Assembly (NCBI GenBank): GCA_021802205.1
Contig: JAKAAT010000001.1
Location: 1-36,985 of the forward strand
Length of the DNA stretch: 36,985 bases
DNA from: Thermoplasmata archaeon
GTDB lineage: Archaea; Thermoplasmatota; Thermoplasmata; Thermoplasmatales; Thermoplasmataceae
Direction of reading: 5' to 3'
In this document: positions 1 through 36,985 of the stretch, in pieces
Layout: the number at the start of each line of letters is the position of its first letter
How positions within the stretch are numbered: the first letter of the stretch is position 1
Notes under the pieces: model-generated
Databases searched by the model: none
Told to the model about the DNA's origin: nothing
What the model saw: only the letters and a program-made list of their open reading frames with translations
Translations under genes and position numbers: made by a program

Positions 1-970
1 TATTGGAATTTGTATAAAGTTCCCCCAGTTGTCCATTTCCCGAAATTAAGCTGACAGCGGGCATATTCCTGTAGGATGTGTATATTTCACTAATATTTGA
101 AATGCCTTCAGCAGTATCTGTACCATGGTTGTATGCATCCTCAACTGCCTGATAATTATGGCCGTTCCAATATTCAAGCAACATGGTCATATTTGTCTTG
201 ACCGCCCTTGTGTCTGTTGCGTTGCCTGGACCGCCTATAATCAGTCCTGCATTTACAGGCAAGGAGTTTATATAATTTCCATCAATTACAAATCCATAAT
301 CAGATGATATATTGCCCGCAAAGGTGAAATTTAAAATATCGTATGAAACCCATCCATTACCGGTATTGTATTCCATCTGTATGTGCGGGAATCCTGCCTT
401 TATAAAGGAGATGCTTTTTAATTCGATCAATTTGTAACCGAAGTTATAGCATTTACCATCATTTGCCTGGAAATAATAGAAGCTAGAAGACTTAGAAGTG
501 GATATCTTACCGTTACCGTGTATAGTGCTGTTATGCATATCGGAATTGCTGGATGTGAAATTCCAGACATTATCAAAAAATGCTATCTCCTTATTGCTAG
601 TATTTATTATTGCAACATTCTGAACCCAGTAAGTATAATTTTGCCCATTTATATTAAAACGGTAATTCAGATTTAATTGGATACTCGTATCATTTGGGCA
701 ACCTGTTATGGAAGAATTGTACGTAGTAAGATTTTTGATCGATACTATTCCCTCAAACGATGTGCTATTGAGGAATAATCCTCTGCCCTGGGAATTAATC
801 CCAAAATCTACTATACCCATAGGTGCCGGTTCATTACTGATATATGAATTTGGATCAATTACAGCGGGTGAAACGCTGAGTGGTGGATGCTGTTCTTCAG
901 TATGCAGATAAAAAGTTGGAATTAACAGCATTATTGTTATAACTAATATAACAGAAATATATTTTGACAT
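1..970 (-). CDS. Thermopsin-family (A5) acid peptidase, C-terminus truncated by window edge
   Basis: Manual reverse-strand translation from ATG at 970 is open to the edge: MSKYISVILVITIMLLIPTFYLHTEEQHPPLSVSPAVIDPNSYISNEPAPMGIVDFGINSQGRG...; signal peptide plus thermopsin-like 'APMGIxDxGI' motif. Missing from ORF track because no stop lies inside the window. Confidence 0.85.
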   Translation of the reverse strand, partial: MSKYISVILVITIMLLIPTFYLHTEEQHPPLSVSPAVIDPNSYISNEPAPMGIVDFGINSQGRGLFLNSTSFEGIVSIKNLTTYNSSITGCPNDTSIQLNLNYRFNINGQNYTYWVQNVAIINTSNKEIAFFDNVWNFTSSNSDMHNSTIHGNGKISTSKSSSFYYFQANDGKCYNFGYKLIELKSISFIKAGFPHIQMEYNTGNGWVSYDILNFTFAGNISSDYGFVIDGNYINSLPVNAGLIIGGPGNATDTRAVKTNMTMLLEYWNGHNYQAVEDAYNHGTDTAEGISNISEIYTSYRNMPAVSLISGNGQLGELYTNSN

Positions 971-1173
971 TTCTATAGATATAATAATATTGGTATAAAT
1001 ATCTTTTTAGAAAAACAGTACGTCCATTACAATCCTAAATTCTTTAGTCTGAATCATTAAAAAGTTATAATTATCAAAATACATTTCTTATTTCAGGTGA
1101 CCTCCTTAACGGTAAAGCATTGGGATTCATGCTTAAAAGTTAATTTAATATTATAATTATACATTTTAGTACA

Positions 1174-1935
1174 ATGGATGATGTAATTATTACTAAAAAG
1201 GAGAGGATAACTGTCATATCGATAAATCGCCCGGATGTAAGAAATGCCATAAATTATAAAACTTCCAGACTACTGCAGAAAGCCATGGAAGAATTTAATT
1301 TCGACAGTGCCCAGCATGTAGCCATTATAACAGGAACTGATGGAAACTTCTCTGCAGGGGCAGACTTATCAGATGCGAAAAAGATGAGTGAAGAAGTACT
1401 AAATGAAAATGGACCCATGGGATTTACAAGAATGATTTTTCAAAAACCGGTTATAGCTGCCATAGAAGGATACTGTGTTGCTGGTGGTCTGGAGATGGCA
1501 CTTGCTGCTGATATAAGAATTGCTGAAAAGAATTCAAAATTTGGATTCCTGGAAAGGCGTTTCGGAGTGCCCCTGATCGATGGAGGTACACAGCGGCTTC
1601 CAGCAATAATAGGACTCGGAAGGGCCCTTGACATGATTCTTACTGGAAAGCTTATCTCCGGAGAAGAGGCATATGGTATTGGATTAGTCAATTATATTAC
1701 CGATAAAGGAAAAACCCTGGAAAAAGCCATGGAAATTGGCAAGCTTATTGACTCTTTTCCGTGGACAACTGTAATAAATGATAGACTTTCACTAATTCAC
1801 GGAATTTCTGAATCACTGAAAGATGGACTTAGAATTGAGGCAGAGTTAGGTAAAAAAACCATTGACAGTGGTGTTGTTCAAAATGGTGCAGAAAAATTTT
1901 TATCTGGTTCTGGCAGGCACGGAACAAGGGAATAA
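1174..1935 (+). CDS. Enoyl-CoA hydratase/isomerase family protein
   Basis: Crotonase signatures NRPDVRNAIN, GNFSAGADL, AIEGYCVAGGLEMALAADIRIA. Confidence 0.92.
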   Translation: MDDVIITKKERITVISINRPDVRNAINYKTSRLLQKAMEEFNFDSAQHVAIITGTDGNFSAGADLSDAKKMSEEVLNENGPMGFTRMIFQKPVIAAIEGYCVAGGLEMALAADIRIAEKNSKFGFLERRFGVPLIDGGTQRLPAIIGLGRALDMILTGKLISGEEAYGIGLVNYITDKGKTLEKAMEIGKLIDSFPWTTVINDRLSLIHGISESLKDGLRIEAELGKKTIDSGVVQNGAEKFLSGSGRHGTRE

Positions 1936-1952
1936 AAATCATGAATTTATAA

Positions 1953-3410
1953 TTAAAGGTTATCCTTTATCCCGGCAGCATATTTTCCCAGTGCTATACT
2001 CTCGGAGTAATCATAGGATCGATTCAATTCCAGTATACTTGCCTCTATTGAACCCTCTGCGTGAATCATGCCTGCAAGATAAAGAGCCCCAAAAGATGAT
2101 ATAAATTCCCTCAGAGTCTGAAAAACCTTAACCCTGTCTAGAGTTTCATCTTTATTTCTTCCCGTGAGATATTTTAATAGTATTTTCCTCTCTTCGGGAT
2201 TTTCAAAATCTTCATAAGACGGAAGTGTTGCAACTATTCCACCGGCTATATCAACTATATTTTTTATTACTTCTGTATAGTTTTCATTGGCAAACAGTTT
2301 TCCAACATTGGTATACACTATATTTGGAATAGCCAGTTTAGATGATTTATCATAACTGCATTTATAAGCCGCTGCTATTGCATTTGCTTTCAGGGTTTCT
2401 TTGTATTTTATTAGCACTGAAAGGTTCCTTCTTATGTTTGATTTTTCGGCCACTCCGTTATATTCTGCAAGCAGTTTACCAGTACCTATAAGAAAATCAC
2501 CCAGGGCAGCCCGGTAAGATAGAGCAGTAAATCTATGAAATGTTGGGAACATCATGGCAAGGAATCCTGCGAAGTCGTATTCTCCATTGAGAAATATTCT
2601 ATCATTGGGTATGAAAACATTATCAAATACTGTAATAGTTTCTACTTCTACATTTTTTCTTCCTATGACTGAAAGTGTATCATTTGCCACTGTTTCAACT
2701 TCCTTCAATGGTCGGGCAAACATGGTTATTCCCTTTGTATTAGCAGGTATTGCAAAAGCCACTGCATAATCCATATCATCTGCCCCCATGTTCCTAGTAG
2801 GTATTACTAGAAGTTCATTGGCGGCTATAGACTGGGTAGTATGTGCCTTTGTACCGGACACATATATTCCATTTTTATCCCTTTTAACAATATGCACATA
2901 CATATCAGGGTCATTTTGTTCTGATGGCTTCAGGGATCTGTCTCCTTTCATATCTGTCTGGGCCAGTGCAAGGCTAAGGTCCTTCCCGGCGGCATATGTG
3001 TAAAATTTCATTACGTTTTCATAATAATTGGTTTGATATTTTTCATCAATTCTTCTTGTTACATACATTAAGGCAAAAATGGCGTCAGTTCCTATAGCCT
3101 TGACAATATTGAACTGCCCTCTCCCAATTCTTGTAGTTTCGTATATTAGATCATGCCGCTGCATCAGTTCATCGGTATTTTTGGGAATTCTGTAAAAAGA
3201 ACTTATATTCCCCAGTTTATCATCCATGTAACATGTAATTCCTTTATAATTGGCATCGAATTGTAATTTATATATAGAGGAAGCATGTTCCACCGGAACT
3301 TTTAATGCAATATGCTCTGTAACATTCTCGACCTTTTTCCCACGATAGTAAACAACTCTTCCATCATTGAGGCTTTTTCTATATTCCTCTGCTGAAATAA
3401 CCATGAACAT
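1953..3410 (-). CDS. 4-hydroxyphenylacetate 3-hydroxylase (HpaB)/4-hydroxybutyryl-CoA dehydratase superfamily protein
   Basis: Family-like segments EEYRKSLNDGRVVYYRGKKVENV, DRSLKPSEQNDPDMYVHIVKRDKNGIYVSGTKAHTT, FPTFHRFTALSYRAALGDFLIGTG. Start could also be the Met at 3404. Confidence 0.82.
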   Translation of the reverse strand: MFMVISAEEYRKSLNDGRVVYYRGKKVENVTEHIALKVPVEHASSIYKLQFDANYKGITCYMDDKLGNISSFYRIPKNTDELMQRHDLIYETTRIGRGQFNIVKAIGTDAIFALMYVTRRIDEKYQTNYYENVMKFYTYAAGKDLSLALAQTDMKGDRSLKPSEQNDPDMYVHIVKRDKNGIYVSGTKAHTTQSIAANELLVIPTRNMGADDMDYAVAFAIPANTKGITMFARPLKEVETVANDTLSVIGRKNVEVETITVFDNVFIPNDRIFLNGEYDFAGFLAMMFPTFHRFTALSYRAALGDFLIGTGKLLAEYNGVAEKSNIRRNLSVLIKYKETLKANAIAAAYKCSYDKSSKLAIPNIVYTNVGKLFANENYTEVIKNIVDIAGGIVATLPSYEDFENPEERKILLKYLTGRNKDETLDRVKVFQTLREFISSFGALYLAGMIHAEGSIEASILELNRSYDYSESIALGKYAAGIKDNL

Positions 3411-3496
3411 TTAATATAATTCTATTATTTAATTTTCTTATTAACCGATAAGTATCGATTTATCCTTTATAGGTCTATAATGTAATTCTGAATAAA

Positions 3497-3504
3497 TTTA
3501 AATA
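3497..3504 (+). promoter_or_regulatory. Archaeal TATA box for the acyl-CoA ligase gene at 3526
   Basis: TTTAAATA centred about 26 nt upstream of the ATG at 3526; consistent with a leaderless transcript. Confidence 0.65.
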
Positions 3505-3525
3505 CATTTATATTTTTATTTCTCT

Positions 3526-5175
3526 ATGGAAAAATATGAATGGTTCAAAATCTGGCCAAATTATCTGCCTTATACTATAGACTATCCAGATATGAATATA
3601 TGGAAGATGATGGAGATATCGTCCTCCCTATATGGAACTAAAGATGCAGCGATATATTATGGAAATCATATAAAGTATAGTGAAATTAGCGAGGACATTA
3701 ATAACTTATCGTTGTACATAAAATCCATTGGAATCAGGAAAGGTGACAGGATTGGAATAATGATGCAGAATTCGCCACATTTCATAATCTCTTTTTTCGC
3801 CATAGCACGGGCCGGTGCCACAATAGTTCTTATGAGCCCAGCACTTGATTACAGCACTGCCTCCTATATTGTAAAAGAAACAGATATGAAAATGATAATC
3901 ACAACCTCTGAACTTGTGAAAATCCCTGAAAAACTGAATACTGAATTCCATATACCCTTTGTCTGTGGATCACTTCGTGACTATATTAAAGACCCAGATA
4001 TTCCAGTTCCAGAATTCATAATGTCCGAATACTCAATCTCTGGTATACCTTGGAAAGAAGTTATAAAACATAGAAAGGGAGAATTAGAGTATAATTCAGA
4101 AATGGATGATGAAGCCCTGATAGCATATACATCTGGTACCACAGGGATACCAAAAGGATGTGTGCACACCAATAAATCTGTAATAGCAAATGCCATGGGT
4201 GCTTCCATATGGAGACGACTAACATCATCAGCAAATGAACTCGGTGCTGCACCGTTTTTCCATGTAACAGGCTTGGCATTTTCCATGCTATCCCCTATAT
4301 TCGCCGGGGCCACTGTTACAATTTTAACCAGATGGAATAGTGAGGCTGCAATCGAGGCTATTGAGAAATACAGAATAACACATTTTGTTTCAGTTGCACC
4401 CATGATAGTTGATCTTTTGAACCAGAAAGATTTAGGGAAAAGGGATTTTTCATCAATGAGATTCATAGGCGGTGGTGGAGCGGCAATGCCTAGGGTGCTT
4501 GCGGAAAAAATGGAAGATTTGTTCCATATACCATTTGTGGAGGGCTATGGCATGACCGAGGCAATGGGACAGACACATATAAATCCACCCGAGCACAGAA
4601 AACTCCAGTGTATAGGCATCCCGCAGTTCGGATACGATGCAAGGATAATTTCCACAGAAACAGGCAGGGTTGTAAAGGGGGAAACAGGAGAAATCGTTGT
4701 TAGCGGACCGAGCCTTTTCAAAGGCTACCTTAACAAACCAGACGATACAGAAAAAGCATTTATATACATTGATGGTAAAAAATTCCTTAGAACTGGAGAC
4801 ATAGGATATATGGATGAAGAGGGGTCATTTTTCGTTGTGGACAGGGTAAAGAGAATGGTTAACCGTGCTGGATTCAAAGTCTGGCCTGCTGAAATTGATA
4901 GCCTCATGCTACGGCATCCGCACATACTTGAGGTGTGTACAGTAGGAACACCTGATCATAGAACAGGAGAAGAAGTCAAGGCGTTTATTGTTCTGAAAGA
5001 TTCAGGAAAGAATAGAAAAATAAAAGAAATTGACATTGTGACGTGGGCAAAGGAAAATATCGGTGGTTATAAATATCCTCATATTATAGAATTTACGGAT
5101 TCTCTTCCTAAAACTGCTTCAGGAAAGGTTGACTGGAAAAAATTACAGGATATGGAGAGAGAAAAATCAACTTAA
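3526..5175 (+). CDS. AMP-dependent acyl-CoA synthetase/ligase (ANL superfamily)
   Basis: AYTSGTTGIPKGCVHTN, GYGMTEAMGQ, LRTGDIGYMDEEG, C-terminal LPKTASGKVDWKKL. Confidence 0.93.
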   Translation: MEKYEWFKIWPNYLPYTIDYPDMNIWKMMEISSSLYGTKDAAIYYGNHIKYSEISEDINNLSLYIKSIGIRKGDRIGIMMQNSPHFIISFFAIARAGATIVLMSPALDYSTASYIVKETDMKMIITTSELVKIPEKLNTEFHIPFVCGSLRDYIKDPDIPVPEFIMSEYSISGIPWKEVIKHRKGELEYNSEMDDEALIAYTSGTTGIPKGCVHTNKSVIANAMGASIWRRLTSSANELGAAPFFHVTGLAFSMLSPIFAGATVTILTRWNSEAAIEAIEKYRITHFVSVAPMIVDLLNQKDLGKRDFSSMRFIGGGGAAMPRVLAEKMEDLFHIPFVEGYGMTEAMGQTHINPPEHRKLQCIGIPQFGYDARIISTETGRVVKGETGEIVVSGPSLFKGYLNKPDDTEKAFIYIDGKKFLRTGDIGYMDEEGSFFVVDRVKRMVNRAGFKVWPAEIDSLMLRHPHILEVCTVGTPDHRTGEEVKAFIVLKDSGKNRKIKEIDIVTWAKENIGGYKYPHIIEFTDSLPKTASGKVDWKKLQDMEREKST

Positions 5176-5200
5176 TTCCAACAATTTAATTATTTCTATT

Positions 5201-6655
5201 TCATTTTCCACCGCTCTGGTTTGATTCGGCGACAATGACTTTCTTGCTCTTTATTCCTGTGATAAATGACATTATTGCCCCGATAATTAAAACTATCATG
5301 GAAACCAGAAGTGCAGAGTGGAGACCTATCACAAATTTAGATGATACATTCCCCTCCAACTTATCCAAGCCCAGAAACACTTCGAATGTAACATATCTGG
5401 GCACCGTAGACGCTGCTACTGTTATTGCAATTACATAGCTGAGAAGAGTGCCTATATTCGTAAGTGTTCTCAGAAGCCCGGATGAAGAACCATAGAGCTC
5501 CCTGGGAGAATTTGACATGACAGAACTTGTATTCGAGGGCCAGAACATTGAACCTCCAAGTCCCGTAATTATGGATCCGACTATGACCAGATATATTGGG
5601 CTAGTAACACCAAGAAACAGATAAACAACTATACCCATGGCCATGATTAAAATTCCGGTGCCTGCAACTATGCCAGGAGGAACTTTATCTGATAATCTGC
5701 CCATTTTAGGGGATAGCAGGCTTGATAAGAGATATCCTGGCACTAGTATCAGTGATGCATCAAATGGAGAGAAGCCTCTTACACCCTGCAAATACATAAT
5801 TAAAATAAATAGCACCGAAAGGAATCCTATTGCCTGATGTGTCGCTGCCATCAGCGATAGCGATAACTTTCTGTTTTTAAATGCTCTTGTGTCTATAACA
5901 GGGCTTTTAGACCTTTTTTCTATAATGGCGAATGGGATTAGAATTATAAGTCCCGCTATGACCATAGAGATATTTGTTAAATTGGCACCCAGAGAAGCAA
6001 CCTCCACAGCACCGTATGATATTAATCCCAGTATAGCAATTATGAGTGCTGTGCCGGTGTAATCTATTTTTACTGTGGATTTTCTGTTGTCTTTGATATA
6101 CTTTTCAGCCATGTAAAATCCTATTAAGCCTATGGGCACATTTATGTAAAATATGTACCTCCATCCTATGAAAGTAGTAATAACGCCGCCAAGAATTATT
6201 CCTAAAACTCCGCCTATGCTCCATCCCATACTGGTAATTCCGAAGGCTCTGCCCCTTTCGCCGGCAGTAAAGTAGTCTGCTATGATTGCATTGCTGTTTG
6301 CCTGAAGAAGTACTGCACCGAAACCCTGCACGATTCTTGATAGAATAAGAAAATCCACATTTGGAGATGCACCGGCCATTCCAGAACCCACTATAAATAC
6401 TATGAATCCTGCATTGAAAATTCTTCCTCGTCCGAAAATATCTCCCAGTTTCCCCATCTGTGTTGTTAAAGTGGCGAGCACCAGAAGATATACGAGGATT
6501 ACCCATATGGTATCCAGAAATGGTGCCTTTAAATCCACCGTCATTGTTGGCAGTGCCAGAAGCACTATTGTTGTGTCTATTGCAGACATCAGCATTCCGA
6601 TTAATACACTGATTAAAATAAAAGTACGTTTTCTATCTTCCGATTGCTCATTCAT
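5201..6655 (-). CDS. MFS transporter, DHA2 (EmrB/QacA-like) family
   Basis: About 14 hydrophobic segments; N-terminal SAIDTTIVLLALPTM and GKLGDIFGRGRIF motif. Confidence 0.88.
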   Translation of the reverse strand: MNEQSEDRKRTFILISVLIGMLMSAIDTTIVLLALPTMTVDLKAPFLDTIWVILVYLLVLATLTTQMGKLGDIFGRGRIFNAGFIVFIVGSGMAGASPNVDFLILSRIVQGFGAVLLQANSNAIIADYFTAGERGRAFGITSMGWSIGGVLGIILGGVITTFIGWRYIFYINVPIGLIGFYMAEKYIKDNRKSTVKIDYTGTALIIAILGLISYGAVEVASLGANLTNISMVIAGLIILIPFAIIEKRSKSPVIDTRAFKNRKLSLSLMAATHQAIGFLSVLFILIMYLQGVRGFSPFDASLILVPGYLLSSLLSPKMGRLSDKVPPGIVAGTGILIMAMGIVVYLFLGVTSPIYLVIVGSIITGLGGSMFWPSNTSSVMSNSPRELYGSSSGLLRTLTNIGTLLSYVIAITVAASTVPRYVTFEVFLGLDKLEGNVSSKFVIGLHSALLVSMIVLIIGAIMSFITGIKSKKVIVAESNQSGGK

Positions 6656-6668
6656 CTAATCACTTCTC

Positions 6669-6723
6669 GCAGTCGGGTCACTGCAGCGGGATCTAAAAAT
6701 CCCATATTCCCTTTAACTGGAAT
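6669..6723 (-). promoter_or_regulatory. Structured leader/operator with three tandem short inverted repeats upstream of the MFS gene
   Basis: GCAGT-CGGGTC-ACTGC (6669-6684), GGGAT-CTAAAA-ATCCC (6688-6703), ATTCC-CTTTAACT-GGAAT (6706-6723), between a minus-strand TATA-like ATTTAAAT (about 6746-6754) and the ATG. Confidence 0.45.
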
Positions 6724-6830
6724 AAGAGAGTAGTTATCAATTTAATTTAAATATTTTGTAAAAAAGTCAAGAACTTAAAATTTAACTTTATATTGAACAA
6801 AATTTTCGCAATAAAATAATAAATTTATGA

Positions 6831-7193
6831 TCACATAAATTTAGATATTTTCTGAATTGATTCTTGCGGCATTCTCTGCATGGCACTCTGCATCATTTTC
6901 ATATCTCTTTTCTGTAAGTCCGGTGGGAGTTCGGAATTAGCCTGCATACGTAGTGCCACAAAGCCCTTCAACTGTTCATCACTAAAGCCTGATGCAATTC
7001 CCATGTTTGTCATGCAGAGACCGATATATGTCTCATCATCGGTTTTATTCATTTCTGTTATTAAATCTCTCATAGCCTTTACCTTACTGGCATCGTTCTC
7101 CTTGAACATTTCTGCAAATAACTTCTGCATGGCTTTTTCTCTTTCATCTGGTTTCATTTTTGCAATTTTCACTATATCATCCATATTTATCAA
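6831..7193 (-). CDS. Small hypothetical protein (120 aa, helical, Met-rich)
   Basis: Complete ORF with codon usage like its neighbours; no family recognised. Confidence 0.65.
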   Translation of the reverse strand: MINMDDIVKIAKMKPDEREKAMQKLFAEMFKENDASKVKAMRDLITEMNKTDDETYIGLCMTNMGIASGFSDEQLKGFVALRMQANSELPPDLQKRDMKMMQSAMQRMPQESIQKISKFM

Positions 7194-7313
7194 ATCAGGA
7201 TATAATAGATAAATAAAAATATTTTCCTTACTGATTAGTCATATCTATGAAATTTGTTATGTATAATACGCTACATTTTTAATAATTAAAACGAATAAAT
7301 TCTAAAATTTATA

Positions 7314-8252
7314 TCATTCCGTAATTTTATACATATATACGTTATTTATATATCTATTTTCGATAATTCCATTGTTTTCCATATACTTTAAATGTGCTAT
7401 GGTTTCCATTACTGCGAAGTTTTGCTCCATGTAGTTCATATCCATTAATTTGCGATTCTTGCTCCACTCAATAGTTGATGCTAGTTCAAATGCCGTTATC
7501 CAATTAGAAAGATGCGATTTCATTGCTTCTATTCTTCTCTGATGATGCTGTATAATTTCATCTATTCTCCCGGAAAAATCATCAATATTGTCTCTGTGCC
7601 CCGGATAACCTGTTTTAACTACATATTTCTGAATCTTTTTGAGGCTTTCAATGTACATACCGAGATAATCCACACCATTGCTGTACACGCTAATATTAGG
7701 GGATATATTTTTCAGTACATGGTCCCCGGTAATCATCGCCTGAATATCCTTAAGATATATGGCTACGGATCCTGGAGAATGCCCGGGCACATCTATAATT
7801 TCGGTATCTTTGAGGTTAAAATCTCTGATTATATTCAAATCCAGCGCAGAATAATAATTTATAAATTTAATAATGGGATTTCCCTCCAGAATTTTATTAA
7901 ATAGACCCTCGGGAACACCATTTGAGATCATCAGAGTCCTATAATCCCTGAAATATTCATCCTTATTATCAGTTATGTATTTAATTGCATTGTAATCATT
8001 TTCTGAGATATACACAGGAATTCTGTGATTTTTTGTAAGATAAAGTGCACCTCCTATATGATCTATATGTAAATGGGTTATGATACAGAAGTCTATTTTA
8101 TCCAGTTCCACGCCATTTTTTAATTCTCTGTAACTATTTTCAGACATTCCTGTATCAACAATATAATTTGCATTACCTGAAACATGATATATATTGGCTG
8201 TTTTGAGTGCCCTAATCTCTATGGGTACGGTAATTTTTTCAATAGAATTCAT
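7314..8252 (-). CDS. MBL-fold metallohydrolase
   Basis: THLHIDHIGG, PGHSPGSVAIYL, ITGDHVL, YPGHRDNI. Confidence 0.9.
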   Translation of the reverse strand: MNSIEKITVPIEIRALKTANIYHVSGNANYIVDTGMSENSYRELKNGVELDKIDFCIITHLHIDHIGGALYLTKNHRIPVYISENDYNAIKYITDNKDEYFRDYRTLMISNGVPEGLFNKILEGNPIIKFINYYSALDLNIIRDFNLKDTEIIDVPGHSPGSVAIYLKDIQAMITGDHVLKNISPNISVYSNGVDYLGMYIESLKKIQKYVVKTGYPGHRDNIDDFSGRIDEIIQHHQRRIEAMKSHLSNWITAFELASTIEWSKNRKLMDMNYMEQNFAVMETIAHLKYMENNGIIENRYINNVYMYKITE

Positions 8253-8386
8253 AGTGGTTTATGGCATGAGAGGTAATTAATTATTCTCAGTGGATATATA
8301 CTCCATGAAATAATTACATGGACCCTTCTTTTGTGATATATATTTCATTGATAAATTATTAATGGTATTTCACACTTAACTTCTAA

Positions 8387-9550
8387 ATGCGGGAAAATAT
8401 TGAAAATGCAAGGATAAACCGTTTTACGTATATACTGGGAAGTTCGATTTTCTCGTTTTCTATGAATTCTACACTGAGATTTTTTATACCAGTATTGATA
8501 CCTCTCCTTGTTACATCATTAAACATATCGGTTTACATGGCCTCACTTTTCATAACTTCTTACTGGATTGGATACACAGTGTTCCAGATTCCGTCAGGGA
8601 TAATCGCTGACCGTATAGGAGTGGCCAGGGTTGCTAAATTATCGTTTCTTTTGATGATAATAGTTTTTTCCTTTTTTTATTTTGGAAAGAATTCATATCC
8701 GGAAATTTTTATAATTCAGTTTTTCCTGGGCTGTTTTTCTGCAACCGTTTATGTCTCAGATACATCAACTATACAGAAATGGATTCCTGCATCCGGAAGG
8801 TCCACTTTTGTTGGAATTTATCAAACCGGGTTTTTTATCGGTGCTTCACTTGGTGAATATTTTATTTTAAGAGGTTTGAATATCAGCTTCAAGTTTCTTT
8901 ATGTTTCCATTTTGGTAGTTCTGGTTATTGCTGCGATTATTAATTTTGTATTTATGAAGGAGCCTGAAAAAAAGAAAATGAAAATCCGTACCAGAATAAA
9001 TAAAAGAATTTTTTACGTTGCAATGATAAGATTTTCAGCTGGTTTCCTGTATATTGGATTCGTTACCCTCTTTACAACATTTATAGTGTTTGATCATATT
9101 GTACCATATTCTAATGCATATCTATATGCCTGGATTCCGGCAGTAGGTGGTATAATTACATCACCCGTAGGTGGATGGATATCTTCAAAAATAAAACATG
9201 GAAAATCGCTGGTTTCTATAATTCCAGTAATAATTTTAGGAGCCACAATAATATATATTAACTATGCACCTGTTGCTGTAATATTCGGAATCTCATTCCT
9301 CTCGGGCATGCTTTACGGACTTTATGCTGGACCTTCCATGGGCATGGCATCTGATTTCAGCGGCGGTGACCATAATCTAGCATCTGCAAGTAGCATACTC
9401 AATTTCAGTTCCCAGGTCGGAGGAACAATATCACCCCTCATAATCGGATACTTTTTCTCTGTTTATGGAAATTTCCATATGGCCTTCATTATTGTAGCAG
9501 TTATATCCATATCCATTGTGCTAATACCTCTAATAAAGATAAAATTTTAA
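8387..9550 (+). CDS. MFS transporter
   Basis: About 12 hydrophobic segments; QIPSGIIADRIGVARV resembles the MFS loop 2-3 motif. Confidence 0.87.
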   Translation: MRENIENARINRFTYILGSSIFSFSMNSTLRFFIPVLIPLLVTSLNISVYMASLFITSYWIGYTVFQIPSGIIADRIGVARVAKLSFLLMIIVFSFFYFGKNSYPEIFIIQFFLGCFSATVYVSDTSTIQKWIPASGRSTFVGIYQTGFFIGASLGEYFILRGLNISFKFLYVSILVVLVIAAIINFVFMKEPEKKKMKIRTRINKRIFYVAMIRFSAGFLYIGFVTLFTTFIVFDHIVPYSNAYLYAWIPAVGGIITSPVGGWISSKIKHGKSLVSIIPVIILGATIIYINYAPVAVIFGISFLSGMLYGLYAGPSMGMASDFSGGDHNLASASSILNFSSQVGGTISPLIIGYFFSVYGNFHMAFIIVAVISISIVLIPLIKIKF

Positions 9551-11055
9551 TATTTTTTGGCCCTAAGACTTGCTTTATCGATTTTTCCCACACTTGTCAT
9601 GGGTATCTCTTCAATGAAGATGAAATTAACTGGAATCCACCATTTCTTGATGTGCCCGGATTGCACCCTTGAACTCATATGCTCCTTTAATTTCTCAGTA
9701 TTTATATTTTCCGAGGCTTTAATCCAGGCAACCGGTCTCTCTCCCCATTTTTCATCTGGAATAGCAGTTACAGCACATATATCTACTCCTGGAAATTCCG
9801 ATATTATGGATTCAAGAATAGATGTAGGTATCCATTCACCGCCGCTCTTTACAACATCTTTAATCCTGTCCAGTATTTTTATGCCTCCTGTTTCTGTTAT
9901 AAGCCCCACATCACCTGTCTTAAACCATCCGTCCTCATATTCCCCTTCGTCCTTTCGATTAAGGTATTTACCGGGAAGCCATGGTGCATTAATCCACAGT
10001 TCCCCAATAACATTATTTCCCAGTATTTTGCCTGATTCATCCCTTACAGATGCACTGACCATGGGAACCGGATGTGTCACAGAACGCAATGATTCTATAT
10101 CGCTTTCCTTTCCAATTGATATGGATGTTGCAAGCATATCGGTTCCACCGTATATAGTTGAGAATTTTATATTCTTATCCTTGAGTTTTCTGGCTATGCC
10201 ACTGCTTATTGGAGATCCCCCTATCAACATTTTAATCCCGTTCAGATGATTATCAGTATCGTGTGAAATCAAATCATAAACCATTGTTGGTACGGCATTT
10301 AACCATTTAACATTGTGTTTTTTTATACTAGAGAGAATATTTTCCGGGTTATATTTCCCGGTTATTACGTAATTTGCACCAAGATATGCGGCATGGAAAG
10401 CAGAACCCCATGACCATATATGATAAAAGGGAATCAGTGAGAGAATGGTATCACTGTAATTCAGGGAGGCTGGAGACTGAAACATACCCAGTTGATAAAG
10501 TATGCTGAGTGCACCGTTAGCTGCCTTTTCATTGGTATACAGTACCTCCTTAGGCTTTCCCGTGGTTCCAGAGGTAAAGAGTATGGAATAATTGTCTGTT
10601 CCAGAAGTGATTTCCTCACGGTGCATATCGCTCACCAGTAATTCATTAAATTTAGTGTACTTATTATTGCTTCCAAGGGATATCACATGATCTTCCTGGA
10701 ATTCTTTCCCGATTCCTGCATTGAGAAAATCATCGGATGCAAACATATATTCCGCACCTGATTCCCTTACAGTTTCCATAGCCATATTCCATGGAAGTTT
10801 GATATTGACCGGATATACTATTGACCCGGTCATACTGGCTGCAAAGAGAAGTTCCATGAATTCCATGGAATTATAATCTGCAACAGCAAACACAGTTCCC
10901 TTTGAAATTCCCATTTTATTCATGGATGTGGATATTTTAGAAACATTCTCATATAGTTCCCGGTATGTTAGTGTTTTTTCAGCTATTACTTTATTTCCAG
11001 GGAATAGAACAGATGCCCGTCTCAAAATCTTTATTACATTAAATCCTTCACCCAT
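9547..11055 (-). CDS. AMP-dependent acyl-CoA synthetase/ligase
   Basis: ILFTSGTTGKPKEVLYTNE, YGGTDMLATS, FKTGDVGLI, MTSVGKIDKASL. Confidence 0.92.
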   Translation of the reverse strand: MGEGFNVIKILRRASVLFPGNKVIAEKTLTYRELYENVSKISTSMNKMGISKGTVFAVADYNSMEFMELLFAASMTGSIVYPVNIKLPWNMAMETVRESGAEYMFASDDFLNAGIGKEFQEDHVISLGSNNKYTKFNELLVSDMHREEITSGTDNYSILFTSGTTGKPKEVLYTNEKAANGALSILYQLGMFQSPASLNYSDTILSLIPFYHIWSWGSAFHAAYLGANYVITGKYNPENILSSIKKHNVKWLNAVPTMVYDLISHDTDNHLNGIKMLIGGSPISSGIARKLKDKNIKFSTIYGGTDMLATSISIGKESDIESLRSVTHPVPMVSASVRDESGKILGNNVIGELWINAPWLPGKYLNRKDEGEYEDGWFKTGDVGLITETGGIKILDRIKDVVKSGGEWIPTSILESIISEFPGVDICAVTAIPDEKWGERPVAWIKASENINTEKLKEHMSSRVQSGHIKKWWIPVNFIFIEEIPMTSVGKIDKASLRAKKY

Positions 11056-11063
11056 TTTACCAC

Positions 11064-12710
11064 CTAATTTTTCAGGCTCCTTTCCTGCCTTTCAACATGA
11101 ATCAGTGATTCAGCCGTTTCAAGGGCATCCTTATCGTAATCCTCCTTTTTAACATATTTCTGAAAGTATAGTTTACCCGCTTCTATAAAATCCTTGTTTC
11201 CTGTTTCGTTTCCTATATGGAGAAGCAGAATAGCTGCTATTGAATGCCCCATTATACCCATTAAATATTTTGCATGGAACTGGGCATGGCTATTATCCAT
11301 TGACAGAATTTTGTCTATACTATCACTGAGAAGCATGTAGCAGGAATCTGCTATCTCCCTTCCATCACTTATCTTTGAAATTATATCCTGGAAGTCAAGC
11401 AGCATTTTGATGTGTGCTTTTTTCTTCATGATGGCTTCTAACATGTCCAGAGCCTGTATATTGCTTGCACCTTCCCATATTGGGGTTATCAGTGCCTCCC
11501 TGTGCCAGCGTTCTATGGGAAACTCGGACAAAAAGCCAATTCCGCCATGAAGTTCTGTAGCCATCTGGGTAATTATGGATGAAGATTCAGCTGTAATATT
11601 TTTCACTATATGGGTCATCAATCTGGTATAATTGTAATCATCATCGTATGGTGGTTTTGTTTTTATTGATTTATTGAAAAGGTCTATGGTTTTAAACGTC
11701 AGTGCAACAGAACCCTCTAGAAGTATTTCCATATCCAGCAAGTCCCTTTTTATTCCGGGGTGTTCTAGAAGTAATGATCCAAAAGTTTTCCTTTTCATTG
11801 AATAGTAATAGGCTTCCAGGTATGCCTTTCTTGCTATTCCACATGCAGCTGCAGCGTTATCCAGCCGTGAGACCATGAGGTCCTCGGTGATATAATAAAT
11901 TGCCTTTCCTGCATCACCAAGCATCTGTGCCTCTGAATTTTCCAGTTCTACCTCTCCTGATGGCACACTTTTTGTTGCACTCTTCTCCTTGAGCCTCCTA
12001 ACCCTGTAGTTTAAATTGCCCTCACTATTTTTCCGGGGAAGAACAAAAAGTGATAAGCCTTTGGCACCAAGGTTATTGCCATGAAAGGCCGATGTTAGCG
12101 ATACATCTGCCAGGCCTGCATTGCTGGCAAAATATTTATCGCCCTTAAGATACCATAAATTATTTCCGGGTTCTGCCACTGTTTGATTGGCACCCAGATC
12201 ACTTCCACCCTGTATTTCAGTAAACCATGTTGCACCAAGTAATAAATTATTGGAGTTCCCAATTAATCCGGAAACATAGTCCCTGAAGCTATCAGGGGCA
12301 TATTTATGCAATGCATATGCTGTCTGATGTGTAAGTGTTATTATGCAGTATATGCCTGGGTCTGCAACAAGATAGCCCATGGCATAATGTTCCATGATAG
12401 ATTTTCCCTGGAAATACGGTCTATTTATTCCGAATTCTTTAATGAGCCTCTCAAGTGCATGCTTTTCTACCGGATTTATCAGAACACTATCTATCCTTTT
12501 GCCGTCAATTCCCCACATCTTCAGTACAGGAGGGGATATTTTGTCTATATAATCAGTGATTTCATAGAGCTGTTTTCCCGCATAGGCACCAAGAGAAGAA
12601 AGATTCAGGCTTTCTCCTGCGTAAAATTCCGCTATCTCCCTGAAAGGAAAGTCTATATCATAATGGTTCTTTCCATAAATGTTCGATATATATGAATATG
12701 AATCATCCAT
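11064..12710 (-). CDS. Acyl-CoA dehydrogenase family protein, AidB-like
   Basis: WFTEIQGGSDLGANQT, RKTFGSLLLEHPGIKRDL, GGIGFLSEFPIERWHREALITPIWEGASNIQALD. Start chosen at internal Met (MDDSYSYI); the track's 12788 start adds an unlikely hydrophobic extension. Confidence 0.88.
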   Translation of the reverse strand: MDDSYSYISNIYGKNHYDIDFPFREIAEFYAGESLNLSSLGAYAGKQLYEITDYIDKISPPVLKMWGIDGKRIDSVLINPVEKHALERLIKEFGINRPYFQGKSIMEHYAMGYLVADPGIYCIITLTHQTAYALHKYAPDSFRDYVSGLIGNSNNLLLGATWFTEIQGGSDLGANQTVAEPGNNLWYLKGDKYFASNAGLADVSLTSAFHGNNLGAKGLSLFVLPRKNSEGNLNYRVRRLKEKSATKSVPSGEVELENSEAQMLGDAGKAIYYITEDLMVSRLDNAAAACGIARKAYLEAYYYSMKRKTFGSLLLEHPGIKRDLLDMEILLEGSVALTFKTIDLFNKSIKTKPPYDDDYNYTRLMTHIVKNITAESSSIITQMATELHGGIGFLSEFPIERWHREALITPIWEGASNIQALDMLEAIMKKKAHIKMLLDFQDIISKISDGREIADSCYMLLSDSIDKILSMDNSHAQFHAKYLMGIMGHSIAAILLLHIGNETGNKDFIEAGKLYFQKYVKKEDYDKDALETAESLIHVERQERSLKN

Positions 12711-12792
12711 AATAATTAAAGGGTTTTGAGTATATAAAAATATGGAACATACTAAAAATGTAAGTTTATTTTTATGGAAACCGTACAATATT

Positions 12793-13452
12793 TCATGAAA
12801 TTTTGGCGTTTAAATTGCCTATGATGTCGTATCCGTGAGATGAAAGAAGGTTATCCAGATGCAATCCGCTGAAACTATCTATTATTACATTACGGGAACG
12901 GGAGACTAAATTAACATCCGGAGAGTCGGTAAAACCCTCATTTATAGTAAGTAATTCTCCGGAATAAGAACCCATTGCAATATCTCCAGTTATTACAGAC
13001 CTGTTTTCATCAATGAGAATCATTTCATCAAGATATGGTATCTTATCACCGTCATTCCTCCATACTGTAACTCTCTTAGTCTTCAACCATAAAAGAGACC
13101 CTTCTTCATAAATTTTGTAGTTATTTATACCTTTGTCTTCATACATCTTTTTCGGGGAAACGGAAAATGAGTCAGCCTGCAAAGGGGCATATATAGGTAT
13201 TTGAAGTTTGTATGATATATATCTTGAACCTCTTGTATGGTTAGCAGTTGTAAGTACTATTGCTTCAGGCTTCCCGATTAAGGGCAATGCCTTTTCAAGT
13301 CCATGCACATAGGGCGGATCCACAAGAATAATTTCTCCATCCTTTGAAAGTAAGTGTCCTACCATTTCCCAGTCATATTCAGGATCCTGTGTACGCCAGG
13401 CGTATGTACTGTTCAGAACAGGTAGAAACATAAAAAGGCCATCTATTATCAA
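12793..13452 (-). CDS. Divergent MBL-fold protein lacking a canonical HxHxDH motif
   Basis: MBL-like layout (GEIILVDPPYVHGLEKAL, LTTANHTRGSRY, VITGDIAMGS, LLSSHGYD); metal motif degenerate. Confidence 0.65.
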   Translation of the reverse strand: MIIDGLFMFLPVLNSTYAWRTQDPEYDWEMVGHLLSKDGEIILVDPPYVHGLEKALPLIGKPEAIVLTTANHTRGSRYISYKLQIPIYAPLQADSFSVSPKKMYEDKGINNYKIYEEGSLLWLKTKRVTVWRNDGDKIPYLDEMILIDENRSVITGDIAMGSYSGELLTINEGFTDSPDVNLVSRSRNVIIDSFSGLHLDNLLSSHGYDIIGNLNAKIS

Positions 13453-13610
13453 TATTTATATCTTTGCGGGAACACTAGTAAGATCATAAGAATATGCTTC
13501 TACTACCATCTAGGGGAAATTTACATTTTTATTGTTAGAATTTTAGTTCTTTAAACATGAGATACTTTATTTCTTATATAATAATAAAGCATACAGTTTT
13601 ACCGGTAATT

Positions 13611-14393
13611 ATGCTGAGAATAATGAAATATCCTGGATCAAAAACGAGTGTAGTGGAAGATATCCAGAGAATATACGATCAGTCCGGATGCAATGTATTC
13701 GTTGATGTTTTTGGAGGATCTGGATCCGTTGCATTAAATATCCATTCCAGGAACATAGTTTACAATGATCTGAACAGAGACCTTTACATATTATTCACTG
13801 CCCTGAAAACTCACTTTCCCTCCTTCTATAGGGCTGCTAACGCACTTGCTATGGATAGACAATTATTTTTTGATTACTATGATGGCAGAATTGTAATGGA
13901 TAATGAAGCACCAGAAGTTGAAAAAGCATTTTCAATTTTCTTCAATTTCAATGCTGGTTTCGGAGGTATGGGGGAAACATATGGTAAAAAGGATAAATCA
14001 CTATACGGAACCTACCGCAAAAATGTATCTAACCTGATTAAAGCATCTCATTTAATAGGAAAAATGAAACTCGAAAATATGGACTTCAGGGTATTAATAG
14101 AAAAGTATGATTCCACTGACACATTCTTTTACATTGACCCTCCTTATCCCGGGAAAAACTGGTACGTGCATAATTTCACAGCAGATGATTTCATGGAACT
14201 GGGTAGAGAGGTAATGGTAATAAAGGGCAAATATGCCATGAATTTCAATGCACCAGATGCATTGCCGGTTAGAGTATTCGGAAAGCCTTCTTTTGTTAGG
14301 GAAGAGGAGAACCATAACGGAAAACCGGGTAAAACTGAATCCAGAAAAATAGCCTTTTATACAAATGTAATGAAACCCTCCGGAAAATGGTAA
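13611..14393 (+). CDS. DNA adenine methylase, D12 class (Dam-like)
   Basis: KYPGSKTSVVEDI, VDVFGGSGSVALN (motif I), FFYIDPPYPGKNW (DPPY). Track start 13557; Met codons at 13611 or 13623 fit the family better. Confidence 0.88.
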   Translation: MLRIMKYPGSKTSVVEDIQRIYDQSGCNVFVDVFGGSGSVALNIHSRNIVYNDLNRDLYILFTALKTHFPSFYRAANALAMDRQLFFDYYDGRIVMDNEAPEVEKAFSIFFNFNAGFGGMGETYGKKDKSLYGTYRKNVSNLIKASHLIGKMKLENMDFRVLIEKYDSTDTFFYIDPPYPGKNWYVHNFTADDFMELGREVMVIKGKYAMNFNAPDALPVRVFGKPSFVREEENHNGKPGKTESRKIAFYTNVMKPSGKW

Positions 14394-14449
14394 GTACAGT
14401 CAAGAAAAGTATCAGTATAAATTTATTAAATAATCACACATAGTGATAT

Positions 14450-15235
14450 ATGGAATTCAGAACTGGATGCTCTGGCTGGAGTTATGACTTCTGGAAAGGA
14501 AAAGTATATGGTCTCTCTGATACACAAAATAATTTTTTGAAAATTTACTCAAAATTATTCGACACGGTGGAAATTGATTCTACCTTCTACGCTGCCCAGG
14601 GTGCAGATACCGTAAATAAATGGTATGATTCAGTTCCTGATAATTTTATCTTTTCTCCGAAAATGCCGAAAAAAATAACACATGAAGACCGTTTACAAGA
14701 GTGCGAAAATGACCTTGATTTTTTCCTTAAAAATATATTATTACTCAGGGAAAAACTGGGAATCATACTTATTCAATTACCGCCTGATTTTGTTTATAAC
14801 ATTGAAATCATGGAAGGTTTTATTGAAATGCTTCCTCAGGGCATTGAATTTGCGATTGAATTCCGACATACCTCCTGGTTCAGAAATGAAACGTATTCAC
14901 TATTGAAAAAATACGGGATAACAATGGCATGGCCCGTTCTTGATTATATAAGACCACCGTTGATAAAAACCACGGAAAACCTATACATTCGTTTTCTGGG
15001 AAATAAGGAACTAAATAAGAATCAACTGGGTGAAATTAGAATCAACAGACATGAAGAGATCAGAAACTGGGTAGGCAATATTATAAAAACCAGTTCTGGA
15101 ATAAAAACTGCTTTTATTTACGCTAACAACCATTATGAAGGTTTCTCACCAGCAACTATGAAGTATATAAGGAGTGAACTTGGATTACCCGATAATGCGA
15201 AAATGCTTGCCGACAGGCAGAAAAAACTGTTCTGA
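14450..15235 (+). CDS. DUF72 (YecE-like) family protein
   Basis: N-terminal RTGCSGWSYDFWKGKVYG; KWYDSVPDNFIFSPKMPKKITH; IEFRHTSWF; TAFIYANNHYEGFSPATM. Confidence 0.88.
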   Translation: MEFRTGCSGWSYDFWKGKVYGLSDTQNNFLKIYSKLFDTVEIDSTFYAAQGADTVNKWYDSVPDNFIFSPKMPKKITHEDRLQECENDLDFFLKNILLLREKLGIILIQLPPDFVYNIEIMEGFIEMLPQGIEFAIEFRHTSWFRNETYSLLKKYGITMAWPVLDYIRPPLIKTTENLYIRFLGNKELNKNQLGEIRINRHEEIRNWVGNIIKTSSGIKTAFIYANNHYEGFSPATMKYIRSELGLPDNAKMLADRQKKLF

Positions 15236-15289
15236 ATTTATTATTTAAAAAATATATTATTAATGCCTCAATATAATTAATATTTTATA

Positions 15290-15568
15290 GTGTTTTTTCC
15301 ATTACCAAAAATGTTAATTGAATATGCGGTAGCGTCGATAAATGCAATGCTGGGCAGGATAGATGATATAGCCATATCAGTATCTGCCATATTGATTACA
15401 ATTTTATGGATTCCGGTTGCCCTGAGTTTTTTCAGTACTGATGAAAATAAAAAATATATGGCCAGGGAAAAATTAAAAAACGCAACCATCGGAACAGTGA
15501 TATATATTCTTGCAGTCAGTGGCGTTTTATTCACAGTGTTTAACTATGTTGTAACAGGGAAACTATGA
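15290..15568 (+). CDS. VirB2/T4SS-pilin-like (CedA1-like) small membrane protein
   Basis: 92 aa, GTG start; two hydrophobic helices separated by a polar basic linker (TDENKKYMAREKLKNATIGTVIYIL), the layout of TrbC/VirB2-type pilins. Confidence 0.6.
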   Translation: MFFPLPKMLIEYAVASINAMLGRIDDIAISVSAILITILWIPVALSFFSTDENKKYMAREKLKNATIGTVIYILAVSGVLFTVFNYVVTGKL

Positions 15569-16491
15569 ATTATGGGTCTATTTTTGGAGAAATTATAAAG
15601 GTATTTACTAAAATTGCAAGGTCATCGGTAATATTGCTCTGGCATCTAACTGTAAACTATGGTCTGAATCCCAAATATTCTTACACAGAATTTATAAATG
15701 CTAACCCTGCGTTTCTATCATTCTACAATTACCTGTTCAACAGCATTTATTCGGATATTATTGTCACAGTCATTTTATTATCTGCTGTTACTACACTGGC
15801 TTATAACTCTTTCATCAAACCTTATCCGGCTACAAGACTTGTAATAAAAATAATGATTTCATCTGTCCTATTTTTTGAATCCTATAAGATATCCATCCTA
15901 TTTTTAAAAATATCCCTTGTGTTTTATAATAGCATTTACACTTTGAAACCTGACTGGTATACTATTGGTATATCCGGGCTTTCCCCGGATAATCAGATCA
16001 TAGCAGTACTGCTCAATGGCTCATATATGCTTGCCATAATTCTTCTATTCGGTGTCATGATAATAAGGCAGGCACTCATATTTTTCTTTATCCTTTTCAT
16101 TCCTGTAGCTTCAATACTTTTTATATTTCCTGGAAGTGAAAAACACGTGTTTAAATTTTACAGAATATTTTTTGAAATTTCTTTCTTTCCATTCTTTTCC
16201 ATAATTATACTATATTTACTGGGCATGTTTAACAATCCATTCCTTGATATAGGCTTAATATATGTGGCAGCAACTGCACCACTGTTTTTTGTTACAGAAA
16301 TATACAGATATTTCCAGGGCAGTTTTAATTTTCTTGAATCTGACGCAATAATGTCTGATATATCATCAAACATGGGAGGATTTAGCCCTGAAAACATATT
16401 GAGCGGGGATTCGGATAGTATTATGTCTTTACCAAATTTAGCAGAGGAACTGATACCTGAAATAGTGAACAGTAAGGGTGAGATAAATTAA
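15565..16491 (+). CDS. Polytopic membrane protein, VirB6/TrbL/CedA-like
   Basis: 308 aa with at least five hydrophobic segments; overlaps pilin-like ORF by 4 nt and precedes a VirB4-like ATPase; FFFILFIPVASILFIFPGSEKHVFKFYRIFFEISFFPFFSIIILYLL. Confidence 0.62.
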   Translation: MNYGSIFGEIIKVFTKIARSSVILLWHLTVNYGLNPKYSYTEFINANPAFLSFYNYLFNSIYSDIIVTVILLSAVTTLAYNSFIKPYPATRLVIKIMISSVLFFESYKISILFLKISLVFYNSIYTLKPDWYTIGISGLSPDNQIIAVLLNGSYMLAIILLFGVMIIRQALIFFFILFIPVASILFIFPGSEKHVFKFYRIFFEISFFPFFSIIILYLLGMFNNPFLDIGLIYVAATAPLFFVTEIYRYFQGSFNFLESDAIMSDISSNMGGFSPENILSGDSDSIMSLPNLAEELIPEIVNSKGEIN

Positions 16492-18517
16492 GATTCCTGT
16501 CAATGTATATAATTTCAAATCCTATATTTACAATATATCGCTGGATAAATTTATAATAATTATAGCAGGTATATCTATTGTAGCGATTACATCAACTGAG
16601 TACTTGCCTGCTGCAATAATAACAGGAATTGTATATTTCATTATTATGGCAATGCTGAAGTTCGAACCAGGAAATATATATTCGTTGAGGAAACTATACT
16701 TTAAAAGTTCAGAATCTGATTTAAAATTTGTCAGAAATGGTGAATTATACGGTATTTCTGGCAAATTTATTTTCACTGTACTAGAGATAGAAAATAAAGA
16801 ATTGTACACTGACAGTGCAAAGGGAATACAGATGATGACAATAGCCCGGATGCTTGATAAAATTACATGCAATGTAACTGTACAAACAAAGGCAGAAAAA
16901 ATCGGAGATGCCTTCTACTATAGAACATTTATACTTCTGAAATCAAACAGGAGCAGTTTTAACCATGCAGTTGATATTATAAGGGAGAATATTCCATCTT
17001 TTACATCCGGAAGTTCATCGAAAGCGTGGTTAGTGGATGATGAAAATTTGATTTCATCTCTGTTTTATAACAGGGTAAGTACAAATTCAAATTACTTTAA
17101 AAAAGATGAATTATATGGAACATATTTTGATGTTTTGGACACAGAGTATTCTTCAGATTTTCTTTACCAGTCCATCATCGAAAGGCTCGGGTTCGTGATC
17201 GAGTTAAATATGGAACTGGAGCCCATCAGAGAAAAAGATATTTTTCTTAGGAGGTTGATGGCCTCCAGAAAGGCAGAATTATCATACACAAAGTCCGGGC
17301 ACTTTGCCTCTCTTCTAAAGAAGCAGATCTCCTCGCTAGAATATCTGGGAAAGCAGGATAAACTTTGTAATGTATTTATGCGTTTCTCGGTTTTATCAGA
17401 ACACCCGGCACATCTAAGGGAATACAGTGATAGGTTCAGAAAAACCATGGAATCCACAGGTTTTAAAATGAGGGGATTCCATTTTTTCAATAGGGCATCC
17501 TTTAATCCTTTGGAAACCGCAACTCAGAGTAAAAAATATATGATGGATCCGGAGGCTATTTCCTCCATTTTTCCATGTGGTTTCACTACCATGCCACGTA
17601 ATTCTGGGGAACCTCTGGGTATTAATTTAATAACCGGTAAAAAAGCCTACTTAAATCTGTTCCATGGATCATCCTATAATGTTGCTATAACAGGCGAAAC
17701 AGGGTCCGGAAAATCATACTTTACAGATATGTTACTCGATAAGTTCAGGGATTCCTCATCGGTATTTATTATAGATCCACTGAAGGAATATAGCGGTAAC
17801 CAGATTATAGAACTGGGATCTGGAGAATATCCAGATTTTACAATTGGTGCTGGATTAATCAGGAATATTATTCCTGAGATAATGGGAAATATCAGTGAAA
17901 TACCTCCGGGCAAAATCAGACAAATGATGGAGACCCTTGAGAAAAGCCATAATAATATTATTTTCAGTGAACTTATTTCAGAAATTATGAAATATGACAA
18001 GGGTGGATCAGTTAATGAAAATTTTTTGACCAGAAAATTGTTCAAGATACCTGTTAAAGTTTATGGAAGCAGATGTGTGTTTCGCTTTGATTATGGCGAC
18101 ACCCGTTTCAGGGAACTTTTTTTCAGACTTGCCCTCAGTTTAACCATTTCTCTGGCTGAGAACAGGGATGGCAATAAAATAGTGGTTATAGATGAAAGCC
18201 ATCTTTTTATTAAGGAAACGAAAAATGCTGAAATGATCGATATGCTTGCAAGAAACGGTAGGCATAATAAAATATCACTGATCACCGTTACCCAGAACGT
18301 CAATGACTATTATTTTAACAGTTATGCTGAATCCATTCTGAGAAATTCTATATATTATTTTATATTCAGGCAGCATGAAAAAATTAAGGATAAACTATTC
18401 CTGGGTTACACCATTGACCCGGTATCCCTTGCAGGAGGAAGCAATTTCAATTATTCAGAATGTTTTTATTCAACAGGCACGCTTATAAGAAAATTGAAAA
18501 TATCTGAAAATAAATAA
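16487..18517 (+). CDS. PrgI/VirB3-VirB4-type T4SS ATPase (CedB/HerA-VirB4 superfamily)
   Basis: Walker A AITGETGSGKSYFTDML, Walker B KIVVIDESHLFIK, GRHNKISLITVTQNVND. In-frame extension upstream of track start 16604 (TTG) reads IKIPVNVYNFKSYIYNISLDKFIIIIAGISIVAITSTEY-LPAAIITGIVYFIIMAML, a PrgI-like 2-TM domain; in-frame stop at 16484-16486, so the start is ATT 16487 or a nearby codon. Confidence 0.8.
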   Translation: MKIPVNVYNFKSYIYNISLDKFIIIIAGISIVAITSTEYLPAAIITGIVYFIIMAMLKFEPGNIYSLRKLYFKSSESDLKFVRNGELYGISGKFIFTVLEIENKELYTDSAKGIQMMTIARMLDKITCNVTVQTKAEKIGDAFYYRTFILLKSNRSSFNHAVDIIRENIPSFTSGSSSKAWLVDDENLISSLFYNRVSTNSNYFKKDELYGTYFDVLDTEYSSDFLYQSIIERLGFVIELNMELEPIREKDIFLRRLMASRKAELSYTKSGHFASLLKKQISSLEYLGKQDKLCNVFMRFSVLSEHPAHLREYSDRFRKTMESTGFKMRGFHFFNRASFNPLETATQSKKYMMDPEAISSIFPCGFTTMPRNSGEPLGINLITGKKAYLNLFHGSSYNVAITGETGSGKSYFTDMLLDKFRDSSSVFIIDPLKEYSGNQIIELGSGEYPDFTIGAGLIRNIIPEIMGNISEIPPGKIRQMMETLEKSHNNIIFSELISEIMKYDKGGSVNENFLTRKLFKIPVKVYGSRCVFRFDYGDTRFRELFFRLALSLTISLAENRDGNKIVVIDESHLFIKETKNAEMIDMLARNGRHNKISLITVTQNVNDYYFNSYAESILRNSIYYFIFRQHEKIKDKLFLGYTIDPVSLAGGSNFNYSECFYSTGTLIRKLKISENK

Positions 18518-18524
18518 ATATAAA

Positions 18525-19199
18525 TTATAATGGAAAACTTTCACCAATCTCAGGTATTATAACTTCTGTGCCAGCTGATGCTACTTTTCTTTTGAATTCC
18601 ATGGCATCCGCCTGGATTGGGGGAAATGTATTATAATGCATCGGTATTGCTTTCCTTACTCCCAGAAGTTTGATTGCCTCTACCGCCCCATCAACGTCCA
18701 TTGTGTAATGGCCACCTATGGGCAGCATGGCAACATCAGGTTCATGCAATTTTCCTATAAGTTCCATGTCTTTAAAGTATGTGGTATCCCCTGTATGGTA
18801 TATTTTGATATCCCTATTGTCCACTATAAAACCCATTGCTTCTCCTGCATATAAACCATTATAGCTTGAAGAATGTATTGCCGGAACGGCAGTTATTTTT
18901 ACGCCCATGAAATCTACTGTTCCGCCGGGATTTATATCAATTGTTTTTACATCCTCTTTTTTTAAAAGTTCTGAAAGTTCAAAAGAACATAGAACGGGGG
19001 AACCGTTTTTCTTTGAAATTTTTACTGCATCGCCTGCATGGTCAAAATGACCGTGTGTCAGAAGGATAATATCAGGTTTCATATCTTCGGCAGTTTCCCT
19101 GGCAAATGGGTTTCCACTAAAAAAAGGATCTATAAGTATGTCTGAGCTTCCTTTTATACTGAAACCCGCATGCCCGTGCCATGTTATTTCCGTTTTCAT
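18525..19199 (-). CDS. UPF0173-type metal-dependent hydrolase (MBL superfamily)
   Basis: [55 protein letters not shown]. Confidence 0.92.
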
Positions 19200-19238
19200 A
19201 AATATTTTATTGCCAGCTAGTATAAATTTTTTTCATTT

Positions 19239-20336
19239 TCATTTGCTTGCATATATTTTCCTGAGTTCTGAGTAGAATTGATCGAGCACCCGGCTCCAGT
19301 CATATGTTTTCTTAATATAATTGTGCATGAGAATTCTGTTACTGTAAACTTCCGTGTATTTTATGTTTTCCCGAACATTTTCCAGAGCCTTGAATATTTC
19401 TGTCTCTACTGGATTGATGTATTCAAGAAAATTCATTTTTTCTGCAAAGTCGAATCTGGGTCTGAGCTGTTCGGATGCTATAACGTAGAGTCCTGAAGAT
19501 AGAGCCTCGAGAACAACATTTCCAAAATTTTCTAGGGTTGAGGGAAAAATAAATATGTCAGAGTTTCTGTAAATTTCCTGCAACTCTGAATCTGATATAT
19601 TCTTCATATATTTTACATTATCAGGTAAGTCATTTAACATATTTTCCAGAATTCCTGAACCCACAATAGTAAATTCAATGTCCAGATTGTGGGTTTTAAA
19701 GACGTTCAATACCCTATCTACTCCCTTTGACTTTTCGAGTCTTCCAACGTAAAGTAACCTTGGCCTCCCGGCTTTTCTCTCTACCGGCAGAAATCTGGAT
19801 GAATTTACACCGTTTGGAACACAGTATATATTCTTCATTGGAAGCGATTTAATATTATAGCAGTTTATAAGATGCACAGCGTCTATATTCCTGAAAATTA
19901 ATTTATTTTTTATCATTGATGTAATAGCCAAATTAATAATTCTAATGCTGGTATAATTCGATGGAATATTCCCGTGCTCACTCCATATTATAAATTTACC
20001 GTGCCTGAATAAATAATAGTAATCATTATTTGTTAAATATATTATATCAGATATTTTTTCTATGTGTTTTATTGTTTTCAAGTTTATAATCCTATCCAGT
20101 GAAAGTAATGCAGGAGCAAACATTCTTACCATAAAGTTTGTTATGCCCGAAGTTTTTATGATTAATTTGGAATAAATTGATTTTATTGAATATATATTTT
20201 CTGAAGATTTTCCTTCCCCTTGAAGAATTAATTTTTTGAATTCCCCGGTTTTGTACTTATAATAATGGGAAATTGTTTTTTCAATGCCACCATTAAAGTC
20301 AATGCTGGCAGGTATTACAAAGATTATACTAATCAT
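19239..20336 (-). CDS. Glycosyltransferase family 4/group 1 protein
   Basis: VPNGVNSSRFLP, LLYVGRLEKSKGVDRVL, PSTLENFGNVVLEALSSGLYVIAS. Confidence 0.9.
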   Translation of the reverse strand: MISIIFVIPASIDFNGGIEKTISHYYKYKTGEFKKLILQGEGKSSENIYSIKSIYSKLIIKTSGITNFMVRMFAPALLSLDRIINLKTIKHIEKISDIIYLTNNDYYYLFRHGKFIIWSEHGNIPSNYTSIRIINLAITSMIKNKLIFRNIDAVHLINCYNIKSLPMKNIYCVPNGVNSSRFLPVERKAGRPRLLYVGRLEKSKGVDRVLNVFKTHNLDIEFTIVGSGILENMLNDLPDNVKYMKNISDSELQEIYRNSDIFIFPSTLENFGNVVLEALSSGLYVIASEQLRPRFDFAEKMNFLEYINPVETEIFKALENVRENIKYTEVYSNRILMHNYIKKTYDWSRVLDQFYSELRKIYASK

Positions 20337-20416
20337 TACGATGTTATGCTATGATATATAAAAAGTATTTCTAATATCAGTATATTTGCATTTATGATAA
20401 AATCGATTAACAGTGG

Positions 20417-20448
20417 TTATCTCTAAATTTTCAACAATTTAGAGATAA
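20417..20448. repeat. Perfect 13-bp inverted repeat with 6-nt loop downstream of vapC
   Basis: TTATCTCTAAATT-TTCAAC-AATTTAGAGATAA. Confidence 0.9.
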
Positions 20449-20462
20449 ATATAAAAATAAGC

Positions 20463-20879
20463 CTAAAGTTTAATTCTATATATAATATCCACCGAATCAA
20501 AGTCAGAATCATCAGATATAATATTATGTATACCTCTCGATAATGCAGTTGCTATGTGTATAGAATCTCTTGGCTTTAAATTATAATTTTCTGCTATCTC
20601 CATAGCTTTTATGATAATATTTAAATCAGTATTTATAAATCTCAAATTCGGATAATTTATAAATTTTTTGCCTATTGATATGGAATCTGCCTTTCCCAGT
20701 ATTTTCCATATAACATACATAACCTCATCCCATGTAAGAACAGAAGTGTATCCTATAATTTCATTATTTTCTATTCTAGATAGAATTTTTCCCGCCTTAC
20801 AAGCCTGTTCATTATCATATATAGCCGGAAAAATAAATATGTTAGAATCAATGTAAAAAGTTTCTGTCATATTCATCAT
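20463..20879 (-). CDS. vapC: PIN-domain ribonuclease toxin (VapC family)
   Basis: FYIDSNIFIFPAIYDNEQA, conserved acidic residues (TWDEVMYV, LKPRDSIHIATALSRGIHNIISDDSDFD); overlaps an AbrB-like antitoxin ORF. Confidence 0.88.
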   Translation of the reverse strand: MMNMTETFYIDSNIFIFPAIYDNEQACKAGKILSRIENNEIIGYTSVLTWDEVMYVIWKILGKADSISIGKKFINYPNLRFINTDLNIIIKAMEIAENYNLKPRDSIHIATALSRGIHNIISDDSDFDSVDIIYRIKL

Positions 20880-21123
20880 CCAGTATTCTATTTATATCCA
20901 CACTATTTTTTAGTTTTTTTGAATAAGTTGTTTCGTAGTATTTTAGATAACTCTCTGTTAATGGTTTTGCAGTTTTGATTGTAATGCTGTTCCCATTTAG
21001 TGACACAATAACCTCGGTATTTGGTTTTATGCCAGTGATATCTCTGATATCTTTAGGTATTACAACCTGCCCTTTTGGACCAATTTTCATTTTTTTCTCC
21101 ATAATAGTTATATGTATAACCAT
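20848..21123 (-). CDS. vapB: AbrB/MazE-type antitoxin (VapB family)
   Basis: MKIGPKGQVVIPKDIRDITGIKPNTEVIVSLNGNSITIK swapped-hairpin AbrB motif. First Met of the track may be upstream of the true start (MEKKMKIG). Confidence 0.88.
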   Translation of the reverse strand: MVIHITIMEKKMKIGPKGQVVIPKDIRDITGIKPNTEVIVSLNGNSITIKTAKPLTESYLKYYETTYSKKLKNSVDINRILDDEYDRNFLH

Positions 21124-21213
21124 TATTTATACTTTCTACAAAATGCAGAAATGAGAAATTTTATAAATCCAGACATACAGATAGTTATTTAAAACATTTA
21201 ATAATATTCCGCT

Positions 21214-23262
21214 ATGAAGTTAAGCGAGGCTACCTCAGGGGAATTTCTCAAGGTAACTGAAAACAATGATTTTACACTTTATAGACACCAGGAAGAGGCA
21301 GTGGAAAAAATCAGGAAAAATAGTAATGTAATAGTATCGGTGCCAACAGCCTCGGGTAAAACACTCATAGCTTATATTTCTATTTATGATACATATTTAA
21401 AGGGAAAAAAATCCATGTATATAGTTCCTCTTAGATCTCTTGCTATGGAGAAATTTGCTGAACTGTCAACACTTAGAAACCTAGGATTGAAGGTAACAAT
21501 GTCCATCGGGGATTACGATGTTCCACCCTCATTTATAAAGAACTATGATGTTATTATTGCAACATCGGAAAGAGCTGATTCCATGCTCCACAGGGATCCT
21601 GACATACTGAACTACTTCGGTTTAATCATAGTTGATGAAATACATATGATATCAGACCAGAGCAGAGGGCCAAGACTTGAAACAGTCATATCAACTGTTC
21701 TTTACCTCAATCCGGATATTCTGATTCTAGGCCTCTCGGCAACAGTCTCAAACATAGAGGAGTTGGCGGAATGGATGAATGCCAGTACTGTCGTATCAAG
21801 TTTCAGGGCTGTTCCACTGGAAACTGGAATAGTATTCAAGCATAGCCTTATCCAGGATAAAAACAAAAAGTTCATCGGAAATGAGGATGAAGTATATCTC
21901 ATAAGGGAAAGTCTGGAATCTGGAGGCCAAGCTCTTGTATTCAGAAACTCAAGAAGAAATGCGGAGAAGTATGCACAGTCAATGGCTGGTATTTTTGACT
22001 TTAAAAACGATGTAACAGCTATAAATGTAGCACCCGATATATTTAACGATGCACAAACCAATATGATTTCACACGGTGTTATGTTCCACCATGCAGGACT
22101 GTCAAACGACCAGAGAACAGAGGTGGAAAGACTCTTCAGGGAAGGCTATATAAAAATTCTTGCTGCAACACCAACACTGGCGGCAGGTGTCAATTTACCT
22201 GCAAGAACAGTTATAATAAGGGATATAACCAGGTATGCAGATGGATACAGCAAACCCATATCAGGAATAGAAATACAGCAGATGATAGGCCGAGCAGGAA
22301 GACCGAAATATGATAAAAAGGGCTATGGCTATATATATGCTGCTTCGCCATCAATGCTCAAGGTAGCAGAGGGGTATTTAAGTGGAGAACTTGAACCTGT
22401 TGTTTCTAAAATGGACTCAAACAGCCTGATACGATTCAATATTCTGGCACTTATCTCATCGAGAATAGCTGATGACCTGGTAGGCATCAACGCTTTCTAT
22501 GCAAAAACACTACTTGCCGTCCAAGGTGATATTGAAGATATGGACCTTGCATTTGAAAGCGCCATTTATTTTCTCAAAGACAATGATTTTATCACAGAGG
22601 AAAATGGGAAGTACTCTGCAACACGTTTCGGCAGGCTTACATCGGATCTGTATATTGATCCGGTCACAGCACTTATCCTGAAGCAGGCACTTGAATATGA
22701 TTATTCTGAGGAACTTTATCTTTATTTCATTTCCAAAACGCCAGATATTCTTACATTTAATTTCAGGGACAGCGATTATGTATACATAGAAGAGTTTCTT
22801 GACAGACATAATATAAATGACTTCAGCGATGAATCAATGAGGGCTGCAAAAACCGCCATAATACTCAATGAATGGATTAATGAGGTGCCTGTGGGAACCA
22901 TAGCCGAAACGTTTGGAATAGGTCCGGGGGATATCCAGGCTAGGGCTTCCTCCGCGGACTGGATATCATATTCACTCTACAGGGTTTCAACCATGTTTTC
23001 AAAGGAAAAAGAGAATAAATTAATGCATTTAAACATAAGAATAAAGGAGGGAATTAAGGAGGATATAATCCGTATTATTGAAATTCCGCAGGTTGGAAGG
23101 GTCAGGGCCAGAAGACTCTACAATAATGGATTTGCATCACTGGAAACCATCGCAGGAGCGAGGATAGAGGATATAGCAAAAATCTTTGGGTTTTCAGTGA
23201 AACTAGCAGGAGATATTATAGAGAATGCTAAAAAAATTAATAACAGGTATTACAGGCAATGA
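21214..23262 (+). CDS. hel308: ATP-dependent DNA helicase Hel308
   Basis: VPTASGKTLIAY, DEIHMISD, GLSATVSNIEELAEWM, FHHAGLSNDQR, QMIGRAGRPKYD, C-terminal HhH (IPQVGRVRARRLYNNGF). Confidence 0.93.
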   Translation: MKLSEATSGEFLKVTENNDFTLYRHQEEAVEKIRKNSNVIVSVPTASGKTLIAYISIYDTYLKGKKSMYIVPLRSLAMEKFAELSTLRNLGLKVTMSIGDYDVPPSFIKNYDVIIATSERADSMLHRDPDILNYFGLIIVDEIHMISDQSRGPRLETVISTVLYLNPDILILGLSATVSNIEELAEWMNASTVVSSFRAVPLETGIVFKHSLIQDKNKKFIGNEDEVYLIRESLESGGQALVFRNSRRNAEKYAQSMAGIFDFKNDVTAINVAPDIFNDAQTNMISHGVMFHHAGLSNDQRTEVERLFREGYIKILAATPTLAAGVNLPARTVIIRDITRYADGYSKPISGIEIQQMIGRAGRPKYDKKGYGYIYAASPSMLKVAEGYLSGELEPVVSKMDSNSLIRFNILALISSRIADDLVGINAFYAKTLLAVQGDIEDMDLAFESAIYFLKDNDFITEENGKYSATRFGRLTSDLYIDPVTALILKQALEYDYSEELYLYFISKTPDILTFNFRDSDYVYIEEFLDRHNINDFSDESMRAAKTAIILNEWINEVPVGTIAETFGIGPGDIQARASSADWISYSLYRVSTMFSKEKENKLMHLNIRIKEGIKEDIIRIIEIPQVGRVRARRLYNNGFASLETIAGARIEDIAKIFGFSVKLAGDIIENAKKINNRYYRQ

Positions 23263-24191
23263 AGATGATCCATGTAAAGGTAGAAAAAGAATACGGGCAG
23301 GAAACCATCAATAAGTTGAGGAGTCTCAACCTTATAGATAATAAATACAGGATATCCAGCGACGATAATTATGTTTACATACCGGTAACAGGGAAAACGG
23401 ATCACTATGAAACCGTAGAAAGAGATGCTCTACCAGCCTCACGAATAGAACCTGAACGAGTATCATTTTCATATGATATTATAGGAAGCATTGCAATAAT
23501 AAAGAGAAAAAGTGTAGAGGAGGCTACATATCTTGCCGGTTTTCTCAAGGCAAGAAAGAATATCAAAACCGTGTATCTTGACAGGGGCATTGAGGGAGAA
23601 TTCAGAACAAGAAATTTAACCCTGTTATACGGGGAACCCGCTTACAGAACAGTATATCATGAAAATGGCATAAGAATGAATGTCGATGTTTCCAGGGTGT
23701 ATTTTTCTCCCAGACTCGCCAGTGAACGTCTGCGTATAGCAAAGGAGGTAAAGGATGGAGAAAATATAACAGACATGTTTGCTGGTATAGGACCATTCTC
23801 ACTTCTTATTGCTAAAAACAAAAAATGCAACATTGTTGCTATTGACAAAAATCCGGATGCTATAGAACTGCTAAATGAAAACATAAAATTGAACAGGCTT
23901 ACAGGTACAATAGATACTATTACAGGAGATTCAGGGACATTATTATCTCAATATTCCGGGATGGATAGAATTATAATGAATTTACCCCATGATTCAATTA
24001 ACTTTCTCCATACGGCCATGGAGGCAACGGGTACTGGTGGCATCATAAATTATTATGAAATATGTGATCTGGATACACTGGAATCCAGAATGGAAGAATT
24101 CAGGGAATATGGACTGGAGATAATCTACAAAAGGATAGTCCATGGATTTTCAAAATACCAGCATATGTATTCAATAGAGCTGAAAAAATGA
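23259..24191 (+). CDS. Trm5/TYW2-family tRNA methyltransferase (m1G37 or wyosine pathway)
   Basis: GEFRTRNLTLLYGEP, NVDVSRVYFSPRLASERLRIA, DMFAGIGPFSLLIAK, IIMNLPHDSINFL. Confidence 0.88.
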   Translation: MKMIHVKVEKEYGQETINKLRSLNLIDNKYRISSDDNYVYIPVTGKTDHYETVERDALPASRIEPERVSFSYDIIGSIAIIKRKSVEEATYLAGFLKARKNIKTVYLDRGIEGEFRTRNLTLLYGEPAYRTVYHENGIRMNVDVSRVYFSPRLASERLRIAKEVKDGENITDMFAGIGPFSLLIAKNKKCNIVAIDKNPDAIELLNENIKLNRLTGTIDTITGDSGTLLSQYSGMDRIIMNLPHDSINFLHTAMEATGTGGIINYYEICDLDTLESRMEEFREYGLEIIYKRIVHGFSKYQHMYSIELKK

Positions 24192-24206
24192 TAGAATACA
24201 ACTTCG

Positions 24207-24391
24207 AAATTGTTCTATAAGAAAACAATTTAATCCATATATTGTTTTATCACGAAACAAAATTCTATAAATCATTCTATTGATCAGTATAATTATGGTT
24301 GTTATAAAGTAGACTGTTAACAACAACGATTATATTAAGTTGATTTGTCACTTTCAATTGCCCTCGCGTATGTGTTATAATTGTTGCGCAA
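24207..24391. repeat. Cluster of four palindromic elements, three with TTGTT/AACAA cores
   Basis: AAATTGTT-9nt-AACAATTT (24207-24231), TTGTTT-7nt-AAACAA (24242-24260), GTTGTTA-13nt-TAACAAC (24298-24324), TTGCGCAA (24384-24391). Confidence 0.55.
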
Positions 24392-24457
24392 AACTCATGA
24401 TGATTTTCAAATTTATAGATTGATTTATAAATAAATAATGTATATACAGTTATCAAA

Positions 24458-25234
24458 ATGAGCATTGCCAATAAAATCGGAGATATAGCCTCTGGAGTAT
24501 ACGAACAGGCTTTGATGGAAGAAATCCGTAAAAGTAAAGTTCCCCATCATCTGGGAATTATAACTGATGGTAACAGGAGATATGCCAGACAAATTGGAAT
24601 ATCCCGGGACGAAGGGCATGTTAAGGGCAAGGATAAGCTTGAAGAGGTTCTTGACTGGGCAATGGAAGTCGGAATCAAAATTGTTACAGTATATGGCTTT
24701 TCCACAGAGAATTTTAAAAGAGAAACAGATGAAGTGAAATTTTTATTTAATTTAATTAACGATTCATTGCGTGATCTCCTCAAAGATGACAGGATATATA
24801 AAAATGAAATAAGGGTCAAGGTTATCGGAGATTTCAGTGGCCTGCCTGAATATCTCATAAATACAATAAATGAAGTGGAAAAATCCACCGCAAGTTTCAA
24901 GAAGTTCAGATTCAACCTTGCTATAGGCTACGGTGGACGGCAGGAAATAATAAATGCTGTAAAAAATATTGCATCTGATGTTCTCAATGGAATGGTGAAA
25001 CTGGATGATATAAATGAGGAACTTTTTAGGAATTATCTTTATGATAATACACTGACTGATCCAGACCTGATACTCAGAACAAGCGGTGAGGAGAGAATTT
25101 CTAATTTTCTTCTCTGGCAGTCCGCATACTCTGAACTTTATTTTTCAGATGTAAACTGGCCGGATCTGAAGAAACTGGACTTTTTGAGAGCAATATATTC
25201 CTACCAGTCACGGAAAAGGAGGTATGGTAAATAA
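24458..25234 (+). CDS. uppS: Polyprenyl (undecaprenyl-type) diphosphate synthase
   Basis: HHLGIITDGNRRYARQIG, TVYGFSTENFKR, DLILRTSGEERISNFLLWQSAYSELYF. Confidence 0.93.
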   Translation: MSIANKIGDIASGVYEQALMEEIRKSKVPHHLGIITDGNRRYARQIGISRDEGHVKGKDKLEEVLDWAMEVGIKIVTVYGFSTENFKRETDEVKFLFNLINDSLRDLLKDDRIYKNEIRVKVIGDFSGLPEYLINTINEVEKSTASFKKFRFNLAIGYGGRQEIINAVKNIASDVLNGMVKLDDINEELFRNYLYDNTLTDPDLILRTSGEERISNFLLWQSAYSELYFSDVNWPDLKKLDFLRAIYSYQSRKRRYGK

Positions 25235-26550
25235 TGTATGTGGCAATAGATGATACAGATAGCCAGGACAGAATGTGCACCACATATATTATATATAAGA
25301 TAATTAGTGAAAATAAATATGATATTATCGGTGAACCCAGACTTGTGAGATTAAACCCGAATATAGGTTATAAAACCCGTGGAAACGGTGCACTGAATAT
25401 ATGCCTTGGAAAAGGGGAAGGTAGAAAGGAAGTTATAGGCAGAACAAATGGAAAGATTATTTATTCGTATACCAAAATTAAGGAAGAACCTGATAAGGAG
25501 GATCTGATCGATTATGTTTCATCCATGGTGGAGGAATTTTACGTTAAGGATAATGATAATACCAATCCGGGAGTCGTTGTATCACATAATAAATTTAACC
25601 GTGAACTGTATTCGCTCGCCCTGGAGGAAGATATAAATTTGCATTTTATTGAGAATTTTCTGGAAGGGAGGGCCATGTATAGAAAATTTAGGAATGGCCA
25701 TGGTATAATAGGCTCGGCCGCATCATTGGCATGGCCTGAGGATCGCTATACATACGAGTTGCTCGATTACAGATACCCACATTATGATGATATTGATCAT
25801 GATGAAAAAATGGAGATAAGTAAACTCCCTGAAAAATACGCTTCAACTTTCAATAATATAGATTTTCAGAATAAATATCCTGCCATATTCCCGAAACCGA
25901 AAACTCCGGTGATATTCGGAGTCAGGGGCATAGTAAAAAATGATCTGATAAATATTTATGAAGAAATACAGAAGAACCATAAAATAGAGGATGAAGGATA
26001 TATAATATATAAAACAAACCAGGGTACTGACGATCATATTATATGTGATCCAAATTATCTTTCTGACATGGGTTCATATGCGGTAACAGGCGTGATTTCG
26101 GGAAACCCCTATACTATAGAGGGCGGACATTCCTTTACCAGTTTAAATTATAAAAATATGGAGTTCAGACTTGCCGCCTTTGAACCTACCAAGGAATTCA
26201 GAAAAATATTACTTTCACTGGTGCCGGGCGATATTGTAACTGCTTATGGATCGTATCAGAAAGGTACGATCAAACTGGAAAAAATTAAACTGGTGAAAAA
26301 AGCTCCTGTATATATAAAGGAAGTTCCTGTATGCTCGGTGTGCCATGTAAAGACCAAATCAAAAGGAAAGATGGATTTCAGATGTCCTTCATGCCATAGA
26401 AGATATAAGAATCCAGTATATGTAGAAAAATATCGTGAAATAAATGAAGGATTCTATGAGGTGCCGGTTATAGCCAGAAGGCACCTGTCAATGCCAATTA
26501 AACTGGCGGGCTATTTTTATGGAAATGGCAATCAAAGTGGGGTTATATAG
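25234..26550 (+). CDS. tiaS: tRNA(Ile2) 2-agmatinylcytidine synthetase TiaS
   Basis: MYVAIDDTDSQDRMCTTY, NPNIGYKTRGNGAL, GIIGSAASLAWP, C-terminal zinc ribbon CSVCHVKTKSKGKMDFRCPSCHRR. Confidence 0.93.
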   Translation: MYVAIDDTDSQDRMCTTYIIYKIISENKYDIIGEPRLVRLNPNIGYKTRGNGALNICLGKGEGRKEVIGRTNGKIIYSYTKIKEEPDKEDLIDYVSSMVEEFYVKDNDNTNPGVVVSHNKFNRELYSLALEEDINLHFIENFLEGRAMYRKFRNGHGIIGSAASLAWPEDRYTYELLDYRYPHYDDIDHDEKMEISKLPEKYASTFNNIDFQNKYPAIFPKPKTPVIFGVRGIVKNDLINIYEEIQKNHKIEDEGYIIYKTNQGTDDHIICDPNYLSDMGSYAVTGVISGNPYTIEGGHSFTSLNYKNMEFRLAAFEPTKEFRKILLSLVPGDIVTAYGSYQKGTIKLEKIKLVKKAPVYIKEVPVCSVCHVKTKSKGKMDFRCPSCHRRYKNPVYVEKYREINEGFYEVPVIARRHLSMPIKLAGYFYGNGNQSGVI

Positions 26551-27001
26551 CTTGATTTGTATAACAGGAATACCGGGAACAGGAAAAAGTACATTATGCA
26601 AAATGCTGAATGAACATGGATTTAGATGCACAGGGCTAAATCATATTGCCAGATCCGCAGGTGTAAATAACGAGGATATTGTTGATATAGATGGACTATC
26701 CAATATACATATTGACTTTGATATTGTGGAATCCCATTATTCACATTTGCTTAACTGCAATCACGTAATTATTCTTGTAGATGACAATGAAACCTTGATA
26801 AAGCGAATGGAAGAAAGAGGATATTCCATTGAAAAAATAAATGAAAATCTTGATGCACAGATGGCGGATATTATTTATTATGAAGCACTGGATAGACTCC
26901 CAGCAAACAGGATACATATTATAAATGAACGATCAAGGAATATTGGGGATATCTACAACGAGGTAATTCATATAATATCAAGGATTAATAATAGCAAATA
27001 A
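26519..27001 (+). CDS. Archaeal adenylate kinase/Fap7-like NMP kinase
   Basis: CITGIPGTGKSTLCKMLNEHGF P-loop near N-terminus; DIVESHYSHLL. An in-frame TTG at 26552, just after the tiaS stop, is an alternative start. Confidence 0.8.
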   Translation: MEMAIKVGLYSLICITGIPGTGKSTLCKMLNEHGFRCTGLNHIARSAGVNNEDIVDIDGLSNIHIDFDIVESHYSHLLNCNHVIILVDDNETLIKRMEERGYSIEKINENLDAQMADIIYYEALDRLPANRIHIINERSRNIGDIYNEVIHIISRINNSK

Positions 27002-27049
27002 ATATTTTTCCTGCAGGTATTAAAGCCTCATGATAAAATTAATTAAGAC

Positions 27050-27310
27050 ATGAGCTTTTATCAATACATGTACAAATGTGCTGAAATAAAAAGTATAAAT
27101 ATACGTTATATGGATGATACAGATAGGGAATTAACACCAGAGGAAATCAGTGATGTATGCAATAAAGCAAATGAGAGTAATGATTCCATAGAAAGGTTAT
27201 TGAATAAAAACGAACCGAAGGCTATTAGATATGTGCAGATAAATCTCGGGAAGTATAAAACATTGATGAACAATGAGGGAACCGTTCTCAAGCCGATGCC
27301 CCCGTATTAA
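27050..27310 (+). CDS. Small hypothetical protein (86 aa)
   Basis: Complete ORF in the same orientation as its neighbours; polar, mixed-charge composition. Confidence 0.6.
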   Translation: MSFYQYMYKCAEIKSINIRYMDDTDRELTPEEISDVCNKANESNDSIERLLNKNEPKAIRYVQINLGKYKTLMNNEGTVLKPMPPY

Positions 27311-27357
27311 AAAGTTATTATAGAAAAATTTGAAAAAATAATAAGTCAGTGAAATAA

Positions 27358-27365
27358 TTTAAATA
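27358..27365 (+). promoter_or_regulatory. Archaeal TATA box for the parA-like gene
   Basis: TTTAAATA about 26 nt upstream of ATG 27387. Confidence 0.65.
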
Positions 27366-27386
27366 CAAACGACTGTTTTACCCTTA

Positions 27387-28244
27387 ATGGTACATGTAAT
27401 AAGCACGATTAATTTAAAGGGTGGTGTAGGCAAAACCCAGACAACAATAGCTGTTTCTGAAATGCTGGCTGCTAATTATGGTAAAAAAGTACTGATCATT
27501 GATCTAGACCCACAGACAAATGCAACCGTTTCACTTATGGATGAATCCAAATGGCTAAATATGGATAAAAAGGGAAATACTATTTTCCAGCTTTTCAGTG
27601 ATAAGGTTTACGGCACAGAGCTCTTTAATCTGGAAGCTTCAATTGTTAAAAACGTATCCAATGTGAATTCAGGTATCAAGAATCTAGATCTTCTACCATC
27701 CAGTCTAAGGCTCATAGACATACAGGATAAACTACCGCTTGTATCTAATTCCGGGTATTTTGTAAAGACTCCCATTACAGTATTGAAGGAGTCATTAAGC
27801 AAGGTTATTGAAAATTATGATTATGTTATGATAGACTGCCCCCCGAATCTTGGATTAATCACACTATCCGGCATATATATTTCCGATTATTATTTAATTC
27901 CTACAGTACCGGATATACTTTCTACCTATGGAATCCCGCAGATACTGGCCAGAATAGACGCTTTTAAAAAGGATGCAGGAATTGCAATAAAACCCCTGGG
28001 AATCATAATATCCATGTACAGATCAAATAATAGATTGCACGATTCAATAATAGATTCACTGAAATACCGGGAAAGAAAGGGAGACTACCCAAGAATTCTC
28101 ACACCATACATACCATTGAGTGTCAGGGTTTCCGAGGCGGCAGAGTATCAGACCGAAGTGAGCACGCTGGGGCAGAAATATGGATATGATCTTACAGAAA
28201 AATATAATAATCTGGTGAAGGAGATCATGAAATATGTTGAGTAA
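27387..28244 (+). CDS. ParA/Soj-family ATPase
   Basis: NLKGGVGKTQTTIAVSE deviant Walker A; VLIIDLDPQTNATVSL; YDYVMIDCPPNLGLITL. Confidence 0.92.
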   Translation: MVHVISTINLKGGVGKTQTTIAVSEMLAANYGKKVLIIDLDPQTNATVSLMDESKWLNMDKKGNTIFQLFSDKVYGTELFNLEASIVKNVSNVNSGIKNLDLLPSSLRLIDIQDKLPLVSNSGYFVKTPITVLKESLSKVIENYDYVMIDCPPNLGLITLSGIYISDYYLIPTVPDILSTYGIPQILARIDAFKKDAGIAIKPLGIIISMYRSNNRLHDSIIDSLKYRERKGDYPRILTPYIPLSVRVSEAAEYQTEVSTLGQKYGYDLTEKYNNLVKEIMKYVE

Positions 28245-28584
28245 AACTAAATCTAATAATCTTTCGGAAATCCTGAGGTATATAGCAGATCGTCTTGAAA
28301 GCGATCCTGCCCTCATTGATAAGATTCATATAGATATAAGGCTCGACGAGAAAAAGAAACCGGCAAAGAGGATAAAAATAACTGAATACGGAAATGATGA
28401 AGAACTATATAAAACCCTTAAAAGTAAAAACATAGCAACCTTAAAATCCTTTATAAGGGATAACAGACTGGGAAGAGATAGTAGTATAGCGAAATTAAAA
28501 ACCAAATCAGAGCTTCTAGATTATATTAAAAAAAGGCTAGAAGAGAGGAACCATAAAGGTGATTCATTTATAGATAGGAAATAA
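28234..28584 (+). CDS. Hypothetical ParA-associated protein (possible SAP/Rho-N-like C-terminal fold)
   Basis: Start overlaps the parA 3' end by 11 nt; C-terminal helical basic segment NIATLKSFIRDNRLGRDSSIAKLKTKSELLDYIKKRLEE. Confidence 0.6.
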   Translation: MLSKTKSNNLSEILRYIADRLESDPALIDKIHIDIRLDEKKKPAKRIKITEYGNDEELYKTLKSKNIATLKSFIRDNRLGRDSSIAKLKTKSELLDYIKKRLEERNHKGDSFIDRK

Positions 28585-28662
28585 TAACTTCCTGTTTATT
28601 TTACTGGTGAAACAGAATTTTTTATAGTAATAGAAATTATTATATTCTTTACTTGGATAAAT

Positions 28663-29478
28663 ATGAATATGTTTGAATCTTCACGATCATACTTTTTAAA
28701 AACAGACCATATCATTGTACCCATGTTCAAGGGAACAAATTCTAGAAAGGCTCTAAAAATATCATATGATATATCAAAAAATGCAGGGTCTGAAATTACT
28801 GCTATCACAATACGGGAAAAAAAGGAAAATGTTGGTGCATACAGTCGATTGAATCTTGTAGCTTCAGCCTATAATGAGGGAAAAAAGGCGGGTATAAAAG
28901 TTGTTCCAAAGATTCAGACATTTGAGGATATAAAAAAGGGAATAGTAATCGAAACCTCTGGACATTATTACGATCTTTTATTCCTGTCTACAAGAAAAAG
29001 GTCGCTTCTTTCAAGTTCCATATTCGGGAATATAGGTGATTATATACTTAAGAATTCCACAATACCCAGTGCAATACTGAGCTCCAGTGACCTGGATCGA
29101 TCCTATAATAATATACTGATTCCCCTGGCTGAATCAATAAATACCAGAGCTGCTGTATTCTTTGCCATGTTAATAGCAAGAACCTACGGTTCTCATGTAA
29201 CAATTTATGATTTGAGAAAATATGACAGGACACCGACACATGGCTTTAAAATGCTCATGAACAATCCCGGCATGCTCTCTGAAAATAAACTTGACATTAC
29301 CATTATAAAATCCGGTGAACATAGTGGTATCAAGGAAGAAATAGGCAGTTATATCAGAACGGAGAGTCCAGATTGTATAGTTGTGGGGACCAGAAAATCC
29401 CAGAATTATAGAATGACATCAGATATTAAACTTCTCATCAAGGATCCTGACACAGATGCAATTCTTATCAAAAAATAG
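28663..29478 (+). CDS. Universal stress protein (tandem Usp-like domains)
   Basis: HIIVPMFKGTNSRKALKISYDISKNAGSEITAITI and NILIPLAESINTRAAVFFAMLIARTYGSHVTIYDL; C-terminal PDCIVVGTRKSQNYRMTSDIKLLIKDPDTDAILI. Confidence 0.75.
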   Translation: MNMFESSRSYFLKTDHIIVPMFKGTNSRKALKISYDISKNAGSEITAITIREKKENVGAYSRLNLVASAYNEGKKAGIKVVPKIQTFEDIKKGIVIETSGHYYDLLFLSTRKRSLLSSSIFGNIGDYILKNSTIPSAILSSSDLDRSYNNILIPLAESINTRAAVFFAMLIARTYGSHVTIYDLRKYDRTPTHGFKMLMNNPGMLSENKLDITIIKSGEHSGIKEEIGSYIRTESPDCIVVGTRKSQNYRMTSDIKLLIKDPDTDAILIKK

Positions 29479-29516
29479 CTGAACAAATATTTTATAATCG
29501 GTGGCAATCAATTAAA

Positions 29517-30173
29517 ATGAATTATGAAAATGAAAGGAATATTGTTTTAAATGCCTGCAGGGAAATGGTTAAAGGAAATTTAACTGTGGGTTCCTGGGGC
29601 AATATCAGTATTAAATGCCATGATGGGAATATCGCAATTACACCCAGTGGTACAAATTATGAGAAGAGTAAACCGGAAGACATGGTAATAACTGATATAA
29701 ATGGTAGCGTAATCGAAGGAAAACTTGCTCCATCCAGTGAGAGATTGATGCATTATGCCATCTATAAGAAACGGCCGGATGTCAATGCAATAGTACACAC
29801 ACATTCTGTATATTCATCGGTGCTATCTGTAACAGATGATAAAATACCTCCTATAACTGAGGACACTGCAATGATTCTGGGAAACGGTGTTAATGTTTCA
29901 GAATATGCAATTACAGGTACACAGGAACTAGCAGATAAAGTAGTAAAAGGTCTTGATACAAACAATGCAACAATAATGAAAAATCACGGGGCTGTAACCG
30001 TTGGTAGTGATATGGAACGTGCGGTTATAGCAGCCCAGGTTCTGGAAAAATCTGCTCATATTTTCATCCTCGCTAAACTATGTGGGAAGGTTAATGTACT
30101 GCCGGAAAAAGATGTTAAGGAATTGAGAAACATGTCAGAAGGTTATCTTAATCAGTGGAAAAACTGGAAATAA
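29517..30173 (+). CDS. Class II aldolase/adducin family (L-fuculose-phosphate aldolase-like)
   Basis: GSWGNISIKCHDGNIAITPSGTNYE, AIVHTHSVYSSVLSV, MKNHGAVTVGSDMERAV. Confidence 0.9.
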   Translation: MNYENERNIVLNACREMVKGNLTVGSWGNISIKCHDGNIAITPSGTNYEKSKPEDMVITDINGSVIEGKLAPSSERLMHYAIYKKRPDVNAIVHTHSVYSSVLSVTDDKIPPITEDTAMILGNGVNVSEYAITGTQELADKVVKGLDTNNATIMKNHGAVTVGSDMERAVIAAQVLEKSAHIFILAKLCGKVNVLPEKDVKELRNMSEGYLNQWKNWK

Positions 30174-30381
30174 CTATGGTGGTCCATGGAAATTTAACGA
30201 TTCTTGATAGTAATATCCTTAAGAAGAAAACTGTTTATAATATCTCATTATATTTTTAAATAAGGTGAGAAAATTCAACGTTTCAGAATTGTTCTTATTC
30301 AAGATATGTCCGCTAGCTCTGGAATTGTTGCTATAGAGATTCAATAATTATTCATATTAAGAAGTATAACCGGTGGGGATA

Positions 30382-31929
30382 TCATGTCAGTTCCTTTGCC
30401 ATGTATGGCCCTAATCTTTCATATCCATACTTTCTAAAATAATTTCTTACGCCTATACCGCTTATAACAATAATTCTCTTTTTATCGTATTCTTCCAGGG
30501 ATATCTTTTCTGCTTCCTCAAGAAGTTTTTTGCCAAAACCATGATGCTGCCAGTTTTCTGATGATTCCTCACCTATTGGTACGATATTTCCCATTACCTT
30601 TATTTCCCTGATAACTGAGGAACCCATAATTTCCTTCCTGTGTGCAAATTCCGATGGCATTCTCAATCTCAGATATCCTATTATATCTTTTTTGGAATTT
30701 TCATAGGAAAGAAATATTTCATCCCCATCCGCTGCCCTGTAATTTCTTCTTATTAGGGAGTAATCGTTATGGAATGAATCCTTTGTAATACCCACTTCCC
30801 GACTTCTGATTTCCATGGTTTTTATTCCTCTATTTCTCAACTCATTATCAACAAGGTTGTGCAAATCACTTCTTTTAACCCCGGCATCTATAAAATTCAC
30901 AGGGATATCTCTCTGCATTCTCATAACTCTGACCCATGGTGGCATATTTTTCATGAAATATGTTGCCATCTGTACAACTTTTTGAGTGTCATACGGCATG
31001 TACTTTCCTGCTTTCCAGTACATATACAGTGCTGTATTTTTAACAACCAGTGTGGGATATATTTTGAGCATATCTGGTCTGAATCTATCATCATTCATCG
31101 CCATATCAAAGCTTTTTATATCTTCTTTATAGGAAGAACCGTACATACCTGGCATTAAATGATAGAGCATTTTAAATCCTGCGTCTCTTGCCATTTGTGT
31201 GGACCTGACTATTTCTTCAATTCCGTGGCCCCTTCTGTTAAGACGCAATATTGCATCGTTTAGTACCTGTATGCCCAGCTCAACCTTTGTTGTGCCGTAT
31301 GAAAGGGCTTCATCTATTTCTCTCTCATTGAACCAGTCTGGCTTAGTTTCAATGGTCATTCCTATGCATCTTCTTGAGGAAGTTTCGTTTTCCATTATGG
31401 ATTCCTGCAGGCTATTTGACACATTCTTATTCATCCCGTCAAGGCATCCTTTAACAAAGGTTTCCTGATACATCTGGCTTCTTGCGGTGAATGTCCCACC
31501 CATCACAATAAGATCGACCTTGCTTGTATCATGCCCAATCGTTTCCAGCTGCTTTAATCTATTGAATGTAATATTATAAGAATCGTAATAGTTATTTTTA
31601 CCCCTGAGGGCAGATGGTTCGTAGCCTGTATACGATTGTGGAGAATTTGAATCAATACCTCCCGGGCAGAATATACATTTCCCGTGAGGGCATGCCTCCG
31701 GTGAGGTCATAGCCGCTACCACGGCAACGCCTGAAACCGTCCTGGTAGGCTTTTTTCGCAGGAGCTGGACAAATTTTCTGTTATTACCATAATTGAGTAT
31801 TTCCACATCACTTGGTACCACATCAAGATTAAATTTTTTTGATAATAATAACTTCTCTTTCTGAAGTTGTTCCTTGGTTTTGATATTGCCCTTAACTATT
31901 TCTGAGGTGATTTCCTCGTAAAAATCCAT
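30382..31929 (-). CDS. elp3: Archaeal Elp3 (radical SAM/GNAT tRNA uridine-34 modification enzyme)
   Basis: ACPHGKCIFCPGGIDSNSPQSYTGYEPSALRG, MGGTFTARSQMYQETFVKGCLDGMN, GVQ-type ELGIQVLNDAILRLNRRGH, C-terminal GNAT HHGFGKKLLEEAEKI. Confidence 0.95.
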   Translation of the reverse strand: MDFYEEITSEIVKGNIKTKEQLQKEKLLLSKKFNLDVVPSDVEILNYGNNRKFVQLLRKKPTRTVSGVAVVAAMTSPEACPHGKCIFCPGGIDSNSPQSYTGYEPSALRGKNNYYDSYNITFNRLKQLETIGHDTSKVDLIVMGGTFTARSQMYQETFVKGCLDGMNKNVSNSLQESIMENETSSRRCIGMTIETKPDWFNEREIDEALSYGTTKVELGIQVLNDAILRLNRRGHGIEEIVRSTQMARDAGFKMLYHLMPGMYGSSYKEDIKSFDMAMNDDRFRPDMLKIYPTLVVKNTALYMYWKAGKYMPYDTQKVVQMATYFMKNMPPWVRVMRMQRDIPVNFIDAGVKRSDLHNLVDNELRNRGIKTMEIRSREVGITKDSFHNDYSLIRRNYRAADGDEIFLSYENSKKDIIGYLRLRMPSEFAHRKEIMGSSVIREIKVMGNIVPIGEESSENWQHHGFGKKLLEEAEKISLEEYDKKRIIVISGIGVRNYFRKYGYERLGPYMAKELT

Positions 31930-31950
31930 CTAAATCATTATTGTTTATAA

Positions 31951-32634
31951 TTATAAATTCTTATTCATTCCGTTTTCATCATCATTTTTGTGTTCCTCCA
32001 TATATTTCTTGCGTCCAATTGCTCTGATAACGAAAGAAAAAACTATAACCACTATTAGAATGACAAAATCATATAATGAAGGTATACCAAGATAACCGGA
32101 TGCCAAAATCAGTATTATTGCAATAAGAAATACAACATTGGAAAGTATAGCATATATACGTGGCATCCTGTACATATTTCTCCTCTGTTCAGCTGCCGTT
32201 CCCTGTCCACCTGGATTTCCATATGCAGTTCTTATATATGGAGACATCACACTCATATACACAATTACTGGAATCTCATCATTCATAAAATCATATACAC
32301 CTGTAAGTGAACCTGGTCCAAAGGTCAGTGTTCCTATTTTTGAATCGTCAGATTTAATGTCCATTTTCCTTGTATCCCCATCCTGATATGGTCTACTCAG
32401 TGAATAATTTCGTCCATTGTAATTCATTGCAAGATTCCTTGAAATAGTTCCCATTTCCATGGAACCCTGACTAACCTTATAACCACCAGGTGCTTTATCA
32501 ATGTAAATACTTTGCAGACCAGAAACATTTGAAATTTCTATAGATTTTGCACCAAGATTTGACGAATTTGCCTTAACCTCGTAAATTTCTGTATCATCTT
32601 GATATATTTTACCATCCCTGTATGTGTATTCCAC
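31951..32634 (-). CDS. Hypothetical membrane protein (beta-rich soluble domain plus two C-terminal TM helices)
   Basis: Gly/Ser-rich alternating beta-like N-terminal region, then IYAILSNVVFLIAIILILASGYLGI and FVILIVVIVFSFVIRAI. Confidence 0.7.
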   Translation of the reverse strand: MEYTYRDGKIYQDDTEIYEVKANSSNLGAKSIEISNVSGLQSIYIDKAPGGYKVSQGSMEMGTISRNLAMNYNGRNYSLSRPYQDGDTRKMDIKSDDSKIGTLTFGPGSLTGVYDFMNDEIPVIVYMSVMSPYIRTAYGNPGGQGTAAEQRRNMYRMPRIYAILSNVVFLIAIILILASGYLGIPSLYDFVILIVVIVFSFVIRAIGRKKYMEEHKNDDENGMNKNL

Positions 32635-32909
32635 ATTTATCCATTGAAAATTAATATATTATACTTTCTACGATTATAGACTTCCTATTCAGATTGTTTC
32701 AGCACATAAATTATGTCTAAAAATATGAATTCAGGAAGATGGATAAAGATTATAAATGCAGTGATAGGTTCCAAAAAATGTTCAATAAGAAGTAGCATTA
32801 TAATAAGACAAAATAGTTTACACTTTAAATATTTTAAATGCCGTTCTTATACAATTACGATAAAAATGTGACTAGGAGTGATGAACTTTGTATAATTATA
32901 AAGATTGGA

Positions 32910-34613
32910 TTATTTTTTTTCGTTTCTCAGGGCCTTTTTATCTATTTTCCCTACAAGTGTTAATGGTAAACTGTCCCTGAATTCTATAATTTTTGGTATT
33001 TTATAAACGGAAAGCTTTTCCATGCAATATTTCTTTACTTCCTCCTCGGTGAGGCTTATATCTGATGGAACTATGAAGGCCTTCACGGTTTCACCCCTGT
33101 GCGCATGGGGAATTCCTATGACAGCACATTCTGAGACTTTAGGATTTTCATATAAGACCTCTTCTATCTCTCTTGGATATATGTTATAACCTCCCGCTAT
33201 GATAAGGTCTTTCTTTCTATCAACTATATAGAAATAACCATCATTATCCATTTTGGCAATATCACCTGTATGAAGCCACCCGTCTGTAAGAGTTGATTTA
33301 TTCTCTTCAGGCCTGTTCCAGTACCCCATCATAACCTGGGGCCCTTTTATGAGCAATTCCCCTTCTTTTCCAGGTGGAAGCTCTGTAACACCATCATTCA
33401 CATCGACTATTTTTTCATAGGTATCAGGAAGTGGTAAACCTATTGATCCCTGCCTTCTTTTACTCTTATACTCTGATTGTAGAGGAGATATATTTGTAAC
33501 CGGAGAGCATTCACTTAATCCATAGCCTTCAACAAGTGTGCCGCCTGTTATATCCTCGAATTTCTTCTGAATTTCCTGGGGTAGCGGCATAGCGCCTGAA
33601 ATGCAGAGTTTAATATTATCTATACCGTATTTTTCAACTCTGGGATAATTAATAATGCCATGGTACATGGTAGGTATTCCTGGAAATGCTGTGGGCTTCT
33701 TTTTTCTAATTGTATTCAGTATCATTTTCTGATTTCTTGGATCCGGAATGATAATAAGTTCTGAACCCTGTAACAATGGTGTCAGCATAGCCGTCATCAT
33801 GCCGTATACATGGAAATATGGGATAGATGCAAGATAGGATATTTTCTCTTTAAAATCTTCAGGGAACCATTCTATAAGCTGGTTTGCATTGGCAAGCAAA
33901 TTTCTGTGGGTGAGAGTGGCTGCCTTTGGGACCCCTGTTGTTCCGCCTGTATACTGTAGGAGCGCAGCACTACTGGAAGGGTCGATTTTGGCATTCTCCG
34001 CAGTCGTGCCGGGAATTCCATGCTTATATCTGATAATTCCACTTTCTTGCTGTATTTTTATATTATTTTCTTTATCTACCAGTTTAAACAGAAAGGCTTT
34101 ACCTGGTGAAAGATAATCATCTACTCCAACGATTATAATGTTGTCCAGAAGCTTGGCCTTCAAAGGCATAACTTTCTTCAGGGAACTGGCCATTATAACA
34201 ATATTTCTTGACCCGGAATCTTTGAGTTCATATTCTATTTCCGTGGTAGTATAAAGCGGATTCATCTGTACAACGGTAATCCCAAGTTTCGCTGCTGCCA
34301 TGAAAAATACAACGTACTGGGGTAAGTTTGGAAGCATGAGTGTTAAACGGTCATCCTGATGAATGCCGGTATTATTTAAAAATGCTGATGCCTGTTCAAT
34401 TTCATTTTTCAGATTTCCATAACTGATTTTAGTTCCGATAAAATCTATGGCAATATTATCACGGTACCTTTCTGCAGACAGTCTAAAGGCCTCGTATATA
34501 CTAATATTAGGTATATTTATGTGCCTTCTAGTTTCAGATGGATAAGATTTCTCAACTAATTTATCAAATTCTTCTTCATTGTTTGAATATTCCACATTGC
34601 CATCTCCATTCAA
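32910..34613 (-). CDS. Long-chain acyl-CoA synthetase (ANL superfamily)
   Basis: LLQYTGGTTGVPKAATLTHRNL, EGYGLSECSPVTN, LHTGDIAKMDNDGYFYIVDRKKDLIIAGGYNIYPREIEEVL, LTLVGKIDKKAL. Confidence 0.94.
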   Translation of the reverse strand: MNGDGNVEYSNNEEEFDKLVEKSYPSETRRHINIPNISIYEAFRLSAERYRDNIAIDFIGTKISYGNLKNEIEQASAFLNNTGIHQDDRLTLMLPNLPQYVVFFMAAAKLGITVVQMNPLYTTTEIEYELKDSGSRNIVIMASSLKKVMPLKAKLLDNIIIVGVDDYLSPGKAFLFKLVDKENNIKIQQESGIIRYKHGIPGTTAENAKIDPSSSAALLQYTGGTTGVPKAATLTHRNLLANANQLIEWFPEDFKEKISYLASIPYFHVYGMMTAMLTPLLQGSELIIIPDPRNQKMILNTIRKKKPTAFPGIPTMYHGIINYPRVEKYGIDNIKLCISGAMPLPQEIQKKFEDITGGTLVEGYGLSECSPVTNISPLQSEYKSKRRQGSIGLPLPDTYEKIVDVNDGVTELPPGKEGELLIKGPQVMMGYWNRPEENKSTLTDGWLHTGDIAKMDNDGYFYIVDRKKDLIIAGGYNIYPREIEEVLYENPKVSECAVIGIPHAHRGETVKAFIVPSDISLTEEEVKKYCMEKLSVYKIPKIIEFRDSLPLTLVGKIDKKALRNEKK

Positions 34614-34814
34614 TTCATGAAATTATATTTCCTTTATCGAATATGAATTATAAACTTAATAAGTTATCTGTAGGTACGAAAATTCATTGTTAATACCGAG
34701 GTGGATACATGATTTTAATTTAAAGAGATATGTTCAACTTCATATATAGTGGCTTAGTTCCGTGATTAACCTATAGTGTCTCCAGCATGACAGAATTAAG
34801 CCAATAGAAAATTA

Positions 34815-35699
34815 TTACCATTTCATACCGGTTATTTTTTCATACATTTGCACGTAAAGATCTGAAACTGTTTTAATCATATTTTCAGGTAGGGGCCCTA
34901 TATCCGGCTCTTTTGTATGTTTCTCCCTTGCATCAAATAATTTTTTATGATAACCGGATTCACGGTAATACTGTCTTACCATTTCTTTGCTCAGTTCATT
35001 TATCTGGCCATTATCGTAATCGTTTTTATCCCAGAACCTATCCTCGTCCAGCGTACCAAATGTATCTATAATAACAGGTTTTCTATCCATGCCCAGGGCA
35101 AACTCCTTTTTCCCATCGGCATGTAAAAGCCCTCTGGATTCTACTGAACTATTTATCCTTCTGTCTATTCTGTAAATTATTTCTCTTATGTCATAAAGCT
35201 CACTGAGACTCAGTCCTGAAATTTCCAGTGCTTCTCCAGTATTCAAGTACCTGTCAAATTTTTCAAACTTGGTAGAAACCTCGAAGAAAGGGTCAGGTAA
35301 TTTTTCTCCGTATTCAGGCATGTTCTTGAATCCGATAGAATGATAATCAATTTCCCCCGATTTTATTCTATCAAACAGGGAGCCTGCAAGGTAATAGCGT
35401 GTAATGAATTCCAGGGGAACCATGAAATTTGAAAAAAACGGGTATCCGTGGTCGAGCTGCCGGTATTTTTTTACCCTCATTTCTGAATCTGATATCAACT
35501 CTATCATGTCGGTATCAATACCTATCGATGTTGCCACCCCGTACCAATAATTAGAGGTTCTGCAGAGTGATTCTCCCTTATGCGGGATGGCCGACGGAAT
35601 AATTTTGTCAAACACAGAAATTCTGTCAGAAAATTTGAATATCAGACTATCGCCATCGTCATAAACATCCTTAACCTTGCCTTTTCGTAACAGCTCCAT
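34815..35699 (-). CDS. purC: Phosphoribosylaminoimidazole-succinocarboxamide synthase
   Basis: ELLRKGKVKDVYDDGDSLIFKFSDRISVFDKIIPSAIPHKGESLCRTSNYWY; GLLHADGKKEFALG; VIIDTFGTLDEDRFWD. Confidence 0.95.
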   Translation of the reverse strand: MELLRKGKVKDVYDDGDSLIFKFSDRISVFDKIIPSAIPHKGESLCRTSNYWYGVATSIGIDTDMIELISDSEMRVKKYRQLDHGYPFFSNFMVPLEFITRYYLAGSLFDRIKSGEIDYHSIGFKNMPEYGEKLPDPFFEVSTKFEKFDRYLNTGEALEISGLSLSELYDIREIIYRIDRRINSSVESRGLLHADGKKEFALGMDRKPVIIDTFGTLDEDRFWDKNDYDNGQINELSKEMVRQYYRESGYHKKLFDAREKHTKEPDIGPLPENMIKTVSDLYVQMYEKITGMKW

Positions 35700-35797
35700 A
35701 CCTGTAAATAGTTAATACGGATATAATTTTATCCAATTAATTCAAATATAACACCGGTTTTCTTTCAATACTGGTGTCCGGAAGAGTGTTCGAAAAC

Positions 35798-35890
35798 TCA
35801 TCTATTCTCCTTTCCACTGAACATGGATAATACAAGTGCCCCAGATATTATGATAAAGCACATTATGAACGCAGGACGAATATCAATCAT
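35798..35890 (-). CDS. Candidate 30-aa single-TM microprotein
   Basis: MIDIRPAFIMCFIIISGALVLSMFSGKENR*: one hydrophobic helix with basic C-terminus, in the purC upstream gap; below the ORF track cutoff. Confidence 0.35.
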   Translation of the reverse strand: MIDIRPAFIMCFIIISGALVLSMFSGKENR

Positions 35891-35983
35891 AGATTATTTA
35901 ATAATTATTTAGTACTGAGGTTTTTCACTTCATGGCAAGGGTAAATATCTAAAATATTATTTATGAAAGTCCAATAACCTAGT

Positions 35984-36595
35984 ATGTTGCTTTATTTTGT
36001 TAGGCATGGTGAGACATACAATAATATTGAAGCCGTATTCCCATTGAATAACACAGAACTTACAGAAAAGGGGAAAAAAGAAGCACTTGACACCGGGAGA
36101 TATCTGAAAAGAGTCAAATTCGATGCAATTTTCAGTAGTCCCATATCACGAGTGCAGGATACGCTGAAAATAATGGGCTTCGATAAATATGCAACCGATC
36201 CATTACTTAAGGATGTGGAGACTGGTGACCTGGCTGGAAGAAAGATTACTGAGGTAACGGCTAAAGACCCAGAATGGTATGCAACATTTCAGGATGGAGT
36301 AGAGAACAGATACAATGTGGAAAAATTTTCCAGTGTAAAGAGAAGAGTAGTTGAATTTACCTCCTCCATAGAGGCTAATAATTATAAAAACGTGTTAATA
36401 GCAACACATCTTGAACCCATAAGGGCAATGTTTTCAATTGCAACACTTACAGAAGGATTACCGCTGACTAAACTGGAAATCGGCAATTGTTCAATATCAA
36501 TTTTCTCGCTTAATGATAAAAGGATAGAACTAAAAGGCTTTAACTGGTATCCCCTTGAAAATTATAAGGATTCAAAGAATAAATCATTTAATTGA
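35984..36595 (+). CDS. Histidine phosphatase superfamily (phosphoglycerate mutase-like)
   Basis: LLYFVRHGETYNNIE, FDAIFSSPISRVQDTL, NVLIATHLEPIRAM. Confidence 0.92.
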   Translation: MLLYFVRHGETYNNIEAVFPLNNTELTEKGKKEALDTGRYLKRVKFDAIFSSPISRVQDTLKIMGFDKYATDPLLKDVETGDLAGRKITEVTAKDPEWYATFQDGVENRYNVEKFSSVKRRVVEFTSSIEANNYKNVLIATHLEPIRAMFSIATLTEGLPLTKLEIGNCSISIFSLNDKRIELKGFNWYPLENYKDSKNKSFN

Positions 36596-36611
36596 TTTAT
36601 TCTTTGCAGAA

Positions 36612-36985
36612 TCACAATAAATGGAATTTCCGGTAAATATCAGCGTATTTTGAATAATCATCTGGAAAGACAGTTACTGTTGTTTCATATCTTTCTGATA
36701 CGTTCAATGAGCCTATATAATTAGCACCCGACGAAGGGCCGACAAAATAAATTATATTTCTCCTGGAGTTCCTTAACGCCCCTGTATGCATCGTCCTGTG
36801 ATATCGTGACAACTTCATCTATATAATCTTCATATTCTTCTATGAGAGAGTTATAATCTGATAGGAACGGATTACGCAGACCGGTTATCTGAGAGCCATT
36901 CTCGGGAATTATCCCCGTTACTCTTATATTGCCACGACCCTTGAAGAATCTCGATAATCCTGTTATGGTTCCTCCTGTGCCTATG
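36612..36985 (-). pseudogene. PLP-dependent cysteine synthase-like gene, 3' part, with an apparent frameshift
   Basis: Minus strand upstream frame: IGTGGTITGLSRFFKGRGNIRVTGIIPENGSQITG...DEVVTISQDDAYRGVKELQEKYNLF, then stop in that frame. Shifted frame continues FVGPSSGANYIGSLNVSERYETTVTVFPDDYSKYADIYRKFHLL*. Frames join at TTTT (36744-36747). Confidence 0.75.

Follow-up and report, generated by a model that had tools for sequence, protein, structure and literature searches.

A minimal type IV secretion system fixed in the chromosomes of Ferroplasma and related Thermoplasmatales, with a probable role in DNA exchange

The acidophilic archaeon Ferroplasma carries a cassette of three genes encoding a pilin, a polytopic membrane protein in the place of VirB6 and a VirB4-like ATPase, and the conclusion that they form a minimal type IV secretion system (T4SS) fixed in the chromosome is well supported. 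The cassette was studied in a window of 36,985 nucleotides at the beginning of a 111-kb contig (C62); the genome is 85% complete and belongs to Ferroplasma in the classification used here. Two archaeal systems, Ced and Ted, were described from the Sulfolobales and Thermoproteales, respectively. Both arose from T4SS by domestication, share these three parts and show no recognisable similarity to each other (PMC9905601). We suggest that the Ferroplasma cassette is a minimal T4SS adopted by the chromosome and most likely used for cell-to-cell DNA exchange as are Ced and Ted, a reading that we regard as probable rather than firm. It is also possible, and we propose it tentatively, that the cassette represents a DNA-exchange machine of archaea, the third to have been fixed independently and one that is widespread in Thermoplasmatales. 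In Ferroplasma, it would run on a pilin, a pore and a VirB3-VirB4 motor alone, free of any coupling ATPase, and would be the physical basis of the strong recombination observed in natural populations of this genus.

The cassette consists of three abutting reading frames on the forward strand (15290-15568, 15565-16491 and the open frame 16487-18517). The TGA stop of the pilin gene and the ATG of the following gene overlap by 4 nt (15565-15568), and the stop of the latter overlaps the VirB4 frame by 5 nt (16487-16491). A first-pass annotation, made from the sequence, had described this arrangement together with intact Walker A and B motifs in the third frame; re-reading gave the same frames, overlaps and motifs (Table 1). 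A Walker A pattern scan of the genome contigs led to one locus only.

Table 1. Features of the cassette in the window
Feature	Positions	Strand	Basis or remark
TATA-like box ATTTTATA	15282..15289	+	~25 nt before ATG 15311; same sequence and distance in 6/9 genus mates
T4SS-type pilin (VirB2/CedA1-like), 85 aa	15311..15568	+	PF18895 profile; helix-loop-helix model; family alignment
VirB6/CedA-like polytopic membrane protein, 308 aa, putative translocation pore	15565..16491	+	Position, topology, weak profile match
VirB3-VirB4 fusion ATPase (open frame of 676 aa; start probably ATT 16487)	16487..18517	+	AAA_10, TIGR02746, VirB4_CagE, 4ag5
VirB3/PrgI-like two-helix N-terminal domain (putative), residues ~1-68 of the fusion	16487..16690	+	Profile matches in relatives
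Walker A GETGSGKS	17693..17716	+	Intact; GxTGSGK nearly or fully invariant in VirB4 family alignment
Walker B IVVIDE	18179..18196	+	Intact; E570 invariant in VirB4 family alignment

Two start sites need comment. The pilin had been given 92 residues, counted from a GTG at 15290; the frame stands, the length does not. This GTG, directly behind the TATA-like box, is unconserved in relatives and is rejected as the start, the conserved one being the ATG at 15311. Because the box is kept at a fixed distance from this ATG in the genus mates listed in Table 1 and the GTG is not conserved, the pilin most likely starts at the ATG and has 85 residues. The box is likely to be the cassette promoter, for which it is our candidate, and the pilin transcript is probably leaderless. 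As to VirB4, its frame contains no ATG, GTG or TTG until the TTG at 16604. In relatives, the gene starts with GTG or ATG ~9-12 nt upstream of this open frame, and the counterpart in the window, a GTG at 16478, is followed by an in-frame TAA (16484-16486). The 39 codons before 16604 are kept as protein (dN 0.21, dS 1.0-1.1 relative to the closest relatives). Since the GTG is blocked by the TAA and protein-level conservation extends upstream of 16604, the ATT at 16487 is the likely start of VirB4; the lack of a standard start (16478-16489) implies either initiation at ATT or an error in the assembly.

The suggestion that the small two-helix protein is pilin-like has been strengthened. PF18895 (T4SS_pilin) matches 25 of 26 pilin homologues, and two distant orthologues in family f5 score 34.3 and 33.7 bits, above the cut-off of 26.6 bits. 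The window copy alone stays below it, at 21.6 bits, and the VirB2-type pilin of the T4SS superfamily is hence recognised here through the family homologues. In the window pilin, two hydrophobic helices flank a charged loop and no signal peptide is recognisable; the structural model is a clean two-helix hairpin (pLDDT 77). A profile search of solved structures (PDB) returned neither CedA1 nor TedC, and Foldseek with the model gave nothing significant, the Pyrobaculum pilus 8dft (TedC) ranking fourth with an E value of 2.7. Homology to CedA1 or TedC beyond that of T4SS in general was thus not detected in these searches, which lend no support to a closer kinship with Ced and Ted. An hhalign comparison of the pilin with VirB2, TrbC and plasmid pilins, which had no power, gave no signal, and the small proteins of the Sulfolobus plasmids had no match in the PDB. 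In one relative (G028, locus L056, 12829-17703), four genes downstream of the pilin gene encode proteins of 320-405 aa that end in a pilin-like hairpin, apparently pilin arrays with added domains.

The 308-aa protein has at least five hydrophobic segments and, in relatives, always sits between the pilin and VirB4. No match was found in Pfam or NCBIfam. The profile of its family gave a weak co-linear match to PrgH (the pCF10-type VirB6) that lies above most controls: scores against PrgH and plasmid VirB6-like proteins were 22.6-24.0, compared with 20-24 for known VirB6 pairs and 12-15 for membrane-protein controls. With a smaller alignment of the family, the gap narrows and controls reach 16.4, the VirB6 profile test being low in power. 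AlphaFold, run from two sequences, returned an unusable fold (pLDDT 40). Taken together, gene order, topology and the weak profile scores are consistent with a putative VirB6, short of proof; position and topology thus fit the earlier VirB6-like assignment, for which the family models gave no match.

The motor of the window matches AAA_10 (1.4e-11), the TraC model TIGR02746 (4.7e-21) and VirB4_CagE (1.1e-6), and the top match of its profile in the PDB is the VirB4 structure 4ag5. Moreover, it matches the VirB4 proteins of the archaeal plasmids pNOB8 (1e-33) and pKEF9 (1e-32) far better than the larger VirD4/TraG-like ATPases of the same plasmids (only ~1e-3). At the family level, these comparisons show that the motor is VirB4-like, and the VirB4-type ATPase of the T4SS superfamily is present. 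Its two-helix head appears VirB3/PrgI-like, as judged in relatives: PF05101 (VirB3) scores the N-terminus of the motor at locus L032 just under the cut-off (E 1.5e-4; 22.4 bits against 23.9), and the profile of the fusion head matches the stand-alone gene of other families (E 5.6e-6), which in turn matches PrgI (E 0.0011). The window motor itself has no Pfam VirB3 match. Of the proposed fusion of a PrgI/VirB3-like domain to VirB4, the ATPase is confirmed, and the head is putatively VirB3-like, as judged in relatives. VirB3 homologues are stated to be absent in archaea, which makes the head worth checking (PMC11868833). At four loci (L041, L043, L044 and L048), VirB4 is split into a gene for VirB3 plus the N-domain and a separate motor gene, a division that recalls CedB and CedD of Sulfolobales.

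These data also bear on the alternative that there is no T4SS at all and that a HerA-type DNA helicase lies beside two unrelated membrane proteins. HerA-like models do score the P-loop region, and the VirB6-like protein lacks a family match; the good scores of the VirB4 and TraC models, the VirB3-like membrane helices at the N-terminus in relatives, the match of the pilin to its family and the fixed order of the three genes leave this alternative disfavoured and very improbable.

The cassette VirB4 is present as a single copy in all ten genus members. Across the family of Ferroplasma (f1) and family f3, 19-kb loci show the order pilin, VirB6-like protein, VirB4; in families f4 and f5, a VirB3-like gene and, in most cases, a small membrane gene stand between the VirB6-like gene and VirB4. 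A search of the phylum with the pilin profile alone matched 60 of 393 genomes, namely almost all of f1, all of f3, some of f5, and family f7, which lies outside the order; none of the f8 and f9 genomes listed gave a match. In the extra loci that were opened, a VirB6-like gene and VirB4 follow the pilin in nearly all; two loci at contig ends show no detectable VirB4. Gene-order conservation across the Thermoplasmatales, which had been named as a check, is therefore seen in most families and in one further family of the class, and the identical three genes in identical order in dozens of genomes of this class are more than chance would give. The VirB4 tree needs six label changes for six groups, close to the minimum of five, which suggests descent mostly by clade. 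The exception is L101, from another genus, which is nested within the Ferroplasma group. In three genus members (L038-L040), the cassette occupies a different site in the chromosome and its VirB4 is only ~33% identical to the window copy; their grouping with L101 may reflect a split of the genus or a transfer. The cassette is under strong purifying selection, dN/dS relative to the two closest relatives compared being ~0.03-0.04 for the pilin, 0.06-0.08 for the VirB6-like protein and 0.12-0.14 for VirB4. It is dispensable in some lineages, since G032 (one contig, 99% complete) lacks it although its congener G028 carries it.

These features matter for the question of mobility, as the cassette shares homologous parts with the conjugative plasmids pNOB8 and pKEF9 and could in principle be an integrative conjugative element that is resident or in decay. 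Relaxase, coupling protein and linked integrase, by which a conjugative element is recognised, were all missing: the genome gives four integrase matches, none of them on the 111-kb contig, and the relaxase families PF03432, PF08751 and PF03389 are absent from all ten Ferroplasma genomes, in line with the first-pass annotation, which saw neither type of gene. The Sulfolobus conjugative plasmids likewise carry no typed relaxase. Moreover, the neighbours are ordinary chromosomal genes, GC is native (34% in the cassette, 36% in the window) and the pilin was not found in viral contigs. Combined with the single copy in every genus member and with purifying selection, this evidence leads us to reject a mobile element and largely refutes the conjugative-element reading, which is scarcely credible. 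The view of a domesticated rather than plasmid-borne machine is borne out by the same data.

A VirD4/TrwB-like coupling ATPase was absent from the ten Ferroplasma genomes in searches with a single query and a profile, which returned only short P-loop or C-terminal matches to HerA-like proteins of 517-537 residues and, in G003, the cassette VirB4 itself. A TrwB/TraG-like ATPase is present in all other f1 genera sampled and in f3 and f4, usually at a separate locus, and f5 genomes with the cassette lack it. The absence is hence a trait of Ferroplasma and not of the system; the earlier remark that no VirD4 is visible nearby holds for the genus. Among 41 genomes, 24 have both the cassette and the ATPase, 12 only the cassette, one (84% complete) only the ATPase and four neither (Fisher p 0.067, with related genomes that are not independent). 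The loss throughout one genus, set against sister genera that retain the gene, offers a natural experiment on the role of the ATPase. In f3 (L061-L066), there is also a TraG/VirD4-like ATPase gene that lies, with a 200-aa gene, directly behind VirB4. The TrwB-like ATPase of the sister genera (L114, 1501-3456; also L112 and L115-L120) has a C-terminal region with an invariant D..ExE that looks like a PD-(D/E)XK nuclease-type domain.

We infer a pilus, a pore, DNA as the substrate and a direction of transport from what related machines do. Judging by its family, the 85-aa pilin would sit in the membrane and polymerise into a thin pilus, at whose base the 308-aa protein would form a putative pore through the membrane. 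Anchored by the fused VirB3-like helices, the VirB4 ring would use ATP to power pilin assembly and substrate movement, and DNA exchanged between cells would serve recombination and repair. As conjugative exporters require a coupling ATPase and Ferroplasma has none, its machine is more likely to act on the receiving side, or the parts may be shared by both sides. The absence of relaxase and coupling protein in Ferroplasma fits import, and also adhesion or protein transfer.

Archaeal T4SS-like machines could carry protein, and the same T4SS-derived machine might mediate surface adhesion or deliver proteins to neighbours rather than DNA. At the G028 locus, several genes join the pilin domain to large domains that appear to be exposed at the surface, which resembles the build of adhesive or decorated pili. 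In Patescibacteria, T4SS clusters that lack a relaxase and contain VirB2 arrays have been proposed to serve other functions by co-option (PMC12102498). We consider a role in adhesion or protein delivery unlikely, as the loci compared show no consistent linkage of the cassette to an effector, immunity or adhesin gene, the sister genera keep a TrwB-like DNA-coupling ATPase, and the nearest described archaeal parallels import DNA (PMC9905601, PMC11868833). Less likely still is natural transformation, that is, uptake of free environmental DNA rather than exchange by contact. An ATPase, a pore and a pilus could pull in free DNA, and no mating-specific gene lies nearby. Known transformation systems use a type IV pilin for uptake; the pilin here is of the conjugative (PF18895) type, which makes transformation improbable. 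DNA exchange between cells remains the reading that we favour.

Among described systems, Ced (CedA1, CedA, CedB, together with CedD and CedE) is alike in being chromosomal and relaxase-less, with a pilin, a VirB6-like pore and a VirB4-like ATPase, and neither its pilin nor that of Ferroplasma has an apparent signal peptide (PMC9905601, PMC11868833). The core combination is present in Ferroplasma, the VirB6 part by position only. The Ced and Ferroplasma pilins differ in that no significant sequence similarity was found (CedA1 in the PDB profile search), and Ced has CedB plus CedD where the Ferroplasma cassette has a single VirB3-VirB4 fusion. Ted (TedC, TedA, TedB), described as the most reduced archaeal T4SS (PMC11868833), has the three core parts in common with it. 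ParA, HerA and Rad50 are often encoded in Ted loci, as is a processed pilin (PMC9905601), whereas the ParA gene of the window lies ~9 kb from the cassette, with a similar proximity in a single further genome and a wide separation in most relatives. This gene (27387-28244) was rejected as a Ted-like partner: the window and G006 alone have it close to the cassette, and it is hundreds of kilobases off in G004 and G009. The ParA-type ATPase, with a 116-aa partner gene (together 27387-28584), is conserved in the genus (81-85% identity in eight genus mates) and unlinked to the cassette.

In addition to the VirB4 match, the pNOB8 and pKEF9 plasmids carry nearby genes for a pilin-like protein of 106 aa with three helices and for a VirB6-like protein with multiple helices; they differ from the cassette in being mobile and in carrying an integrase and a second, larger ATPase. 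The Gram-positive MPF_FATA conjugation module of pCF10 (PrgF-PrgH-PrgI-PrgJ) has the same order (small two-helix protein, VirB6, VirB3, VirB4) and a partial VirB3/VirB4 overlap, but such modules are plasmid-borne, with relaxase, VirD4 and a wall hydrolase, and their similarity to the cassette is weak beyond VirB4. Probably the same cassette is found in sister genera, namely Cuniculiplasma (CSP5_1185-1189, CPM_1190-93; arCOG04034, arCOG05369, arCOG05340) and E-plasma (PMC5155288, PMC10354927). In Cuniculiplasma, a VirB4 component, membrane proteins and a VirD4-like ATPase at a separate locus were annotated (PMC5155288), Ferroplasma differing in the lack of VirD4; for E-plasma, the annotation lists VirB4 (PMC10354927).

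Hence, VirB4 and membrane components were already known from Cuniculiplasma (PMC5155288). Both reports are annotation only, with no pilin identification, Ced/Ted link or distribution; new here are the identification of the pilin, the fixed synteny throughout the family and the loss of the coupling protein. The F. acidiphilum genome paper (PMC5473848) contains nothing on VirB4, conjugation, secretion or type IV systems. Recombination is frequent in Ferroplasma populations (PMC2704941), and among open-licence PMC papers we found neither a machine proposed for this recombination nor a link between Thermoplasmata and Ced or Ted. If a T4SS has been kept vertically across Thermoplasmatales, the taming of conjugation machines by their hosts arose or persisted far more widely in archaea. 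Several members have been cultured, so that knock-out or marker-exchange tests are conceivable.

Two further observations concern the surroundings of the cassette. A D12-class adenine methyltransferase gene and a DUF72 gene (13557-15235 in the window) lie directly upstream in seven of the ten genus members. Downstream, at 20463-21123, the window carries a VapBC-type pair made up of a PIN-domain toxin-like gene and a small AbrB-like gene.

Follow-up and report, generated by a model that had tools for sequence, protein, structure and literature searches.

The window, a 36,985-nt stretch of DNA, comes from a genome of the acidophilic archaeal genus Ferroplasma; loci from the same genus include that of F. 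acidarmanus Fer1 (NC_021592). Three genes follow one another on its forward strand, in an order (pilin, VirB6, VirB4) that is conserved among relatives. The first (15311–15568) encodes an 85-residue protein resembling T4SS pilins of the VirB2/CedA1/TedC kind, with matches to the Pfam T4SS_pilin profile that fall below the cut-off both in the window (E = 2e-4) and in an orthologue (E = 1.8e-5). The mechanical ORF list begins this gene at GTG 15290 (15290–15568), but its start is most likely ATG 15311, which corresponds to the initial Met of all of the orthologues. The pilin-like stop and the start of the second gene share an ATGA, a 4-nt overlap at 15565–15568. The second gene (15565–16491, with its stop TAA at 16489–16491) encodes a polytopic membrane protein of 308 residues that we call VirB6/CedA-like from its position in the conserved gene order and its helices only, since Pfam and fold searches, the latter with a predicted model of pLDDT 58, returned no match. 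The third, VirB4-like gene spans 16487–18517, and contains 676 codons when counted from an ATT at 16487–16489, and 637 when counted from a TTG at 16604. The arrangement is best explained as a small chromosomal pilin-VirB6-VirB4 operon, with the VirB4-like gene last, that is a T4SS relative of Ced/Ted-like type.

The product of the third gene, a DNA-transfer motor ATPase of the conjugation type, is a member of the VirB4 superfamily without a named equivalog. It carries a Walker A motif (GETGSGK, residues 403–409) and a Walker B motif (VVIDE, residues 566–570), scores 44.5 bits against Pfam AAA_10 (cut-off 27.5) and also exceeds the cut-off for DUF87. A profile comparison with the PDB matches the VirB4 structure 4ag5 (E = 1.3e-12), and a Foldseek search using a predicted model of low overall confidence (pLDDT 65) returns R388 TrwK/VirB4 as the best match (5.7e-19). 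None of the curated NCBIfam cut-offs is reached, the best score being 74 bits against 567 for TIGR02746, while an orthologue scores 24.9 against 700 for the CedB family NF041017.

Ahead of the VirB4 domain lies an N-terminal segment (16487–16699) with two predicted helices, residues 19–37 and 40–56, a fusion that fits the two-helix layout of VirB3-type proteins. The first-pass annotation had described this segment as PrgI/VirB3-like, and the two halves of that description fare differently. In one genome (G006) the best match to VirB3 (PF05101) is at this very site, at E = 2.2e-4 and 22.4 bits against a cut-off of 23.9, and in another (G007) the best match is again the N-terminal hairpin, below threshold at E = 0.0025. 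Eight of the 13 N-terminal members match weakly, the window's own sequence being absent among the matches listed. PrgI (PF12666) finds no match at this site in ten genomes and only one of the 13 members at E = 0.065; we therefore rejected it as the N-terminal family for want of profile support. A search of the N-terminal profile against the PDB gave only a chance match to a potassium channel. The hairpin thus looks weakly VirB3-like, its scores lying below the Pfam gathering score for membership of the VirB3 family. In other genera of the family (L013, L017, L023, L025, L029 and L040) VirB4 is split, so that an ORF of 229–282 residues (about 230–285 codons) comprising the VirB3-like hairpin and the N-terminal part precedes an ATPase ORF of 461–542 residues (about 460–540 codons). 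One of these loci, L040, retains the complete order of pilin, VirB6, VirB3-like block and VirB4 core.

Most of this segment precedes any canonical start codon. On re-reading the sequence we find, as the first-pass annotation had it, that the VirB4-like frame is interrupted by a TAA at 16484–16486, which closes all upstream starts in the window, and is then open from the ATT at 16487–16489 to its stop at 18515–18517, with no ATG, GTG or TTG ahead of the IPVN residues. The first such codon is TTG 16604, codon 40, which had been placed inside the second membrane helix; it does fall at the second predicted helix, but at its start. The ATT overlaps the VirB6-like stop as previously noted: the two codons have one base in common and together form ATTAA (16487–16491), so that the genes overlap by 5 nt.

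Several lines of evidence indicate that translation already covers the codons ahead of TTG 16604. Comparison of the window with six orthologues gives pS = 0.76 and pN = 0.21 over codons 2–39 (pN/pS = 0.27), the signature of purifying selection, and the pattern is inverted in the ten in-frame codons that precede the ATT (pN/pS = 2.6). All 13 aligned N-terminal sequences keep P4 and N6 unchanged, and a profile of the segment finds it in 32 of 77 genomes of the family. The hidden N-terminal membrane segment that had been proposed from the window's letters is therefore real.

The six congeners, which are 50–63% identical to the window protein, align with it from residue 1, and each has ATT at codon 1. 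This codon is thus ATT in all seven Ferroplasma genomes, including F. acidarmanus Fer1, although its conservation is not independent proof of a start because it is partly fixed by the VirB6-like codons (NAT followed by TAA or TAG). In Fer1 the gene is on the minus strand of NC_021592, with codon 1 at 375955, and its product would begin (M)KIPSNVYNF. The overlap with the VirB6-like stop is 5 nt in every genome, reading ATTAA in six and ATTAG in one (L006/L034). The expectation that orthologues might show ATG at the MKIPV position is borne out in the outgroups and not in the congeners: L018 and L042 have ATG at exactly the same codon, in L042 as a classic ATGA overlap. A second Ferroplasma subclade (L008/L010/L011) has an ATG five codons upstream that is served by its own GGAG. 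From this distribution, ATG at codon 1 is probably the ancestral state, and Ferroplasma would have changed it to ATT, giving ATTAA.

A Shine-Dalgarno sequence, GGTGA (16477–16481), precedes the ATT by 5 nt and is still within the 3' end of the VirB6-like gene. The longer GGTGAG had been reported at this place, and it is present, but at 16477–16482 rather than 16478–16483, which leaves a spacer of 4 nt. Using the 16S rRNA 3' end of Ferroplasma genomes, GGATCACCTCC, we calculated duplex energies for the possible starts. The duplex at the ATT ranges from -8.2 to -12.5 kcal/mol across the seven genomes (-8.5 in the window); among background codons the mean is -3.2, and 3.2% reach -8 or lower. Spacing tells the same story: around long ORFs of Fer1, GGTGA stands 4, 5 or 6 nt before an ATG 23, 24 and 35 times, against expectations of 5.6, 0.3 and 0, and it is enriched at these distances ahead of GTG and TTG starts too. 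The virB4 ATT is within this preferred range, and GGTG precedes it in all seven genomes. The Gly codon of the VirB6-like gene that bears the Shine-Dalgarno sequence is GGT in seven of seven, compared with 21% GGT among Gly codons. The GGTGA-N5-ATT motif is by itself unremarkable, with 1.9 expected per window; the case exceeds chance through the motif's place at the gene junction, together with the evidence from orthologues and purifying selection.

Taken together, the orthologues, the Shine-Dalgarno pairing and the open frame make the ATT the best-supported start, as the first-pass annotation had suggested. We strongly infer that this VirB4-like gene lacks every normal start codon and that its translation initiates at AUU. 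The account as a whole, a pilin-VirB6-VirB4 operon with AUU initiation at 16487 placed by the Shine-Dalgarno sequence, is in our judgement likely to be right. Ribosomes ending the VirB6-like gene at UAA 16489–16491, or 30S subunits recruited there, would be held by GGUGA 16477–16481, whose pairing with the 16S tail would bring the AUU into the P site, with the stop codon beginning two bases further on. Initiator Met-tRNA would then start at AUU to yield Met-KIPVNVYNF..., with termination at the VirB6-like gene and initiation of virB4 probably coupled. The use of AUU, the coupling, the placing of Met at that codon and any influence on dosage, such as the low abundance that the first-pass annotation proposed, are what we infer from the sequences; our literature search found no start-site proteomics for Ferroplasma and no ribosome data on this start. 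In E. coli, AUU is a weak start codon, at about 0.3% of ATG (cited in PMC10666635).

The best-surviving alternative, which we consider improbable, is that the genus starts at a GTG three codons upstream (16478–16480 in the window; MI/V-x-IKIP...), and that a base change, real or artefactual, has put a TAA after it in the window. This GTG, 9 nt before the ATT, is in frame in all seven genomes, where it is the only rival start common to them, and remains open in six; L005/L007 have a further in-frame ATG at -12. The closing TAA is known from one MAG assembly and accompanies a change of the last VirB6-like codon from CAT to AAT. Nevertheless, the GTG has no Shine-Dalgarno sequence in any genome (-0.7 to -3.9 kcal/mol, near the background mean), and the window protein remains under purifying selection. 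The presence of the GTG is itself readily explained as a by-product of the Shine-Dalgarno sequence, because GGTGA followed by five bases automatically places a GTG in the start frame.

A programmed +1 frameshift at (C/A)AU-UAA, aided by the Shine-Dalgarno-like GGTGA, would instead yield a VirB6-VirB4 fusion. The layout, in which such an element shortly precedes a stop codon and the downstream frame is at +1, does resemble bacterial prfB, in which a Shine-Dalgarno-like element helps a programmed +1 frameshift at a stop codon. We regard a frameshift here as very unlikely, as re-pairing of the P-site tRNA from CAU or AAU to AUU is poor in both cases, the slip codon varies between species and the outgroups retain separate genes with ATG starts. 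Finally, TTG 16604 is the first canonical start codon, but it is hardly credible that translation begins there or at a later codon and leaves the upstream frame untranslated. Such a start would discard the conserved N-terminus together with the first membrane helix despite the purifying selection on codons 2–39; the TTG has no Shine-Dalgarno sequence (-1.5 kcal/mol), and L002, L003 and L006 have no TTG at the equivalent position.

Initiation at AUU, which we prefer to these alternatives, has a natural bacterial precedent in E. coli infC, which also starts with AUU; autoregulation by IF3 is a feature of infC. To our knowledge, non-NTG start codons are almost undocumented in archaea. Gene callers are blind to them, so that proteins are clipped or misplaced; at virB4, recognizing the ATT gives a T4SS-type ATPase back its membrane anchor, which the rules of gene finding would leave out. 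An ATT start has been inferred for the Asgard (Kariarchaeaceae) tubulin gene atubA, likewise from aligned proteins and an RBS plausibly placed ahead of it (PMC13394414). That report concerns one gene, whereas the virB4 start is genus-wide, sits at a stop-start overlap and has been scored against competing starts.

The overlap also bears comparison with termination-reinitiation in Haloferax and E. coli, where stop and start overlap and the Shine-Dalgarno sequence is inside the upstream gene (PMC10666635). The overlaps there are typically -4 and -1 with NTG starts, as opposed to the -5 overlap with ATT at virB4, where coupling is probable. NTG starts cannot make -5 overlaps, and ATT (ATTGA, ATTAG, ATTAA) was named as a possible exception (PMC10666635). 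Among the canonical starts of Fer1, 109 have a 4-nt overlap with an upstream stop, 28 have a 1-nt overlap and none has one of 5 nt. The phenomena at virB4 are thus known ones, and what is unusual is to find them genus-wide in an archaeon and with a 5-nt overlap. With a cultured member, F. acidarmanus, a Shine-Dalgarno sequence at preferred spacing and an overlap held impossible for NTG, virB4 offers a direct way to test AUU initiation in archaea and how it is linked to termination.

The operon resembles the Ced/Ted DNA-import systems, which combine a VirB2-like pilin, a polytopic VirB6/CedA-like protein and a VirB4-like ATPase (PMC9905601). It differs in being euryarchaeal and in having a VirB4 with a fused VirB3-like hairpin, and we do not claim Ced membership because the CedB score (24.9 against 700 bits) falls well short of its threshold and neither profile nor fold searches matched the VirB6-like protein. 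virB3 typically adjoins virB4 (PMC12857230). R388, whose TrwK is the best PDB fold match of the Ferroplasma ATPase, keeps TrwM/VirB3 and TrwK/VirB4 as separate genes; the two are fused in Ferroplasma and separate in some archaea of the same family.

A census of the complete Fer1 genome and 800 kb of G006, in which 664 ORF pairs were compared and gene junctions scanned, yielded few other candidates for non-canonical starts. Where a frame was conserved ahead of its first start codon, this was mostly antisense or untranslated conservation, and the convincing cases left after filtering were virB4 and cobM. Two candidates, g9_1134 and g6_496, were rejected as they look like decayed genes. In ten Ferroplasma genomes (L186–L195; Fer1 1290760–1291548, minus strand), cobM/cbiF has no ATG, GTG or TTG before the conserved motif GAGPG(D/N)PEL, and GGTGATAAAACG-ATA, overlapping the stop of the upstream gene, is invariant. 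This suggests a start at AUA, or at an ACG three bases earlier, or alternatively a -1 slip on the A-run. A different ATT seems to be the start of the VirB4 homologue of L035, from a sister genus; it precedes the Ferroplasma site by six codons, and there GGAGGTG TTTACG ATT (5983–6003) gives a duplex of -13.5 kcal/mol and no canonical start has a Shine-Dalgarno sequence. Because AUU in virB4, an upstream AUU in the sister genus and AUA (or ACG) in cobM recur, we tentatively raise the possibility of relaxed start selection across the lineage, in which AUH would be tolerated at tight overlaps with a strong GGTGA, possibly as an aIF1-sensitive control of dosage.

Three further Fer1 ORFs are recorded here as observations. 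A transporter ORF (L117:7255–8559) has a conserved N-terminus ahead of any start codon where a congener has ATG, and is probably decayed. A membrane-protein ORF (L101:17358–18587, minus strand) is conserved upstream of its first ATG, and the ATG of a congener corresponds to Fer1 codons around an ATT. A thiolase-like ORF (L171:777–1964; Fer1 1700777–1701964) has a very strong Shine-Dalgarno sequence (GAGGTGAT) without a canonical start nearby, and a CTG that forms CTGA with the upstream stop is a possible CUG start.
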